This document shows, piece after piece, positions 1-64,000 of a stretch of DNA of 64,000 bases. Both the position numbers and the translations under genes were made by a program. Origin of the DNA: Oenococcus kitaharae DSM 17330 (GTDB lineage: Bacteria; Bacillota; Bacilli; Lactobacillales; Lactobacillaceae); contig NZ_CM001398.1 in assembly GCF_000241055.1 (NCBI RefSeq), forward strand, positions 1,351,163-1,415,162, written 5' to 3'. The notes beneath the pieces are model-generated. The model saw only the letters and a program-made list of their open reading frames with translations, made no database searches and was not told the DNA's origin. How positions within the stretch are numbered: the stretch's first letter is position 1; the number at the start of each line of letters is the position of its first letter.

Positions 1-617
1 CAGCAGTTGATTTACCCAGATTGGATCATATTTTAAATGACACCAGCTTTGATTTTCCGAAAGATAAAATCCTGCTTGATGCAGATATTGATGCCAAGCA
101 GGTTTCGCTAGCCGCCTATCAGCGCCTCGAGAAATTAGCGCCTTTTGGCCAGGAAAATCCAGAACCTGTTTTTGAATTTCAGCATCTTCACCTGCAGAAT
201 ATCCAAATTCTTGGTGCTGACAAAAAGCATTTCAAGCTGACTGTGAGTGATTTTCAGGGTGAGATATTATTTTTCAACCGCCCGGATCTGATTGGCAAAT
301 TACAAATTGGCGAAGCAATTGCCATTGTGGGGACACTTTCGGTCAATGAATGGCGCAGCCATCAGACACTGCAGATTATCGCCAATGATATTCGTAGTGA
401 AGAGGCGGTTCCAGATCGAAGCGTTTTCGCTCGCATTTATAGCTATTTTTCAACAAGAAATGTGACTTATTCACCAAATGATTTCTATCAAAAAGTTTTT
501 TTGGAATTAGGATTTGTTAAAATTGTTGATGGCGTTGTTTTTGTTAATCCAAAAGCAAGGCATGCTGAATTATCTGAGTCTGACACATATCGAAAGCGAG
601 CTGAAAATGGATATTGA
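1..617 (+). CDS. recJ: RecJ single-strand DNA exonuclease, C-terminal part (5' end outside window)
   Basis: The open frame enters from the left edge (first full codon at base 3) and ends with TGA at 615-617. The visible part matches the C-terminal end of RecJ, the 5'-3' single-strand exonuclease of recombination and base-excision repair. A segment LAPFGQENPEPVF is the usual lead-in to the RecJ OB fold, which runs over roughly the next 90 residues; a short Firmicute-type C-terminal domain follows. The DHH/DHHA1 catalytic parts lie upstream and are not visible. The last 11 bases overlap apt, a recJ-apt arrangement common in lactobacilli. Confidence 0.9.
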   Translation, partial: AVDLPRLDHILNDTSFDFPKDKILLDADIDAKQVSLAAYQRLEKLAPFGQENPEPVFEFQHLHLQNIQILGADKKHFKLTVSDFQGEILFFNRPDLIGKLQIGEAIAIVGTLSVNEWRSHQTLQIIANDIRSEEAVPDRSVFARIYSYFSTRNVTYSPNDFYQKVFLELGFVKIVDGVVFVNPKARHAELSESDTYRKRAENGY

Positions 618-1134
618 TTTACATGATTATATTGCGACCACACCGGATTTTCCGAAAAAGGGGATAATGTTTCGCGACATCAATCCACTGATCGGTAACG
701 GTCCTGCCTATAAGCAAGCAATTGATCAGCTGATTAATTTCGCCAGCCCCTTAAAACCGGATATTATTTCTGGTCCAGAAGCACGAGGATTCGTGATTGG
801 ATCTCCGATGGCCTACGAGATGGGCATTGGCTTTGTACCGGCTAGAAAATATGGCAAACTGCCGCGCAAAGCAGTTAGTTCCAGTTACGGATTGGAATAT
901 GGCCACAGCGAGCTGCAGATGCATGTTGACGCAATCAAACCGGGACAGAGAGTTTTCGTTGTCGATGATCTCTTGGCGACTGGTGGTACGATTACAGCTA
1001 CGATTGACCTCATTAGACAATTAGGTGGCATCGTTGTCGGTTGCGGATTCTTTATTGAACTCGAAGATCTGCACGGCCGCGAAAAAATCATGGAAACAGA
1101 AAACATCCCGTTCATCGCTTTATTGGAATATTGA
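607..1134 (+). CDS. apt: Adenine phosphoribosyltransferase
   Basis: Converts adenine and PRPP to AMP in purine salvage. The protein is 175 residues, the normal family length. The PRPP-binding signature VVDDLLATGGT lies at residues 118-128, and the N-terminal FPKKGIMFRDINPL segment is typical of Apt. The ATG at 607 is chosen because an in-frame extension to 514 would only add recJ coding sequence and make the protein too long. It overlaps the recJ stop by 11 bases, so translation is probably coupled. A strong terminator follows. Confidence 0.95.
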   Translation: MDIDLHDYIATTPDFPKKGIMFRDINPLIGNGPAYKQAIDQLINFASPLKPDIISGPEARGFVIGSPMAYEMGIGFVPARKYGKLPRKAVSSSYGLEYGHSELQMHVDAIKPGQRVFVVDDLLATGGTITATIDLIRQLGGIVVGCGFFIELEDLHGREKIMETENIPFIALLEY

Positions 1135-1140
1135 TTAATA

Positions 1141-1165
1141 AAACCAGCCATCAGGCTGGTTTTTT
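1141..1165 (+). terminator. Rho-independent terminator after apt
   Basis: Stem AAACCAGCC / GGCTGGTTT with a 4-base ATCA loop runs straight into a T-run. It ends only about 15 bases before the start codon of the next gene, so that gene needs read-through or a promoter inside or before the hairpin. Confidence 0.9.
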
Positions 1166-1180
1166 AGTACCCTAGATTAC

Positions 1181-2266
1181 ATGAAGATCATTGAATGCAA
1201 ACTTGCTCATTATGAAGTACCGTTAAAAACCGTTTTCAAAACTGCTCTGCATGCCCAGAACAAAGCTAACGGCTGGATTGTCCGATTAAAATCAGACCAA
1301 AACCACGAGGGTTATGGGGAGGCGATTCCTTCCTTGCGCGTGACAGGTGACAGCGATGCCAGTATTTTTGGTGTCTTAACGCAAGTTATTTTCCCAGCAA
1401 TTGTGCAGCATGATTTTGAAAATATCGGCAAATTTGATGATTTCGTCAGCAAGCTGCTAACAGGCAATACAGCTGCTAAAAACGCAGTTAGTCAGGCGGC
1501 TTTGGACCTGATTATTAAAGACCGGCAGACGAGTTTGCAGCATTTTTTTGGCAGTCCGAAAACGCATATTACAACAGACTACACATTAAGTATTAATGAT
1601 GAAAGCAGCATGGCAGTTCAAGCAGAAAAACTGATCAGGGCGGGTTTTTCGACTTTGAAAATAAAATTGGGCGATAGTCCGATTCAAGAAGAAGTTGCAA
1701 AGCTCCAGCAGCTGGCCAAGGAATTCCCCAAAGTTGTTTTTAGAGTTGATGCCAATCAAGCTTGGAATATCGCTAAATCGCGTCAATTTGATCAATTGGC
1801 TGCTGCGGCTAACTTACCGATTGCTTGTATTGAACAGCCTTTGCCGGTCGGCTATGAAGATGGCTACGCTGATCTAACCAGCAGCAGTCATTTTCCGATT
1901 ATTTTAGATGAGTCGATTCATGATTTTAATGATGCCCGTAAATTACGTCCTGGGATTGATTTCACTGGTTATAACGTTAAATTGGAAAAAACCGCAGGTA
2001 TTTCTCAAGCCAAGGCACTGCTGGATTATTCTGAATCGCTGGACCTGCCGATCATGGTCGGCTGCATGATTGAATCAAATATCGGCATTGCTTTTGCTGC
2101 AGCTATGGCGTCGTCCTATGCCAATGTCCGTTTTATTGATTTGGACTCTGCTCTGATGTTTCAGACGGAGATTTTTAAAGGCTGGCTGACAGATGAAGCC
2201 AATGGTTATCGTTTTAATGAGCAATTTGTGGCAAATGATGCTTTAAGGGAGCTGCCATGGCAATGA
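1181..2266 (+). CDS. Dipeptide epimerase of the enolase superfamily (L-Ala-D/L-Glu epimerase-like)
   Basis: A 361-residue member of the mandelate racemase/muconate lactonizing subgroup. Active-site elements are present in order: KxK (K160, K162), metal ligands D190 (RVDAN), E218 (IEQP) and D243 (LDES), and the opposite lysine K267 (NVKL). This layout is that of L-Ala-D/L-Glu epimerases such as YkfB/YcjG, which epimerise the dipeptide released from murein. O-succinylbenzoate synthase (MenC) is the main alternative, but the neighbours (two cell-wall-type hydrolases, two peptidases) favour the epimerase. No clear Shine-Dalgarno sequence precedes the ATG. It overlaps the next gene by 10 bases. 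Confidence 0.8.
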   Translation: MKIIECKLAHYEVPLKTVFKTALHAQNKANGWIVRLKSDQNHEGYGEAIPSLRVTGDSDASIFGVLTQVIFPAIVQHDFENIGKFDDFVSKLLTGNTAAKNAVSQAALDLIIKDRQTSLQHFFGSPKTHITTDYTLSINDESSMAVQAEKLIRAGFSTLKIKLGDSPIQEEVAKLQQLAKEFPKVVFRVDANQAWNIAKSRQFDQLAAAANLPIACIEQPLPVGYEDGYADLTSSSHFPIILDESIHDFNDARKLRPGIDFTGYNVKLEKTAGISQAKALLDYSESLDLPIMVGCMIESNIGIAFAAAMASSYANVRFIDLDSALMFQTEIFKGWLTDEANGYRFNEQFVANDALRELPWQ

Positions 2267-3018
2267 ACTTTTCGCAAATCAGCCAGGAAATTGAAGATAT
2301 TTTGGAAGGCGTCAGCCCGACGACCAATTTTTCTTTTTATTTGGCATTTGAAGATAAACAATTTACTTATCACGCTAACCGTACCCTGCCTAGTGCAAGC
2401 CTGATCAAACTCATGATTGCAGATTTTTACATGACACATTATTCTGAGCAGGAGTTGACCGAACAGACAACTAAATTAGATTCACTGATTTTTGGTGCAG
2501 GCATCACGTCGATTTTGCAGGCAGATAATTTTTCGCTAGCGGATTTAATCACGATGATGCTAAGCCTGTCGGATAATCGCGCAGCCAATACTTTAATCGA
2601 ATTTGCCGGTCTCGCGCCATTGCGCGATTGGATTAGCAGTCGTTATCCGAAAACCATTCTAGCGAGAAAATTTATGGATTTTAAAAATTCCGAAGATAAT
2701 TTGACAAACGTCTATGATCTAGCTGCTGCTTTGACTGCGCTGATGCGCTTTCCTTTGACCAAGCGTGCACTTTTAAATCAGCAGTCTTTGGATAAATTTG
2801 AAATATCTTTTGCTGAATCCAGTGACCAGCGAGCCAAGTTTTACAATAAAAGCGGTGAAGATGACGGCATTGACCACGATGCGATTTTGTTTGAAAAGGG
2901 CAATCAGACAGCCACAATGATTTTAATGACCCAGTATGATTCCCAGCAGCAGAGCCGCCTTAGCATTATTAATCTGTTTTCCGAACTGGGTTCTTTAGTC
3001 TGGGCATCATTAAAATAG
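2257..3018 (+). CDS. Cytosolic serine hydrolase of the class A beta-lactamase fold
   Basis: A 253-residue protein with the penicillin-recognising motifs in order: SLIK (S48, K51), SDN (105-107) and KSG (198-200). There is no signal peptide, lipobox or membrane segment, so it should act in the cytoplasm. That is unusual for a beta-lactamase and argues for a role in hydrolysing a cytosolic D-amino-acid peptide rather than drug resistance. I cannot place a convincing Glu166 equivalent. The start overlaps the epimerase gene by 10 bases, which links the two. Specific substrate unknown; the murein-peptide role is inferred from the operon. Confidence 0.75.
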   Translation: MAMNFSQISQEIEDILEGVSPTTNFSFYLAFEDKQFTYHANRTLPSASLIKLMIADFYMTHYSEQELTEQTTKLDSLIFGAGITSILQADNFSLADLITMMLSLSDNRAANTLIEFAGLAPLRDWISSRYPKTILARKFMDFKNSEDNLTNVYDLAAALTALMRFPLTKRALLNQQSLDKFEISFAESSDQRAKFYNKSGEDDGIDHDAILFEKGNQTATMILMTQYDSQQQSRLSIINLFSELGSLVWASLK

Positions 3019-3068
3019 CTGCGGCGTATACTCAAGTTAAAAGTAATTTACAGTGAAAGAATATTTGT

Positions 3069-3728
3069 ATGCCAAAAATTAAAATTGATCTTCCGCAGGA
3101 AGCTTATTTAAATAATCCCTTTTTGAGACTTGTGAATCGCCAACATCAATTGCGGTCTGAGCTGGTTTTTGATCGTTTTAAAATCGGCCGACAATCTTTT
3201 GACAAGGGCATTTTAGACAATCTGATGCATTTGATCAGTGATGCAGAACGGCATATGTTTAAAATCACACTGGTCTGCGGCTACAAATCTATTGCCCAGC
3301 AAAAACAGCGGTATGATCGACAAATCAGACTTTTGAAAAAACAAGGATTAACAAGCATCGAGGCAGCATCCGAGCTTTTGCAAACAATGCCCGAGCCTGG
3401 TGCTTCTGAACACCATACGGGATTGGCAGTCGATTTGATCGATAAAAGCTTTCTCGATGAAATGGGCGGCCTATCGACAGCATCTGACCAGCTATCCTCG
3501 CAGCAGTGGCTGATCGCTAATTGCAGCAAGTATGGCTTTATTCTTCGCTTTCCAAAGGACAAAGAAGCTCAGACCGGTGTCGCATATAAATCTTGGCACT
3601 TTCGTTTTGTAGGGATTGAAAATGCTCGATATATGCAGGCATTAAATCTCAGTTTGGAAGAATTAATCACACTCTTAAAAAAGGAAAAAAGGGACAAATT
3701 AACGATCCCGACACAATATAACTCATGA
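3069..3728 (+). CDS. VanY/LdcB-type zinc carboxypeptidase family protein with altered catalytic residue
   Basis: A 219-residue member of the D-alanyl-D-alanine (or L,D-) carboxypeptidase family. The zinc motif SEHHTGLAVD gives H115 and D122, and the third ligand H177 lies in SWHFRFVG. In the family the residue three before that histidine is the catalytic glutamate (ExWHxR); here it is lysine K174 (codon AAA). The substrate-binding SGYRS motif reads CGYKS (70-74), so its arginine is also replaced, by K73. No signal peptide is present, so the product should be cytosolic like its neighbours. It may be inactive, altered in specificity, or a binding protein. The last four bases overlap the next gene (ATGA). 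Confidence 0.8.
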   Translation: MPKIKIDLPQEAYLNNPFLRLVNRQHQLRSELVFDRFKIGRQSFDKGILDNLMHLISDAERHMFKITLVCGYKSIAQQKQRYDRQIRLLKKQGLTSIEAASELLQTMPEPGASEHHTGLAVDLIDKSFLDEMGGLSTASDQLSSQQWLIANCSKYGFILRFPKDKEAQTGVAYKSWHFRFVGIENARYMQALNLSLEELITLLKKEKRDKLTIPTQYNS

Positions 3729-4645
3729 AACATCGAACACAGATTCTTCATTTGAAAAACGGTTTTGATCTCTGGGGTGCCCGTTTTGGCAATCCTGATG
3801 CAAAAATAAAGATTCTCGCGCTGCACGGCGGGCCTGGAGATGATGCCAACGAGTTCATTCCCTGGGCTGACCAGCTGCAGGAATTTGGCGGTTTGGATGC
3901 TGAAATCTATGCTTATGAACAATTAGGATCCTTTCACAGCGAATCACCAGATTTTTCCAAGCAGACAGAAGTTGATAAATATTTGACACTAGACCGGTAT
4001 GTTCAGGAAGTTGATGAAGTCAGGGCACTTTTCGGCCTAGATAATTTTTATCTGATTGGCCATTCTTGGGGCGGGATGCTGACTTACGAGTACATGCTGC
4101 GTCCGGATTTTGCCAAACATTTAAAGGCTGGGATTGTGTTTTCCATGACGGATAACATTGCCGATTATGTCGACCAGATTAATCAGGAACGTTTGGACAT
4201 GTTTGGTGAACAAGAAGTAGCTTACATGCAGAGCATCGAAAAATCCGGTGATTTTGCCGATCAGCGTTATCACAAGGATTTGGTGGCGCTGTATAAAGCC
4301 CATTTGAACCGTGATCCGAACTATAATCCGGATCAGGGGATGGCGATGATGGCTGAACCTGTTTACAATCACTTTCAAGGTAATAATGAGTTTGTCGTGA
4401 CAGGTGCAATGAAGGGTTGGGATGTTTCTCAGCGCTTGGACGAGATTAATTTGCCCGTCTTATTGACTTTCGGCGAATACGATACAATGCCGATTGCTTC
4501 GGCAAAGAAATCGCTGGCACATCTCAAGCATGGCCGTCTGGCAGTGACAAAAGACGGTGGTCATTCGCATGCCCAAGATCATCCAGCAGAATTTTTTAAG
4601 CATTTAGGCGCATTTATCAGAGAGGTGGAGGTTGACAATGTCTGA
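3725..4645 (+). CDS. Proline iminopeptidase-like alpha/beta hydrolase (family S33)
   Basis: A 306-residue cytosolic alpha/beta hydrolase. It has the family S33 oxyanion motif HGGPG (about residues 35-39), the nucleophile elbow GHSWGG, an acid within FGEYD, and the catalytic histidine in GGHSHAQDHP. These match proline iminopeptidases (PepI/Pip) and related aminopeptidases, which release N-terminal proline or other residues from short peptides. The start overlaps the stop of the carboxypeptidase gene and the end overlaps pepV by 8 bases, so it belongs to the same operon. Exact N-terminal preference cannot be read from sequence. Confidence 0.85.
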   Translation: MKHRTQILHLKNGFDLWGARFGNPDAKIKILALHGGPGDDANEFIPWADQLQEFGGLDAEIYAYEQLGSFHSESPDFSKQTEVDKYLTLDRYVQEVDEVRALFGLDNFYLIGHSWGGMLTYEYMLRPDFAKHLKAGIVFSMTDNIADYVDQINQERLDMFGEQEVAYMQSIEKSGDFADQRYHKDLVALYKAHLNRDPNYNPDQGMAMMAEPVYNHFQGNNEFVVTGAMKGWDVSQRLDEINLPVLLTFGEYDTMPIASAKKSLAHLKHGRLAVTKDGGHSHAQDHPAEFFKHLGAFIREVEVDNV

Positions 4646-6056
4646 AATGGCTTTTATTGAAGAAAATCATGATGCTTGGCTGACAGATTTAAAGGAACTA
4701 TTAGCTATTAATTCAATTCGTGATGATCAGCACGCCGATCAGGCGCATCCTTTTGGCCCCGGCCCGAAAGCCGCACTAGATAAGATGCTCGCATTTGCTA
4801 AAAGAGATGGTTTTGATCGCACCGGCAATGTGGCAAACAAAGCTGGTTATATCGAAATCGGGCCAAAGGATGCCAAGCAAACTGTCGGAATTTTAATTCA
4901 CGTGGACGTTGTCCCTGTTGACCGCGAATTATGGGATAGCGATCCTTTTGTGCCGAAAATTGTCGGTAGTCGTCTTTATGCCCGTGGCGCTGATGATATG
5001 AAGGGCTCGGACATGCTTGTTTATTATGCCTTAAAAGCCTTAAAGGATCAGGCTGGCCAATTTAAAAACAAAGTGCGTCTGATTATCGGCACGGACGAAG
5101 AAAACGACTGGGATGATATGGCCAGCTATTTTGCTGCTGAAGGCCGGCCGGATTTAGGTTTTTCACCAGATGGTGATTTTATTGTCGAGAATGCTGAAAA
5201 AGGCATAGCGCATTTGGATCTTTTGTCTGATAGCCACTCGATTCAGACAGACAAAAATGAACCGCTATTACTGTCTTTTCAAGCTGGTAAAGCATCTAAT
5301 ATCGTTCCAGGCGTTGCTACTGCTGATGTCCTTAATTTAGATGCGGCCACAGTGCAGATCGATTTTCAGAAATTCTTGGCTGATCAAGGTATCACTGGCA
5401 GTTTGACCCAAGAAGGAACAAACAGTCATTTTGTGTTAAACGGTTTTTCGGTACACGGTTCTGTGCCTGATGAGGGTAAAAACGCAGCAACATATTTGGC
5501 TTTGTTTCTTAGCCAATATTCGTTTGAAAAGACGGCGGCGCGCTGGCTGGATTTTCTCGGTCATGTCCTGCATCAGGATTATTTTGGCGAACAGCTGGGT
5601 ATCGGGGTCACAACCAAAGACATGGGTAAGACCACTCTGAATGCCGGTATCATCGACTGGCAAGCCGGTCATCAAGCGGCCATTAACTTGAATTTGCGTT
5701 ATCCGGTTGGCTTTCATGAACACGAGGCTGCCCGTCTGGTGTCCGACCGTTTTCCTTGGATCACTGCAAAAGCAGAAGGAGACGGTATGGCCCCGCATCT
5801 GTTATCAAGTCAAGATCCGGTCGTCACAAGCCTGCTTCGTATTTACAAAGAGGTGACTGGCAAAGAGACGCATCTAAATGTTTCGGCTGGTGCTTCTTTT
5901 GGCCGCCTGATGCCGCGAGGGGTTTGCTATGGGACGCGTTTTATCGGCCAATCATCGACTGCACATCAAAAAAATGAATATTTTCATCTGTCGAACTATG
6001 AGCCAGCCATGAAAATTCTGATTCGCTCCATCAAGGCCTTAGCCATGCTGGACTAA
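4638..6056 (+). CDS. pepV: Dipeptidase PepV (M20 family)
   Basis: A 472-residue di-zinc aminoacyl-dipeptidase of lactic acid bacteria. Metal-site motifs are in order: IHVDVV (H88, D90), RGADDMKG (D119/D120), TDEEND (E154/E155), SPDGDF, and a C-terminal histidine in TAHQKNEYF. The start is set at ATG 4638 because GGAGGT at 4627-4632 is ideally spaced for it; a TTG at 4632 in the same frame lies inside that Shine-Dalgarno sequence. As last gene of the operon it would complete breakdown of dipeptides made by the upstream enzymes. Confidence 0.93.
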   Translation: MSEMAFIEENHDAWLTDLKELLAINSIRDDQHADQAHPFGPGPKAALDKMLAFAKRDGFDRTGNVANKAGYIEIGPKDAKQTVGILIHVDVVPVDRELWDSDPFVPKIVGSRLYARGADDMKGSDMLVYYALKALKDQAGQFKNKVRLIIGTDEENDWDDMASYFAAEGRPDLGFSPDGDFIVENAEKGIAHLDLLSDSHSIQTDKNEPLLLSFQAGKASNIVPGVATADVLNLDAATVQIDFQKFLADQGITGSLTQEGTNSHFVLNGFSVHGSVPDEGKNAATYLALFLSQYSFEKTAARWLDFLGHVLHQDYFGEQLGIGVTTKDMGKTTLNAGIIDWQAGHQAAINLNLRYPVGFHEHEAARLVSDRFPWITAKAEGDGMAPHLLSSQDPVVTSLLRIYKEVTGKETHLNVSAGASFGRLMPRGVCYGTRFIGQSSTAHQKNEYFHLSNYEPAMKILIRSIKALAMLD

Positions 6057-6200
6057 TTTGTGAGATTGTGAATTAGCTTTTGATAAATTGGACTAAAATA
6101 GAAATGATTATAAGGTTTAATTGATTTGGAGCGGTTTCTCAGCTTTTAGGTCAATCCTGCAAATCAAAAATCTTGGGATTTTATCTATGGAGACGAGTTT

Positions 6201-7373
6201 ATGAAAAAAATTGTTGTCTTGGGTGCGGGCTATGCCGGATTACGTACGGTTAAAGAGTTGATACGGTTAAAGGCGGATGCCCAAATCGTTTTGGTAAACA
6301 AAAATGATTACCACTACGAATCAACACAATTGCACGAAATTGCGGCCGGTACAAAAGAACCTGATGATATTACCTTTAAAATTATGGATGTTATCAGTCC
6401 AAAAGTTCATTTTGTTAAGGACGAAGTACTGAAGATCGATCGTTCAAAACGGCAGGTTCAGCTAAAAAATTCTCAAGCCATCAGTTATGACTACCTGGTT
6501 AATTGTTTGGGATTTGAATCGGAGACTTTTGGCATTAAAGGGGCTGACGAATTTGGTTTGCCTTTGATCGATGTGCCATCAGCTTTAGCGGCTAGGAAAC
6601 ATCTTGAAAAGACGCTTGCCAACTACAGCAAAAGTCAGGATGAGAACGATTTACATATTATTGTCTGTGGTGCAGGCTTTACTTCAATTGAATATTTGGG
6701 TGAACTGGTCTATCGTCTGCCCGAACTAATTAAAAAATACGATTTGCCAAAGGACAAAATCAAGATTTATTGTGTTGAGGCCGGACCGAAGATTCTGCCT
6801 ATGCTGCGTCCCAACCTTGCAAAATATGCGATTGATTACTTGGAAAAACACGGTGTTGAAATTCATACGAACACACCAATTACTGAGATTACGGCCAATA
6901 GTGTCTTAAGCAAGGATCTGAGTTTTACTGCTAACACCATTATCTGGACGACCGGTGTCAAGGGCAGCCACGTCATCGCCGATTCTGGCTACCAGCAGCA
7001 CCGCAATCGTGTGGCTGTGTCGACTGATTTGTCATTGCCTGATGATACAAATGAGTTTGTGATCGGGGATGTTTCAGCTGTGCCAAGTCCCGATGGCCGT
7101 TTTTATCCGACTACTGGACAGATCTCGATTGCAGAAGCGACGCTTGCAGCTAAAAATATTGTGGCCAAGCTGCAGGGAAAACCAACAGCACCCTTTGTCT
7201 TCAATAATCTCGGTACTGTCTGCTCTTTGGGACCCTTCAACGGTGTTGCCGAACTGCTATTGGCCGGTCATTGGCACTTAAAGGGCCTAAAAGTCGCACC
7301 TTTGAAGCGCATTGTCAATGATCGCTCGGTACTGGAATTAGCACATTTTAAGACGATGCTGGAGAGCAAATAA
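6201..7373 (+). CDS. ndh: Type II NADH dehydrogenase (non-proton-pumping)
   Basis: A 390-residue flavoprotein that passes electrons from NADH to quinone at the inner face of the membrane. The FAD-binding GAGYAG motif is at residues 8-13, the NADH-binding GAGFTS motif at about 157-162, and the late FAD motif FVIGDVSAV is present. GGAG precedes the ATG. It sits 21 bases before cydA and most likely feeds the menaquinol pool used by cytochrome bd. The 144-base gap upstream probably carries the promoter: TTGGAC at 6088 with TATAAG at 6109 is a candidate, though its spacing is short. Confidence 0.9.
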   Translation: MKKIVVLGAGYAGLRTVKELIRLKADAQIVLVNKNDYHYESTQLHEIAAGTKEPDDITFKIMDVISPKVHFVKDEVLKIDRSKRQVQLKNSQAISYDYLVNCLGFESETFGIKGADEFGLPLIDVPSALAARKHLEKTLANYSKSQDENDLHIIVCGAGFTSIEYLGELVYRLPELIKKYDLPKDKIKIYCVEAGPKILPMLRPNLAKYAIDYLEKHGVEIHTNTPITEITANSVLSKDLSFTANTIIWTTGVKGSHVIADSGYQQHRNRVAVSTDLSLPDDTNEFVIGDVSAVPSPDGRFYPTTGQISIAEATLAAKNIVAKLQGKPTAPFVFNNLGTVCSLGPFNGVAELLLAGHWHLKGLKVAPLKRIVNDRSVLELAHFKTMLESK

Positions 7374-7394
7374 AGAGAAGGGAAGCCGAATCAT

Positions 7395-8840
7395 ATGTCT
7401 TATGTCCTCATGAATGTTATCTCGCTCTCACGTTTTCAATTCGCGATGACGACCTTATTTCATTTTTTGTACGTACCGCTTTCGATGGGTCTTGGGTTAA
7501 TTGTTGCCATCATGGAGACGGCTTACGTCCACACTAAGAAACCCGTCTATTTAAAAATGACAAAGTTTTGGAGCAAAATTTTTCTTTTGAGTTTTGCTGT
7601 TGGCGTTGTCACAGGGATTATCCAGGAATTCCAGTTTGGGATGAACTGGTCCAATTATTCTCGTTTTATGGGCGATATTTTCGGCGCCCCACTCGCGATT
7701 GAAGCCTTATTGGCTTTCTTTTTGGAGTCGACGATGCTGGGTGTATGGATGTTTACTTGGGATAAATTCAAACCTGGCCTGCATGCCTTATTCATGTGGC
7801 TGACTTGGATCGGCTCTGTTTTGTCTGCTTTATGGATTTTGGCTGCCAATAGTTTTATGCAGCATCCGACCGGCTTTATGATTAATCGTGTGACTGGCCA
7901 TGTTCGGCTGGTTAATTTTTGGTCGGTTCTGGCTAATCCACAGCTTTGGCGGGAATTTCCACATGTTGTTTTTGCCTCCTTCACGACTGGCGCAATGGTG
8001 GTCGCTGGCATGGCTGCCTTTGGCCTGCTTTGGAAACAGAATCATGATTTTCATATAAAATCCCTTCGAATTGCTTTGCTGGTCGGTTTGATTTCTTCTG
8101 GACTCGCCGTTGCCACGGGTGATATGCAGACGCAGTTTATTATTAAAGACCAGCCAATGAAGTTTGCTGCCACAGAAGCAGTTTACAAAGATACTGGCAG
8201 TCCCGCCCCTTGGCGGGTTATTGCCTTGATTGATACAAAGAAAAAAGCGGTCAACCCGTCGATTGATGTGCCATACATGCTTTCTTTGCTGTCGTATCAC
8301 AAATTGACGGGTTCTGTGACCGGTATGAATTCGGTCAGCCGAGAGCTGCATGCTAAGTATGACAAAAAATTCGGTCAAAACATGGATTACTACGTCCCAG
8401 TGAAAACACTTTTCTGGAGTTTTCGTGTCATGGCCGGAGGCGGCATGCTGGTCTTTTTGATCAGTTTGCTAGGACTTTTCTTTAGCCGTGCCAAAAAAGA
8501 TTTGTTGTCAAAAAGTAAATGGATGCTATGGGTTTTGGGCATCATGACTTTTGTGCCCTTTGTCGTTAACAGCTGCGGTTGGATTATTACGGAAATGGGC
8601 CGTTATCCATGGGTTGTATATGGGCTGCAGACAATTGCCGATGCCGTTTCACCAACAAGCACCGTAGGAGCCTTGCTCTTTACGAATATTGTTTATTTCC
8701 TGCTCTTTTCATTTATTGGTGCGTTTATGTTTTATTACGCAAGGAAAACGCTGATCGATGGGCCGGATAAAGAGGAAGATGAGGATAGCGCTTATGCGCA
8801 GCCAGTGGATCCGCTTGATAAGGAGGTTTTTAACTCATGA
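7395..8840 (+). CDS. cydA: Cytochrome bd quinol oxidase subunit I
   Basis: A 481-residue polytopic membrane protein that oxidises quinol and reduces oxygen with hemes b558, b595 and d. The N-terminal SRFQFAMTTLFHFLYVPLS contains H23, equivalent to the conserved heme-ligand histidine near the N-terminus of CydA. A later FPHVVFASFTTG segment carries a second histidine, and the GRYPWVVYG motif is conserved. The quinol loop looks short, as in Gram-positive enzymes. Its TGA overlaps the cydB ATG (ATGA). Confidence 0.95.
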   Translation: MSYVLMNVISLSRFQFAMTTLFHFLYVPLSMGLGLIVAIMETAYVHTKKPVYLKMTKFWSKIFLLSFAVGVVTGIIQEFQFGMNWSNYSRFMGDIFGAPLAIEALLAFFLESTMLGVWMFTWDKFKPGLHALFMWLTWIGSVLSALWILAANSFMQHPTGFMINRVTGHVRLVNFWSVLANPQLWREFPHVVFASFTTGAMVVAGMAAFGLLWKQNHDFHIKSLRIALLVGLISSGLAVATGDMQTQFIIKDQPMKFAATEAVYKDTGSPAPWRVIALIDTKKKAVNPSIDVPYMLSLLSYHKLTGSVTGMNSVSRELHAKYDKKFGQNMDYYVPVKTLFWSFRVMAGGGMLVFLISLLGLFFSRAKKDLLSKSKWMLWVLGIMTFVPFVVNSCGWIITEMGRYPWVVYGLQTIADAVSPTSTVGALLFTNIVYFLLFSFIGAFMFYYARKTLIDGPDKEEDEDSAYAQPVDPLDKEVFNS

Positions 8841-9856
8841 CATTTTTACAAATTCTATGGTTTGTCGTGATCGGCATCCTGTTTGCGGGGTTTATCTTTT
8901 TTGAAGGCTTTGATTTCGGGATCGGGATGGCAACTCGCTTCTTCGCAGTGGATGACCAAGAACGCCAACAAGTTTTACGGTCGGTTGCGCCGCATTGGGA
9001 TGGCAACGAAGTCTGGCTGATCACAGCCGGCGGAGCTATGTTTGCCTCTTTTCCACTATGGTATGCAAGCCTATTTTCAGGTTATTACATTCTCTTGTTT
9101 TTGATCTTGATCGCATTGATTTTCCGAGGCGTGTCCTTTGAGTTCGGCGTTCATGCACAGACAAAATTTGAACGGTCGACTTGGCTTTGGGCTAATTTTA
9201 TCGGCTGCTTGTTTGCACCTTTTTTGCTGGGCATGATGCTGACTAGTATGATTCAAGGCGTCCCGATGGATGCACAAGGGAACGTCTGGGCTGGATTTGG
9301 TGTCGTCGTTAATTGGCTATCGGTCGTTGGCGGCTTAGCAGTGACATATTTGTGTTTTATCCATGGCCTGAATTATTTGAGTTTGAAAACGAAAAACGAC
9401 CTGCATGCGCGTGCGATGAATATGGCGGATAAGCTGTACTGGCTGGTTTACCCGGTATTGGTACTTTTTGCCTTACTCGCTATTTTTCAAACTGATTTCT
9501 TTGCCCGCCATGTGATTAGCAGTAGCGTCATCCTAATTGTGATTGTGCTGCTGACGGTTTGGGGTCATATTAGCGCGCGTTTCGGTCATAGTGGGCATGC
9601 CTTTCTGGCCTCGGGTTTAAGTCTAATTTTGATTATGGCTTTTATATTTAACGGCATTTTCCCTCGGGTCATGATTGCAACGCAAAGCAAAAACGACCTC
9701 TTAATCCACAATGCTTCTGCGTCGCCATTAACGCTGGACATCATGACTGGTGTACTGCTTGTATTGCTGCCGATTGTTCTGATTTATTTCGCTTGGAGTT
9801 ATTGGATTCAGCGTCGGACCAAGGTAGATTTGGCAAATGGGAGCGAGACCTACTAG
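8837..9856 (+). CDS. cydB: Cytochrome bd quinol oxidase subunit II
   Basis: A 339-residue, highly hydrophobic protein with about eight to nine membrane segments. The N-terminal FEGFDFGIGM and RSVAPHWDGNEVWLI motifs are diagnostic of CydB. AAGGAGG at 8820-8826 gives it a strong ribosome-binding site inside the end of cydA. It pairs with CydA to form the oxidase. Confidence 0.95.
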   Translation: MTFLQILWFVVIGILFAGFIFFEGFDFGIGMATRFFAVDDQERQQVLRSVAPHWDGNEVWLITAGGAMFASFPLWYASLFSGYYILLFLILIALIFRGVSFEFGVHAQTKFERSTWLWANFIGCLFAPFLLGMMLTSMIQGVPMDAQGNVWAGFGVVVNWLSVVGGLAVTYLCFIHGLNYLSLKTKNDLHARAMNMADKLYWLVYPVLVLFALLAIFQTDFFARHVISSSVILIVIVLLTVWGHISARFGHSGHAFLASGLSLILIMAFIFNGIFPRVMIATQSKNDLLIHNASASPLTLDIMTGVLLVLLPIVLIYFAWSYWIQRRTKVDLANGSETY

Positions 9857-9867
9857 GCCGCTTTTAC

Positions 9868-11616
9868 ATGATTGATGAGCATCTTTGGAAACTGCCTGGA
9901 ATTAAACGCCGCCTGATCTATTCAACCATTTATGCCCTCTTAAAGGGGCTGGCAATTGTTGGACAAGCAGCGTTTTTAACACAGGCACTGACAGCCGCTT
10001 GGCGCTTGCAGATCAATTCAGCCTGGTATTTTGCCACGCTGTTTTTTTTCATTTTTTTCTGTCTGCGCCAATTCTTTGACTGGTTGCAAACACGACAATT
10101 AAGCAGTTTTGCGGCAAAAACAGCCTATTATTTGAAACAACAAATCGATGCCAAAATTCTGCTTCAAGGACCAGCAATCGTTGATCATTTGGGCAGCGGT
10201 AATTTGCTGACTTTAAGCTATGAACGGGTCGACCAAATCAGAATTTATCTGGAAACGATTTTGGCACGGTTTACAGACTTGATGACCATTCCCTGGCTGA
10301 TTCTGATCTATGTTTTTTGGCAGAATTGGCAGAGCGGTCTGATTTTATTTTGTTCTTTGCCTCTGATTGTATTTTTCATGATAATTTTAGGTTTGGCGGC
10401 TCAAAAAAAAGCTGATGCCCAATATGCTGACTTTGCCGCTTTGAATAATCATTTTCTTGACGCAGTTCGCGGACTGGAGACATTGAAGATGCTGGCTGTT
10501 AGTCAAAAATACAGTCAAAGTGTTAAAACAGCTAGCGAAGACTACCGCAAAAAAACAATGTCTGTCCTACAAGTGGCGTTCACATCTTCTTTTGCCTTAG
10601 ATTTTTTTACAACATTATCCATCGCGATTGAAGCGGTCATGTTAGGGATTGCTTTAATTAATCGGCAGCTGCCCTTGGCGCCAGCTCTGGCAGTTTTGAT
10701 CGTTTCCCCAGATTTCTTTTTGCCGCTGCGCCAATTTGGTGAGGATTATCATGCTAATTTAGACGGTAAGAATGCACTCCATGAATTGTCCGCACTTTTA
10801 GAAATGCAGGCACCAAAGAGAATAGTGATGCGGCCAGCTGATTGGTCACAAGAATCGCAATTAAGTCTGTCTCATTTGTCCTATCGCTATGCTGAAAATG
10901 CTGATGCAGTCCAAGATCTTAATTTGACGATTCACGGTTTTTCTAAAATCGCAATTGTCGGGATGTCCGGGGCAGGGAAGTCGACGTTACTGAATCTCTT
11001 GGCTGGTTTTTTACAGCCGGATCAGCCAAATCCTGCATTTAATCTGGATGGCCAATCGCTAATGAGCTTGAATGCTGACAGTTGGCAAAAGCAATTGAGT
11101 TACATGCCGCAGAACCCTTATCTGTTTTCGGCAAGCATTGAAAAAAATATCGCTTTCTATGATCCACAAGCAAGCCGTCAACGTATTCTGGCAGCAGCAG
11201 ATCAAGCAGGCTTAAGTCCGTTTCTGGAAAACCTCCCAAATGGCTTAGACACCCAAGTGGGAGAGTCTCATCGAGGTATTAGCGGCGGGCAGGCACAGCG
11301 AATTGTTTTGGCGCGGGCTTTATTGGATCCCAAACGGCGTATCTGGTTAATGGATGAACCGAGTGCCCACCTCGATATTGAAAGCGAATATGCATTGAAA
11401 CAAACGATTCTGCCACTGACCGATCATCGATTGCTGATCTTAGCCACTCATCGTCTGCATTGGCTGAAACAAATGGACTGGATTGTCGTGATGAAAGCCG
11501 GCCGCATTGTGCAGCAAGGAAGGCTGGACGATCTCATCAATCAGCCTGGTGAGTTAAAAAATATGTCTGACAGTTTGGCGACGGAAGGAGATTTGCATGC
11601 GGCAGCGGATATCTAA
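9868..11616 (+). CDS. cydC: Cytochrome bd assembly ABC transporter, CydC/CydD-type subunit (first)
   Basis: A 582-residue fused membrane/ATPase ABC exporter half. About six membrane segments precede an ATPase with Walker A GMSGAGKST, signature SGGQAQR and Walker B IWLMDEPSAHLD. CydCD exports cysteine/glutathione or handles heme and is needed to assemble cytochrome bd. The ATG at 9868 is preferred over an in-frame start at 9793, which would lie in cydB. In the Gram-positive order cydABCD this one is called cydC; the C/D naming is by position only. It overlaps the next gene by 20 bases. Confidence 0.88.
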   Translation: MIDEHLWKLPGIKRRLIYSTIYALLKGLAIVGQAAFLTQALTAAWRLQINSAWYFATLFFFIFFCLRQFFDWLQTRQLSSFAAKTAYYLKQQIDAKILLQGPAIVDHLGSGNLLTLSYERVDQIRIYLETILARFTDLMTIPWLILIYVFWQNWQSGLILFCSLPLIVFFMIILGLAAQKKADAQYADFAALNNHFLDAVRGLETLKMLAVSQKYSQSVKTASEDYRKKTMSVLQVAFTSSFALDFFTTLSIAIEAVMLGIALINRQLPLAPALAVLIVSPDFFLPLRQFGEDYHANLDGKNALHELSALLEMQAPKRIVMRPADWSQESQLSLSHLSYRYAENADAVQDLNLTIHGFSKIAIVGMSGAGKSTLLNLLAGFLQPDQPNPAFNLDGQSLMSLNADSWQKQLSYMPQNPYLFSASIEKNIAFYDPQASRQRILAAADQAGLSPFLENLPNGLDTQVGESHRGISGGQAQRIVLARALLDPKRRIWLMDEPSAHLDIESEYALKQTILPLTDHRLLILATHRLHWLKQMDWIVVMKAGRIVQQGRLDDLINQPGELKNMSDSLATEGDLHAAADI

Positions 11617-13354
11617 AACGATGCGTTTATTAAAACAAGACCACTGGTTCATTCAATATCTCAAAAAGGATCGATTGCGCCTTGGCCTGCTTTTACTGAT
11701 TGCATTGATGACCATTTTTTGTGCGATGGCGCTCATGTTTACCTCGGGTTTTCTCATTAGTAAATCCGCACGTCACCCCTATAATCTTTTTGTTGTCTAT
11801 GTACCGGTTGTTCTGACGCGGGCTTTTGGTATAGGAAGACCAGTGTTCAAATATTTCGAGCGGCTTGAAAGCCACGACTGGGTTCTGCGGATCGTTTCTA
11901 AACTACGTGCTGATCTTTACAGCCGCCTGGAAAGACAAGGGTCATTTTTGTCGCGACATTTTCAAACTGGCCGTTTATTAGGCTTATTTGCCGATGATTT
12001 GGATCATTTAGAGAACTTTTACCTGCGAACGATTTTCCCAATCAGCATTGCTTACCTGCTTTTCTTTCTGCTGGCAGCTGTCATGGCTGTTGTTGACTGG
12101 CGCTGGGCAATATTAGTCGTTTGTTTGATGCTGATTGTCTTGCTGCTTTTGCCGGTGGTCGCTTTGTCCTTAGCGTGGGAAAAAGATCAGCACGAAAAAT
12201 CTTTAACTAAAAAACAGTATCAAGACTCGGCAGAGGCACTTTTTGGATTGACTGATTGGCAGATTTCTGGGCATCGAGCAGATTTTTTGCAAACAGTTGG
12301 CCAGGGCAATCAACAGTTAAGCAGAATTAAAAACAGTAATGACCAGCACCAGAATAATATGAGGCTGCTTTCAGAACTGTTTTTTGCTTTAGCTGCTCTG
12401 ACACTTTTGTTTTGGAGCAGTCAGCATCTCACCAACAGCCAAAATGCCGCCAATTTTGCTGCCTCAGTCATTCTGGCTTTCTTTCCTTTGATGGATACCT
12501 TTGTGCCAGTCATAAAAGCTGCAGCTGATCTGCCTTTGTATTTTTCATCGTTAAACAGCTTGAATCAGCTTAGCCGGCAAACGATGCTACCTGCAGCCGT
12601 CACACAATCCAATAAATCTCATTTTGATAAAATTTGTTTTCAAAATGTTTCTTTTACATACGGCGATGAAAAAAATCCTTTACTTGACCATTTTTCCTTA
12701 ACCATTAATCGTGGCGAAAAAATTGCGATTCTAGGTCCTAGCGGTGAAGGCAAAACGACCTTATTGCAGCTTTTGATCGGTGATTTACAAGCTGACCAAG
12801 GTGAAATAAGTTTTGATGAAGTTCCGGTCGACCAGCTGCAGCAAAAACGTGCTGCAAATTTTGCTTATCTCAATCAAGCACCCTTTATTTTCAACAGCAC
12901 AATTTTAAATAATGTTCGATTAGGCAATGAACAAGCTGATGACCAGCAGGTCGTTAAAGCTCTGAACCAAGCTGGTTTGACAGATTTGATTCAGCAATTA
13001 CCTGCAGGAATCGAAACTCAAGTGGGCGAGAGCGGCCATTTACTGTCTGGCGGTCAGCGGCAGCGAATCGCTTTGGCGCGTATCTTGTTAAAAGATGCGC
13101 CAATTCTGCTCTTGGATGAACCGACACTGGGTCTTGACCCGGTCACTGAGCACAGTTTGATGCAGACGATTTTTCGCAATCAAAAAGACAAGACAATGTT
13201 TTGGATTACACACCATTTAGCAGGTCTTGAAAAAGTCGATCGGATCATCTTTTTAGAGAAAGGCAAAGCAGCCATGTCTGGCAGTCCACGAAGCCTTTAT
13301 GAGACCGAACCACGTTTTAAAAAACTCTACGATTTAGATTTGGGCAGAATCTAA
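11597..13354 (+). CDS. cydD: Cytochrome bd assembly ABC transporter, CydC/CydD-type subunit (second)
   Basis: A 585-residue ABC half-transporter forming a heterodimer with the upstream product. It has an N-terminal six-helix membrane domain, Walker A GPSGEGKTT, signature LSGGQRQR and Walker B ILLLDEPTLGLDP. GGAG at 11587-11590 sets the ATG at 11597 within the end of cydC. The 3' end overlaps the convergent prenyl synthase gene by 21 bases, leaving no room for a separate terminator between them. Confidence 0.88.
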   Translation: MRQRISKTMRLLKQDHWFIQYLKKDRLRLGLLLLIALMTIFCAMALMFTSGFLISKSARHPYNLFVVYVPVVLTRAFGIGRPVFKYFERLESHDWVLRIVSKLRADLYSRLERQGSFLSRHFQTGRLLGLFADDLDHLENFYLRTIFPISIAYLLFFLLAAVMAVVDWRWAILVVCLMLIVLLLLPVVALSLAWEKDQHEKSLTKKQYQDSAEALFGLTDWQISGHRADFLQTVGQGNQQLSRIKNSNDQHQNNMRLLSELFFALAALTLLFWSSQHLTNSQNAANFAASVILAFFPLMDTFVPVIKAAADLPLYFSSLNSLNQLSRQTMLPAAVTQSNKSHFDKICFQNVSFTYGDEKNPLLDHFSLTINRGEKIAILGPSGEGKTTLLQLLIGDLQADQGEISFDEVPVDQLQQKRAANFAYLNQAPFIFNSTILNNVRLGNEQADDQQVVKALNQAGLTDLIQQLPAGIETQVGESGHLLSGGQRQRIALARILLKDAPILLLDEPTLGLDPVTEHSLMQTIFRNQKDKTMFWITHHLAGLEKVDRIIFLEKGKAAMSGSPRSLYETEPRFKKLYDLDLGRI

Positions 13355-14338
13355 CTGAGATTGGATTTGTTTGATCAATTTTTGCAATTCTTTGATCTCA
13401 TCTTCCGGCTGAAAGAAATCAAGATTTTTTTGAGCTTCTAAGAGGAAATGCTGGCAAATTTCCCGGCTGCTTTGAAAATATTCTGAATGGCTTTGGAAAA
13501 ATCCGATCACTTGATTAAGACCGGGATGGTCGTTTTTTAAAATTGCCTGAAAATCAGCATCAGCTAAAGCTAAGATAATCGGGAGTGTGTAGACACCCTC
13601 TTTGAGATCTTCGAACTTGGGCTTGCCGGTCTTTGCGGTCATATCCAAATCCTGCAGATCATCGATCATCTGAAAAGCCATGCCGAGATTTTCGCCGAAT
13701 TGATATGCCGCCTGCAAAGTCGTCTTGGCATCTTGCAAATGCTGAATACCAGATCCTAGCCAGAGGCCCGATACAGCCGACAGACTGAATAGGGCAGCTG
13801 TTTTACCTTGAATGGCTTGATAATAATCAGCTAACTGGATATTGTGATTGAAGCGCATACGATCTTGAATCAATTCGCCGGAAAGAATTTTTTCCATCAT
13901 ATCTGCGTGATAGCGGATAAAATCGTTTGACGGGGAAACCGCAATCAACAGCTGAAAATATTTTGTAAAAAGCTGATCACCAAGATAAATGGTGTCTTTA
14001 TTGCCAAAAAAATGCTGTAAGGTCGTTAATCCGCGACGCTGATCAGCATCATCAACCACGTCATCGTGGACTAAAGTCGCTAGGTGCAGGACTTCGATGG
14101 CGGCTGCGCCTTGATGAACATCTGCTAGAGTGGCTCGATTAAGACCGTTTGAAAGGTGCAGGCCATAGCGTCCAAAAAGGTTGGCAAGTGTGGCACGCAG
14201 CATTTTGCCATTCTGTTTGAGCATGTTTTCGACTTTATCCTGATAAGGCTTAATTGGAAAACGCTGTTTGGCCAATATATCTCTGACTGCTTTTGCATCC
14301 TGGCTGGCAAAATGATATCCCTGAAAAAGTGTTGCCAT
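13334..14338 (-). CDS. Polyprenyl diphosphate synthase, large (heptaprenyl-type) subunit
   Basis: A 334-residue all-helical isoprenyl diphosphate synthase that makes the long isoprenoid chain for menaquinone. The first aspartate-rich motif HDDVVDDADQRRG is at about residues 91-103 and the second is MIDDLQD around 213-219; K45 and R48 fit the diphosphate-binding pair. Chain length cannot be read from sequence. The setting next to cyd genes and menA supports the HepT/IspB-like menaquinone role. It is transcribed away from menA and converges on cydD. Confidence 0.88.
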   Translation of the reverse strand: MATLFQGYHFASQDAKAVRDILAKQRFPIKPYQDKVENMLKQNGKMLRATLANLFGRYGLHLSNGLNRATLADVHQGAAAIEVLHLATLVHDDVVDDADQRRGLTTLQHFFGNKDTIYLGDQLFTKYFQLLIAVSPSNDFIRYHADMMEKILSGELIQDRMRFNHNIQLADYYQAIQGKTAALFSLSAVSGLWLGSGIQHLQDAKTTLQAAYQFGENLGMAFQMIDDLQDLDMTAKTGKPKFEDLKEGVYTLPIILALADADFQAILKNDHPGLNQVIGFFQSHSEYFQSSREICQHFLLEAQKNLDFFQPEDEIKELQKLIKQIQSQLDSAQI

Positions 14339-14451
14339 GTTTCTCCTTACTTTTACTAGTTGGGCTGCATTTGAACAAAGCAGTAATTTCTAGTACTATC
14401 TTACCCGAGTCGCGGCAGGCTGTCTAATATAATAGTCATGAGGTTAGAGAT

Positions 14452-15366
14452 ATGAATTTGAAAGTTTTTTTGGAATTAGTTGAGATTAAAGCCAAGACGG
14501 CCAGCATTTTTCCTTTTTTGCTGGGCCTTTTGTACAGCGCTTATCATTTCAAGCAGGTCAATTTAATCAGCTCGCTGATATTTTTTATTGCCATGCTGCT
14601 GTTTAATATGGCAGTCGACATCAATGATAATTATCAGGATTATAAACGAGCGCAGCGTCATCATGCTGATGAGTTTCGTCTGAAAACCAATGTGATTGGT
14701 GTCAATCATTTGTCCATCAAAGCCGTTGGCAGATTAATGGTCAGTTTTGTCACGATAAGTGCTCTGCTGGGTATTTGGCTGGTCAGCAGGTCTGGCTGGC
14801 TGCTGTTGATTCTGGGGATTTTTTGTTTTGCCGTCGGCTATTTATATGCAGGAGGCGCCAAACCCTTGTCGGCATTGCCACTAGGCGAATTCTTTTCAGG
14901 ATTTACAATGGGCTATATGATTTTTTTAATCACGCTTTATTTGAATTTGGCACCGCAAAAATCGCTAAGCTGGCTGATTGTGTGGCAGGCGTTTTTGCCG
15001 ATTGGTTTGCTTGCTTTGGCGATTGCGGCATTGCTTCTGGCAAACAATATTTGTGATCAGAAAGAAGATTTGGCATTAAACCGCCGGACGATTGTCTATT
15101 ATCTTGGCAAACGGCGAGCACTGATTCTCTTTAATCTTTTGTATTTACTGGGATTTGTTTCTCTTGTCTGCGCTGTTTGGCTGAATCTGCTGCCGAAAAT
15201 GTCTTTGCTGACCCTGCTCGTGATACCGATTATTTGGCACAATCTCAAAGCTTTTAATGCAAAACAAGTCAAAAAGGAGACATTCATCCTAGCAGTGAAA
15301 AATCTCTTGGTTCTGTCCTTAAGCTGTACTGTTGCTGTCGCACTAGGCGTTTTGCTGCACATATAA
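14452..15366 (+). CDS. menA: 1,4-dihydroxy-2-naphthoate prenyltransferase-type protein (MenA)
   Basis: A 304-residue UbiA-family membrane protein with about eight or nine helices. The first aspartate motif is DINDNYQD and the second CDQKEDLALNRRT, as in MenA, which joins the polyprenyl chain to DHNA to give demethylmenaquinone. No other men genes occur in the window, so DHNA or a relative may have to come from elsewhere. It is divergent from the prenyl synthase gene (113-base gap) and ends at a shared terminator. Confidence 0.87.
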   Translation: MNLKVFLELVEIKAKTASIFPFLLGLLYSAYHFKQVNLISSLIFFIAMLLFNMAVDINDNYQDYKRAQRHHADEFRLKTNVIGVNHLSIKAVGRLMVSFVTISALLGIWLVSRSGWLLLILGIFCFAVGYLYAGGAKPLSALPLGEFFSGFTMGYMIFLITLYLNLAPQKSLSWLIVWQAFLPIGLLALAIAALLLANNICDQKEDLALNRRTIVYYLGKRRALILFNLLYLLGFVSLVCAVWLNLLPKMSLLTLLVIPIIWHNLKAFNAKQVKKETFILAVKNLLVLSLSCTVAVALGVLLHI

Positions 15367-15393
15367 AAAAGCACCCCAGATAGCGGTGCTTTT
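15367..15393. terminator. Bidirectional terminator between menA and the SPFH gene
   Basis: Stem AAAAGCACC / GGTGCTTTT with a 9-base loop has A-rich and T-rich flanks, so it can end transcripts from both converging genes. It starts right after the menA stop. Confidence 0.85.
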
Positions 15394-15397
15394 ATTT

Positions 15398-16210
15398 TTA
15401 GTGGCTATTCAGCAATTTGCCAACAACTGGAATCTGCCCCAAAGAGGCAACTTGGTCGCTCGAAACAACGATCGTATTCGAATTAGATTTGGCTAAATCG
15501 GAAAAAGCGTTAATGCTTTGATTCTGAAAGTATTTGTCGTCGGCTTCTCTTAAACCAGCCTGGACAGTATCGATACGATACTTTTCGGCATCGGCCCGGC
15601 TTTTGGTTGCATCTGCCTCAGCTTTGGCAGTGGCCATAATCGCATCATTTTTGGCTTTAGTCGTTAATTCAATCGATTTGGCTTCACCTTCAGCCTGTGC
15701 GATTGTGGCAACACGCTCACGATCGGCCGTCAGCTGTTTGTCCATGGCTTCTTGAATGGCACGGGAAGGGGTCAATTCATCGATATTGATTCGGTCAACA
15801 TTGATGCCGTAAGTGTTTGTCAAATCACCAATGGCTGTTGCCAATTCTTGGTTAATCCGAGCCGTTGCGCCGAGCGCTTCATTGAGGTCCATGCGTCCGA
15901 TAATGTCACGAAGATGTCCACGAACCAATTGTGCCATTGATTCGACCGAATCCGTGTTTTCATATTCGTATTTCACTGCATCGGTCACGTGATAGTTCAA
16001 AGTGACGCTAGCCGATACATCTGCGTTATCTTTTGTGATAACCGAATAATTCGGCAGTTTGAGCGGGTTCATTGCCAAACTGACTTTTTTAATTCCCTGA
16101 AAAAAAGGAATATAAAAGTGAATTCCGGGTTCGACGCTGTTGCGGTATTTGCCCAAAGTTTCCACCAGACCGCGATTGTTCTGCGGTACGATCTTGAAAA
16201 ATATTGCCAT
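15398..16210 (-). CDS. SPFH/Band 7 (stomatin-prohibitin-flotillin) protein without an N-terminal membrane anchor
   Basis: A 270-residue SPFH protein. Residues 1-160 form the Band 7 domain (ETLGKYRNSVEPGIHFYIPF near the start). About 155-215 is an Ala/Glu/Lys-rich coiled coil of the flotillin type, followed by a 55-residue tail. Most stomatin-like bacterial proteins start with a transmembrane hairpin; this one begins directly in the domain, and AGGAGA just before the ATG supports that start. It probably forms oligomeric rings, soluble or peripherally attached. The upstream gene, 9 bases away in the same operon, carries an NfeD-like domain, the classic partner of SPFH proteins. Confidence 0.85.
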   Translation of the reverse strand: MAIFFKIVPQNNRGLVETLGKYRNSVEPGIHFYIPFFQGIKKVSLAMNPLKLPNYSVITKDNADVSASVTLNYHVTDAVKYEYENTDSVESMAQLVRGHLRDIIGRMDLNEALGATARINQELATAIGDLTNTYGINVDRINIDELTPSRAIQEAMDKQLTADRERVATIAQAEGEAKSIELTTKAKNDAIMATAKAEADATKSRADAEKYRIDTVQAGLREADDKYFQNQSINAFSDLAKSNSNTIVVSSDQVASLGQIPVVGKLLNSH

Positions 16211-16219
16211 GTGTTTCTC

Positions 16220-16561
16220 CTAATTTGTTTCTTCAATTTTTCTTAGCGTTAAAACATTGCCGCTCGCTTCTAAAATAACGTAATTAGCCGTTTTATCGAC
16301 TTTTTGGTTATCCTCGATCAAGTAGCGGTAATAGATACCGGAAACATCGACAAGGCCGTTTTTGTCGTTTATTTTCCTGCCTGGCACAGTCGTACCGACA
16401 AATTGTCGATCTTCAAAAGAACTGTTTTCAACATTTTTCTCAAGGACTTTTGTAATATAGGAATTCACACTCCGCTGATCCGCTGCGGCCAACCGCGTGA
16501 TTTTCTCATGCAGTTCCGGATCTATTCGAAGCGCAATATTGCCAGATTTCTTCTCAACCAC
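16220..16561 (-). CDS. Ribbon-helix-helix (HicB-type) protein with a C-terminal NfeD-like OB domain
   Basis: A 113-residue protein in two parts. Residues 7-42 (NIALRIDPELHEKI, then RSVNSYITKVLEK) match the ribbon-helix-helix DNA-binding domain found in HicB-family antitoxins. Residues 54-111 (DVSGIYYRY, GNVLTLRKIEE) resemble the small beta-barrel domain of NfeD/STOPP proteins, which usually partners SPFH proteins. The NfeD assignment is my own pattern match and is less certain than the RHH one. No HicA toxin gene is adjacent. Transcription continues into the SPFH gene. A perfect 15-base palindrome lies 38 bases upstream of the start, a plausible autoregulatory operator. Confidence 0.7.
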   Translation of the reverse strand: MVEKKSGNIALRIDPELHEKITRLAAADQRSVNSYITKVLEKNVENSSFEDRQFVGTTVPGRKINDKNGLVDVSGIYYRYLIEDNQKVDKTANYVILEASGNVLTLRKIEETN

Positions 16562-16599
16562 TTAGATACCTCCTGACCGTCATTGTAAATATCGTTTTG

Positions 16600-16614
16600 A
16601 TATCATAATGATAT
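16600..16614. promoter_or_regulatory. 15-base palindrome upstream of the RHH/SPFH operon (candidate operator)
   Basis: ATATCAT-A-ATGATAT is a perfect inverted repeat of 7-base arms around one base. It lies 38 bases upstream of the RHH start codon, and a TACAAT box on the reverse strand lies just beyond it, so bound protein would sit near the transcription start. RHH repressors typically bind such short palindromes and control their own operon. Function inferred. Confidence 0.5.
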
Positions 16615-16766
16615 AAATATTGTAGCATCTTTTGAAGCTTTAAAAACGTTTTTCGCTCAATCATATCTTTCTTGGATTACACTAAATGTTATAGCACGAC
16701 GGTGTTTTTGATAAATAGCCTAGAGCCGTATCAGCACTGTTAGCAGCACGTTCTGAAAGGTGAGAG

Positions 16767-19304
16767 ATGACAGAGTTTAAACATTTTTTTGAAACATTCC
16801 AGCCGGATCACTATGATATCTTTTTGGATATCAATCGCGGCACGAAAAAGATCAACGGCCAGGTAACCGTCACTGGTGAAGCTAAGACTGATTCCGTTTC
16901 GCTTCATGGCAAGGATTTAGCGGTAGCTTCAGTCAAAAGCGAGGGGAGAGAGCTGCCTTTTACGCTGGATAAAGACACTGATGCGATTGCTATTTCGCTG
17001 CCAAAAGCAGGTAAGACTAGCCTGACAGTTGATTATTCAGCAAATTTGACAGATACAATGATGGGTATTTATCCATCATATTATGAGTTGGATGGTGAAA
17101 AAAAGCAGATTATCGGCACGCAGTTCGAGACGAATTTTGCTCGTCAGGCATTCCCATGTGTCGATGAGCCGGAAGCCAAGGCGACTTTCAGCCTTGCGAT
17201 TAAGTTCGATGAGCAGCCCGGCGAGACGATTTTGGCCAATATGCCTGAAAAACGTTTTGAAAATGGTATCCATTATTTTGATCAGACAGTCCGTATGTCG
17301 ACTTATCTAATCGCTTTTGCCTTCGGAGATCTGCAGAGCAAGACAACGAGGACTAAAAGCGGCGTGAAAATCGGCGTTTATGGGACTAAAGCACACAAAT
17401 CCGATGAATTGGATTTTGCTTTGGATATTGCTAAACGCTCGATTGAATTTTACGAAGACTTTTACCAGACACCGTATCCATTGCCACAATCGAATCAGTT
17501 GGCTTTGCCTGACTTTTCTGCCGGTGCGATGGAGAACTGGGGACTTGTTACGTATCGTGAAGCCTACCTGCTATTGGACCCGAAAAATACCTCGCTTGAA
17601 GTCAAACAGCTGGTTGCCACGGTTGTCGCTCATGAATTGGCTCACCAGTGGTTTGGCGATCTTGTCACAATGAAGTGGTGGGATGATCTCTGGCTGAACG
17701 AAAGTTTTGCCAACATGATGGAATATGTGGCCGTTGATGCCTTAGAACCTGATTGGCATATTTGGGAAACCTTCCAGATATCTGATTTGCCAGCCGCACT
17801 GCAGCGGGATGCGACTGATGGTGATCAATCCGTGCATGTCCAAGTTGAGCATCCGGCTGAGATAGACGCCTTGTTCGATGGCGCCATTGTCTATGCCAAA
17901 GGTGCCCGTATGCTTGTGATGGCGCGTGCTTTGATTGGAGATAAAGCCTTAAGAAAAGGTTTGAAAAATTATTTTGCTGCACATCATTATGGCAATGCGA
18001 CCGGCGCTGATCTTTGGGCAGCTCTTGGCGATGCATCTGGTATTGATGTTAGTGCTGTCATGAATTCTTGGTTGGAACAGCCTGGTTACCCAGTTGTTAC
18101 AGCAAGCGTTGTTGATGGCAAACTCACTTTGTCTCAGCAGCAGTTTTTCATTGGCGAACACAAAGAAGCTGGCCGTCAATGGCAGATTCCTTTGAATAGC
18201 AATTATGATGCTGTGCCAGCGCTGATGACTGAAAAGACGCTTGAAATTGGTGATTACACTGCTTTGCGTGCTGAATCAGGCAAGCCTTTCCGTTTGAATG
18301 TCGGCAACAATTCTCATTTCATTGTCAAATACGATCAGACTTTGCTGGACGACATTTTGTCCGATACACAATCCTTAGACGCCATTGCACAATTGCAGAT
18401 TTTACAGGATTTGCGTCTGTTGGCCGATGGTCGTCAAGCTTCTTACGCTGACCTTGTCCCGCTTTTGACTCATTTTTCTGACAGTCATGCCATGCTGGTC
18501 AATGCAGCTTTGTACCGGCTGGCTAATAATTTAAAGAAATTTGTCTCAGCTGGTTCAGATGAAGAAAAAGATTTGCAGGCCTTTTTCAATCAGCTTGGGA
18601 GTGAGCAGGTAACACGTTTGGGCTGGATGCCAAAACCCGGTGAATCCAATGATGACCAGTTGACCCGGCCATATGTACTGAGTGCCGTTTTGTATGCGAA
18701 AAATCCGGCAGCAATTGCCTCGGCTCATGATCTGTTTGCTAAGAATGCTGATAATTTGATTGCTTTGCCAGCTGATATTCGTCTCTTCGTCCTGAGAAAT
18801 GAGATGAAGAATTTTGCCAGCGAAAGTTTGTTCAACGACTTCTTCGCTGCTTATCGTAATACCTCTGACGGCAGCTACAAATCAGATTTGCGAGCCGCAC
18901 TGACGAGTGTCTCTGATCCAGCCTTAATTGCAGCTTTAATTGGCAAATTTGAAGATGCCGATACAATCAAGCCACAGGATCTTCGCGGATGGTATCGCGG
19001 TGCTTTGGATAACGATGATGCTCAGCAGGCTGCCTGGGACTGGTTCAGGAATGATTGGGACTGGCTGGAGAAAACAGTTGGCGGCGATATGGAGTTTACG
19101 ACTTATATTACGGTCACTGCCATGGTCTTCAAGACGGCCGATCGTTTGGCTGAGTTCAAAGCCTTTCTGGAGCCGAAAATCAACACACCAGGCCTTACAC
19201 GTGAGATTGTCATGGATACAAAGGTGATCGCTAGTCGTGTTGACTTAATTGAAGCAGAAAAAGATGCTGTTCACGCGGCTGTAGCTAAAGCAATTAAGGA
19301 TTGA
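16767..19304 (+). CDS. pepN: Aminopeptidase N (M1 family)
   Basis: An 845-residue zinc aminopeptidase, the main broad-specificity aminopeptidase of lactic acid bacteria. The substrate motif GAMENWG begins at residue 253. The zinc motif HELAH is at 289-293, with the third ligand glutamate in the following LNESFA. A long C-terminal helical domain follows. No signal peptide, so cytosolic. AAGGTGAG precedes the ATG. It is a single-gene unit closed by its own terminator. Confidence 0.95.
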   Translation: MTEFKHFFETFQPDHYDIFLDINRGTKKINGQVTVTGEAKTDSVSLHGKDLAVASVKSEGRELPFTLDKDTDAIAISLPKAGKTSLTVDYSANLTDTMMGIYPSYYELDGEKKQIIGTQFETNFARQAFPCVDEPEAKATFSLAIKFDEQPGETILANMPEKRFENGIHYFDQTVRMSTYLIAFAFGDLQSKTTRTKSGVKIGVYGTKAHKSDELDFALDIAKRSIEFYEDFYQTPYPLPQSNQLALPDFSAGAMENWGLVTYREAYLLLDPKNTSLEVKQLVATVVAHELAHQWFGDLVTMKWWDDLWLNESFANMMEYVAVDALEPDWHIWETFQISDLPAALQRDATDGDQSVHVQVEHPAEIDALFDGAIVYAKGARMLVMARALIGDKALRKGLKNYFAAHHYGNATGADLWAALGDASGIDVSAVMNSWLEQPGYPVVTASVVDGKLTLSQQQFFIGEHKEAGRQWQIPLNSNYDAVPALMTEKTLEIGDYTALRAESGKPFRLNVGNNSHFIVKYDQTLLDDILSDTQSLDAIAQLQILQDLRLLADGRQASYADLVPLLTHFSDSHAMLVNAALYRLANNLKKFVSAGSDEEKDLQAFFNQLGSEQVTRLGWMPKPGESNDDQLTRPYVLSAVLYAKNPAAIASAHDLFAKNADNLIALPADIRLFVLRNEMKNFASESLFNDFFAAYRNTSDGSYKSDLRAALTSVSDPALIAALIGKFEDADTIKPQDLRGWYRGALDNDDAQQAAWDWFRNDWDWLEKTVGGDMEFTTYITVTAMVFKTADRLAEFKAFLEPKINTPGLTREIVMDTKVIASRVDLIEAEKDAVHAAVAKAIKD

Positions 19305-19319
19305 TTTAAAGTTTTTCTG

Positions 19320-19341
19320 AAAACGCCTCAGGGCGTTTTTT
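19320..19341 (+). terminator. Terminator after pepN
   Basis: Stem AAAACGCC / GGCGTTTT with a TCAG loop and a following T-run, 15 bases after the pepN stop. The AT-rich 200 bases that follow (to 19550) hold no gene I can support. Confidence 0.9.
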
Positions 19342-19550
19342 ATTTAGTTGATTAATAGGAATTGCAAGCCAAGCAGTGCGACGTTTGGTCACTTTAATAT
19401 AACTTTGAATAATATATATTATGTAAACTAAAATATATTTATCTGTATCTAGGACATAAAACGCCAGTAACTTGTATATATCAATCAAACAAAATCATTC
19501 ATCAAAGTCCCCTGTAATACTCCGACAAAATTTTGCAAGTGTTAAGACAG

Positions 19551-19724
19551 TTAATTATTGCGTTTATCTAAAAACTTATATGTACAATATCCAACAATCA
19601 TAATAAATACTAGATAACTGAATTCAAGCACATGGTTCGGCAATGATGCCTTGTTATTGTCTAGAAAAAACATGATAACTGCACTGACGGTTGCTGCAGC
19701 GATGTATTTGATCTTATTTGTCAT
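19551..19724 (-). CDS. Small two-helix membrane protein, unknown
   Basis: A 57-residue protein with two predicted membrane segments (about residues 6-22 and 33-50) and a basic C-terminus (KFLDKRNN). The ATG at 19724 is preferred because AAAGGA sits about 11 bases upstream; a longer in-frame version from 19787 would overlap the YdcF-like gene. I do not recognise the family. It is the last gene of a reverse-strand group with the YdcF-like and DUF2075 genes. Confidence 0.5.
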   Translation of the reverse strand: MTNKIKYIAAATVSAVIMFFLDNNKASLPNHVLEFSYLVFIMIVGYCTYKFLDKRNN

Positions 19725-19770
19725 TCTGTTTATAATCCTTTTCCAATAAAATTCACGTAAAAAATTAGTT

Positions 19771-20409
19771 TCATGGCGCAATTTCAAGAGGCGAGATGTC
19801 TCCCCTTTGACCGTAGTATAGGATTCTCAAATATTCACCCCATACTCTGGAACGGCCAACACTGCTAGCCATCCATTGTTCTCGACTTACTGGTTGACCT
19901 GAGTATTCTGCATCAAATGTATAAGGGACATATTTGATGGTTGAAGGCAGGTATTTAGTGAGTGTTCTTAGCTGCCTGCCGGCTGCATGGCTTTTGCAAA
20001 CAAACATCAAACTATTTATTTGAGAAAAGTCAAAAACATTCAGTGCAAATTTAACGTTTTCCAGCGAATTGGTGGATAATTTTTCAGCAAATATTTGGCC
20101 GCTGGGAACGCCATGCGCCAACAAATAATCAATAATGACATCTGCTTCAGTTTTGTTGCCAAACTGCCATTCAGGGTGTTTGACGCCTGTTAAACTGTTG
20201 CCGCCAGTGACGATAATCTTTTTCACACCTGTTTGCTTATAAGCCTCTAACGCTTTTTCCCAATGACCAGGATGCGTGCCGCTAAATACAAAAAGCGCAT
20301 CACATTTTTTAATTTCTTTTTTTGGACCGAATACGACATTGGTTAAAAAATCTATCTCAGCCTCTGTCAGGTCCGGTACCTCAGGACTTTTAGGAATAAT
20401 TGGATGCAT
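19771..20409 (-). CDS. YdcF/SanA-like DUF218 protein
   Basis: A 212-residue protein of the DUF218 (YdcF/ElyC/SanA) family. Visible features are a CDALFVFSG strand, the IIVTGGNS loop, an E-A-D-V-I segment after the Asn/Lys loop, and a late FVCKSHAAGRQLRT stretch, all typical of this Rossmann-like fold. E. coli relatives act in envelope integrity or bind SAM, but the molecular function is unsettled. No membrane segment is present, so this is the cytosolic type. It lies 41 bases downstream of the DUF2075 gene. Confidence 0.8.
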   Translation of the reverse strand: MHPIIPKSPEVPDLTEAEIDFLTNVVFGPKKEIKKCDALFVFSGTHPGHWEKALEAYKQTGVKKIIVTGGNSLTGVKHPEWQFGNKTEADVIIDYLLAHGVPSGQIFAEKLSTNSLENVKFALNVFDFSQINSLMFVCKSHAAGRQLRTLTKYLPSTIKYVPYTFDAEYSGQPVSREQWMASSVGRSRVWGEYLRILYYGQRGDISPLEIAP

Positions 20410-20450
20410 GGCTTTTTCCTCTCTTTTTTAACGACTAAATTGCAACGGCC

Positions 20451-21620
20451 TTAGTTTTTGTTCTCATACAGATCCACGAGACGTTTGCGTAAAGCATCAT
20501 CATAAGCCGTCAGATACAAACCGTATTTGCCACGCTTAATCAGCACATTCAGGACATTAGCAATAAAATCTTTGTATTCTTCCCTCGTGAATTGAATGTC
20601 TTGGCGCTTTTTGAAAATTTCTTTGTGTGAATATTTTTCCGGGATAATCGTCATACTGTCTGTCTTTTCGTCATAGCCGAAAGATGGCCCGATAATCATA
20701 CCGACATAATTCAAATCAAATCCTTGGAGCGTGTAAATCGTCCCGACTTGTGCAATGGAAGAGGTCCTCTTAGCCCAGTGTGTCCGCTGCGGATCCCATT
20801 CATCCCAAGGCAGAGAAAAAGTATCCATTTCAACATTGTGGCGGCCATCAATACGAGGAAAACCCGAAGTTGCCACCACCCTGCTTAAGCCGGCTTCTTG
20901 GTTTTTCTTTTTGATTTGTTCATACAAAGCACCAGCAGTCGAAAACACTTTGAAGTCAAAATTACTGTTTGTCGGAAAGGGTTTTAAGGGCTTTTCGGCA
21001 GTTAAATCATCCATCCAGCGGACTTGGTCATCGCTAGCAACCATGCGGTACTGGAAATCCATATTAAACAGCTGATAAGGATGATCGCCAATCGTTTGCC
21101 TTAATAATTTTTTAGACCAATACATTTTTGACTGGAAGACTTGCGCAAAATCATAAACAACCACGACAATTTTGGCTAAATTCATCAAGTCTGTCAGCTG
21201 ATTTTGGCCCCGATAATGCGCATAAGGTTCCGATTTGGAATAAAGCAAATGTGCCTCATCAACGAAAATAACATCATATTTCCAATGATTTTTTTCGGCA
21301 TGATTAATCAGCGGCGTCGGGCGTAAAATATCTTTTTCAGCCATGCCAGGTATATCATCTGCTAAATCTTGATAAGCCTTGAAGAGTTCAGGATGATTAA
21401 CTACCAAAGCCGTTTTATAACGTTTATCGGTCATATATTTTGTGACCAGGCGCATCAAAACCACTGACTTGCCAGTGCCGGCAGCCCCTTCGATAATGGC
21501 GACGGCATGCTGTTTGCCATTGAGATATTTGCCAATGAAAGTGTTCATGTCGGAGATAGTCTTGTTTTGGCTATCCGATAAATGGTCAATCATAAATTGG
21601 TCTTTTAGAATTTTATTCAA
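20451..21620 (-). CDS. DUF2075 P-loop ATPase/helicase-like protein
   Basis: A 389-residue protein with Walker A EGAAGTGKS near residues 44-52, Walker B VIFVDEAHLL around 116-125, and later helicase-like blocks (VGTIYTLQGFDLNYVG). This matches DUF2075, a superfamily 1-type ATPase domain found alone or fused to nuclease or Schlafen modules. No nuclease domain is attached here. Its role is unknown; relatives are scattered in accessory regions. The gene starts 24 bases after the MerR gene and may be co-transcribed with it. Confidence 0.8.
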   Translation of the reverse strand: MNKILKDQFMIDHLSDSQNKTISDMNTFIGKYLNGKQHAVAIIEGAAGTGKSVVLMRLVTKYMTDKRYKTALVVNHPELFKAYQDLADDIPGMAEKDILRPTPLINHAEKNHWKYDVIFVDEAHLLYSKSEPYAHYRGQNQLTDLMNLAKIVVVVYDFAQVFQSKMYWSKKLLRQTIGDHPYQLFNMDFQYRMVASDDQVRWMDDLTAEKPLKPFPTNSNFDFKVFSTAGALYEQIKKKNQEAGLSRVVATSGFPRIDGRHNVEMDTFSLPWDEWDPQRTHWAKRTSSIAQVGTIYTLQGFDLNYVGMIIGPSFGYDEKTDSMTIIPEKYSHKEIFKKRQDIQFTREEYKDFIANVLNVLIKRGKYGLYLTAYDDALRKRLVDLYENKN

Positions 21621-21644
21621 TGCGATTTCGCTCCTTATAGTCGA

Positions 21645-22007
21645 TTATTGCGCCATTAGCAAATCTTTTAGTTGATTTGAAACGCGAGTTAGTCTTTCTT
21701 TTCTTTGTTCGATTCTTTTGAGTTCTTGTTCAGCCCTTTTGATTTCCGTTTCGACTAAGGCTAAGTTTTGCTGCCATTGTTCGCTAGTTGAACAATTAAT
21801 ATCATGCTGCTGCTTGATTTTTTTAATTAATTCGATTGAAAATCCAAGCTGCTTTAGTTGAATGATTTCATTGTATGCTATGATCTCTTGCCTCGTAAAA
21901 ACGTATTTACCAGCAGATTTACTTGGCGATAGCAGATCCTCTTCAATATAAAAACGAACCGTATCACGTGTTGCGTCCACGGCAGTCATGAATTCTCTTA
22001 ATTGCAT
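21645..22007 (-). CDS. MerR-family transcriptional regulator
   Basis: A 120-residue regulator. The N-terminal winged-helix (MQLREFMTAVDATRDTVRFYIEEDLL) is a MerR domain. A C-terminal coiled coil rich in E, K, R and Q (about 80-115) serves dimerisation. There is no cysteine cluster for metal sensing beyond a single Cys in DINCST, so the inducer is unknown. GAGGG upstream favours the ATG at 22007 over an in-frame start at 22049. It is divergent from a small membrane protein, with an 18-base palindrome between them. Confidence 0.85.
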   Translation of the reverse strand: MQLREFMTAVDATRDTVRFYIEEDLLSPSKSAGKYVFTRQEIIAYNEIIQLKQLGFSIELIKKIKQQHDINCSTSEQWQQNLALVETEIKRAEQELKRIEQRKERLTRVSNQLKDLLMAQ

Positions 22008-22023
22008 GATGATTCCCTCTTGC

Positions 22024-22041
22024 CAAGGGGTCAACCCCTTG
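22024..22041. promoter_or_regulatory. 18-base perfect palindrome between the MerR gene and the divergent membrane gene
   Basis: CAAGGGGTCAACCCCTTG has 8-base arms around CA. MerR-family operators are dyads of this size between divergent promoters, so this is the likely regulator site. TTGCCA at 22020 and TTCAAT at 22045 would give a forward promoter with the long 19-base spacer typical of MerR targets; this promoter reading is tentative. Confidence 0.65.
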
Positions 22042-22077
22042 TGTTTCAATTATTTTATCAAAAAAGGAGCATCACTC

Positions 22078-22371
22078 TTGGCAATTATAACTGAGGTTCT
22101 TATTTATTTGTACGCGGCACTTATGATAATCGCGACTTTCTCGGCTCGATCGAAAATGCCGATCTGGCTTTTTGGCGCAAATCTGATATCTGGGATTTTA
22201 CTGGCCTGCTTTCAATTGAATCCTATTTTTCTGAGAATCGGACTGCTGGCACTCATTACTGTCGCAATATTAAACGGCTCGCTCATGAATAAAAAAATTC
22301 ACCTCAGCCACTTGCTTTTGCGACTGCTGATATCTTTACTTTTATATTTACTTTTTACGACTTTTCATTAA
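22078..22371 (+). CDS. Small four-helix membrane protein divergent from the MerR regulator
   Basis: A 97-residue hydrophobic protein with about four membrane segments and a MNKK turn. The start is TTG at 22078: AAAAAGGAG at 22061-22069 lies at ideal spacing, whereas an in-frame ATG at 21988 would place the N-terminus inside the MerR gene and its operator. Family not recognised. Position across a MerR-type operator suggests it is the regulator's target, perhaps in stress or efflux, but that is inference. Confidence 0.65.
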   Translation: MAIITEVLIYLYAALMIIATFSARSKMPIWLFGANLISGILLACFQLNPIFLRIGLLALITVAILNGSLMNKKIHLSHLLLRLLISLLLYLLFTTFH

Positions 22372-22478
22372 CGCTGTTCTATAACGCTATTATTTTGACA
22401 AACAACACTTCTTCCTACTAGAACAAGCCTCAGTATTTACTTTTAGTTAATTGTTTCGATCAAAGAAGGTGTTCAAAT

Positions 22479-23876
22479 ACGACTAGCAGAAATCATCGAT
22501 CAGTTTCGATTTCTCAAAAACCGTTTTCCGGAATTTTCATCACTGCTCTTCTATTAGGAGCGGCCCTAAATCCAATCAACGATACACTAATTTCCACGGC
22601 GCTTGTGCCAATTGCTCATAGTTTCCATATTGCAGTTGCTCAAACGGTTTTACTTGTCTCCGCGCCCTACTTAGCTTGTGCTGTCGCCCAACCGACTGCC
22701 GGCAAACTGTCTGAACAGATTGGCCCGCGCAAAACATTTCTTTCAGGCGTGATCATGGTTCTCCTAGGCGGTATTTTAGGTGGACTCAGTCAAAATTTGA
22801 TTTCTCTAATTGTTTCTCGAGTCATTATCGGGATTGGAACATCAGCCGGTTATCCGTCGGCCATGTTCATGGTACGAGCTCGCGCTAAAAAAGCCGGGAT
22901 GATCAATGCGCCAGGTGGTGTACTAGCAGCCTTGGCTGTTGTGGGCCTGACCTTTATTGCAGTAGGCCCGCCAATTGGTGGTGTACTTGTAGCCAACCTG
23001 GGTTGGCGCATGATTTTCTTCATTAATGTACCCTTTGCCTTGCTGACGATTTTGTTCATCTTTATTGGCGTGGAGGCCGACGAACCTCTGGTGCATCAGA
23101 GCATTAAAAGTTTATTGATGCGTATCGATATTATCGGTATTTTGGGATTTGCTGTGATGATTTCAGCTTTGCTGCTGTTTTTAATCTCAATCCCTTCACC
23201 TGAATGGATAAGTTTCATCGTTTTCTTGATTGCGGGTTTTCTGTTCGTCATCTGGGAATTACGTATACAGACACCATTTTTCGACATCAAGGAACTGCTT
23301 TCCAATACACAATTAATGCTGACATATTTAAGAACCATGATCGCCATGCTCGGCGCCTATATTATTTTGTACAGCTTGCCTCAGTGGCTCGAAGATGCGC
23401 ATGCTTATCCTGCCGATACGGCTGGCTTGATGATCGTGCCAATGGGAATTGTGTCAGCGATCGTTTCCACTTTGATTTCTAGAAAAGGCTTTGTTCTGGG
23501 GTCTTTTATTGCAACTGGTACATCTACTGTGGCTGGTGGTATTCTGCTGACTTTGTTAGGCGGAAACAATACACTTTACTTGTCTCTGATAGTGACTGCT
23601 GTGTTCGGAATTACTTTAGGAGCTGCTATGGGCGGCGGTCAGTTGGCATTGTTCAAACAAGCGAATCCACAACGAGTCGGCACTGCTTCAGGCTTATTAA
23701 GAACATTCACTTATTTAGGCTCAATCAGCGCTTCTTCGGTCACCGGGATTGCTTTTCATCAGTCAGTCAGTGATCCTGGACTCCATGCAATCGGCCTGGT
23801 TGTCGCGATTTTAGGCGTCGTCATTTTGTTGATTACTTTAGCGAATCATTTGAGCCATGAGAGAGTGAAATCTTAA
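22479..23876 (+). CDS. MFS drug-exporter-type permease (DHA2/EmrB-QacA-like) with no canonical start codon
   Basis: A major facilitator protein with motif A near GKLSEQIGPRK, the drug-antiporter motif GPPIGGVLV and the GWRMIFFINVPFA segment typical of the DHA2 group. The first canonical start in frame is GTG 22605, but the same frame runs open from 22422 and encodes a fitting first helix (FSGIFITALLLGAALNP) before it. No ATG, GTG or TTG occurs there. The best-placed codon is ACG at 22479, 7 bases after GAAGGTG; ATT at 22509 is another option. From ACG the protein would be 465 residues, a normal length. It may be a decayed start or a weak non-standard one. Confidence 0.65.
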   Translation, partial: TTSRNHRSVSISQKPFSGIFITALLLGAALNPINDTLISTALVPIAHSFHIAVAQTVLLVSAPYLACAVAQPTAGKLSEQIGPRKTFLSGVIMVLLGGILGGLSQNLISLIVSRVIIGIGTSAGYPSAMFMVRARAKKAGMINAPGGVLAALAVVGLTFIAVGPPIGGVLVANLGWRMIFFINVPFALLTILFIFIGVEADEPLVHQSIKSLLMRIDIIGILGFAVMISALLLFLISIPSPEWISFIVFLIAGFLFVIWELRIQTPFFDIKELLSNTQLMLTYLRTMIAMLGAYIILYSLPQWLEDAHAYPADTAGLMIVPMGIVSAIVSTLISRKGFVLGSFIATGTSTVAGGILLTLLGGNNTLYLSLIVTAVFGITLGAAMGGGQLALFKQANPQRVGTASGLLRTFTYLGSISASSVTGIAFHQSVSDPGLHAIGLVVAILGVVILLITLANHLSHERVKS

Positions 23877-23893
23877 TTTGAAACAACGATCTT

Positions 23894-23929
23894 AAAAAAT
23901 AAAGCAACCCAGTAGTTGCTTTATTTTTT
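23894..23929. terminator. Bidirectional terminator between the MFS and esterase genes
   Basis: A 15-base stem (AAAAAATAAAGCAAC / GTTGCTTTATTTTTT) with a 6-base loop serves both converging genes. Its right end reaches into the stop codon of the esterase. Confidence 0.9.
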
Positions 23930-24731
23930 ATGCTTTTAAAGTTTCTCTAATGGCAGTTATTGTCCTCTTCCAAACGCTCGCATATGGATTGATGAGATCA
24001 AAATGGTTGGCATCCGGATCTAAAATGAGTTGGATATTGTCGTGAAGTTTTTCGGCTTTTTCAGCATATTGTATCGTCATACTGCTTGGTACGTAATCAT
24101 CTTTTAGGCCCTGTACGAGAATTTGCGGAATCTGCATTGGTAGCAGATCAAAAGGAGAAGCCAATTGATAGTCAACTTTTTTATTGACTGGTGTTCCTGC
24201 CATCAGGTCTGTGACGGGACTATGTTTGCCTAAAATTGTATCGCGTTGCCAGGCATCCTCTAAATTAGAAACAGCGGCCAGGCTGACAACAAGTCTAGGC
24301 TTGACCGATAAACGATGAATATTATCAGATTGGTCTAGTGCTTGATTCCGGTATTGCAAGCCAGCCCATAGTGCTAAATGGCCGCCTGCTGAATGGCCAA
24401 GAATGATGACACGATGCTTATCAATCGGCCAGCTATACGCCAGTTCCGTCAAAAAATCGATGGCATCAATGACGTCGTTAAAAGTGTCTGGCCATCCTGC
24501 GCCCGTTTCACCAATTCGTCGGTATTCGATATTCCAAACTGCATAGCCGCGTTGATTCAGATCATTTGCCAGTGCCTGAAGTTGTGTGAGGTCAGCAAAA
24601 GATTGCCAAAAACCGCCATGAATCATAACAATTATTGTGTATTTATCATGCTTTTCTTCCGGCAGACTCAGTAGACCGAATTGTGACGGGGCTTTGCCGT
24701 AATAAATTTTTTTACCAGTAAACATTAACAC
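23928..24731 (-). CDS. Alpha/beta hydrolase, esterase/acylpeptidase-like
   Basis: A 267-residue cytosolic hydrolase. It has the oxyanion motif HGGFW, nucleophile elbow GHSAGG, acid in GLKDDYVP and histidine in DANHFDL, the order of the BD-FAE/kynurenine-formamidase-like esterase group. Substrate cannot be assigned; no kynurenine pathway genes are nearby. The start is either GTG at 24731 or ATG at 24725; neither has a strong ribosome-binding site. It follows a small membrane protein gene by 5 bases, so the two are probably co-transcribed. Confidence 0.8.
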   Translation of the reverse strand: MLMFTGKKIYYGKAPSQFGLLSLPEEKHDKYTIIVMIHGGFWQSFADLTQLQALANDLNQRGYAVWNIEYRRIGETGAGWPDTFNDVIDAIDFLTELAYSWPIDKHRVIILGHSAGGHLALWAGLQYRNQALDQSDNIHRLSVKPRLVVSLAAVSNLEDAWQRDTILGKHSPVTDLMAGTPVNKKVDYQLASPFDLLPMQIPQILVQGLKDDYVPSSMTIQYAEKAEKLHDNIQLILDPDANHFDLINPYASVWKRTITAIRETLKA

Positions 24732-24736
24732 CAGCG

Positions 24737-25018
24737 TTATAACGATTTCTTTGGTTCTACTGCAGCAGGCTGATGAATGATTTTATTAATGATAAAAACA
24801 GCCAATAGCCAAATGACGACAAAACATGCATAGATGATCAAAGACCGCCAAGTCAGTGCGAAACTGATCTCTTTTGTCGCTTGACTGCTGGCTTTTAAAC
24901 CCATGAAGTTTGTCATCGTAGCCCCTTTCGTAATCTGAAAGAGCGTCACAATATAATCGGCAATAAAAGCCACCAGGTATACGGTGGTTGCTATGCCTAT
25001 TTTTCCAATGGTTTGCAT
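24737..25018 (-). CDS. Small two-helix membrane protein, unknown
   Basis: A 93-residue protein with two membrane segments (about 5-25 and 55-80) and a basic tail with KKSL. The ATG at 25018 is chosen because AGAAGGGAG lies 6 bases upstream; an in-frame start at 25048 adds ten residues without such a signal. Family not recognised. Tight linkage to the esterase suggests a shared transcript. Confidence 0.6.
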   Translation of the reverse strand: MQTIGKIGIATTVYLVAFIADYIVTLFQITKGATMTNFMGLKASSQATKEISFALTWRSLIIYACFVVIWLLAVFIINKIIHQPAAVEPKKSL

Positions 25019-25132
25019 TAAAAAACTCCCTTCTGTTTTCCAAAGCAAAATTAAAATTTTATGCTGCTGTTGTCAAATCGAGGATTTCTCCTTGTAAACA
25101 ATCTTAAGCTTATAAACTGATTTTCGGACCTA

Positions 25133-26014
25133 TCAATCTGTAAACACTTGCAGAAAATCTTCGTGCCAGAGCAGTCGTATCGGTAATTTTGGTCCAGGAT
25201 CACCATCGATTCTCGTCTGAAGCGGATGATTGGTATTTTTACTTGTTATCAGCATGTTGCGCAATTCAAAAAAAGTCAGACTCTCCGAACCGCGAATATT
25301 GCCTGTCAGTGCGAAGTAAACATAGCTCGGACTTTTAAGCAGACTCATGTTGTGGAGAATCGTCGCATGCAGTCCTCCCAAAGGGTGATCAATATACTTG
25401 CGACCGCCAACATTGCTGCTGGTCGTAATCAGGCACATCCAAATTTTATAGTCAGCCTGAAAACTGTCACTTTTAAATTCAATCTGCTGCGACCCGGACT
25501 TATTCAGGTTTTTCATGGCCTGCAAAAAATAGACAATTTTCCCAAATTTTCTCTTATCTTCTTGGCGGACATCGTTGGAAAGGTCAGCCAGACTGCCAAA
25601 GGTTAAGGAACTGATGATCGCTTTGTCATCGCCGCAAGAACCGATATTAAAGCTTTTTGTGCGGCCTTTTAAAATAATGTTAACGGCCGATTTTTCATCA
25701 TTAGGAATCTTAGCCGTTTTGGCAAAATTATTGACCGTCCCGCTCGGAATCAAACCAACAGGGACCGTTTTCCCACCTTGCAAAAAAGCTGTGGCGACTA
25801 AATTTAATGTGCCATCGCCGCCGATTACAATAATGGCATCAACCTCGTTCGCGGCTTTTTTAATGGCCGAAATTGCATCATCAATATCTTCGCCAGTAAT
25901 AAAAGCTGACTGGATATTCTGGCCGGACAAGGAAATTGCTAATCTTTGTGCAACTTGTTTAGCTTGTCCGTCACCAGCGTTTGCATTGAAAAAAATACCA
26001 TACTTTTTTGTCAT
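25133..26014 (-). CDS. Diacylglycerol kinase-family lipid kinase (YegS/DagK type)
   Basis: A 293-residue lipid kinase. The catalytic-domain signature GGDGTLN lies near residues 64-70, followed by PSGTVNNFAKT, and a C-terminal beta-sandwich typical of DagK/YegS. The enzyme phosphorylates diacylglycerol or a related lipid at the membrane, recycling lipid left by lipoteichoic acid synthesis. Several DagK-like paralogues exist in Firmicutes and the lipid substrate cannot be fixed here. It appears to be a single gene. Confidence 0.85.
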   Translation of the reverse strand: MTKKYGIFFNANAGDGQAKQVAQRLAISLSGQNIQSAFITGEDIDDAISAIKKAANEVDAIIVIGGDGTLNLVATAFLQGGKTVPVGLIPSGTVNNFAKTAKIPNDEKSAVNIILKGRTKSFNIGSCGDDKAIISSLTFGSLADLSNDVRQEDKRKFGKIVYFLQAMKNLNKSGSQQIEFKSDSFQADYKIWMCLITTSSNVGGRKYIDHPLGGLHATILHNMSLLKSPSYVYFALTGNIRGSESLTFFELRNMLITSKNTNHPLQTRIDGDPGPKLPIRLLWHEDFLQVFTD

Positions 26015-26116
26015 CGCATCTTCCTCGAAAACTCGGCCAAAATCGCCAAGTGTCAGATCTATTTTCCTTTTAGGACTAGGGTCTTTATCATAATATATTT
26101 GCCGACAGCATTGCCA

Positions 26117-26752
26117 TCAATTAGGCAGAACAGATTTAATCTGGTTAATCAACAAATCTATCCCGATGCGATTACTCTTCCCTTCCGGAATAATCACGTC
26201 AGCGTATCGTTTGGTTGGTTCGACAAATTGATGATACATTGGTTTGACGGTTTTCAAATATTGATTAATCACGGATTCAGTCGATCTGCCGCGCTCAATC
26301 ATGTCCCTTTTGAGGCGGCGGATAAAACGAATATCGTCATCGGTATCGACAAAAATTTTAATATCGAGCAGATTGCGGATTCGTTCATCAACAAACAGCA
26401 GGACACCTTCGACAATAATGACTCTGGCCGCTTGCATCGGCAGTGTTTTAGCTGAACGGGTATAGTTTTCATAATCGTAAATCGGCAGATCAATGGCCTG
26501 ATTCTGCTTCAGTTTTAACAGATCTTCATACAGCGAATCCATATCAAAGGCATCTGGATGATCATAATTGACACTTTTTCGTTCCGCCATCGTCATGTCT
26601 TTTTGGTCATTATAAAAAGCGTCTTGCGGAATAATGGCCACTGATTGATCTTTAAGATGTTCGTAAATATCTTGGGCAATGGACGTTTTCCCGGAACCAG
26701 AACCGCCGGAAATACCAATAATTGTGACCTTATTTTTCTTAGATGTCTGCAT
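26117..26752 (-). CDS. udk: Uridine kinase
   Basis: A 211-residue P-loop kinase for pyrimidine salvage (uridine/cytidine to UMP/CMP). Walker A GGSGSGKTS is at the N-terminus. NYDHPDAFD and IVEGVLLFVDERIRNLLDIKIFVD-type segments are diagnostic of Udk. The gene is divergent from pepC across a 100-base gap. Confidence 0.92.
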   Translation of the reverse strand: MQTSKKNKVTIIGISGGSGSGKTSIAQDIYEHLKDQSVAIIPQDAFYNDQKDMTMAERKSVNYDHPDAFDMDSLYEDLLKLKQNQAIDLPIYDYENYTRSAKTLPMQAARVIIVEGVLLFVDERIRNLLDIKIFVDTDDDIRFIRRLKRDMIERGRSTESVINQYLKTVKPMYHQFVEPTKRYADVIIPEGKSNRIGIDLLINQIKSVLPN

Positions 26753-26852
26753 TACTTTACTATTGTTCTATTCTGGGCTATATCTGTCAATGATAATTGT
26801 GATCGATCGCACGATTTTGTTTTAAGATAAAAATTAAAACAGAGGTAGATAA

Positions 26853-28169
26853 ATGGCATCAGCTTTAACAAATGATGATTTAAATGAATTACGAGAGGCT
26901 CTGGCTAAAGACGACCGAGCCGGTGTATTAACGAGAACAATTACAAAAAACGGTATTCGCAACAGCAGTTTTGACAATCAAGCTGCCGCACGTTTGAACC
27001 GCACCTTTTCGGTCGAAGTTGAGACTGGACAAGTAACTAATCAAAAACGCAGCGGCCGCTGCTGGGAATTTTCATTATTAAATACCTTGCGGCACCAGTT
27101 TGCTAAAAACTATAAAGTTAAAGACTTTGAGCTGTCTCAGAATTATTTGTTTTTCTGGGACAAGATTGAACGAGCCAATATTTTTTATCACAATGTTCGG
27201 CAGACTGCAGATAAAGCCATAGATGACCGTTTTGTCCATATGTTGTTTAACCAGCCCGGGGAAGATGGCGGTCAATGGGCCATGGCGGCGGCGTTAGTCG
27301 AAAAGTACGGTGTTATGCCGGCTTATGCGATGCCAGAAACTTATAACACAGATAACACGAGCGATTTTCAAGAAGCCATGAATAAAAAATTGATCAAAGA
27401 TGGTTTCAAACTGCGCGATATGGCCAAGTCCGGCAGCAGCAAAGATGAATTGGATCAGGCTGAGAAGAAAATGCTGCAGGAAGTTTATCGCATGGCCGCT
27501 TATTCTTTTGGCGAGCCGGCTAAAACCTTTGATTTAGAATACCGTGACGATGATAAAAAATACCATCGCGAAGCTGCCTTAACGCCGCAGGACTTCTTTA
27601 AAAAATATTTTAAAGTTGATTTTGATGATTATGCCGTTGTGACCAATTCGCCTGATAAAGCATTTAACCAGTTGTACAGCCTGCCAAGTCAGGACAATGT
27701 CTTAGGCGGACGGGATATCGAATTTTTAAATGTGCCAATCGATGTGTTGGAAAAAGCAGCAATTGCTCAGCTTCAGAGTGGCGAAACAGTTTGGTTTGGC
27801 AACGACGTTCTTCAGCAGATGGACCGTCAAAGCGGTTTATTGGATGGACATTTATTTGACGAATCTTCCCTCTTTCAAGTTGACCTGAATATGACTAAAG
27901 CGCAGAGATTAACCAGCGGCGAAGGAACGGTCTCGCATGCCATGACTTTAACTGGCGTTGATTTAATCGATGGTCAGGCAGCAAAATGGAAAGTTGAAAA
28001 TAGCTGGGGAGATAAATTAGGCGATAAAGGCTACTTCGTCATGAGTCCTGATTGGTTTGAAGACTATGTCTATGAAGTTGTTGTACATAAGGATTTTCTG
28101 CCGGATGATCTAAAAGCTGTTCTGAAACAGCAGCCAACCGTTTTGCCAGCCTGGGATCCGTTAAGCTGA
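26853..28169 (+). CDS. pepC: Cysteine aminopeptidase C (bleomycin hydrolase family C1B)
   Basis: A 438-residue cytosolic aminopeptidase that forms hexameric barrels. The catalytic cysteine is C70 in SGRCWEFS, the histidine H362 in TVSHAMTL, and the asparagine lies in VENSWGDK. AGAGG precedes the ATG. The C-terminal arm that blocks endopeptidase action ends in AWDPLS, of normal length. A terminator follows directly. Confidence 0.95.
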   Translation: MASALTNDDLNELREALAKDDRAGVLTRTITKNGIRNSSFDNQAAARLNRTFSVEVETGQVTNQKRSGRCWEFSLLNTLRHQFAKNYKVKDFELSQNYLFFWDKIERANIFYHNVRQTADKAIDDRFVHMLFNQPGEDGGQWAMAAALVEKYGVMPAYAMPETYNTDNTSDFQEAMNKKLIKDGFKLRDMAKSGSSKDELDQAEKKMLQEVYRMAAYSFGEPAKTFDLEYRDDDKKYHREAALTPQDFFKKYFKVDFDDYAVVTNSPDKAFNQLYSLPSQDNVLGGRDIEFLNVPIDVLEKAAIAQLQSGETVWFGNDVLQQMDRQSGLLDGHLFDESSLFQVDLNMTKAQRLTSGEGTVSHAMTLTGVDLIDGQAAKWKVENSWGDKLGDKGYFVMSPDWFEDYVYEVVVHKDFLPDDLKAVLKQQPTVLPAWDPLS

Positions 28170-28181
28170 AATTTGTTTATA

Positions 28182-28213
28182 AAAAAAGCCTCATGATTAG
28201 ATGAGGTTTTTTA
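28182..28213. terminator. Bidirectional terminator between pepC and the amino acid permease
   Basis: Stem GCCTCAT / ATGAGG(T) flanked by A6 and T6 runs with a GATTAG loop. It serves both converging genes; the right edge includes the permease stop. Confidence 0.85.
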
Positions 28214-29503
28214 ATGCTTGTGATAGGCGGTTAGGAAATAAAATGGCACAGCGACGACTAGAGCACCTAATCCCCAAAAGAGCTGCTGCGGATTTGTCTG
28301 AATCAGTAGCCATAGGCTGATAATCAGAGCAACAGCCGGAATCACGGGACCGAGCGGCAGCTGAAAAGCACGCGCCTGCCCTTTTTTCGTCTTGGCAAAG
28401 ACAAAAACCGCGATAATCGTTGGAATATACTGGGCAAAACGCGAGACAGCCGAAATCAGCGCTAAATTCGCAAATGTCGAGTTAAATAAGGCAATAATCA
28501 GGGAAATAGTCGTTGACACAATAATCGCAACGTATGGGGCGTTTTTGCGATTCTTTTTGGCTAATAAAGATGGCATCATTTTATTTTCAGCTAATGCAAC
28601 GCCAGATCTTGGCGTAATGAAAGATGAAGCCACCAGCAGGCCGCCGATTGATATCAAGGATCCGGCAGCAATTAAATCACGTCCAAATGTGCCGATCGCT
28701 TGACCAAGTGCGTCCATCAAAGGCGTTGCTGAATTTGCCAGGCCATAGCCCATCATGCCGATCGCAGTCACTTGAATCAGCACGTAAACCAGCGTTACAA
28801 CTGAAATAATCAGAATGATTGCACGCGGCAGATTTTTTTGTGGATTTTTCATCTCGCCTGCAGCGACTGAAATACCTTCAAAACCCGTAAAAGCAAAGAA
28901 CATCGTCAAAGCTGCCTGCCCGAAACTGCCAGATGTATAACTGCCATTAGGGAAAAAAGGCGTAAAATTGTTTCCCCGAATAAAGAAGAGGCCGATTGCA
29001 ATAAAGAGCAGTAACGGCAGCAGCTTGCTGACTGTGACAAAATTATTGACAATTTTAGTCAGCTGAACGCCGGAAATATTAATCAGAGCCAGCAGAAACA
29101 ATAATACGGCAACCGTGATCATACGTGCGGTATTGCTGGATAATGCTGGTATAAAGGAGCCTAAAATAGTAGCAAAAGCAACTGCAGCTGTTGCTTCAGC
29201 AATAATTCGAATGGCCCAAGTAACGAACCCTACTTCGTAACCGACAAAATTACCAAAAGCTTCTTTTGCATAAAGGTATGGACCGCCGTTTTTATCGAAA
29301 AAGTTCGCATCCTGAGCAAAACAGAGTGCAATCGTGGCAACTAGTACAGCATCCAGCAACAGGACCAGAATACTAGCCACACCAATTAATTTCATTGGTG
29401 CACTTGGCAGCAGGAAGATTCCCGATCCGATAATGCCATTAATACCGAATAGAACAATACTCCAAAAGCCTAATTTTTGTTTTTGTGTTGTCTTATCTTC
29501 CAC
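28211..29503 (-). CDS. APC-family amino acid permease
   Basis: A 430-residue protein with about twelve membrane segments. The N-terminal GINGIIGSGIFLLP motif is the substrate-binding loop of amino acid/polyamine/organocation transporters, and FFAFTGFEGISVAAGEMKNP is the conserved helix 6 region. The gene overlaps the upstream gamma-glutamyl hydrolase gene by 11 bases, so the imported substrate may be a gamma-glutamyl compound, GABA-like amino acid or glutamine. Exact specificity not readable. Confidence 0.88.
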   Translation of the reverse strand: MEDKTTQKQKLGFWSIVLFGINGIIGSGIFLLPSAPMKLIGVASILVLLLDAVLVATIALCFAQDANFFDKNGGPYLYAKEAFGNFVGYEVGFVTWAIRIIAEATAAVAFATILGSFIPALSSNTARMITVAVLLFLLALINISGVQLTKIVNNFVTVSKLLPLLLFIAIGLFFIRGNNFTPFFPNGSYTSGSFGQAALTMFFAFTGFEGISVAAGEMKNPQKNLPRAIILIISVVTLVYVLIQVTAIGMMGYGLANSATPLMDALGQAIGTFGRDLIAAGSLISIGGLLVASSFITPRSGVALAENKMMPSLLAKKNRKNAPYVAIIVSTTISLIIALFNSTFANLALISAVSRFAQYIPTIIAVFVFAKTKKGQARAFQLPLGPVIPAVALIISLWLLIQTNPQQLFWGLGALVVAVPFYFLTAYHKH

Positions 29504-30242
29504 TTGCTGTCCCTGCTCGATCTATAAAATTTTGAAATATTGCCAGTTGTTCCGGAAAACGCTGCCACATGCTCTCAGGATGCCATTGAACTGCAATAAC
29601 CTGATCGGAACCAACACTCTCTATGCCCTCAACGACGCCATCGGGTGCCTTTGCCGTGACTTTTAAGCCTGCACCAAGTTCTTTAACAGCTTGATGATGG
29701 CGAGAATTGACAAAACCTTCTTGGCCGAGAATTTTAGCTAATTCGCTCCCCTTTTCCATCGTAATGCGATGAGTAGGAAAAGCACCTTCCGTTGGAGATT
29801 GGCGATGTTTAATCTTCAGGTCTGGATACTGAGCTGCCAAGTCTTGGTAAAGATTGCCGCCTAAAGCGACGTTGATTGATTGAATGCCTCGGCAGATACC
29901 GAAGATCGCTTTACCAGCCTTCACTGCCGCTTTGATCAAACTCATTTCAAATTGATCACGTTCATAAAATGTTCCGCCTAATTGAGGAATCGGATCTTCG
30001 CCGAAGAATCTCGGATCAATATCGGGTCCGCCTGGAATTAATAAGCCATCGAAGCCGGCGACTAATTGGTCCATGTCGCTTTCCTGAATTGAGACGGGTG
30101 CCGGCAAAATAACAGCGATGCCGCCAACTTGATTAATGGCTCGTACGATATCCCTGGGTGCGTAATCAATGGCCTGATCGTTAGAAGACATTGATTGCGA
30201 GCGAGAAATATCAGAGGTAATTGCAATAATTGGTTTTTTCAT
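29493..30242 (-). CDS. Gamma-glutamyl-gamma-aminobutyrate hydrolase-like class I amidotransferase (C26)
   Basis: A 249-residue class I glutamine-amidotransferase-fold hydrolase. The nucleophile is the Cys in FGICRGIQ, and the His/Glu pair lies in QWHPESMW. PGGPDIDPRFF is typical of the PuuD group, which cleaves gamma-glutamyl amides. Other puu genes are absent nearby, so the pathway is uncertain. It is translationally coupled to the permease downstream. Confidence 0.85.
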   Translation of the reverse strand: MKKPIIAITSDISRSQSMSSNDQAIDYAPRDIVRAINQVGGIAVILPAPVSIQESDMDQLVAGFDGLLIPGGPDIDPRFFGEDPIPQLGGTFYERDQFEMSLIKAAVKAGKAIFGICRGIQSINVALGGNLYQDLAAQYPDLKIKHRQSPTEGAFPTHRITMEKGSELAKILGQEGFVNSRHHQAVKELGAGLKVTAKAPDGVVEGIESVGSDQVIAVQWHPESMWQRFPEQLAIFQNFIDRAGTASGR

Positions 30243-30282
30243 ATTGTGAGTAATTTTAACAAAGGAAGCCTAGAAAATAAAT

Positions 30283-30321
30283 AAAAAAACACCAAACTCT
30301 TAAAAGAAATTTGGTGTTTTT
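30283..30321 (-). terminator. Terminator after rpsN
   Basis: Stem AAAAACACCAAA / TTTGGTGTTTTT with a 13-base loop. On the reverse strand it is followed by a T-run, ending the rpmG-rpsN transcript. Confidence 0.85.
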
Positions 30322-30325
30322 AGAA

Positions 30326-30595
30326 TTACCAACTTGCTTTACGAACGCCAGGCAACTGACCCTTATGTGCCAATTGGCGGAAGTTCAAACGACTCAAACC
30401 GAATCCACGCATATATGCATGCGGACGACCATCGGTCAAATCACGATTATGTGCGCGCACTGGTGATGCATTACGAGGAAGCTTTGCTAATGCTTGATAG
30501 TCGCCAGCAGCCTTTAATGCAGCACGCTTAGCAGCGAACTTAGCAACTGTAGCTTCGATCTTCTTTTCTTTTTCGATCTTGGACTTTTTAGCCAT
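30326..30595 (-). CDS. rpsN: Small ribosomal subunit protein S14, zinc-free form
   Basis: An 89-residue S14 without the CxxC...CxxC zinc ribbon of the 61-residue form, so it belongs to the longer, zinc-independent class ([24 protein letters not shown] is replaced at the place where zinc cysteines occur). AAGGAGGTG inside the end of rpmG is its ribosome-binding site, and its ATG shares one base with the rpmG stop. Such copies often substitute for zinc-binding versions when zinc is scarce. Confidence 0.95.
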
Positions 30596-30759
30596 TACTT
30601 CACCTCCTTAAATTCAACAACTTGACGCAATTTTGGTGAATACTTCTTCAAAACAAGTCTATCAGGCGTATTGCGACGATTCTTGCTCGTCAAATAAATG
30701 CGTTCGCCCGTCTTGTCGTTCCCAAGAACGACGTGATCTCTTTGTCCTTTTCCTGCCAT
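30595..30759 (-). CDS. rpmG: Large ribosomal subunit protein L33, zinc-free form
   Basis: A 54-residue L33 read from ATG 30759 to TAA 30595. It begins [13 protein letters not shown] and continues with [17 protein letters not shown], a clear L33. None of the four zinc-binding cysteines is present, so it is the zinc-independent paralogue, matching the zinc-free S14 encoded directly downstream. GGAG precedes the start. A strong promoter lies about 50 bases upstream. Confidence 0.93.
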
Positions 30760-30808
30760 TTTTTCTCCTAAAATTCTATTTAACGAAAGTCAATCAGTAC
30801 AAGCAAAT

Positions 30809-30845
30809 ATTATACACAAGCTAAAATTACTTGTAAAGTGCAAGT
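30809..30845 (-). promoter_or_regulatory. Promoter of rpmG-rpsN with an overlapping inverted repeat
   Basis: On the reverse strand TTTACA (30837-30832) and a perfect TATAAT (30814-30809) are separated by exactly 17 bases. An inverted repeat ACTTG...CAAGT (30829-30845) covers the -35 and could be a repressor site. A Zur-type zinc repressor is the natural candidate for zinc-free ribosomal proteins, but the repeat does not closely match the Bacillus Zur box, so this is open. Confidence 0.7.
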
Positions 30846-30858
30846 TCAATTAATTTGC

Positions 30859-31779
30859 TTATTTGAACTGCTCGGTGATCGGTGGTACGACTTGTTTCTT
30901 CCGTGAAACGACACCAGGAAGATCCAATGAATTGGCCGTGAGTGTCTGACCAAAGGCGGCAGCAATTTTATCTTCATCCGAACCATAATAAAGTGCTTTA
31001 GAGTTTGAATTCAGAATATCTGTGATAACAAACAGAAAGCCGTTGTAGCCATCACTAGCAATCTCAGCTTCGATTTCTTTTTTAATGCCGTCCTTGCGTG
31101 TCAGGACTTCTGGAATATCAACAGTATTCACTTGACCGATTCTCAGCGTCTTGCCAGCCAGCTCAAAACTCTTGGCATCACCATCAATTAATTCTTTATC
31201 AGTCTTCTTCGAAAGATTCGTACCAGCCTTGAGTAGGTGAATACCGAAATCGTCAATATCCGAAACACCTGCTTGTGCAGCCAGCTTACCAATGATTTTG
31301 CGGTCAACATCTGTGGTTGTCGGGCTTTTCAGCAGCAAAGTATCCGAAATTAAAGCTGACAGCATCATACCTGCAATTGGTTTTGGAATCTCAATACCAT
31401 CTCTCTCAAAGAAAGTGAACAGAATTGTCGATGTAGAACCAAGTGCTTCAGCATGGTAAAACAGTGGTGCGCTTGTTTTGAAATCAATCTTATGATGGTC
31501 AAAAACATGTGTAACTGTCAGGTCGGCAATATTAGAAACTGATTGTGCCGCCTCATTATGATCAACTAAGACAACTTCTTTTGTGTCAGCCTTTTCAATC
31601 ACACGTGGTGCTTGTACTTTAAAATAGTCCAGAGCGAATTTTGTTTCGTCGTTAGGTTTGCCAAGTGCGACAGCCTCTGTGTCCATCCCTTTTTTATTTA
31701 GATAATAAGATGCTGCAATTGCAGCTGCAATTGCATCTGTATCAGGATTCTGATGCCCAAAAACTAATTCTTTCGCCAT
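30859..31779 (-). CDS. ppaC: Manganese-dependent inorganic pyrophosphatase (family II)
   Basis: A 306-residue DHH-family enzyme splitting pyrophosphate. Metal-binding motifs are in order: GHQNPDTD (H, D), LVDHNE and FDHHKID, and the C-terminal DHHA2 domain ends with SRKKQVVPP, which contains the phosphate-binding SRKKQ. The gene begins directly after the parC stop with no gap, so it is likely read on the same transcript. Confidence 0.95.
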   Translation of the reverse strand: MAKELVFGHQNPDTDAIAAAIAASYYLNKKGMDTEAVALGKPNDETKFALDYFKVQAPRVIEKADTKEVVLVDHNEAAQSVSNIADLTVTHVFDHHKIDFKTSAPLFYHAEALGSTSTILFTFFERDGIEIPKPIAGMMLSALISDTLLLKSPTTTDVDRKIIGKLAAQAGVSDIDDFGIHLLKAGTNLSKKTDKELIDGDAKSFELAGKTLRIGQVNTVDIPEVLTRKDGIKKEIEAEIASDGYNGFLFVITDILNSNSKALYYGSDEDKIAAAFGQTLTANSLDLPGVVSRKKQVVPPITEQFK

Positions 31780-34209
31780 TTAATCTATAACCTCTTGTTT
31801 TAATCTCACTTTTATAATCATACTATTTTTTTCGACTTTGACTTTTCTTTTAAAGTCATCGTCTAATCCACCCAAGTTATCGGCATTTGCAAAGAAATCG
31901 ATGACCTGATTGTCGGAAGTAAGCGCCTGCAGCTGCGTTTTGCCTTTATCGGCAATAGCTGTCATACCAGCGATCAAATCGTCTGACATGAAAATTGTTT
32001 CGGCACGCTGAACGGAATCATTTGTGGAGATCGGAATTTCCAGAGGATTCAGAATTTTCAGATGGCCTCTGTCATTCATCAAAGCCACGAGATCCGAGTC
32101 AGATATCAATGTCATCGCCACAATAGCATCTTTTTTGCCAATCTTGGCGGGTTTTCCACCACTAGACTTGGCAGTCATTTGGGTGATCTCACTCAGTGGA
32201 AACTTATACAGATAACCTTTTTGGCTGGCCATAATTGCTAAGAAATCCTGTGTAGCAGCTAATTGAACAGAGACAAGTTTGTTATCGCCTTTGATCGTTA
32301 TCGCCTTGCTGGCACGTTTTTTATAGTATTTGCTTGGTAAAAGATCTTGCTGGCTGACCTGTTTGATAAAGGCATCGCTGCTGGTCAAAACAAAGCTGCC
32401 CTGCCCTTTTAGATCAGGCAAATCGAAAACCTGGACGATGTTTTCATCGGGAGCAAGGCCGGAAATCTCTTGAGAAAGATGTTCACCGACATCTTTCCAT
32501 TTCGTATCGGCCAATTCATGTACTGGCCGATAAATCATGTTGCCCTTGCTCGTGAAAATGAACAAATGGCTTAAAGTATTCACTTTAGCCAGGTAAACAG
32601 CGTAATCGTCATCAGTCAGGCCGTTTTCATCACTGGCCTTGTATGAACGAAAAGAAGCACGTTTGGCATAACCGTTCTTTGTTATTTGGACAACAACGTC
32701 CTCATCGGCAATCATAACCGAGGTCTTGATTTTGAGCTGTGCAACTTCCGCTTGGACTTCACTCTTTCGCGGATTGCTATAGCTCTTGTCAATCTCTTGC
32801 AGTTCTTTTTTCAGCACTTTATTGAGTTCGCGCGGCTCATTTAAGATGAGATTAAACTCATTAATCTGCTGAGTTAGTTGATCGTGTTCCTGCTGCAAAG
32901 CTGTCACATCTGTGTTGGTTAAACGATAAAGCTGTAATGTTACAATCGCTTCTGCCTGAGCTTGAGAAAAATCGAATTTTTTAACCAGATTGTCTTTGGC
33001 GTCTTTGCGGCTTTCTGAAGCACGGATTGTGGCCACAACCTCATCTAAAATACTCAGCATTTTGATCAAGCCTTCGACAATATGCTGCCGCGCTTGGGCC
33101 TTTTTCAGATCAAAATCAGTCCGGCGATAAATAACTTCTTTTCGGAATTCCAGAAAAGCTGCCAAAGCCTGCTTTAATCCAACGGAGACAGGGCGCTGAT
33201 GTGCAATAGCTGTCATATTAAAGTTATAAGCAACTTGCAAATCCGTTTTCTTAAACAGGTAGTTCAAAATACCATTTGCATCGGCATCCTTGGTTAGCTC
33301 GATGACAATCAAGAGCCCCTCACGACTAGTATCGTCTCGAACTTCACTAATGCCGTTAACGTCTTTATTAACGCGAATTTCATCAATTTTAGCAACTAGT
33401 GCCGATTTATTGACTTCATAGGGCAATTCAGTAATAGCAATCTGCTGTTTGCCGGCTTTCATTTTTTTGATTTCTGTCCGAGCGCGAATATAAATTTTGC
33501 CATGGCCGGTCGTATAAGCGTCTTTAATCCCGCCCAAGCCTTGAATAATCCCGCCAGTCGGAAAATCAGGCCCTTTGACAAACTGCATCAGATCTTCCAA
33601 TGAAGCTGCAGGATGTGCCAGCAGGTAAATCAAAGCACTGATGATTTCGCCTAAATTGTGCGGTGGGATTTCCGTCGCATAACCGGCAGAAATGCCTGAA
33701 GCGCCATTGACCAGCAGATTGGGAATACGACTGGGCAGAACCGTTGGTTCATAACGTGTGTCATCGAAATTCAAGACCATATCAACGGCTTGACGATCCA
33801 AATCAGACAACATTTCGCCAGCAATTTTAGATAAACGCGCTTCGGTATAACGCATTGCTGCTGGTGGGTCGTTATCAATTGACCCATTATTACCGTTCAT
33901 GTCAATTAAGGGTTCACGCATTTTCCAGCTTTGACTCATACGGACCAAAGCATCGTAAATTGACGAATCACCGTGGGGGTGATAGTTGCCCATGACGTTG
34001 CCGACAGCTTTAGCTGATTTGCGATATGCATGCTCGAAGGTATTTCCGTCCTCATTCATGGCAAACAGAATTCGCCGCTGAACCGGTTTTAAACCATCAC
34101 GGATATCTGGTAAGGCACGCTCTTGAATAATGTATTTAGAATAGCGGCCAAAGCGTTCGCCCATGACATCTTCGAGGCTTAATTCTTGAATTCGGCTTTC
34201 ATCTGCCAT
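31780..34209 (-). CDS. parC: DNA topoisomerase IV subunit A
   Basis: An 809-residue type IIA topoisomerase breakage-reunion subunit, which decatenates chromosomes with ParE. The quinolone-region segment HGDSSIYDALVRM keeps the usual serine. The catalytic tyrosine lies in the AMRYTEARL motif. A C-terminal pinwheel domain follows. ATG 34209 is used: AAGGAG lies 8 bases upstream and the ATG shares one base with the parE stop; a TTG at 34212 is also in frame. The parE-parC order next to plsY identifies it as topo IV, not gyrase. Confidence 0.93.
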   Translation of the reverse strand: MADESRIQELSLEDVMGERFGRYSKYIIQERALPDIRDGLKPVQRRILFAMNEDGNTFEHAYRKSAKAVGNVMGNYHPHGDSSIYDALVRMSQSWKMREPLIDMNGNNGSIDNDPPAAMRYTEARLSKIAGEMLSDLDRQAVDMVLNFDDTRYEPTVLPSRIPNLLVNGASGISAGYATEIPPHNLGEIISALIYLLAHPAASLEDLMQFVKGPDFPTGGIIQGLGGIKDAYTTGHGKIYIRARTEIKKMKAGKQQIAITELPYEVNKSALVAKIDEIRVNKDVNGISEVRDDTSREGLLIVIELTKDADANGILNYLFKKTDLQVAYNFNMTAIAHQRPVSVGLKQALAAFLEFRKEVIYRRTDFDLKKAQARQHIVEGLIKMLSILDEVVATIRASESRKDAKDNLVKKFDFSQAQAEAIVTLQLYRLTNTDVTALQQEHDQLTQQINEFNLILNEPRELNKVLKKELQEIDKSYSNPRKSEVQAEVAQLKIKTSVMIADEDVVVQITKNGYAKRASFRSYKASDENGLTDDDYAVYLAKVNTLSHLFIFTSKGNMIYRPVHELADTKWKDVGEHLSQEISGLAPDENIVQVFDLPDLKGQGSFVLTSSDAFIKQVSQQDLLPSKYYKKRASKAITIKGDNKLVSVQLAATQDFLAIMASQKGYLYKFPLSEITQMTAKSSGGKPAKIGKKDAIVAMTLISDSDLVALMNDRGHLKILNPLEIPISTNDSVQRAETIFMSDDLIAGMTAIADKGKTQLQALTSDNQVIDFFANADNLGGLDDDFKRKVKVEKNSMIIKVRLKQEVID

Positions 34210-36212
34210 CAAACAGGCTCCTTTTCGTTAAGTTTCGGGTGATAGGTCCCATCATTACCGTTGACTGTGTCTAAAATCGACCCGGCTTCATCCAAAGAGA
34301 ATGCGACATTGTCTTCGATCCATTTTCTTCTCGGTGCTACTTGGTCACCCATTAACACCGTGACCCGCTTTTCAGCTAAAGCAGCATCTTCAATCCGGAC
34401 ACGGATCAAAGTACGATGGTCAGGATCCATAGTTGTTTCCCAAAGTAGGCTGGCATCCATCTCGCCAAGCCCCTTATAACGTGTAATCGCATAACCGCGT
34501 GCAGCTTTTTTCGTCAAATCGGCCAGTTGCTCATTAGTCCAGGCAAAATCTTCAGTTTTACGTTTGCCGCTGCCTGCTGTGACCTTGTACAGAGGCGGCA
34601 GTGCAATGTAGACACGGCCAGCTTCGACAAGCGGCCGCATATATTTGTAAAAGAAAGTCAGCAGCAAGGTCTGAATGTGGGCACCATCATCATCGGCATC
34701 GGTCATAATAATTACTTTATTATAGGCAGCGTCTTTCAAACTGAAATCGGATCCGACTCCCGCTCCGATTGTGTAAATCATTGTGCTGATTTCTTCATTT
34801 TTCAGCAATTCGTCTAGACTTGCTTTTTCTGTGTTTAGGACTTTGCCTCTTAAAGGCAGCACAGCCTGGAACTTACGGGCTCGTCCTTGCTTGGCTGACC
34901 CGCCAGCCGAGTCACCTTCGACGAGAAAAAGTTCGTTTTTCGATGCATCTTTAGATTGAGCAGGTGTTAATTTACCAGACAGCAAATGTTCCTTGCCCTT
35001 TTTCTTTTTGCCGCTGCGTGATTCATCACGCGCTTTTCTTGCGGCCTGTCGGGCTTCACGAGCACGAAGCGCCTTTCGAACCAGATTTTGAGCAAAATCA
35101 CCGTTCTCCATCAAATAGCGGCCCAGCTGTTCGGATAAAACAGAATCCACGGCCGATCTTGCTTCCATTGTGCCCAATTTCTCTTTGGTCTGGCCTTCAA
35201 ATTGCAGAATATCTTCAGGGATTCGCAGATTAATCACGACTGCCAGCCCTTCACGGACGTCAGAACCTTCGAAATTGGCATCTTTTTCTTTTAAAAGACC
35301 AATTTTACGTGCGTAGTCATTAAAAGCTTTTGTCCAAGCGGTTCTAAAACCAGTCTCATGAGTTCCGCCATCCGGTGTGTGGACGTTATTGACAAAAGAG
35401 AGCAGCGTTTCGGAATAACCATCATTATACTGAGCAGCAACCTCGACCTCGATTCCCTGCTGGCTGCCATCAAAATACATAATGTTGCCGATAACCGACT
35501 TTCCTTCATTTAAATAACTGACAAATTCTTTAATGCCATCCTTGTAACAGAATTCTTCTACCGTCGATGGCTCTGTTCGTTCATCTGTGAGAACAATGCG
35601 AATACCCTTAAGCAAAAAAGCTGATTCGCGCAAACGGTCGGAAATTGTTTGAAATTTATATGTTGTTGTTGAAAAAATCTTTGGATCAGGCTTGAAAGTG
35701 ATCGTCGTGCCAGTCTGGTCGCGCGTTTTACCAATCTTTTTCAGGCTGCCGTCCGGATGTCCGCCATTAATAAAGTGCTCACGATACTTGTAGCCATCAC
35801 GATTGATCTCCACCGTAAGGCTTTCAGATAAAGCATTAACGACAGAAGAACCGACACCATGCAGTCCGCCGGATGTTTTGTAACCGCCTTGGCCGAATTT
35901 TCCACCAGCATGCAAAACAGTCAAAATGACCTCGGGTGTCGGCTTGCCTGATGCATGCATCCCCACCGGCATACCACGACCGTGATCAACAACTGTGATT
36001 GAATTATCCCTATGGATCGTGACTTGAATGCTGTCGCCAAATCCAGCCAGAATTTCATCAACAGCGTTGTCAACAATTTCCCATACTAAATGGTGCAAAC
36101 CTCGGCTGTCAGTCGAGCCGATATACATGCCAGGACGGACACGAACAGCCTCCAGGCCCTCTAAAATTTTAATATCTGATTCGTCGTATGTGTTTGTGTT
36201 TTTTTGCGTCAT
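34209..36212 (-). CDS. parE: DNA topoisomerase IV subunit B
   Basis: A 667-residue GHKL ATPase subunit. It shows EIVDNAVDE (ATP-site Asn), GRGMPVG, the transducer domain, and the TOPRIM motifs LVEGDSAGGSAKQGR and DADDDGAH. MTQKNTNTYDESDIKILEGLEAVR is the likely N-terminus; an in-frame ATG at 36230 would add six residues, and neither start has a strong ribosome site. It is divergent from plsY with a shared promoter region, the same gene order as in Bacillus. Confidence 0.92.
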   Translation of the reverse strand: MTQKNTNTYDESDIKILEGLEAVRVRPGMYIGSTDSRGLHHLVWEIVDNAVDEILAGFGDSIQVTIHRDNSITVVDHGRGMPVGMHASGKPTPEVILTVLHAGGKFGQGGYKTSGGLHGVGSSVVNALSESLTVEINRDGYKYREHFINGGHPDGSLKKIGKTRDQTGTTITFKPDPKIFSTTTYKFQTISDRLRESAFLLKGIRIVLTDERTEPSTVEEFCYKDGIKEFVSYLNEGKSVIGNIMYFDGSQQGIEVEVAAQYNDGYSETLLSFVNNVHTPDGGTHETGFRTAWTKAFNDYARKIGLLKEKDANFEGSDVREGLAVVINLRIPEDILQFEGQTKEKLGTMEARSAVDSVLSEQLGRYLMENGDFAQNLVRKALRAREARQAARKARDESRSGKKKKGKEHLLSGKLTPAQSKDASKNELFLVEGDSAGGSAKQGRARKFQAVLPLRGKVLNTEKASLDELLKNEEISTMIYTIGAGVGSDFSLKDAAYNKVIIMTDADDDGAHIQTLLLTFFYKYMRPLVEAGRVYIALPPLYKVTAGSGKRKTEDFAWTNEQLADLTKKAARGYAITRYKGLGEMDASLLWETTMDPDHRTLIRVRIEDAALAEKRVTVLMGDQVAPRRKWIEDNVAFSLDEAGSILDTVNGNDGTYHPKLNEKEPV

Positions 36213-36250
36213 AGCCACCCGTGCGAACATTCATTCGCTATCAGTTTGTA

Positions 36251-36304
36251 AAGATACACTATTTGAGTTATTTTTTGCAAGTCAAACAAAAAGCACGCTA
36301 TACT
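36251..36304. promoter_or_regulatory. Overlapping divergent promoters of parE and plsY sharing one -35 box
   Basis: TTGCAA at 36275-36280 is its own reverse complement and can serve as -35 on both strands. Forward: 18 bases, then TATACT (36299-36304), then 6 bases to the plsY GTG. Reverse: 18 bases, then TATCTT (36256-36251), about 40 bases from the parE start. The two promoters would compete for RNA polymerase. Confidence 0.6.
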
Positions 36305-36310
36305 TATTGA

Positions 36311-36931
36311 GTGATTTTCAAAGCAATAATCTATATAATCCTAGCCTATTTGATCGGTTCCATCATGTCAGGCTACTGGATTGGAAAAATTTTTTATCAT
36401 GAGGATATTCGTGATATGGGGTCCGGAAATATCGGGACGACCAATGCCTTTCGCACACTTGGAGTAAAAGCTGGTATTGTTGTCATGATTTTGGACATTG
36501 CAAAGGGAACTGTTGCTACTTTATTACCGGGAATGCTGGGCTTTCATGGTGTTAATCCATTAATTTTCGGCCTTGTTGCCGTGCTCGGGCACTGCTTCTC
36601 TATTTTTATGCATTTTCATGGCGGAAAAGCTGTCGCAACCACGGCAGGCGTAATGCTGGGCTATAATTGGCAATTCTTGCTAGTCTGCGCTGTGATCCTG
36701 CTTATCACGCTCTTGCTGACGTCGACAATGAGTCTTGCATCAATCACGAGTTTTGTTCTCGGCACCATTTATTCGTTTTTTATCGGTGATCTATTTCTAT
36801 CAGTTATTTGTGTGATTGCCTGTGCTGTCACGATCTATGCGCACCGGGAAAATATCAAACGCATCAAAAATGGCAGCGAATCGAAAATACCCTTCGGTTT
36901 CCCCTACTGGTCATCAAAGAAAACTCATTGA
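36311..36931 (+). CDS. plsY: Acyl-phosphate:glycerol-3-phosphate acyltransferase
   Basis: A 206-residue integral membrane enzyme starting phospholipid synthesis from acyl-phosphate. The conserved loops are present: GSGNIGTTNAFRTLG, HCFSIFMHFHGGKAVATTAG and IYAHRENIKRI. The GTG at 36311 is needed to keep the whole first helix; the next ATG would cut it. There is no ribosome-binding site, and a -10 box ends 6 bases before the GTG, so the mRNA may be leaderless. The 3' end overlaps the convergent LacX-like gene by 18 bases. Confidence 0.92.
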   Translation: MIFKAIIYIILAYLIGSIMSGYWIGKIFYHEDIRDMGSGNIGTTNAFRTLGVKAGIVVMILDIAKGTVATLLPGMLGFHGVNPLIFGLVAVLGHCFSIFMHFHGGKAVATTAGVMLGYNWQFLLVCAVILLITLLLTSTMSLASITSFVLGTIYSFFIGDLFLSVICVIACAVTIYAHRENIKRIKNGSESKIPFGFPYWSSKKTH

Positions 36932-37801
36932 ATAATTGAAAAACTGTTTTTCACCTGCTGGCAGTTTTTTGATTGCGAGTTTGTGATCGAACTGCTGGTC
37001 ACTGTCGGTTGTGTCTGCCACACCCCACCATGGTTCCAAAGCTACAAAATTTGCGCCTTGAGAGCTTTTTGACCAAATCCCGAAGAAATCAACATTTTCA
37101 GCCGCAACGGCGATCCGAGCACTTCTCTGGCTTGGGTCGTCTTTTTTCATATTAGCCTGTAAAAACAACTCAGTATAAGGCTTGTCGGCTTTTAAAATGA
37201 TCGCGTCATTAATAAAATCCGATCGTTGAATTTTGTGAACGGATGAAAAACTAAATTTGCCAATCGGCTGAGGATTCAAATAATTACCAGCCAATACGTA
37301 ACGTGTGAAAGTCTGTTCATTGGCTGTGACGCTTGTTTGTGCATCACTGAAATCGGCATTGAAGGCAGGATGCCCGCCAATAGAAAAAGGCATTATGCGG
37401 TCACTGCGATTAGCGACCTGATAAGTTACGCGTAACTGAAAACCGACCAGCTCATAATGCGCTTCCAACGCAAAATCAAAGGGATATTTTACTAATGTTT
37501 CAGGGTTCGATTGAAAACCTAATGTCAAACTTTCATCGTCCTGAGATACAAGCTGCCAGTCAAAATCACGGGCAAAACCATGCTGGGACATATGATATCG
37601 TTTACCCTCATAAAGGTAGCTGTCATCTTGAAGACGCCCAACGATTGGAAACAAAATAGGTGCATGCCGCTTCCAAACTTTCGGATCTGCCTGCCATAAA
37701 TATTCGTAACCGCCATTTGCGGCTTTGACGGAAGTGACTTCGGCACCGGCCGAGGAAATTGTCACCCTTAGAAAATTGTTAGTTAGTTTATATTCAGTCA
37801 T
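36914..37801 (-). CDS. Aldose 1-epimerase-family protein (LacX-like)
   Basis: A 295-residue galactose mutarotase-superfamily protein. The N-terminal half has HAPILFPIVGRLQDDSY; HGFARDFDW and GGHPAFN carry the two conserved histidines of the active site, and VALEPWWGVAD includes the conserved glutamate. LacX/YihR-type members probably act on hexose or hexose phosphate anomers; substrate unknown. Two ATGs (37804, 37801) are possible; both overlap the xerC stop region, so the two genes are coupled. Confidence 0.85.
   Translation of the reverse strand: MTEYKLTNNFLRVTISSAGAEVTSVKAANGGYEYLWQADPKVWKRHAPILFPIVGRLQDDSYLYEGKRYHMSQHGFARDFDWQLVSQDDESLTLGFQSNPETLVKYPFDFALEAHYELVGFQLRVTYQVANRSDRIMPFSIGGHPAFNADFSDAQTSVTANEQTFTRYVLAGNYLNPQPIGKFSFSSVHKIQRSDFINDAIILKADKPYTELFLQANMKKDDPSQRSARIAVAAENVDFFGIWSKSSQGANFVALEPWWGVADTTDSDQQFDHKLAIKKLPAGEKQFFNYSMSFL
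36939..36970 (+). terminator. Possible plsY terminator inside the 3' end of the LacX-like gene
   Basis: AAAAACTG / CAGTTTTTT form an 8-base stem with a 15-base loop, 8 bases after the plsY stop and within coding sequence of the opposite gene. The large loop makes this only moderately convincing. Confidence 0.4.
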
Positions 37802-38717
37802 CATGTTTTATTTTAGCCCGATCGAAAAATTTTTCGTAACTTTCCTGCAGGTTTTTCGTTGTGATATGTGTGTAGATTTGTGTTGTTGATAAGCTCGCAT
37901 GCCCCAGCAGTTCTTGGACAGTTCGGATATCAGCACCATTATTCAGCATGTGCGTTGCAAACGAATGCCGCAGCATGTGGGGATGAACTGAACCGGTGAG
38001 CGTCGATCTTTTAGAAATTTGTTTAAGAATATATTCAGCACCAGTTTCGGTCATCTGCCGGCCTCGAGTATTAATGAAGACAAAATCGTGCTGCTGGCCG
38101 AATTTTGTCATTTGTTCCTGGCGCCAAGGGAAATATTTTTGAAGCGCTTGAGCAGCCGGTTTCCCAAAAGGAATAATCCGTTGTTTATTGCCTTTTCCAA
38201 TAATATTCAGCATTCGGTTTGCAAAATCAATTTGTGGAAACGTGAGATTGGTTAGTTCAAAAATTCGCATCCCGCTCGCATAAAGCAATTCTACCAGTGC
38301 CAAATCCCGCAAATGCTCTGCATCCTCAAGGCTGCCGGCACTATGCAAGTAGTCCAAGATCTCATTAGGATAAAGGAATTGAGGCAGCTTCTTATTTTTT
38401 GATCTAAATTCAATCCCAAAGAATGGATTTTGAGTTAATAAATCATTGTCAAGCAAGAAGCCGTAAAATGTGCGCAAACTTGATATTTTGCGCGCAATTG
38501 TGCTTTTGGCAAGATGCATCTCATACAAGCGATTCAAAAAAATACGGACGTCAAATCTATCGATCTTGGAAAACTGCTTAAATCCCCCATTTTGATCAAA
38601 AAAATGGACAAATTCTTGAATATCAGAAAGATAGGCTTGGGCAGTTTTCTTGGAATATTGGCGTTCTGACAAAAGATAGTCGCGGTAAAGCATCATTTGT
38701 TCTTCGTAATTTGCCAT
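37794..38717 (-). CDS. xerC: Tyrosine recombinase XerC
   Basis: A 307-residue tyrosine recombinase that resolves chromosome dimers at dif with its XerD partner (also in this window, at 55.6 kb). Catalytic residues in order: R in SGMRIFEL, HMLRHSF (H, R), H in LGHASL and Y in TQIYTHI. ATG 38717 is used; longer in-frame starts exist up to 38756 but are not supported by a ribosome site. The XerC label rests on position near topA and is less certain than the family. Its 3' end overlaps the LacX-like gene. Confidence 0.85.
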   Translation of the reverse strand: MANYEEQMMLYRDYLLSERQYSKKTAQAYLSDIQEFVHFFDQNGGFKQFSKIDRFDVRIFLNRLYEMHLAKSTIARKISSLRTFYGFLLDNDLLTQNPFFGIEFRSKNKKLPQFLYPNEILDYLHSAGSLEDAEHLRDLALVELLYASGMRIFELTNLTFPQIDFANRMLNIIGKGNKQRIIPFGKPAAQALQKYFPWRQEQMTKFGQQHDFVFINTRGRQMTETGAEYILKQISKRSTLTGSVHPHMLRHSFATHMLNNGADIRTVQELLGHASLSTTQIYTHITTKNLQESYEKFFDRAKIKHDD

Positions 38718-38856
38718 TGCAACCATTATAAATGCCAGTCGGCTATTGTGCCCCATTTGTCCTTTTATCTTATGAATTGGTAAAAGTCATTAAGCGTTTT
38801 TAATCTGCCAGCCCAGGATCGTTAAACACCGATAAGATTCTGTTAGAGGCTCGATT

Positions 38857-39429
38857 ATGACAGAAATTTCATCTATTAATCCAGTAGAAAACATCCGTTT
38901 AAGCAGCGAGCTGTGGAAAAATAATGCGCTCGAGAAACTGCATCTTTTTCGGCAAAAGACAGTTGATATATATGACCATTGCCTGATTGCGCAAGTGAAT
39001 TTTACGGATCGGATGAAACATAATGCGCAATTAGCTGCTATCGCCCAAACACCTGCACCGGCTTTTGCAGCCGCCCTGCCGACGGCGGCCACGAGTTTTT
39101 CAGCTTTTTGGGCAAGATCGGCATATTTCAAAAACAGTCTGACAAATATTGCCAGACAAATTAATCTCTTTGCCTCCTGGGCTGCAGTTCAAACTCAAGC
39201 ACTGAGCAGAACACTTGCCTTAATGGGAAAAAACCTTGCCGTCCAACTTGAACCAGCAGTCAGAAAACAGTTGTCAATTCTTGACTCATTCGTCAATCAA
39301 AATATGATGCAGCCAGTAGTAAGGGCAGCACGACACCCGATCAGGATTCTAGTTGTCACTTTGTTTACAGGCTTGACGATCTATATTGTCATCACAGCGA
39401 CGCAGGCTTTTATAAACGGCAACTGGTAA
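38857..39429 (+). CDS. Unrecognised 190-residue protein with a C-terminal membrane helix
   Basis: I do not recognise this protein. Residues 1-155 are mostly helical and Ala/Gln-rich with an Ala/Pro stretch around 66-80. A single hydrophobic helix lies at about 163-184 (ILVVTLFTGLTIYIVIT), leaving a short FINGNW tail, so it looks tail-anchored. There is no signal peptide. AGAGG is spaced correctly before the ATG and a strong terminator follows, which supports a real gene. It is the only forward gene within about 20 kb of reverse-strand housekeeping genes, placed between xerC and topA. Confidence 0.7.
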   Translation: MTEISSINPVENIRLSSELWKNNALEKLHLFRQKTVDIYDHCLIAQVNFTDRMKHNAQLAAIAQTPAPAFAAALPTAATSFSAFWARSAYFKNSLTNIARQINLFASWAAVQTQALSRTLALMGKNLAVQLEPAVRKQLSILDSFVNQNMMQPVVRAARHPIRILVVTLFTGLTIYIVITATQAFINGNW

Positions 39430-39450
39430 TCATGCTCCATGCTTGCTAGA

Positions 39451-39483
39451 AAAAACCTCTCATTTTTAAAATGAGAGGTTTTT
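39451..39483. terminator. Bidirectional terminator between the 190-residue gene and topA
   Basis: Stem AAAAACCTCTCAT / ATGAGAGGTTTTT with a 7-base AT-only loop that can zip further. It serves both converging genes and touches the topA stop codon. Confidence 0.9.
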
Positions 39484-41503
39484 AATTACTGCTTTTTACT
39501 TCTGTCTTTGTGTCATCGCTATCTTCAGCCGGCTTCGGCTTTGTCCAGCTGGCAAAATCACATTCTGGATAACGCGAGCAGCCATAAAAGACACGGCCGC
39601 GTTTTGTATGCTTGACAACCACATCGCCAATACCGCATTTCGGACACTTCATGCCGATTTGTTCAACAATTGACTTGGTCCCATGACAGTCAGGAAAACG
39701 TGCACAGGCGTAGAATTCACCTCTCCTGGACCGTCGAATAACCATCAAGCCGCCGCAGTTATCACATAATTCCGGCGCGATCCGATCATAGATTGGTACT
39801 TTTTCCAAGTTTTCAACGGCTGCATCAACTTCTTTGCTGAAAGGCCGATAGAATTCATCGATTACTTTTTGCCATTTTGCACTGCCAGTCTCGACTTTAT
39901 CCAGCTCGCTTTCAATCTTGGAGGTGAATTTTTTATCAGTCACTTCTGGAAAAGATTTAACGACCACGCCTTGAACAATATCGCCCAAATCGGTCGGCAC
40001 AATTTTCTTCTGATCAAAACCGATATAACCGCGTCTTTGCAGCGTATCCATAGTTGGCGCATAAGTGGAAGGACGTCCAACGCCAAGTTCCTCTAATGCA
40101 CGGATCAGAGTTGCTTCAGTGTATCGTGCCGGCGGCTGGGTAAAATGCTGTTCAGGCAGGTTAGAGACCATTTGCACATGATCACCAATCTTTAATGCTG
40201 GCAAAATATTATTTTTCGTCGATGATGTCTTCATCACTTTCGTCCAGCCATCAAACAGAACCTTGATGCCTGTTGCCCGCCAAGTTGCTTGCTTTTGAAC
40301 AATCATGAGTGATTGATTTTCGAGCCTTTGTTCGCTCATTTGACTAGCGACAAATCGTGACCAGATGAGATTATAAAGTCGGTACTGGTCGCGCGTTAGA
40401 ATCGTTTTCAAAGATTCGGGCGTACGCTTAACATCCGTTGGCCGTACAGCTTCGTGGGCATCTTGAATCGAATCTGATTTTTTAACCAAATTATGACGAT
40501 GATAGTAATTCTCACCATATTCGGCCAAGATAAAGTCCTTTGCCATTTCTTGTGCAGTTTGCGACAAGCGAGTAGAATCGGTACGCATATACGTAATCAA
40601 ACCAACATGTCCGACTTTCGGTAAGCTGATTCCTTCGTACAAGCCTTGGGCAATCTGCATCGTTTTGCGAGCGTGAAAATTCAACTGCGAGTTGGCCGTC
40701 TGCTGCAAAGTCGAGGTCGTAAACGGGTTTGGTGCATTCCTTTTTGATTCTTTAGTTTGCAGATCACTAATTTCAAAATCTTTTTTTGTATCAATCTGCT
40801 TGAGAACTTCAGCAACGGCAGTCTGTTTTTCTAATTTGGTCTTTTTGCCGTTCAAGCCATAGAAATCGGCTGAAAATTCTTGTCTGCCTGCTTTGAATAT
40901 CGCTGCTAAACTCCAATATTCCTCAGGCACAAATGCCGAAATCTCTTTCTCTTTATCGAGAATTAATCCTAGCGCAACGGATTGTACACGACCCGCTGAT
41001 AAACCGCGTTTGACTTTTTGCCAAAGAATCGGACTAATTGAATAACCGACTAAACGGTCTAATACGCGTCTCGCCTGCTGAGCATCGACCAAATCATGTT
41101 CAATACTGCGGGGATGCTTAAAGGCTTCTTTGACAGCAGGTTTTGTGATTTCGTTAAAAGTAACACGGTTCTTGCCATCCTCTGGAAGTCCGAGAATATG
41201 TCCCAAATGCCAAGCGATTGCTTCGCCTTCACGATCCGGATCAGAAGCCACGTAAACAGCTGATGCAGCCTTAGCAGCCTTTTTCAAGGAATTGATCAGC
41301 GGTGCTTTACCGCGAATATTGATATATCTTGGCTCATAATTATTAGCTGTATCAACACCAAGCTGAGATTTGGGTAAATCGCGAATGTGGCCCATTGAGG
41401 CTAAAACCTCATAATCTTTGCCTAGGTAATTTTCAATCGTGCGTGCCTTGGCCGGGCTTTCAACGATGACCAGTTTTTTTGCTTTTGTTTTTTTAGTTAC
41501 CAC
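39482..41503 (-). CDS. topA: DNA topoisomerase I
   Basis: A 673-residue type IA topoisomerase relaxing negative supercoils. It has TOPRIM (LVIVESPAKA; ASDPDREGEA), the active-site tyrosine in ITYMRTDSTRLS, and two C-terminal zinc ribbons (CDNCGG...CARFPDC and CPKCGIG...CSRYPEC). The GTG at 41503 is the only start that keeps the TOPRIM N-terminus; no clear ribosome-binding site precedes it. It lies just downstream of dprA in the common dprA-topA-xerC order. Confidence 0.94.
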   Translation of the reverse strand: MVTKKTKAKKLVIVESPAKARTIENYLGKDYEVLASMGHIRDLPKSQLGVDTANNYEPRYINIRGKAPLINSLKKAAKAASAVYVASDPDREGEAIAWHLGHILGLPEDGKNRVTFNEITKPAVKEAFKHPRSIEHDLVDAQQARRVLDRLVGYSISPILWQKVKRGLSAGRVQSVALGLILDKEKEISAFVPEEYWSLAAIFKAGRQEFSADFYGLNGKKTKLEKQTAVAEVLKQIDTKKDFEISDLQTKESKRNAPNPFTTSTLQQTANSQLNFHARKTMQIAQGLYEGISLPKVGHVGLITYMRTDSTRLSQTAQEMAKDFILAEYGENYYHRHNLVKKSDSIQDAHEAVRPTDVKRTPESLKTILTRDQYRLYNLIWSRFVASQMSEQRLENQSLMIVQKQATWRATGIKVLFDGWTKVMKTSSTKNNILPALKIGDHVQMVSNLPEQHFTQPPARYTEATLIRALEELGVGRPSTYAPTMDTLQRRGYIGFDQKKIVPTDLGDIVQGVVVKSFPEVTDKKFTSKIESELDKVETGSAKWQKVIDEFYRPFSKEVDAAVENLEKVPIYDRIAPELCDNCGGLMVIRRSRRGEFYACARFPDCHGTKSIVEQIGMKCPKCGIGDVVVKHTKRGRVFYGCSRYPECDFASWTKPKPAEDSDDTKTEVKSSN

Positions 41504-41538
41504 GAATATCAGTCTACACTAGCTGTCAAGTATCTATA

Positions 41539-42426
41539 TTAGTAACAGATGATTTCATTTAAAATATCATCGAGTTTCAAAGCGGGACGAGCACCTGCTG
41601 CAATGAGCTGATTTGTGCCCGCAGAACAGCTGCCATTGATGTTTCCAGGGACTGCCAATACGTTCCTATTTTCCTGTGTTGCATATGCAGCAGTGATCAG
41701 GCTGCCAGAACGTTCTTGTGCTTCGATGACAAGAGTTGCTGACGATAAAGCTGCCAAAATGCGATTTCTAGCCGGAAAATGATGCTGTTTAGGCCTAGTT
41801 TCTGGGAAATATTCTGATAATAACAAACCATTTTCAGCAATGCGATGCTGCAGATCTCGATTTTCAGCAGGATAACAAATATCCAGACCATTTCCGATTA
41901 CCGCAATTGTCCTGCCGTTTTCTGCTAACGCCAGCTGTTGTGCGTAGGCATCTATGCCCTTTGCTAAGCCTGACACAATCGTGACACCAGAAGCAGCCAG
42001 TTTTGGTATGAACGACTCTAGGGTCTTTCGGCCATAATCCGACATTGTTCTCGTCCCGACAATTGTCAGCAAAGGTGCAGATAAATATTCAAGATCACCT
42101 TGGTAAAACAGAATCACAGGTGCTTCGTAGGATTCTCTCAATTGTCGAGGATATTGCCGGTCGCAAATGGCTAGAAATGGAAATTGCGCATATTTCTCTT
42201 TGAAATTCACAAAATTTTCAGCTAATGTCATATAATCATTCACAATAGACGTTTGCAAAAAGTGGTAGTTATCATACTTCATCAATAAATCTGTAAATGC
42301 GGCCCGCCCCAGCGGCAAATCTTTCTCCGCGATCTGATTATTAACGAGATAGTCATAAATAAAATGTTCTTGCTTTGGCGTCGTTAAAACGGTATGCAAA
42401 AGCAGCAGGTATTCTCTAAGCCTCAT
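41539..42426 (-). CDS. dprA: DNA processing protein DprA
   Basis: A 295-residue Rossmann-fold protein that loads RecA on incoming single-strand DNA during transformation. The signature VGTRTMSDYG is followed by VSGLAKGIDAYAQ, AVIGNGLDICYPAENR and PARNRILAALS. A helical N-terminal domain of about 100 residues precedes it. No other competence genes are in the window, so competence itself is not shown. Confidence 0.92.
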   Translation of the reverse strand: MRLREYLLLLHTVLTTPKQEHFIYDYLVNNQIAEKDLPLGRAAFTDLLMKYDNYHFLQTSIVNDYMTLAENFVNFKEKYAQFPFLAICDRQYPRQLRESYEAPVILFYQGDLEYLSAPLLTIVGTRTMSDYGRKTLESFIPKLAASGVTIVSGLAKGIDAYAQQLALAENGRTIAVIGNGLDICYPAENRDLQHRIAENGLLLSEYFPETRPKQHHFPARNRILAALSSATLVIEAQERSGSLITAAYATQENRNVLAVPGNINGSCSAGTNQLIAAGARPALKLDDILNEIICY

Positions 42427-42451
42427 GTTGCCTCCTGCTTTGTATTACGTT

Positions 42452-43084
42452 TTATTTCAACAGATTCGAAACTGGTGCAAATGATTTTCTATGTATTGGC
42501 GTGATTCCGTACTCTAAAAGCGCTTTCTTACCTTCCTTTGTCAAATACCCAACGTTACGTTCAAAGCCGTAGCCAGGGTATTTTTCAGCCATTTTGGCCA
42601 TGATTCGGTCCCTGTGGCCCTTTGCAAGAATCGAAGCTGCTGCAATTGAATTCGATAATCGGTCGCCATGGATGATTTTGACTTGTTTAAGGGGCAAATC
42701 GACAGACATTGCATCAATCACTAAAGCAGATGGTTCAGTATGCAGTGCCAAAACGGCTTTTTTCATTGCTTGCCTGGCTGCTTGATAAATATTAATTCGA
42801 TCAATTTCAGCGGCTGACACTTCACCAAATGCAAAGTCCAAAACCGACTTTTTCAGCTCCGCTTCAATAGCTAGACGCCTAGTTTTAGTGAGACTCTTTG
42901 AATCAAAAGTTTCGGCCAGGGAAAAATCGGCCGGAAGAATGCAGGCACAGGCAATCACTGGCCCGGCGACACAGCCGCGGCCAACTTCATCAATTCCGGC
43001 AACGATTGGAAAACCGGCCGTTTTTAATTCATTTTCAAATTGAAAACGCGCTGGGAAATCAGCGCGTATGTCAGCTATTTTCAT
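42452..43084 (-). CDS. rnhB: Ribonuclease HII
   Basis: A 210-residue RNase H-fold enzyme that removes ribonucleotides from DNA. The catalytic motif IDEVGRGCVAGPV gives D32 and E33; further acids lie in VIDAMSV and the HGDRLSNSIAAASILAK block is diagnostic. It follows rbgA by 4 bases, the usual rbgA-rnhB pairing. Confidence 0.95.
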   Translation of the reverse strand: MKIADIRADFPARFQFENELKTAGFPIVAGIDEVGRGCVAGPVIACACILPADFSLAETFDSKSLTKTRRLAIEAELKKSVLDFAFGEVSAAEIDRINIYQAARQAMKKAVLALHTEPSALVIDAMSVDLPLKQVKIIHGDRLSNSIAAASILAKGHRDRIMAKMAEKYPGYGFERNVGYLTKEGKKALLEYGITPIHRKSFAPVSNLLK

Positions 43085-43088
43085 TTAA

Positions 43089-43937
43089 TCAATTCTCAAT
43101 GTAATCATCACCATAAAAGTCAAGCGAGATTTGGCCGAATTTGCCGGAGCGAAAGTCATTAATAATTTTCAGACTGGCTTTTTCAAAGTCTTGACGCATG
43201 CCAAGCTGACTCGTTATTGACATCAATGCAGCAATCGGATTATCAAGCGGAAAATGACTGATTTTATATCTTGTCGCAATAACTGTTGGATAATTTTTCT
43301 GGATAAACGAGATCAGCCACAGAGCTAAATCATCCGGAGCTAATAGCGTATCTTTGATACCACCGAGAATACCAATTTTGGTACCGATTTCCTGATTTTC
43401 GAATTTTGGCCACAGCAGACCTGGTGTATCCAAAAAATCAAGATCATATTTGGTTCTGATCCAGTACAGAAAACGTGTTACGCCAGGCGTATTGGCCGTA
43501 CGAGCAATATTTTTACCAGCTAAATGATTGATAAAAGTGGATTTTCCAACGTTTGGAGTCCCAACAACCAGCGCTTTTAGACTGGCGGCTTTTTTATTTT
43601 CAACCATTTTGGCATAGACTGGATTCGTTTTGAGCTGCCTAAGAAAGTCCTTGGATAATAGACCCATTTTTGCATCAGTGGTCAAAATACCGGCAAACTT
43701 ATCTTTATTGGCAGCAACGAACTTGTGAACCTGGCGGGCATCAGCTAAATCGATTTTGTTCAAGATCAAAAAGACTGGTTTGACAGAGATTGAATCCATG
43801 ATCTGCGGATTTTGTGTCGATTCTGGTGCCCGTGCGTCAACAATTTCCAAACTAAAATCAACCAGCTTCATCTGTTCGCCGATTTCGCGGATCGTCTTGG
43901 CCATATGGCCGGGAAACCACTGAATTTGTTGTGTCAT
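43089..43937 (-). CDS. rbgA: Ribosome biogenesis GTPase RbgA (YlqF)
   Basis: A 282-residue circularly permuted GTPase for late 50S assembly. G motifs appear in permuted order: NKIDLAD (G4), GTPNVGKS (G1), DTPGLLWP (G3). The N-terminal WFPGHMAKT is diagnostic. ATG 43937 is chosen because AGGAGG precedes it; longer in-frame starts run to 43970. The start overlaps yozE's last bases (ATGA). Confidence 0.94.
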   Translation of the reverse strand: MTQQIQWFPGHMAKTIREIGEQMKLVDFSLEIVDARAPESTQNPQIMDSISVKPVFLILNKIDLADARQVHKFVAANKDKFAGILTTDAKMGLLSKDFLRQLKTNPVYAKMVENKKAASLKALVVGTPNVGKSTFINHLAGKNIARTANTPGVTRFLYWIRTKYDLDFLDTPGLLWPKFENQEIGTKIGILGGIKDTLLAPDDLALWLISFIQKNYPTVIATRYKISHFPLDNPIAALMSITSQLGMRQDFEKASLKIINDFRSGKFGQISLDFYGDDYIEN

Positions 43938-44164
43938 AATTCCTCCTCTGATGCCAAAAAACGGCGCCAAGCTTCGTCAAAAATCTGCATACTCATCAAG
44001 TAACTGCCATTTTCTTCCAAGTATTTCGAAACTTCGTCAAAATCCTGTGATTGTTTTGGAAAAGCCGTGTCGTAAAAAGCTGCGTTGGCAAACTCCTGTA
44101 CTTCATCGGCGTCCTCTGGCTTTCTTTGTGTCATTAACCACTGATAAAAACTTCGGCTTCTCAT
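43934..44164 (-). CDS. YozE family protein (UPF0346)
   Basis: A 76-residue acidic protein of the YozE/UPF0346 family, which has a SAM-like helical fold. SFYQWLMTQRKPEDADEVQEFAN matches the family start and SYLMSMQIFDEAWRRF its C-terminal helices. Function unknown. It sits between ypmS-like and rbgA genes with 4-base overlaps on both sides, so it is part of the long operon. Confidence 0.88.
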   Translation of the reverse strand: MRSRSFYQWLMTQRKPEDADEVQEFANAAFYDTAFPKQSQDFDEVSKYLEENGSYLMSMQIFDEAWRRFLASEEEL

Positions 44165-44745
44165 TTTAAATCACCCTGAAAAATAATTTTGTCCTTCTTT
44201 AAATCAATTGTTTTAGCTTTGAAAGTCAAAAGTCTGCCCGTCTTCATCCTGCTAATATCAATTCTAATGGTTTTCTTGGCGGCATTAATGTTAACAAACT
44301 TTGGTAAATTAGCCGCTGAACCAATATAACGCAACACAAAAGAAATTGGTAAAGGCATAGACCCGGCTACCAGCCTTTTGGCTCTTAAAAGGATACTGCC
44401 GTCTGGTGCAACACTTGGCGTGAAGGCTACACCAACATTGATATTGCTGCCTAAAAATTTGACGCTGCCATAAAGATCCGCCTGCTGAGCACCGACATCC
44501 AAAGATAAATTCTTGATTTTCTGTTCTTTTAAAAATTTAGCAGAAATAGCATTTACCTGAGTCCGAGTCAGCACAACATCAAAACTGGCCTGGCTTCGTG
44601 CAAAGGGCCGGCTTGAAAACCCGCTTTGGTCCCCAACTCGGAAAAGCGCCGTGAGAACCAGCACAACCGATAGCAGGAGTGTCAATAATAAGACCCAAAA
44701 AGCCCAAAACCAAACGCCTCTTCTTTTTTTTATTTCTTTTGCCAT
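44161..44745 (-). CDS. YpmS-like membrane-anchored protein (DUF2140)
   Basis: A 194-residue protein with one N-terminal membrane anchor (residues 10-37) and an extracellular domain resembling YpmS/DUF2140, including FDVVLTRTQVNAI near the start of the domain. It is encoded directly after the SGNH hydrolase with a 16-base overlap, the same ypmR-ypmS pairing as in Bacillus. Function not established. Confidence 0.8.
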   Translation of the reverse strand: MAKEIKKRRGVWFWAFWVLLLTLLLSVVLVLTALFRVGDQSGFSSRPFARSQASFDVVLTRTQVNAISAKFLKEQKIKNLSLDVGAQQADLYGSVKFLGSNINVGVAFTPSVAPDGSILLRAKRLVAGSMPLPISFVLRYIGSAANLPKFVNINAAKKTIRIDISRMKTGRLLTFKAKTIDLKKDKIIFQGDLK

Positions 44746-45632
44746 TGATTATTTTCTCGCATCGAATTAAATAGCGTCTTTGACATATAATCGTACCCCA
44801 AGTTATTTGGATGAAAATGATCAGCAGACGAGATGTAATTGTTTTTAATTTTATCTCTGCCCCTTAACAAGGCAGATTGGAGCGGATTAGCTAACTGGCC
44901 ATTGTAGATACGATCCTCTTTGACCAATTGTTTGATTTGTGTTCTGCCTTGATATTGGCCATAAGTCAGCTGCCGGAAGACTGAAAGATAATGGCCGCCT
45001 TGCTGAGACTCGGCTAATTGTTTATTGATGGCATTATAGCCTTGAACATCTTGATTGATATCGTTTCGACTGGCAGTATTCACAAAAATCGGATTGTAAT
45101 TTCCAAATAGAAATAAAGGTGCTTGTGTTCGTAATTCATGTATGCGGCTCAATAAGCTGGTCAAAGACTGTTTGTAGCGGTCTTCTCCTTGTCGAATGTC
45201 TCGACTAAGCTGGATTTTATCTGGGGCATTGGCATAACGCATAAATTGCTGCCTTAAATCATTGCCACCAACCGTCATAACCACTGCATCAGCTTTTTTG
45301 ACCGCTGCTTGCTGTTCAGTTGAATGATTAAGGCGTTTTAGAATTTGGTCGGATCGATCGCCAGGTTTACCAAAGTTTTTAAAGCTGAAACGGTATTCTG
45401 GAAAAGTTTTTTCCAATAACTTGATTGTTCTGCCTGTGTAGCCTTGTTCTCTTGTTTGGTCGCCAACGCCGTAGGTTAAGGAGTCGCCTAAGAAAACGAC
45501 AAAAATATGGTGTTTATCAGAGCTGCGAATTGGATGATTAACTGGATTTTTAGATACGAAAAAAAAGCCCAACGCCAAGATCACAAAAATACCAAAGATA
45601 AATGCCAGACAAATTTTTAAAAAATTCCGCAA
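44730..45632 (-). CDS. SGNH/GDSL-family hydrolase (YpmR-like), membrane-anchored or secreted
   Basis: A 300-residue SGNH hydrolase. After an N-terminal hydrophobic segment (5-28; no lipobox cysteine in place) the blocks occur in order: FLGDSLTYG (Ser), the FGKPGDRSD glycine block, VGGNDL (Asn) and DHFHPNNLGY (Asp, His). Such enzymes are lipases or deacylases acting outside the membrane. The substrate of YpmR-like members is unknown. Confidence 0.87.
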   Translation of the reverse strand: MRNFLKICLAFIFGIFVILALGFFFVSKNPVNHPIRSSDKHHIFVVFLGDSLTYGVGDQTREQGYTGRTIKLLEKTFPEYRFSFKNFGKPGDRSDQILKRLNHSTEQQAAVKKADAVVMTVGGNDLRQQFMRYANAPDKIQLSRDIRQGEDRYKQSLTSLLSRIHELRTQAPLFLFGNYNPIFVNTASRNDINQDVQGYNAINKQLAESQQGGHYLSVFRQLTYGQYQGRTQIKQLVKEDRIYNGQLANPLQSALLRGRDKIKNNYISSADHFHPNNLGYDYMSKTLFNSMRENNQWQKK

Positions 45633-46481
45633 TTACTCACCATAATACAGAATGCAGAGTGTACCAATACCAGTGTGTGTTGCAATGATCGGTGCAGTAC
45701 CCATCTTCACAATAGGTGTATCGGGAAACAAATTGTGCAAACGTTTCGCCATCTCACTGGCCTTGATCTCAGCATCAACATGCGAAATACCAATTTCAGA
45801 AATTTTGTGTAATTTCTGCATACCTGCAATGACCTGGTCAAAAAACTGATTGATGGATTTCTCGCCCCGACCCTTCGAAATCGTCTTAATTGAATCATCG
45901 ATAAATTCAATTCCGACCTTAATATTCAAAAGAGAACCGACTAAACCGCTGGCGCGGCTGATGCGGCCGCCAGCAATCAAGTTTTTTAACGATTCTAGGC
46001 TGAGGTAGATTCGTGTCTGGTCTTTAATTTTAGCCAGTACCTGTTCGATTTCTGGAATTGTCTTGCCTTCCTCCGCCATTTTTGCGGCCGTCAGAACCTG
46101 AAAAGACAAGCCGCGATCGATCGAATGCGAATCCAAAAAAGTAACTTTTCCAGGAAAATCCTTTGCCACAGCCGCAGCTGTCTGACCCGTCCCTGATAGG
46201 CCCAAACTCATGTGAATACTCAATATCTGAGCACTGGGATAGCGATTAAGAATGTTTTCATAAGCATCATAAAAATTAATAACAGCCGGCTGACTTGATG
46301 TAGGAAGCTTTTTTTCGGTCTCCATCTTTTTGAAAAATGCTTCACGGGTAATATCAACACCCTCTAAATAATTTTCATCATCGATTGTTACTTGAAGCGG
46401 CACAACACTGATATCGTATTTTTGTATTTCTTCATCTGTTAACGCAGCAGATGAGTCCGTTACAATTTTAATCATTGGCAT
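45633..46481 (-). CDS. DegV-family fatty-acid-binding protein
   Basis: A 282-residue DegV protein. The N-terminal KIVTDSSAAL, PLQVTIDDENYLEGVDI and the TSQPA-like segment LPTSSQPAV are diagnostic. These proteins (FakB-type) hold a fatty acid for phosphorylation by FakA. No FakA gene lies nearby, so which fatty acid, and whether it works with FakA, is unknown. Start either ATG 46481 or ATG 46475; no ribosome-binding site is obvious. Confidence 0.88.
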   Translation of the reverse strand: MPMIKIVTDSSAALTDEEIQKYDISVVPLQVTIDDENYLEGVDITREAFFKKMETEKKLPTSSQPAVINFYDAYENILNRYPSAQILSIHMSLGLSGTGQTAAAVAKDFPGKVTFLDSHSIDRGLSFQVLTAAKMAEEGKTIPEIEQVLAKIKDQTRIYLSLESLKNLIAGGRISRASGLVGSLLNIKVGIEFIDDSIKTISKGRGEKSINQFFDQVIAGMQKLHKISEIGISHVDAEIKASEMAKRLHNLFPDTPIVKMGTAPIIATHTGIGTLCILYYGE

Positions 46482-46489
46482 ACATAAAA

Positions 46490-47002
46490 TTATACTTGAT
46501 CAGCGGCCTCTTTCCGTAAATACGTTAGAAAATCAAAAGAATAAGCGTGTTTTTCATCAATATCGTGATGCTTTTTTGATGCTAAACGGAAAATTTCGGA
46601 ATCTATTTGCGGCGCAAATGTATCTCCGGTAATTTCCGTATTAACTAAAGTGACCAGCAGACAATCAGTCTGCGTCATAAAAGTCTGATAGACTGCCGCA
46701 CCGCCGATGATATATAAAGGCAGAGCAGCTTCATGGGCAAGTTCGATTGCCTCTTGCGGTGAGTGTACAATTTTGATTTTGTCATCAGGCACAGAAAAAT
46801 GCTGATTATGCGTCAAGATGATATTTAAACGCTTGGGCAAAGCTCTGGAACCAAATGATTCAAAAGTCTTTCTTCCCATCACAATCGCTTTGCCAGTTGT
46901 CTGTTGTTTAAAGAATTTTAAATCATCCGGCAGCGACCAGGGAAGTTTCCCCTGATTGCCAATAACATTATTTTTCGATTGTGCCCAAATTGCTGTAATC
47001 AT
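46490..47002 (-). CDS. Dihydrofolate reductase
   Basis: A 170-residue DHFR making tetrahydrofolate from dihydrofolate with NADPH. ITAIWAQSKNNVIG, LPWSLPDDLKFFKQ (the active-site acid) and VMGRKTFESFG are diagnostic, and IIGGAAVYQ is the NADPH loop. AGAGG supports ATG 47002, which makes it overlap cca by 35 bases. thyA, the usual neighbour in lactobacilli and bacilli, is not adjacent. Confidence 0.93.
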   Translation of the reverse strand: MITAIWAQSKNNVIGNQGKLPWSLPDDLKFFKQQTTGKAIVMGRKTFESFGSRALPKRLNIILTHNQHFSVPDDKIKIVHSPQEAIELAHEAALPLYIIGGAAVYQTFMTQTDCLLVTLVNTEITGDTFAPQIDSEIFRLASKKHHDIDEKHAYSFDFLTYLRKEAADQV

Positions 47003-48167
47003 GTAATGCCTCTTTTAGTAAAATTTCCCGTGAATTTTCAATTTCTAATAAAACAACTTTTTTCTTCAAATCATCAAGAATTCGGCCATACACTGGACCT
47101 TTTGGAATATTTAGAGCCATCAGATCTTGGCCATCCAGCTGCAGCTGGTTATCTTTGTGCATGGGCAAATGCTCATAACGGTCTAATAATTGTTCAGCGT
47201 CAGGCCTGGGAACCGCCCGTAATGCAATATGAATTGTTTCGCCAATTTTATAGAGATCGAGATTTCCGATATTTTTCTGAGACAAGAAATCAATTGAAGC
47301 AAGTATCTGCGTCTCCAAATGACGACTCATTTTCCATTGCTTGAGATAGCGAACTAATTTATTTGATTTTAACTGGCTGAGGTAGATAAATTTGACCCAA
47401 TTAACTGCATCTTCACTTTGCCCGCTGCCTGGGTAGTTGACAAACAAATCTTGAACCGATTCAAGCAGTTGGTGGCCAGGCAAAAAATCCACGATTCCGA
47501 TTTGAAACATTTGCGTTAGGGATCGTCCCGGATTGGTACCAGAAAGAAGCTTGGTAAATTCGGAGTAGATACGTTCAACCGCAATTGCCTGAAGATTTGC
47601 TTTCATATCATTGGCAGCAGCCAGTGTTGACGGGTCAATAGCAAAATTAAGCTGGCTTGAAAAACGAAAGGCCCTTAGAATACGCAAAGCATCTTCCGAG
47701 AATCGCTGGTCGGCCTCTCCAACGGTTTTAATTGTTCGATTTGCAAGGTCTGTGAGCCCGTCAAAGTAATCGAAGACCTGGCCTTGTTGATTCATTGCAA
47801 ATGCATTGATCGTAAAATCCCGTCTGGCTAAGTCATCGACTAATTTTCGCGTAAAGAAGACTTTGTCTGGATGACGATTATCCAAATACTGGCCATCAAC
47901 CCGAAAAGTTGTGATTTCATAATTTTCATGTTGGAAAAAAACAAGGTCGGTTCCGTGCTTTTCGCCCGCATAGTGATCGGCCGTTTTAAAGATTTCTTTC
48001 ATCTCTGACGGCGTCGCATCGGTCGTAATGTCGATATCATTGATGGGCCGTCCCAAAATAGCGTCTCGAACAGACCCGCCAACAAAAAAGGCCTGGTAGC
48101 CATGTTTTTCTAATTCGTCGAGAACCGGTACGGCTCGTTTGAATTTTTCGGATAATACAAGTTTCAT
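46968..48167 (-). CDS. cca: CCA-adding tRNA nucleotidyltransferase
   Basis: A 399-residue class II nucleotidyltransferase that builds the CCA end of tRNA. GGSVRDAILGRPINDIDITTDATP contains the catalytic DxD. RRDFTINAFAMN and the RILRAFRFSSQLNF segment follow in order. The C-terminal part is of the single-enzyme Gram-positive type. Its last 35 bases overlap dfr, and its start overlaps the TPR gene's end. Confidence 0.94.
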   Translation of the reverse strand: MKLVLSEKFKRAVPVLDELEKHGYQAFFVGGSVRDAILGRPINDIDITTDATPSEMKEIFKTADHYAGEKHGTDLVFFQHENYEITTFRVDGQYLDNRHPDKVFFTRKLVDDLARRDFTINAFAMNQQGQVFDYFDGLTDLANRTIKTVGEADQRFSEDALRILRAFRFSSQLNFAIDPSTLAAANDMKANLQAIAVERIYSEFTKLLSGTNPGRSLTQMFQIGIVDFLPGHQLLESVQDLFVNYPGSGQSEDAVNWVKFIYLSQLKSNKLVRYLKQWKMSRHLETQILASIDFLSQKNIGNLDLYKIGETIHIALRAVPRPDAEQLLDRYEHLPMHKDNQLQLDGQDLMALNIPKGPVYGRILDDLKKKVVLLEIENSREILLKEALHDYSNLGTIEK

Positions 48168-49408
48168 TCGGCTAAATAATTCTCCATATCAAAATCGTCA
48201 GGAACCAGTTTTAGATATTTGGCCAGGAAATTTTGAGAGCGTGTTAAATCAGTGTTCCTAAAAACGAAGAAAGCATCTTTCAAAAAACCGGCTTGATCAT
48301 CAAAATAGTCTGATACTTGGAGAAGATTTTTTTCAGCCTGCTGCTGCTGATCTGTATGAAAATAGGCCATGCCGAGATACCAAAAATAATGCTGATCAAT
48401 CTCTTCGTCCTCAATATGCTGATTTAGCAGAGAAATCACCTCTGAGTATTGTTTCGTCTCTAGTAGGTTGCTTGCCAGCAGACTGATCGCTTCCGTCTTC
48501 GAGGGGTCTTTTTTTATGATTTCCGTCAATTCTTTATCAGCATCATCAAAGTGTCCTAAATGACTTTGTGCCAGGGCTAAACGAAAACGTGTCTGCAGAT
48601 CATATGGATCAATGGACTTGGCCAATTGCAATGTACGAATCTGCTGCTCATAGTCTGCTCGCTGCTCATATATATCCGAGAGATTGAGATAATCAGCTAG
48701 AGTTGCTTCCTCGTTTTCCATATTCTCTTTTAAAACAGCTTCTGCCTTATCGGGCTCTTTAGTCTGCATATAAGCTTGGGCTAGATTACTCAGTTCTTTG
48801 CCAGATAGATTTTTTACACCGATTTTTTCAAATTCAGAGACGGCTTCTTCAAATTCACCATTCGAAGTGAGTGCCACCGCCAAACGTGCATGAAGATTGA
48901 TATCAGCAATCTGATCCTGGCCTTGATTGATCAGATAATCGTACAGCTGTACCGATTTGCCGCTTTCCCCTTCGGCATCATAAAATTCCGCGAGAGCAAA
49001 ACGAACCAAGGGATTGTCGCTCACTGTCTGCAAATCCAGCAAAACGCCCTCCGCCGATTCGGTCAGGCCCTCTGATTCGTAAAGATCAGCTTTATCAATC
49101 TGAGCCGAAAGATACAAATCACTGTCTTTATTGATCAGCCCCAGCAATTCCAGGGCCTGATCATCATCACCGTCCTCGATATAAATTTCCGCGAGGTTCA
49201 AATTTATCTGATCGTTATCTCTGTGATTTTGTTTTAAATTTTCCAAAACAAAACGTGCATCATCGGTAAAACCTTGTTCGATCAGTTCGCTTGTTAACTC
49301 AGACAAGGTATCCAATGAGTCCGTCTGCAGTGCTTGTTTCATGAGCGGCCGGTTATCAAACTTAGCGTTTGCGATATTATCTAAAATTTGTTTGGAAAAA
49401 TTTGTCAT
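48164..49408 (-). CDS. Tetratricopeptide-repeat protein (YpiA-like)
   Basis: A 414-residue acidic protein built almost wholly of degenerate TPR units (for example AEIYIEDGDDDQALELLGLI and LADYLNLSDIYEQRADYEQQI). There is no membrane segment or enzymatic motif. Lactobacillales and Bacillus carry such a gene (YpiA-like) near cca or the hup/der cluster. It probably acts as a protein scaffold; partner unknown. Confidence 0.82.
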   Translation of the reverse strand: MTNFSKQILDNIANAKFDNRPLMKQALQTDSLDTLSELTSELIEQGFTDDARFVLENLKQNHRDNDQINLNLAEIYIEDGDDDQALELLGLINKDSDLYLSAQIDKADLYESEGLTESAEGVLLDLQTVSDNPLVRFALAEFYDAEGESGKSVQLYDYLINQGQDQIADINLHARLAVALTSNGEFEEAVSEFEKIGVKNLSGKELSNLAQAYMQTKEPDKAEAVLKENMENEEATLADYLNLSDIYEQRADYEQQIRTLQLAKSIDPYDLQTRFRLALAQSHLGHFDDADKELTEIIKKDPSKTEAISLLASNLLETKQYSEVISLLNQHIEDEEIDQHYFWYLGMAYFHTDQQQQAEKNLLQVSDYFDDQAGFLKDAFFVFRNTDLTRSQNFLAKYLKLVPDDFDMENYLAE

Positions 49409-49420
49409 AAATTAATTCTA

Positions 49421-49450
49421 TAATAAAAAACCAGCCGATCGGCTGGTTTG
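49421..49450 (-). terminator. Terminator after hup
   Basis: Stem AAACCAGCC / GGCTGGTTT around GATC, followed by TTTTTTATTA on the reverse strand. The stem arms are identical to those of the apt terminator at 1141-1165. Confidence 0.88.
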
Positions 49451-49455
49451 AGTTT

Positions 49456-49731
49456 TTACTTAACAGTATCTTTCAGTGCCTTACCGGGTTTGAAAGCTGG
49501 AACTTTTGATGCAGGAATTTTAATCTCCGCACCAGTTTGCGGGTTGCGGCCTGTACGGGCAGCGCGGTCACGAACTTCAAAATTGCCAAAGCCGATCAAT
49601 TGAACTTTTTCGCCTTGTTTCAAAAAACTTGCGATTGAATCAAAGACTGCATCAACAGCAGCGGTTGCATCTTTTTTAGTGAGGTCGGTTGCTTTTGCAA
49701 CTGAATCGACTAATTCTTGCTTATTTGCCAT
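49456..49731 (-). CDS. hup: DNA-binding protein HU
   Basis: A 91-residue [24 protein letters not shown] helices followed by the DNA-binding arm [33 protein letters not shown] precedes the ATG. It has its own terminator; the 161-base gap upstream should hold its promoter, though I could not settle on one. An AACAGCTGTT palindrome lies near 49802-49811. Confidence 0.97.
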
Positions 49732-49892
49732 AGTTTCTCCTGTTTAAAAATTTAGTAAAATTCACGACTACCATGCATTTCACTATTAAGAATTTAACAC
49801 AAAACAGCTGTTAAATATCAAGAGACAGTCTGAAAAGCCCGTCATAGCGCGAATTGTAACCAATTTGTCACGAAAACGAACGAAAAACAAGC

Positions 49893-51221
49893 TCATTTTC
49901 TCGCACGAATTCGTAAGCGAATTGGTGTTCCGGCAAAATCAAAATTTTCTCGAATTTGGTTTTCCAAATATCTTTCATAGCTGAAATGCATTAATTTGGG
50001 ATCATTAACAAAAATCGCGAAAGTTGGCGGTGCAACAGCAACTTGTGTCGCGTAATACACACGCAGACGTTTGCCGTTTTTCGTTGGCGTAGGATGCAAT
50101 GCTAGAGCATCTAAAATAGTCTGATTCAAAATAGAGGATTGGATACGCATCTTGTGGTTATTATCGACCTGGACAACCATCTCTGGAATCTGTTTGATTC
50201 TTTGATTTGTTTTGGCAGAAACAAAAAGAATCGGTGCATAATCCAAAAATTTAAATTCTTCTCGAATGGCCGCTGTGAATTCCTGCATAGAATGGTCATC
50301 TTTTTCGATCGCATCCCACTTATTGACGACGATAATCACGGCACGACCTTCATCGGTCGCTAAACCGGCAATATGCTTGTCCTGATCTTGAATGCCGGCA
50401 GACGCATCTATCACCACCAAAACCACATCCGCATCCTCAACGGCCATTTGGGCCCTTAAAACAGCATATTTTTCGGTACTCTCGATAATTTTGCCTGATT
50501 TTCTGATGCCGGCTGTATCGGTGATTGTAAACCGCTGTCCCTGATCATCTTGAAACTGTGCATCAACAGCATCACGCGTCGTTCCCTGAATGTCACTGAC
50601 GATTGCTCGGTTCTGCTGAATTAAATCGTTAAAAATAGAAGACTTACCAACATTCGGACGGCCAATAATCGCGATTCGGATTTGATCATCGTCATCAACC
50701 GGCGACGCAGCACTGTCATCATTTTGCTTGAAATCATCAATAATTTGGTCTAAAAGATCACCGACACCATTTCCATGGACAGCCGAAACTGGATATGGAT
50801 CGCCTAAGCCGAGCGCATAGAAATCATAAATATAATCATGCTGCTCAGCATTATCTAGATGGTTGACCACCAGATAAACTTTTTGCTTAGAGCGATAGAG
50901 GATTTTAGCTACCAGCTGATCATCCTGTGTCAGGCTGCTATGGCCGTCAACGACGAAAATAATGGCATCTGCCTCAGCAATGGCTAATTCAGCCTGTTCC
51001 TTGATTTCCCGAACGAAAACATCTTCGGAGGCAGAAATTCCACCTGTATCAATTAATGAAAACTGGACGCCATTCCACTCTGCTTTTTCGTATAAACGAT
51101 CCCTAGTTACACCCGAGATATCGTTAACGATCGCTTTTCGGCTTCCAACAATTCGATTGAAAAGAGTTGATTTTCCAACGTTAGGGCGACCCACGATCGC
51201 AATTGTATATTTTTTACTCAT
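49893..51221 (-). CDS. der: Ribosome-associated GTPase Der (EngA)
   Basis: A 442-residue double GTPase needed for 50S assembly. Two G1 motifs (GRPNVGKSTLFN near the start and GRPNVGKSSIFN near residue 189), two DTxGI motifs (DTGGIS, DTAGIR) and NKWDAIE are present. A C-terminal KH-like domain follows. It starts 27 bases after the cmk stop; the rpsA gene often found between cmk and der in related bacteria is absent. Confidence 0.96.
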   Translation of the reverse strand: MSKKYTIAIVGRPNVGKSTLFNRIVGSRKAIVNDISGVTRDRLYEKAEWNGVQFSLIDTGGISASEDVFVREIKEQAELAIAEADAIIFVVDGHSSLTQDDQLVAKILYRSKQKVYLVVNHLDNAEQHDYIYDFYALGLGDPYPVSAVHGNGVGDLLDQIIDDFKQNDDSAASPVDDDDQIRIAIIGRPNVGKSSIFNDLIQQNRAIVSDIQGTTRDAVDAQFQDDQGQRFTITDTAGIRKSGKIIESTEKYAVLRAQMAVEDADVVLVVIDASAGIQDQDKHIAGLATDEGRAVIIVVNKWDAIEKDDHSMQEFTAAIREEFKFLDYAPILFVSAKTNQRIKQIPEMVVQVDNNHKMRIQSSILNQTILDALALHPTPTKNGKRLRVYYATQVAVAPPTFAIFVNDPKLMHFSYERYLENQIRENFDFAGTPIRLRIRARK

Positions 51222-51237
51222 CTATATAAGCATACAG

Positions 51238-51263
51238 AAAACACGCGCCTATGCGCGTGTTTT
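51238..51263 (-). terminator. Hairpin between cmk and der with the cmk stop codon in its loop
   Basis: A perfect 11-base stem (AAAACACGCGC / GCGCGTGTTTT) with a 4-base loop containing the cmk TAG. On the reverse strand it has TTTT after the stem, so it can terminate the cmk transcript or attenuate der. Confidence 0.7.
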
Positions 51264-51920
51264 AATAATTTGAGAAATTTTTTCGACGACTTGGTCGATA
51301 GACAGATGGCTGGTATCAATCTCGATTGCATCTGAAGCCTTTTTTAACGGACTAATTAAACGATGCGAATCTTTATAATCTCGGGCAATAATTTCTTGTT
51401 TTAAATCATCAAGGCTAGTCGACATGCCCTTTGCCTGATTTTCTTTAAAACGCCGTCTCGCACGTTCGTCCACACTAGCCACTAAGAAAATTTTAATTTG
51501 CGCCTTAGGCAGGACAGTTGTCCCAATGTCGCGGCCATCCATGACAACTGAGGCATTTTCACTCATCTGACGCTGACGTTCAGTCATTTCTTCACGCACT
51601 TTTGCATACGAAGAAACTAATGAAACATTATTCGTAATTTCTTCTGAACGGATGTCTGACGTCACATCCCGACCGTCTAAGATAACTCGCTGAACTGGAT
51701 CAGCTGGTACGAAAGTTAAGGCAATCGTGGACACTAATTCTGCGATGCGGTCCTCGTCTTCAAACGCAATTTGATTTAATTTGGCAAAAAGCGTTACTGC
51801 ACGGTACATAGCACCGGTATCGACATAAATGTAATTAAATTTTGATGCAATAATTTTGGCAATCGTTGATTTGCCAGATCCAGCCGGTCCATCAATAGCA
51901 ATTTGTATTTTAGTTGCCAT
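51249..51920 (-). CDS. cmk: Cytidylate kinase
   Basis: A 223-residue NMP kinase turning CMP/dCMP into diphosphates. The P-loop GPAGSGKS follows the N-terminal strand; [12 protein letters not shown] and [14 protein letters not shown] are diagnostic CMP-binding blocks. Its stop lies within a strong hairpin. The start overlaps the LysM gene by 11 bases. Confidence 0.95.
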
Positions 51921-52887
51921 TGACCTTCAAAACCTGTCCCGGCTGCAAGGTTGCGCCAGAAGCCAACCCGTTTAATTGATAAAGTTCGGCTACTGTCATA
52001 TTATTCGCCCTTGCAATAGCATATGGCGTATCCCCTGCCTTAACAGTATAAGAACTCGTAGCGGCTGCCGCGCTGCTGCTAGAACTCGTCTGTGCATCTG
52101 ACGAACTGGAACTTGCTGGTGCAGACGAACTAGACGTTGAAGAACTGCTTGTGCTTTGACTGCTTGTCGAACTGCTGCTTGAGCTTGTCACAACGGAAGG
52201 AGTTCCGGAATTATTGTTGGCTCTTCGCCCGCCAATTACTGAACCGATCACTGGAATTGCCAGCAGAATGATCAAAGTGGCAATAACAAGAGCTACCACG
52301 GAATTTCGACTCAGGCGAGATGCAGCCCCTTTTGGAATCGGATTTGTATTGCGTGGAGCGGATTGCCTTGGCTGCTGAGGCTGATTATTGCTGTAATTAT
52401 TCGGATTAAAGCTGTTGGTCGGCCGACCAAAATCATTATTGTCTTCCTGCGGGTCGAATTGTGAATAAGGATCCTGCTGATTGTTAGTAAAACCTTGGTT
52501 CGGCTGCTCATATCCTCTAAAAGAATCTGGTGCCTCACTTGGTTCTGGCTCAGAATGCTGAAAATATGTTTCTGCTGGCCTGCCGGTGTCAAAATCGGAA
52601 GCAGGCTGCTGAAAAGGCGACCCCGTCGATGACTGGTCAAAAGATTGAAAGCTATCGGAATTTGGCGCTTTTTGGGCAGCACTAAAATCAAAGCTGTCAT
52701 CATCTTGCTGGCTAGAAAAACTATTCGGCGAAAATGGCTGAAAACTTTGCGAATTTTCACCTGCGGTACTGTCTGGAAAACGGTCATTTAATGGTTGAAA
52801 TGGTGCAGCACTGCTCTGTGCGGCACGCTTATTTTTGCCGTTCTCACTATTGTCTTCATTTGGATCATATGGTTGAAAATCGCTCAT
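51910..52887 (-). CDS. LysM-domain membrane-anchored surface protein with a disordered Phe/Pro-patterned tail
   Basis: A 325-residue type II membrane protein. Residues 1-190 are low-complexity, acidic and rich in Q, N, S, with repeated FQPF/FQPY/QSF units, and should be cytosolic and disordered. One membrane helix (about 198-218) follows, then a Ser/Thr-rich extracellular linker (225-275), then one LysM domain ([18 protein letters not shown] to VLKVNG) that binds peptidoglycan. Similar LysM proteins sit after cmk in other lactic acid bacteria. Function unknown, perhaps in cell-wall placement. Confidence 0.85.
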
Positions 52888-52913
52888 GTCTACCTCGTAC
52901 AGAATTTATTCTA

Positions 52914-53486
52914 TCATAGCCGATTCTTGAAAATTTTTGTAAAGAAACGCTCGATAGGATAATAAATGGCACTCCAAACCAAGCCTTGGATAATATTAAA
53001 CGGCACTACCATTAGCAAGATATATTGCCAGAAACCTAAAATTTTATTAATATCAAAATTCATAAATCTTGCGTAAAGCGGAATTGCAAAGACGATGTTG
53101 ACAAGGACGGCAACGATGGTTAAGACTGCCGTAGCAACCACGATCGCCAACCATATATTCCGTTTTCTCAACCATGCAAAAACAAGCATAAATGCAAGGA
53201 CAGCTGCGATATTAGTTGTCAAACCGATCCAAGTTGCAATACCCTTATTCAATAAAATTAAATGAAGCAAAGAACGTAAAACCAATCCGAAGAGGCCATA
53301 TTTAAGGCCGACGAAATAGCTTAACAGCAAAAGAGGAATAATTGAAAGTTCTAATTCCAGGAAACTGGCCTGCGGAATGATTGGTATTTGCGGGAACACC
53401 ATCAAAATAAAACTCGCAGCCGAAAATAGGACTGTAATCATTAATTTTCTAAGTTCGCTTCGATTGTTACTTGTATTACTTGTCAT
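52914..53486 (-). CDS. ribU: Riboflavin ECF-transporter S component (RibU)
   Basis: A 190-residue membrane protein with six helices, the substrate-binding subunit of the energy-coupling factor transporter for riboflavin. FLELELSIIPLLLLSYFVGLKYG, near residue 40, fits RibU, and the AxxxA-type motif used to dock EcfT is in an early helix. The transport energiser genes are elsewhere. No FMN riboswitch is seen, as it is read from the scp/rluB operon by a 4-base overlap. Confidence 0.87.
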   Translation of the reverse strand: MTSNTSNNRSELRKLMITVLFSAASFILMVFPQIPIIPQASFLELELSIIPLLLLSYFVGLKYGLFGLVLRSLLHLILLNKGIATWIGLTTNIAAVLAFMLVFAWLRKRNIWLAIVVATAVLTIVAVLVNIVFAIPLYARFMNFDINKILGFWQYILLMVVPFNIIQGLVWSAIYYPIERFFTKIFKNRL

Positions 53487-54193
53487 TGTTTTAATTTCTC
53501 AATCTCTTTCTGAGTTAGTGCTCTGTACTCGCCGGCCTTTAAACGGCCCAAAGATATTCCGGCAAACATTTTACGATGCAATTTGATGACTGGATGGCCG
53601 ATATGCTGAAGAATCTTTTTTATTTCGTGATTTTTTCCTTCAGCAACAGTAACTTCCAATAAACTTTGCGTCTGACTGGTCTGTTCTATGATCTTGCCTG
53701 ATTGCGGGAAAAAGATTTCATTATCAAACCTCATAGGTTTGGTCAAATCAGCTAATTCGCTCTCAGTGGGTACGCCTTTGACCAGCGCTTCATAAATGCG
53801 CTTAATTCGGTGTTTTGGATGCGTCAATTTTTGTGTCAGCGCCCCGTCATTCGTTAGAAGCAAGACACCCGTTGTGTCCTGGTCCAGCCGTCCGACTGAG
53901 AACAGACGCGACTGGCTGTCGATCAGCTCTATCACGCTGGGCTGATTCGGGTAACTCTTGTTTGAAGAAACATAACCAGCAGGTTTATTGAGCAGATAAT
54001 ATTCAAACTTTTCACTATTAATGATTTGGCCATTTACAGAAATAATGTCTTGGTCTGTCACTTTTCGTCCTAATTTAGTTAAGGTTTTGCCGTTAACTGC
54101 AACTTGGCCATCAATAATCAGTTGTTCGGCCTTGCGCCGTGATGTAATGCCAGCTTGCGCAATGCGTTTTTGAACTCTTTGCGGTTCGTTCAT
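53483..54193 (-). CDS. rluB: 23S rRNA pseudouridine synthase (RluB-type)
   Basis: A 236-residue RsuA/RluB-family enzyme. An N-terminal S4 domain (RVQKRIAQAGITSRRKAEQLI) precedes the catalytic core, whose motif GRLDQDTTGVLLLTNDG carries the nucleophilic aspartate. Position between scpB and ribU is typical of lactobacilli. Target is likely Psi2605 of 23S rRNA, from family. Confidence 0.92.
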   Translation of the reverse strand: MNEPQRVQKRIAQAGITSRRKAEQLIIDGQVAVNGKTLTKLGRKVTDQDIISVNGQIINSEKFEYYLLNKPAGYVSSNKSYPNQPSVIELIDSQSRLFSVGRLDQDTTGVLLLTNDGALTQKLTHPKHRIKRIYEALVKGVPTESELADLTKPMRFDNEIFFPQSGKIIEQTSQTQSLLEVTVAEGKNHEIKKILQHIGHPVIKLHRKMFAGISLGRLKAGEYRALTQKEIEKLKQ

Positions 54194-54789
54194 TCATTTT
54201 TCCCTTCTTCAAAAGATTTGCGTTGTGAGAACAGATTGGCTTGATCTTCGATATCCAGATCCTTTGGATTTTGAATGTCTGGCAGCTCTGGCAGGTCGCC
54301 AAGTGTTTTTAAACCAAAGTAATCTAGAAAAAAATCTGTCGTAGTATATAAAATCGGCCGGCCGATCTCATTTTTTCTACCTGATTCCTGGATTAAATCC
54401 CGAAAAAGCAGCCGAGAAATTGCCCCCGAAGAATTGACACCACGAATTTTATCGACCTCCACCCTTGTGACCGGCTGTTTATAAGCAATAATAGTTAGTG
54501 CCTCGAGGCTGGCCTTTGATAAACTGCTTGCAATTGGTGACTGATAATATTTGCTTAATAAAGGCGCAAAATCTGTCTTGGTGATTAGGCGATAAGTTTC
54601 CTCGTTTTTGACCAACTTTAATGGGTTTTTGACATCCGCTGCCATACTCTCTTCTGACGAAGCCAACAAATCTTGGACTGCCGAACGATCAAAGCCGGTA
54701 ACGTCACTCAAATCTGTCAAACTGATGCCATCATCTCCAGCAACAAAAATTAAAGCCAATAAGGCAGCAGTTTCATCAAAATGGTTCAT
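54190..54789 (-). CDS. scpB: Segregation and condensation protein B
   Basis: A 199-residue double winged-helix protein, part of the SMC-ScpAB condensin. KASLEALTIIAYKQPVTRVEVDKIRGVNS is the diagnostic segment. It overlaps scpA by 4 bases and rluB by 4 bases in the standard scpA-scpB-rluB order. Confidence 0.95.
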   Translation of the reverse strand: MNHFDETAALLALIFVAGDDGISLTDLSDVTGFDRSAVQDLLASSEESMAADVKNPLKLVKNEETYRLITKTDFAPLLSKYYQSPIASSLSKASLEALTIIAYKQPVTRVEVDKIRGVNSSGAISRLLFRDLIQESGRKNEIGRPILYTTTDFFLDYFGLKTLGDLPELPDIQNPKDLDIEDQANLFSQRKSFEEGKNE

Positions 54790-55535
54790 TGGGCCATCCT
54801 CTTAGTCACATAGATTTGCTGCGTCTCATTTTGGCTGATATGCAGAAAATGATCTTTGGCCAACTCTAAAATAGCGAGAAAAGTCGTAATCATTTCATCC
54901 GGATCATGATTTTCTTTGAAAAGCTGGTCAAAAGCGATCTGAAAATCCGCAAGCCGATTTCGAAATAGTTCTTTGATTTGATAAATTTTGTCTGATATAG
55001 AAAATGTCTCTCTCTCAATTCGTCTTTTCTGCGGGTTTTCTTCCAAACGGCGCTGCCAAATGCTTAAAAAAGCATGTTGGAGATCCTGTAATGTGACCCC
55101 CGGAGATAAAGGGACTACAGTAACACCGCGAGGGATTTCAGCGACGGGGCGTGTGTAGGAAAGTGCGCGATGCTGCTGAAGTTTTGACATTTGGCCGACA
55201 ACGTCTTGATAACGCTGATATTCCAGAAGTGTTTGAACGAGTTCCAAACGAGGATCGTTCTCGGCGTCTTGATCCGCCTCTTGTTTGACTGTCGGGAGTA
55301 AAAAACGTGACTTGATCTTAATGAGATTGGCTGCCATGTACAAGTATTCGCCTGCCGAGTCTAATGAAGGATTCAACTGCTGATGAACGAACTGTAAAAA
55401 CTGATCGGTCACCTTCGCAATCGGAAGATCAAAGATATCCAGCTCTTGCGTGCGAATCAGGTGCAGCAGCAAGTCCAATGGACCATTAAAATCGCTTAGT
55501 GAAATTGTTAATTTTTCCTGAGGCACAAACATCAT
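54786..55535 (-). CDS. scpA: Segregation and condensation protein A
   Basis: A 249-residue kleisin bridging SMC and ScpB. FNGPLDLLLHLIRTQELDIFDLPIAKVTDQFL is the conserved N-terminal region that binds SMC (shown here in part). The start is one of two adjacent ATGs (55535, 55532); upstream in-frame codons would lie in xerD. There is no clear ribosome site, so translation may follow on from xerD, whose stop is 20 bases upstream. Confidence 0.93.
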   Translation of the reverse strand: MMFVPQEKLTISLSDFNGPLDLLLHLIRTQELDIFDLPIAKVTDQFLQFVHQQLNPSLDSAGEYLYMAANLIKIKSRFLLPTVKQEADQDAENDPRLELVQTLLEYQRYQDVVGQMSKLQQHRALSYTRPVAEIPRGVTVVPLSPGVTLQDLQHAFLSIWQRRLEENPQKRRIERETFSISDKIYQIKELFRNRLADFQIAFDQLFKENHDPDEMITTFLAILELAKDHFLHISQNETQQIYVTKRMAQ

Positions 55536-55554
55536 TTTAACATCATTAATCAGG

Positions 55555-56442
55555 TCAATTGGCGCGCGGATGAAATTTATTATATTGATCACGTAGATGT
55601 TTTTCGCTGACCTGAGTATAGATTTGAGTGGTACTAATATCTGAATGGCCAAGCAATTCCTGGACAATTCTCAGATCGGCACCATTTTCCAGCAAATGAG
55701 TGGCAAACGAGTGCCGGAGTGTATGCGGGCTTACATCTTTAGTAATGCCAGCTTCACTGACAGACTCTTTTATCAATTTAAAGACGCCTTGTCGCGAAAG
55801 CTGCGAACCACGATTATTGACAAATAAATAAGGACATTCTTTTTTTGCCGTTAAAAGAGGGCGGGATTCTTTTAAGTATTTGGAGATATAGAGCAGTGAG
55901 ATTTCGCCGATTGGCACGATGCGTTGTTTTTCACCCTTTCCGACTGTGGTAACCAGGCCCAAATCTGCATGAAGATCAGCCATTTTCAAGTTGCATATTT
56001 CAGAAACACGGAAACCTGTCGCGTACATGGTTTCAAGCATGGCACGATTTCTTAGACCCAGCTTTGTCGAAATATCCGGCACTGCCAATAACTTTTCTAT
56101 TTCCTGAGTAGAAAGAACCTGCGGCAAATGGCTGCTTTTTTTGGGGGTGGTAACTTTTTCCATAGGATTTTGTGTCAAACGCCTGTCTAAAGTCATGTAA
56201 GCAAAGAATTTCCTCAAGGAACTAACCATGTGGACAATCGAATTATTCGATTTACCAGCATTTTTTTGTACATTCAACCAATCAAGAATTGTAAAACGAT
56301 CAACTGAATTCAAGTTTAAATGCTGCTGTTGCAAAAAATTAACGAATTCTGAGAGATCTTGATGATAACTTTTGACAGAATTCTCCAAAAGTCCCCTCTC
56401 GCTGCGCAGATAGGCACTATAGTCGTTTAACAAATCATTCAT
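55555..56442 (-). CDS. xerD: Tyrosine recombinase XerD
   Basis: A 295-residue tyrosine recombinase. Catalytic residues: R in TGFRVSEI, H and R in HTLRHSF, H in LGHSDI, Y in TQIYTQV; ELLGHSDISTTQIY is the XerD form. It precedes scpA-scpB as in Bacillus and lactobacilli. ATG 56442 (MNDLLNDY) matches the family's start; an ATG at 56463 adds seven residues. Together with XerC at 37.8 kb it forms the dif recombinase. Confidence 0.9.
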   Translation of the reverse strand: MNDLLNDYSAYLRSERGLLENSVKSYHQDLSEFVNFLQQQHLNLNSVDRFTILDWLNVQKNAGKSNNSIVHMVSSLRKFFAYMTLDRRLTQNPMEKVTTPKKSSHLPQVLSTQEIEKLLAVPDISTKLGLRNRAMLETMYATGFRVSEICNLKMADLHADLGLVTTVGKGEKQRIVPIGEISLLYISKYLKESRPLLTAKKECPYLFVNNRGSQLSRQGVFKLIKESVSEAGITKDVSPHTLRHSFATHLLENGADLRIVQELLGHSDISTTQIYTQVSEKHLRDQYNKFHPRAN

Positions 56443-56546
56443 TTCTTTATTGCCGGCTAGCATAATTTAATCATACAGTCTAAATGAAGCTAAAAACTTC
56501 GCAAGCAAAATACCTCATTTTTTTATGATTTATAGCCATTAGTCAC

Positions 56547-56575
56547 TTGCAGTGATGCTGGTCTTTTGCTTTAAT
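56547..56575 (+). promoter_or_regulatory. Promoter of the ComA-like gene
   Basis: TTGCAG (56547-56552) and TTTAAT (56570-56575) are 17 bases apart and about 40 bases before the start codon. Confidence 0.5.
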
Positions 56576-56613
56576 TCAATCTGTATGGCATCAATCTGAA
56601 GGGAGATACATAA

Positions 56614-57387
56614 ATGCTTGCATACAGCTTTCTAAATTTAGGGCCGCGGCAAAATGCGCCACGAAACGGACTGACCATGGTTTTAGACAAGGGACTGGGA
56701 TTAAATGAAACAGATGATTTGATCGCCACGGCGGCCGGATCAATTGACTTTGTTAAATTCGGATGGGGAACCTCGGCAACGATGGATCGAAAATTCATCA
56801 TGACAAAAGTTCAAAAATATATCGCAGCCGGTATTACGCCCTACCCCGGAGGTACTCTGCTTGAAGTCGCATTGCTGAAAAATCAACTTGACGCATTTTT
56901 TGCCGAAAGCAAGGCATTAGGTTTTACAGCCCTCGAAGTCAGCGATGGTTCGACTAAGATTTCTGCTCAAACCCGTGCTGAAATTATTAGCAAAGCCAAA
57001 GAAAATGATTTTTTTGTGATTTCGGAAGTTGGAAAAAAGAACCCCGATTTGGATCATCAATTGAGCATTCAAATGCGTTTGGAAGAAATTCGCGCTGATC
57101 TAGCGGCCAAGGCTGATTTGGTGATCATTGAGGCCCGGGAAGCTGGGAAAAATATTGGTATCTATGATGCCCAAGGCAATATTATCGAAGAAGAACTTGA
57201 CCAAATCGCGACTATCGGCACTGAAAAGTTGATTTTTGAAGCACCACTTAAAAAACAGCAGGTGGATCTCATCCTGAAATTTGGGTCTCAGGTTAATTTA
57301 GGAAATATCGCTGCGACAGATGCCGTATCCTTGGAAACATTGAGAACTGGTCTGCGCGGCGACACAGTGAACAAAATTAAGTTTTAA
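56614..57387 (+). CDS. Phosphosulfolactate synthase (ComA) family protein
   Basis: A 257-residue TIM-barrel protein of the ComA family, which adds sulfite to phosphoenolpyruvate to give phosphosulfolactate. Family blocks visible: GLTMVLDKGL near the start, VKFGWGTSA, GITPYPGGTLLEVAL, LEVSDGSTKI and VIIEAREAGKNIGIYD. Archaeal members feed coenzyme M; Bacillus YitD makes sulfolactate in spores. Neither pathway is expected here and no comB/comC-like gene is adjacent, so the true role is open. It is a single gene with its own promoter, AGGGAGA ribosome site and terminator. Confidence 0.85.
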   Translation: MLAYSFLNLGPRQNAPRNGLTMVLDKGLGLNETDDLIATAAGSIDFVKFGWGTSATMDRKFIMTKVQKYIAAGITPYPGGTLLEVALLKNQLDAFFAESKALGFTALEVSDGSTKISAQTRAEIISKAKENDFFVISEVGKKNPDLDHQLSIQMRLEEIRADLAAKADLVIIEAREAGKNIGIYDAQGNIIEEELDQIATIGTEKLIFEAPLKKQQVDLILKFGSQVNLGNIAATDAVSLETLRTGLRGDTVNKIKF

Positions 57388-57440
57388 GTTCGTACCTTCC
57401 TTTTTGAAAATTAAATGGATGTTTTTGAAGAATTTTCTGC

Positions 57441-57478
57441 AAAAAAAGAGTGGCTAGAAAATCTAGCCACTCTTTTTA
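57441..57478. terminator. Bidirectional terminator between the ComA-like gene and pyk
   Basis: A perfect 16-base stem, AAAAAGAGTGGCTAGA / TCTAGCCACTCTTTTT, with a 3-base AAA loop and A/T runs on both sides. Confidence 0.95.
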
Positions 57479-57515
57479 ATATGTGATCAAAAGATAAATT
57501 CTTCTGTCAGCAATT

Positions 57516-58949
57516 TTAAAGTTTAACAACATGAATCAAGTTGGTTGTGCCAGGTGTCTTGATAGGCAGACCAGCTGTGACTACGATCGTATCGCCTTTT
57601 TTAGCCAATTTCTTGTCGTGAGCTGTCTTTTTAGCTAATTCGATCATATCGTCTGTGGTCTCAGGTGCTTCTTCAACAACTGGATAAACCGCGTAATTGA
57701 TCGTCAATGAACGTGCAGTCAATTCGTCATAAGTGATGGCCAGAATCGGCATGTCTGGACGGTACTTGGAAATCAAACGTGCTGTATATCCAGAAGCAGT
57801 TGAAGCAACAATGGCTTTAGCACCAGCTTCACGAGCTGCATCAACAGCAGCTTGAGCCAAGACTTCTGTATCGCTTGTCTTTGGTTCATTATGCAAATCA
57901 ATACGATTGCCATCATCGCGAACATGGTCTTCAGCATATTCATCAGATGTCGCCATCGTCTTAACAGCTTCTACAGGCCATGAACCATTAGCAGATTCGC
58001 CAGAAAGCATGGTAGCATCGGTGCCGTCCCAAACGGCGTTTTCAACATCGTTGATTTCAGCACGAGTAGCACGAGGGTTCTCAATCATCGAGTCCAACAT
58101 CTGAGTTGCTGTGATGACAGGTTTGCCAAGGCGGTTCATGTAACGAATCATTTTCTTTTGAATAACAGGGACTTCTTCGTAAGGAATTTCGACACCCATG
58201 TCGCCACGAGGAACCATCAATCCATCAGAAACTTCAATGATAGATTCAAAGTTATCAATTCCTTCTTGAGATTCAATCTTAGGGAAGATCATGACATGCT
58301 TTTCTTGATGATGCTTTTTAAGAAGTTTGCGGATATCAAGAACGTCTTCGGCTTTACGTACGAATGAAGCAGCGATGAAATCAATGCCTTGTTCTAGGCC
58401 GAATTCGATATCTGACTTGTCTTTCTCAGTGATACCAGGCAAGTTGATAGCAACACCAGGTGCATTAACACCCTTTCTGCCACCAAGAACGCCATCGTTA
58501 TCGACTTCGACGAGCAATTCCCTTTTCTCAACGTCTTTGTCTGTGACAGTCATTTCGATAATTCCGTCATCAAACAAAACTTTACCGCCAACTTTGACAT
58601 CGTCGTACAATCCCTTATAAGTAACGGCGATCTTGTCTTTGGTACCCTTTAATTTCTCATTCATGGAAATGCGCAGCTTATCGCCTTGCTTGAACTCGAT
58701 TTTTCCAGTTGGTGTATCCTGGACGGTTGTTCTGATTTCAGCGCCCTTCGTATCAAGCATGAAACCAATCAATTTACCAGTCTTTTTTTCAGCTTCGTGA
58801 ACCAAAGCCATTCGACTGGCATGTTCATCATGATCACCATGGCTGAAGTTAAAACGGGCAACATTAATCCCATTATTAATCAACGCGGAAATAGTCTTAA
58901 GATCATTTGAAGCAGGTCCTAAGGTGGAAACAATTTTTGTCTTTTTCAT
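57516..58949 (-). CDS. pyk: Pyruvate kinase
   Basis: A 477-residue glycolytic enzyme transferring phosphate from PEP to ADP. TKIVSTLGPASND start, RFNFSHGDHDEH, the catalytic lysine block MIFPKIESQEGIDN, and MVPRGDMGVEIP with ITATQMLDSMIENPRATRAE are all present. It lacks the extra C-terminal PEP-utiliser domain of Bacillus Pyk (about 585 residues), ending right after the effector domain. Unlike many lactobacilli it has no pfkA neighbour; dnaE lies directly upstream. Confidence 0.96.
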   Translation of the reverse strand: MKKTKIVSTLGPASNDLKTISALINNGINVARFNFSHGDHDEHASRMALVHEAEKKTGKLIGFMLDTKGAEIRTTVQDTPTGKIEFKQGDKLRISMNEKLKGTKDKIAVTYKGLYDDVKVGGKVLFDDGIIEMTVTDKDVEKRELLVEVDNDGVLGGRKGVNAPGVAINLPGITEKDKSDIEFGLEQGIDFIAASFVRKAEDVLDIRKLLKKHHQEKHVMIFPKIESQEGIDNFESIIEVSDGLMVPRGDMGVEIPYEEVPVIQKKMIRYMNRLGKPVITATQMLDSMIENPRATRAEINDVENAVWDGTDATMLSGESANGSWPVEAVKTMATSDEYAEDHVRDDGNRIDLHNEPKTSDTEVLAQAAVDAAREAGAKAIVASTASGYTARLISKYRPDMPILAITYDELTARSLTINYAVYPVVEEAPETTDDMIELAKKTAHDKKLAKKGDTIVVTAGLPIKTPGTTNLIHVVKL

Positions 58950-59013
58950 TTAATGCTCCTATTTTGATTTTCATTTGACAAAACACTTTTTATCTTAACA
59001 TTTTCTTCACAAA

Positions 59014-61899
59014 TCAGTCGCCGATCTGCTTGATTTTATTTGCAATAATGTTAATTTCACCCCGTCTAAGCTGCGTTTTTCCTATAAATGCAATTAGTAC
59101 ACCATTTTTTAAAATTGGCGCAGCTTTCGCATACTCACGAGCAAAAACAGTTAAGGAACTTTCGCCGCTGCCGTCAGAAATAGAGACGAAAGCCATTTGA
59201 TTACCGTTTTTATCACGAGTGGTTCTGACGGAATCTACCATCACAGCCATTTTTACTTCTGTATCTGCTTTTAAATCGTTGATCTGCGTGTAGCCCTTGG
59301 CAAGGATTTCTTTTCTTAAACTATCAATTGGATGGCCTGAAATCGAAAAACCTAAAACAGCTTTTTCCTGCTGTAAACGCTGCAATAGAGGCATTTCTTT
59401 TGCGGCATTCAGCTTGGTCTCACTAAGCAGGCTGCCGCCAAACTGCATGGCCGTAATTAATGAAGCCGCATTCTCGACCAGTTCTTGACGAGTATAGCCA
59501 AAATGGTCCAAAGACCCGGCATAGGCCAGCTGCATAATATCGTTTTCGCTCAAATCACTTCCCGACATACGCTGTAAAAAGTCAATTAAAGTCGGGAATG
59601 GGCCGCGGCTGTCACGCTCATTTAAAATCTGTTCGGCCACTTTTCTATTCAGTCCCTTGATTTTGCTTAGCCCAGTGTAAATCACATGATCACCGCTTGA
59701 AAAACCGCTTTGAGCATGATTAATGTCCGGACCGGCAAGTGGGATACCACTGTTTTTGACGTCCTGCAGATAAGCTGTTTTACTATCAAAGTTCAGCAAT
59801 ACAGAGAAAAATTCCAAGGGGAAATAAGCTTTGACAAAGGCCATTTCAAAGGCGAGCTTGCTGTAGGCGACCGCGTGGCTTTTGTTAAAACCGTAATTAG
59901 CAAAACGTTCGATATAAGCGAAAATTTCTTCTGCTTGCCGGCTGTCATGGCCTTTTTTCAGAGCTCCAGCAATAAAAGCATCATGCTGGGCCATCAAAAC
60001 ACTTTCATTCTTGTGCCCGATTGCTGCTCGAAAAACATCGGCCTCTCCTAATGAAAAACCAGCATAAACCTGGGCAATCTGCATGACCTGCTCTTGGTAA
60101 ATAATCACGCCATACGTCGGCTGCAGAATATTTCTTAAACTTTCATCGATAATGTGAATCTGTCTTGAGTCGGCCTTACCCTTTGCATAGGCCGGGATAT
60201 TCTCCGACGGCCCGGGCCGATTCAATGCATTAACCGCCACAATATCATCAAAACTGCTGACAGAAACCTGTTTTAAGGCACTTTTGGCTGAATCAGACTC
60301 AAATTGGAAAATACCGTTTGTCTGGAGTGTTCTGAAAATGGTCAGCACTTTAATGTCATCCAGCGGCACATGGTCCAGATTAATTCGGCGGCCCGTATTC
60401 TTTCTGATCAGTGCACGCATATCGGCAATCATGTCGAGATTGGTCAAACGCAGTAAATCAAATTTGACTAAACCAATTGCTTCGACATCATCTTTATCAA
60501 ATTGTGTCACGGTCGTATCAGAAACGCGATTGAGAGGAACGTAATTAACCAATTTTTCTGGACTTAAAACAATTCCAGCAGCGTGAATGCCGATGTGCCG
60601 AGGCAAACCGGAAATCTTTTTGGCAAGTGCAATAATTTCTTTAGCATGGGGCAAATCAGAGATAGCATCTGGCAGGTTTTCTGGATCCGCTTTCTCCAAA
60701 GCATCATCATTTGAAGCCATAAATCTAGAAAAACGTTTCAAACTTCCTTCACTGCTGGCAAAAATCCGTGCACTATCTCTAACTGCCAGTCTCCTTTTGA
60801 AAGTGTCAAAGGTACCAATTTGAGAAAAATGGTCGATTGAATACTTGTCCTGCAGATATTCAACAATTTCCTGACGGCGATTGCCCGGTACATCAATATC
60901 GATATCCGGCAGCTGCACACGCTTAGGATTCAAGAAACGCTCAAAATAGAGATCGTATTCAATCGGGTCGATCGTGGTGATATATAAAGCGTATGCAGCG
61001 AGTGAGCCGACAGCCGATCCTCGACCAGCACCAAGTTGGATGTTGTGGTGACGAGCAAAGTTGACAATATCCCAGACGACCAAAAAATAATCTGCTAAAC
61101 CGAGCTGGAAAATAATTTTTAATTCATAATTCAGGCGTTCTTTATAATTGTCGGGAATCTTCCGATTCAAAAAGCGGTTCTGCAAGCCTAGCTTAACTAA
61201 TTCTGAAAGATATTTTTTTGGATCCGTCTGACCTTCCGGTAATGGAAAAATGGGCAGATGCTTCGCGTTCTCGGGCCAATCATTTTGGATAGCATCGGAA
61301 AAATTGATATTATTTTGCAGAATGTCCGGAGGCAGCTGGGATGCATAAAAATCGGCATCTTGAAGACTATGGCCGGTCAATTCTGCCTGTCCAGTGAAGT
61401 TCAAGGCGTTTTCATCGATGTGCCTCAAAGCAGTCGCGACAACTGCATCCGTTTCGTTGACCCAATCGATTGGAAAATAACCCAGTTCTTTTCTTGTAAA
61501 ACAGTCGACGTTTGCTAAAGACGTTACATCTTGGCCGTCTTCAAAAACCATAGCAATATCTGCAAATGACAGGCTCTTATCATGCAGGCTAAGTGTCTCG
61601 TCTGGATGAAAAGCCAGATAACTGCTGATTTTCATTAGGTTCTGATAGCCGTGAAAATTTTTAGCAATGGCAATAATTTCACCGAAATCAGTCTGACTGA
61701 TCGTCAAACCAATTATTGGCTTAATTCCAGCGGAAATAGCCCCCTGACGGAACTTTTCTGCACCATAAAGGTAATTATGATTTGCTAAGACAGCTGCCTT
61801 AAATCCCTTATTTTTTAAAGCACTAACGAGCAGGTCGGTCTTATCGGGATTTCTCAACAGATCGTATTCGCTAAAAACTTGTAAGGGTGTATAGCTCAC
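59014..61899 (-). CDS. dnaE: DNA polymerase III alpha subunit (DnaE)
   Basis: A 961-residue replicative polymerase, somewhat short for DnaE (usually over 1,000). The catalytic palm motif PDIDIDVPG is present and a C-terminal OB fold ends the protein. The N-terminal PHP domain is degenerate: PLQVFSEYDLL replaces the histidine-bearing HLxVHSxYSLL, and LANHNYLYG replaces the LTDHxNLYG metal motif. PHP metal-dependent activity is therefore unlikely. It is divergent from a small DUF2929-like gene. Confidence 0.93.
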   Translation of the reverse strand: MSYTPLQVFSEYDLLRNPDKTDLLVSALKNKGFKAAVLANHNYLYGAEKFRQGAISAGIKPIIGLTISQTDFGEIIAIAKNFHGYQNLMKISSYLAFHPDETLSLHDKSLSFADIAMVFEDGQDVTSLANVDCFTRKELGYFPIDWVNETDAVVATALRHIDENALNFTGQAELTGHSLQDADFYASQLPPDILQNNINFSDAIQNDWPENAKHLPIFPLPEGQTDPKKYLSELVKLGLQNRFLNRKIPDNYKERLNYELKIIFQLGLADYFLVVWDIVNFARHHNIQLGAGRGSAVGSLAAYALYITTIDPIEYDLYFERFLNPKRVQLPDIDIDVPGNRRQEIVEYLQDKYSIDHFSQIGTFDTFKRRLAVRDSARIFASSEGSLKRFSRFMASNDDALEKADPENLPDAISDLPHAKEIIALAKKISGLPRHIGIHAAGIVLSPEKLVNYVPLNRVSDTTVTQFDKDDVEAIGLVKFDLLRLTNLDMIADMRALIRKNTGRRINLDHVPLDDIKVLTIFRTLQTNGIFQFESDSAKSALKQVSVSSFDDIVAVNALNRPGPSENIPAYAKGKADSRQIHIIDESLRNILQPTYGVIIYQEQVMQIAQVYAGFSLGEADVFRAAIGHKNESVLMAQHDAFIAGALKKGHDSRQAEEIFAYIERFANYGFNKSHAVAYSKLAFEMAFVKAYFPLEFFSVLLNFDSKTAYLQDVKNSGIPLAGPDINHAQSGFSSGDHVIYTGLSKIKGLNRKVAEQILNERDSRGPFPTLIDFLQRMSGSDLSENDIMQLAYAGSLDHFGYTRQELVENAASLITAMQFGGSLLSETKLNAAKEMPLLQRLQQEKAVLGFSISGHPIDSLRKEILAKGYTQINDLKADTEVKMAVMVDSVRTTRDKNGNQMAFVSISDGSGESSLTVFAREYAKAAPILKNGVLIAFIGKTQLRRGEINIIANKIKQIGD

Positions 61900-61941
61900 A
61901 AGTAAATAATATCGCGAATGTGCGAAACTTTGTTCGTGTAT

Positions 61942-61976
61942 TTGTATTTTTTACGCAACAGTCTTACACTTTGTTC
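61942..61976 (+). promoter_or_regulatory. Promoter of the DUF2929 gene, predicting a leaderless mRNA
   Basis: TTGTAT (61942-61947), 17 bases, TACACT (61965-61970), then six bases to the ATG at 61977. The predicted first transcribed base falls on the start codon, and no Shine-Dalgarno sequence exists. Confidence 0.5.
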
Positions 61977-62174
61977 ATGAAATATATTGCAGTGGGTATT
62001 TGGTCGGTTATTTTAGGCAATGTTTTGGGTTTTATCGTTGGAGAACTTTCAAAACAGGCCTATATACCATGGAAAATTTCAATCATCTTTCTAGTTATTG
62101 GCGAAGCAGCCGCGATTCTCATCACGACAATTTCTCAATCAGCCGACAATTCGAAAAAAAACACCGATCAATAA
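61977..62174 (+). CDS. Small membrane protein, YjzD/DUF2929-like
   Basis: A 65-residue protein with two membrane helices (about 3-20 and 29-50). KYIAVGIWSVILGNVLGFIVGEL resembles the DUF2929/YjzD family, which in lactic acid bacteria often lies beside dnaE. Function unknown. An in-frame start at 61887 would add thirty unlikely residues; ATG 61977 fits the family start. It ends at a bidirectional terminator. Confidence 0.7.
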   Translation: MKYIAVGIWSVILGNVLGFIVGELSKQAYIPWKISIIFLVIGEAAAILITTISQSADNSKKNTDQ

Positions 62175-62191
62175 TGATTCGGTGTTTTTTT
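62156..62191. terminator. Bidirectional terminator between the DUF2929 gene and pepT
   Basis: Stem AAAAAACACCGA / TCGGTGTTTTTT with an 11-base loop. The left arm begins inside the last codons of the DUF2929 gene and the right arm touches the pepT stop. Confidence 0.9.
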
Positions 62192-63413
62192 ATTTAGATT
62201 GTAAAGCAATAATCTTAAGGACCACGTCAACAGCTAGTTCCATGTCCTGAACTGAAGCAAATTCATATGGGCCATGTAGATTCTCAGCCCCGGTAAAGAT
62301 GTTCGGTGTCGGCATACCTAAGAAAGTAATTTTAGAGCCATCCGTACCGCCGCGAACCGGCGCCTCATTAGGCGTAATGCCTAATTCTTTATAAGCTGCT
62401 TCTGCTAATTTGACCGACTCGAGATGATCCTTTAAAACATCAGCCATATTGTAGTATTGGTCGTATTGATTTAAATCCAAAACAGGATGCGAATATTGTG
62501 CATTGACCTGTTTAACAGCATCCGCAAGAATTTGTTTGCGCTGTTTGAGGCCATCGCGCTTAAAATCGCGAATAATCAAATGCGCCTCAGCTGAATCACC
62601 ATCACCATTGAGATCCAGCAGATAATAATAGCCTTCATCACCACGTGTATTTTCTGGGCGCTCATTTGGCAGCAAATTAAAAGCATCAATGATTGCAACA
62701 ATTGGATTAATCAATTTGCCATAACCTGATGAAGGGTGAACTTGCGTGCCTTTGGCCTTGATTGTTGCTGCAGACGCAGAAAAAGTCGCCCACTGCAGCT
62801 CTCCTTTGATTGCGCCGTCGACTGTGTAAGCAAATTTAGCACCGAAATTCTTCGTATCAAAGTGATCGGCCCCAATGCCTATTTCCTCATCTGGCCCGAA
62901 AGCAATCTCGATTTCACCATGCAGCATTTCTGGATGATCCAGCAAATACGACATAGCTGTAATAATCTCAGCCACGCCGGCTTTATCATCAGCACCTAGC
63001 AAAGTTGTACCGTCCGTCGTGATTAAGGTATGACCCTTATAATTGTGAAGATTCGGGAAAACAGCTGGATCCAAACTGACACTGTCGCTGAGTTTAATAG
63101 CTGACTGGCCATCGTAATTTTCATGAATTTGCGGCTGGATATTTTCAGAATTAAAATCAGCTGTATCGACATGCGAAATAAATCCAATCGGCGTAACCGT
63201 TTCTTTGCCTTTACTTGCTGGCAATTTAGCAAACACATAGCCATCGGGCATCGTACGGACATCAGAGAGGCCGATTTGTGTTAATTCTTCGGACAATTTC
63301 TTCAAAAAGGCAACTTCTTTTGGATCGCTTGGAACTGTCTTTGACGCTTCATTAGATCGTGTATTTATCTTGGCGTAGCCAATAAAACGGTCAACTAATT
63401 TTTCGTACTTCAC
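62190..63413 (-). CDS. pepT: Peptidase T (tripeptidase, M20B)
   Basis: A 407-residue di-zinc tripeptidase. Metal motifs: ISHVDTADF (H, D), LLGADDKAGVAEI (bridging D), GPDEEIG (E, E) and a later VRGGTDGSKI. The start is GTG at 63413, overlapping the trmK stop (GTGA); GAGGTG lies 6 bases upstream. With PepN, PepC and PepV it completes a broad cytosolic peptide-breakdown set in this window. Confidence 0.95.
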   Translation of the reverse strand: MKYEKLVDRFIGYAKINTRSNEASKTVPSDPKEVAFLKKLSEELTQIGLSDVRTMPDGYVFAKLPASKGKETVTPIGFISHVDTADFNSENIQPQIHENYDGQSAIKLSDSVSLDPAVFPNLHNYKGHTLITTDGTTLLGADDKAGVAEIITAMSYLLDHPEMLHGEIEIAFGPDEEIGIGADHFDTKNFGAKFAYTVDGAIKGELQWATFSASAATIKAKGTQVHPSSGYGKLINPIVAIIDAFNLLPNERPENTRGDEGYYYLLDLNGDGDSAEAHLIIRDFKRDGLKQRKQILADAVKQVNAQYSHPVLDLNQYDQYYNMADVLKDHLESVKLAEAAYKELGITPNEAPVRGGTDGSKITFLGMPTPNIFTGAENLHGPYEFASVQDMELAVDVVLKIIALQSK

Positions 63414-64000
63414 ATTAACACCTCATCAATCTCTTTTATTTCTTCTTGCAAACTATCGTATCGCAAACTTCCCTGCTGCTTCGACTCTTCGAGAATTTTT
63501 TTAATATTGGCTAAGTGCTTACGCTTTTTCTGCCATTTCAGACGAAAAACATCCGAATTTTGCTCTAGGAGAAAGGGCCCGAACTTCATCTGACGGTTCG
63601 TTAAGGTTTTGGGCTTGCCAGCAGCACAGGAAACAATAATCTCATAAAAATGCCGGCCTTCCTGAATAATCTTTTCATCAGTAATGGTGCGCTTTTGCTG
63701 AATAATCACTTCTCTAACCATGCCTTCTTCATTATTCGCCTGCAAAATAAGAAGACTATCTGCCAAAAATGTTGGTATCTTTTCAATTAATTTAGCAATG
63801 AGTTCGCCGCCCATGCCAGCCATCACGATCGTATCAATATCATCGTCTTCCTGAAGAACGCTTAGACCGCTTCCAAGGCGGAGTTCAATTTGCTGAGGAT
63901 TATCTAAATCTGCTAATTCAATCTGCTCTTGGGCTGAAAACAAAGGCCCCTTTCTCACATCAGAAGCAATAATAAAAGGTGATTTAGCTGTTTCTAAAAG
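63410..64000 (-). CDS. trmK: tRNA (adenine-N1) methyltransferase TrmK, 3' part (start outside window)
   Basis: The open frame leaves the window at the right edge. The visible part holds ASDVRKGPLFSAQ, IELRLGSGLSVL, the catalytic-fold segment TIVMAGMGGELIAKL and LLILQANNEEGMVRE, all typical of TrmK, which methylates A22 of certain tRNAs using SAM. A helical C-terminal domain follows. The SAM-binding N-terminus is missing. The gene overlaps pepT, not the YqfO gene that often follows. Confidence 0.9.
   Translation of the reverse strand, partial: LLETAKSPFIIASDVRKGPLFSAQEQIELADLDNPQQIELRLGSGLSVLQEDDDIDTIVMAGMGGELIAKLIEKIPTFLADSLLILQANNEEGMVREVIIQQKRTITDEKIIQEGRHFYEIIVSCAAGKPKTLTNRQMKFGPFLLEQNSDVFRLKWQKKRKHLANIKKILEESKQQGSLRYDSLQEEIKEIDEVLM

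What the first reader, a model, noticed from the sequence alone, without database searches (positions are those of the whole stretch)
15398..16614. SPFH protein paired with a ribbon-helix-helix/NfeD-like fusion and its own palindrome
SPFH proteins are classically paired with NfeD (STOPP) proteins, which anchor by membrane helices. Here the partner-like OB domain (residues 54-111 of the upstream gene) appears fused to a ribbon-helix-helix DNA-binding domain instead, and the SPFH protein lacks its usual N-terminal membrane anchor. A perfect 15-base palindrome, ATATCATAATGATAT, lies 38 bases upstream. This suggests a self-regulating, possibly cytosolic SPFH system in which assembly of the SPFH scaffold could be coupled to transcription. 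The RHH and SPFH calls are solid; the NfeD match and the coupling are inference.
Basis: partly seen in the sequence, partly recalled or inferred. Interest (0 to 1): 0.75.

Follow-up and report, generated by a model that had tools for sequence, protein, structure and literature searches.

The report
Scaffold operon with DNA-binding partner protein
In many lactic acid bacteria a scaffold protein that usually sits in the cell membrane has lost its membrane anchor, and its usual partner now carries a DNA-binding domain that probably switches the two genes off through a conserved DNA site just upstream, so the cell may be able to sense how much scaffold it has made.

Summary
A 113-aa ribbon-helix-helix (RHH) plus OB-fold gene lies 9 bp upstream of a 270-aa SPFH gene without N-terminal membrane helix; the SPFH protein equals that of Oenococcus kitaharae. 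The OB half is NfeD-like: it aligns with standalone OB partners of membrane-anchored SPFH (hhalign E 1.3e-10), these with NfeD (2.7e-6), and its model matches NfeD domains. SPFH best matches QmcA, whose solved partner is an NfeD protein. RHH-OB precedes SPFH in 70 of the 80 best named SPFH loci, all Lactobacillaceae-type. The palindrome is a conserved operator, ATATCA-N3-TGATAT: within one mismatch upstream of 59 of 90 RHH-OB genes and 0 of 34 partner genes without RHH; one perfect copy in this genome. It tracks an RHH strand arginine: 50 of 61 with it, 0 of 17 without (not significant on independent pairs). Two other DNA-binding folds are fused to the same OB partner in a few genomes, beside palindromes. 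Autoregulation is well supported; coupling to SPFH assembly and a cytosolic location are inference. TM loss and RHH gain are not strictly linked.

The parts
16220..16561 (-). RHH-OB gene (113 aa), SPFH operon partner
   Evidence: the 19 of 60 relatives with a match to it all have SPFH next to that match (18 matches cover both domains, G007's the OB half only; G024 has an extra ORF between)
16421..16549 (-). ribbon-helix-helix DNA-binding domain, residues 5-47
   Evidence: PF05534 E 1.1e-9, 38.5 bits against a cut-off of 21; AF2 model aligned to AtaR2, VapB12, PutA, Arc, CopG at Z 6.6-7.1
16229..16420 (-). NfeD-type OB domain, residues 48-111
   Evidence: 3wwv Z 8.0 over 60 residues at 2.0 A; 3cp0 Z 7.0; YbbJ in 8z5g Z 6.9; profile links
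15398..16210 (-). SPFH (Band 7) protein, 270 aa, no N-terminal membrane helix
   Evidence: best PDB match QmcA E 1e-27
16600..16614 (.). operator palindrome; only perfect ATATCA-N3-TGATAT in the 1.84 Mb genome
16589..16603 (.). second, overlapping operator copy shifted by 11 bp (one mismatch), giving three half-sites
   Evidence: 11 bp is the commonest half-site spacing across RHH loci, 53 pairs
16619..16627 (-). possible extended -10 box just upstream of the operator
   Evidence: by eye from the sequence; the consensus scan names a different box and its hits are near the chance number

Best explanation
This is an SPFH-NfeD operon in which the NfeD partner carries a ribbon-helix-helix domain where classical NfeD has membrane helices. 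RHH dimers bind the tandem ATATCA-N3-TGATAT operator at the promoter and repress their own two-gene operon (strongly supported by sequence, not measured). The OB domain docks on SPFH subunits as YbbJ does on QmcA (inferred from homology). Assembled SPFH collects RHH-OB away from the operator, or alters its binding, so that expression is matched to the amount of assembled scaffold (inferred). In the window's lineage SPFH also lacks its membrane helix and is either cytosolic or peripherally membrane-bound (undecided).
For: Adjacency in 19 of 19 matching genomes among 60. Operator at most one mismatch in 59 of 90 RHH loci, shuffled mean 0.2; 0 of 34 partner loci without RHH; 76 hits in 13,500 upstream bases against 1 in 290,155 other bases of the same loci. 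Among the named loci 52 of 70 with RHH and 0 of 9 OB-only (the named genomes overlap the unnamed ones). One perfect site in the own genome. Strand Arg12: operator in 50 of 61 with it, 0 of 17 without. NfeD identity of the OB half. SPFH closest to QmcA. Other DNA-binding fusions of the same OB partner: MazE-OB and HTH-OB, beside palindromes.
Against: No binding or expression data. The OB-SPFH contact was not modelled. The window protein itself has no Pfam NfeD hit, and its direct profile comparison with NfeD is weak (Prob 6%, E 0.0057). 31 of 90 RHH loci lack the operator at one mismatch. Arg12 and operator: only 5 starred independent pairs, median p 0.25. TM loss and RHH gain: 3 starred pairs, median p 1. 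A test for any palindrome, without the motif, singles out only 28 of 90 RHH loci at p<0.05 (37 of 90 with other settings).
Confidence: 0.6

Rival explanations
1. Plain autorepressor: RHH-OB represses the operon, but the OB domain no longer reports SPFH assembly; it only helps dimerisation or is a remnant partner domain.
For: The operator evidence needs only the RHH half.
Against: The OB half is the better conserved: both invariant columns, G75 and Y78, are in it, and 26 of its 66 positions have entropy under 1.6 bits against 11 of 47 in the RHH half (counted). OB partners without RHH stay beside SPFH (22 loci with and 5 without a membrane helix).
Confidence: 0.22
2. Membrane-sequestered regulator: SPFH still binds the membrane peripherally, and RHH-OB moves between operator and membrane, as PutA does (PutA's mechanism is recalled). 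It differs from the best explanation only in location and is compatible with the rest of it.
For: Flotillin binds membranes through hydrophobic residues and lipid-modified side chains (passage of PMC13100048). The SPFH N-terminus here is short and hydrophobic (MAIFF, MPFGI, MLFF). DNA-binding fusions also occur with membrane-anchored SPFH (L034, L112, L148, L150, L152).
Against: No membrane-binding element was tested; 89 of 91 RHH loci have no N-terminal membrane helix by the hydropathy cut used.
Confidence: 0.4
3. DNA tether: RHH-OB links SPFH scaffolds to the chromosome to organise DNA rather than to regulate the operon.
For: The architecture links a large oligomer to DNA.
Against: One perfect site in the genome, at its own promoter; 10 of the 12 one-mismatch sites elsewhere lie in open frames of 100 codons or more.
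Confidence: 0.05
4. Type II toxin-antitoxin module with SPFH in the toxin place.
For: The RHH hits antitoxin-type families and the order regulator-then-partner is antitoxin-like; another fused domain is MazE-like.
Against: SPFH is not a known toxin family (recalled); SPFH with a partner lacking any recognised DNA-binding domain is common; no HicA-like hit among the seven window proteins scanned.
Confidence: 0.04

Closest known systems
QmcA-YbbJ (SPFH-NfeD) complex of E. coli, PDB 8z5g
   Same: SPFH closest to QmcA (E 1e-27); partner OB domain matches YbbJ (Z 6.9); adjacent genes
   Different: classical NfeD proteins have hydrophobic stretches before the OB domain (PMC2636767 passages); here RHH stands there, and SPFH lacks the N-terminal segment of QmcA
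PH1510 C-terminal domain (3wwv) and NfeD soluble domains (2exd, 3cp0, 2k14)
   Same: same OB fold in the same operon role
   Different: in those families the domain follows membrane stretches and, in the NfeD1b type, a ClpP protease domain (PMC2636767 passages)
Arc/CopG/HicB ribbon-helix-helix repressors and RHH antitoxins
   Same: RHH fold, arginine in the beta strand, tandem half-sites at the own promoter
   Different: the partner is an OB domain and an SPFH protein, not a toxin
PutA (RHH autorepressor that moves to the membrane; mechanism recalled)
   Same: RHH fold matched at Z 6.7; possible sequestration logic
   Different: PutA is a single redox enzyme (recalled); here DNA binding and scaffold are two proteins

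Membership tests
NfeD family (PF01957, classical) | C-terminal OB-fold domain of NfeD type | tested here: met
   3wwv Z 8.0, 3cp0 Z 7.0, 8z5g YbbJ Z 6.9; RHH-OB tails to OB-only partners from outside the RHH clade E 1.3e-10, these to NfeD E 2.7e-6; 21 of 79 relatives hit PF01957 at E up to 1, best 3e-4; direct comparison weak
NfeD family (PF01957, classical) | Pfam curated cut-off reached by the window protein | tested here: not met
   no PF01957 hit for the window protein at E up to 1
NfeD family (PF01957, classical) | N-terminal membrane helices before the OB domain | tested here: not met
   residues 5-47 are RHH
NfeD family (PF01957, classical) | gene next to an SPFH gene | tested here: met
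Ribbon-helix-helix (Arc/HicB) regulators | RHH domain over the curated cut-off | tested here: met
   PF05534 38.5 bits against 21
Ribbon-helix-helix (Arc/HicB) regulators | conserved operator-like site at the own promoter | tested here: met
Ribbon-helix-helix (Arc/HicB) regulators | binds DNA as dimers | not testable with these tools
   no complex modelling or binding assay
SPFH (Band 7) proteins | SPFH domain | tested here: met
   PF01145 E 1.8e-35
SPFH (Band 7) proteins | N-terminal membrane helix, as in QmcA | tested here: not met
SPFH (Band 7) proteins | ring or cage oligomer | not testable with these tools
   none
HicAB toxin-antitoxin | HicA toxin neighbour | tested here: not met
   no HicA hit among the seven window proteins scanned: SPFH, RHH-OB, UbiA, polyprenyl synthase, M1 peptidase, 78-aa ORF, SLFN-g3 helicase

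The most novel reading that the evidence does not exclude
A scaffold-counting switch: assembled SPFH rings act as a sink for a DNA-binding NfeD partner, so the operon reads the assembly state of its own scaffold. Lactic acid bacteria arrived at a DNA-binding SPFH partner at least three times with unrelated folds (RHH, MazE/AbrB, MerR-like HTH), each with its own promoter palindrome, and in the main lineage the SPFH protein became a cage without a membrane-spanning helix, perhaps soluble.
Probability: 0.4. Interest if true: 0.85.

Novelty: new variant of a known kind. Interest (0 to 1): 0.7.

Why it matters
Permanent membrane anchoring is described as a unifying feature of SPFH proteins, with the vault as the exception (passages of PMC13100048 and PMC12624060), and the role of NfeD partners is still called unclear (passage of PMC13086221). 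A compact two-gene system with a built-in transcriptional readout would let assembly of an SPFH scaffold and its partner contact be followed with a reporter in tractable food bacteria. It may also explain some of the 50 genomes in which an SPFH1 protein was noted without NfeD in 2009 (passages of PMC2636767): the partner can be present but reduced to its OB domain (inference; those genomes were not checked). No report of a DNA-binding NfeD partner was seen in the searches, which cover open-licence PMC papers only.

Tried and rejected
Palindrome alone as evidence: rejected. The window holds 8 such 15-mers and shuffles often match it; a motif-free palindrome test picks only 28 of 90 RHH loci at p<0.05. 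Only the shared motif counts.

Strict reciprocity of membrane-helix loss and RHH gain: rejected. Table of 136 loci: no TM + RHH 89; TM + RHH 2; TM + OB only 22; no TM + OB only 5; TM + other N-terminal region 6; no TM + other 1 (L036, in fact a short OB protein); no OB partner found 11 (9 TM, 2 not). The 136 are chosen loci, not all hits; they include one genome twice (L057/L126), fragments (L138, L140, L149) and one weak RHH call (L039). L127 is counted as no TM, but an in-frame upstream segment with a hydrophobic stretch could belong to it. The independent-pairs test gives no significance.

The tree used 106 of the 136 rows: L021, L126, L138, L140 and L149 were dropped by hand, the rest as near-copies. 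It is a quick tree with several long-branch warnings, and its root is not inferred.

First version of the OB profile (A2) held OB-only proteins from inside the RHH clade (L036, L077, L110, L120-L123), which flattered the links (E 1.1e-12, 6e-7, 1e-17). I repeated it without them (A6): 1.3e-10 to RHH-OB tails, 2.7e-6 to NfeD, and the window gene as the only match in its genome but only at E 7.5e-4.

A second target in the genome: 12 further one-mismatch sites, 10 inside open frames of 100 codons or more. The reversed-pattern control gave 0 sites against 14, which taken plainly would mean enrichment; but the reversed pattern contains TAG and is a poor control in coding DNA. The two sites outside such frames (L298, L301) were not followed. 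A stricter 14-base version hit 10 of 101 family genomes: 6 at the known operon, 4 elsewhere (L183, L185, L186, L190), not examined further; the window genome itself has none of this stricter form.

Wider spread: with A2 no other genome of 250 in the class matched at E<=1e-4; the rows shown are mostly other families, so this says little about Lactobacillaceae.

Foldseek E-values were weak (best 0.014) and the viral library gave nothing at 0.001; the VIA second look carries the fold claim, and only its top row reaches Z 8. A single-chain readthrough model of RHH-OB with SPFH was considered and not run, since the tool gives no contact map.

MazE-OB full-length was found in 1 of 301 and HTH-OB in 2 of 301 genomes, so they are rare. 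Palindrome p: L152 0 of 300 shuffles, L148 0.023, L150 0.073; 3 of 27 OB-only controls are also under 0.05 (L047, L049, L147). One OB-only protein scanned, L155, had no Pfam hit.

Full report
What is there. On the minus strand a GTG-started 113-aa gene (16220-16561) is followed after 9 bp by an ATG-started 270-aa gene (15398-16210). The first carries a ribbon-helix-helix domain (HicB, E 1.1e-9, over its cut-off), the second an SPFH/Band 7 domain (E 1.8e-35). The window lies in a 1.84 Mb genome. Its SPFH protein is 100% identical to that of Oenococcus kitaharae CRBO2176, so the source is probably that species. The 15-base palindrome is at 16600-16614, 38 bp before the GTG.

The C-terminal half is an NfeD-type OB domain. 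The window protein has no Pfam NfeD hit, but 21 of 79 relatives do at E up to 1 (best 3e-4), and four of five standalone OB partners scanned have NfeD as best or only family (E 0.0003-0.043; L155 has none). Profiles link them in two steps: RHH-OB tails to standalone OB partners from outside the RHH clade, E 1.3e-10; these to NfeD, E 2.7e-6 (a first version with rows from inside the clade gave 1e-17 and 6e-7). The same standalone profile finds the window gene as its only match in the genome, at E 7.5e-4. The direct comparison of RHH-OB tails with NfeD is weak (E 0.0057, Prob 6%). The AlphaFold2 model (pLDDT 84.7, pTM 0.54) aligns residues 48-111 with the stomatin-operon-partner domain 3wwv (Z 8.0, 2.0 A, 60 residues), 3cp0 (7.0) and YbbJ in 8z5g (6.9), and residues 1-48 with AtaR2, VapB12, PutA, Arc and CopG (Z 6.6-7.1). 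Foldseek alone put 3wwv first, at E 0.014.

The SPFH protein. Its best PDB match is QmcA (E 1e-27, residues 5-266 on 20-294), the SPFH protein solved together with the NfeD protein YbbJ. Only three in-frame codons lie before its ATG, so there is no room for a membrane helix. Orthologues fall into those with a strongly hydrophobic N-terminal segment and those without.

Spread. Of 60 related genomes 19 match the 113-aa protein and 41 the SPFH protein; in all 19 the two are adjacent. Eighteen of the 19 matches cover both domains; G007's covers the OB half only; G024 has an extra ORF between. In 397 genomes of the family 306 have an SPFH match at E<=1e-20. I examined 136 SPFH loci chosen from these hits: an OB partner was found upstream in 125. 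Of 199 SPFH relatives found in named genomes the best 80 were returned: 70 have RHH-OB, 9 OB only and 1 no partner found. Genera with RHH-OB include Oenococcus, Pediococcus, Leuconostoc, Weissella, Levilactobacillus, Lentilactobacillus, Companilactobacillus, Liquorilactobacillus, Furfurilactobacillus, Paucilactobacillus and Convivina.

History. In more distant members of the family and order the upstream gene is often a 64-86 aa OB protein, and SPFH has a membrane helix. The tree of 106 rows needs at least 4 changes of membrane helix and 5 of RHH. Convivina (L260, L270) has helix and RHH; Apilactobacillus (L264, L265 and others) has neither; L128, L131, L133 and L134 have a helix and no partner found. 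The swap is therefore a trend of one large lineage, not a strict rule, and the independent-pairs test gives no significance (3 starred pairs, median p 1).

The operator. ATATCA-N3-TGATAT occurs perfectly in 42 and within one mismatch in 59 of 90 RHH loci (150 bp upstream; one of 91 dropped for short upstream DNA; one genome counted twice), against shuffled means of 0.0 and 0.2. None of 34 partner genes without RHH has it, even at two mismatches. In the same RHH loci there are 76 hits in 13,500 upstream bases and one in 290,155 other bases. Half-sites TGATATCA are most often 11 bp apart (53 pairs), about one helical turn. The window has three half-sites. In the whole genome the perfect pattern occurs once, here; of 12 other one-mismatch sites away from this promoter 10 lie in long open frames. 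In the named set 52 of 70 RHH loci have it and 0 of 9 OB-only loci.

Protein-DNA covariation. The RHH strand residue Arg12 lies where Arc has Arg13 (Arc alignment recalled). The operator is present in 50 of 61 relatives with Arg12 and 0 of 17 without (Fisher p 3e-10; 78 of 79 rows, L073 dropped for short upstream DNA). The rows are related: on the tree there are 5 starred independent pairs; the operator goes with Arg12 in 3.3 on average and never against it, median p 0.25.

Parallel fusions. In one genome (L152) the same OB partner carries a MazE/AbrB-type domain (PF04014, E 4.9e-10) behind a perfect 13-bp-arm palindrome. In two (L148, L150) it carries a helix-turn-helix domain: below the Pfam cut-off (E 0.066 and 0.0012), but standalone relatives pass it (2.7e-14), and the model matches the DNA-binding protein TraN (Z 8.1) and the MerR-type NmlR (6.2), with the OB half on YbbJ (5.6). 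Both share ATTAACG-N4-CGTTAAT before the start (p 0.023 and 0.073). These are rare (1 and 2 of 301 genomes), and their SPFH proteins keep the membrane helix.

Mechanism. Shown by sequence: the two-gene architecture, the domain identities, a conserved and dedicated operator-like site. Inferred: RHH-OB represses its operon; OB docks on SPFH as in QmcA-YbbJ (a cage of 26 heterodimers, passage of PMC13086221); assembled SPFH draws the repressor off its operator. Not settled: whether SPFH is soluble or peripherally membrane-bound. SPFH proteins without predicted membrane domains were noted before (SPFH8 and SPFH9, PMC2636767 section 11), so absence of a helix alone is not new.

Literature seen: PMC2636767 outline, section 11 and passages; passages only of PMC12624060, PMC13100048, PMC13209313, PMC8656257 and PMC13086221. 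PMC13209313 discusses an SPFH domain-containing protein among changed (apparently down-regulated) proteins in an O. oeni study; the passages seen do not mention this operon. The single paper holding SPFH, NfeD and ribbon-helix-helix together (PMC8656257) has the last term in its reference list. No paper describing a DNA-binding NfeD partner was seen in the listings.

Noticed in passing
L028:1118-1456; upstream of SPFH in L050, L070, L073, L075: In some loci of two genera an extra small basic ORF, or an in-frame extension of SPFH, lies between RHH-OB and SPFH; several begin with a short, possibly amphipathic stretch (by eye), so it could be another membrane tether. The L028 ORF has no Pfam hit.
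   Followed up: partly
L032:2343-2633; L127 upstream of SPFH: A small protein with one hydrophobic stretch overlaps the SPFH stop in L032; L127 has an in-frame N-terminal segment with a hydrophobic stretch before SPFH.
   Followed up: partly
L041, L142, L144 upstream of SPFH: Membrane-anchored SPFH genes preceded by a 438-466 aa protein instead of an OB partner.
   Followed up: no
window 20451-21620: Schlafen group 3-type helicase domain protein (PF09848 E 2.9e-97) with PADLOC matches to Nhi (4.2e-12) and AbiO (3.9e-10) over its N-terminal part.
   Followed up: no
L044, L048, L154: OB partners with a different N-terminal region of unknown kind next to membrane-anchored SPFH.
   Followed up: no
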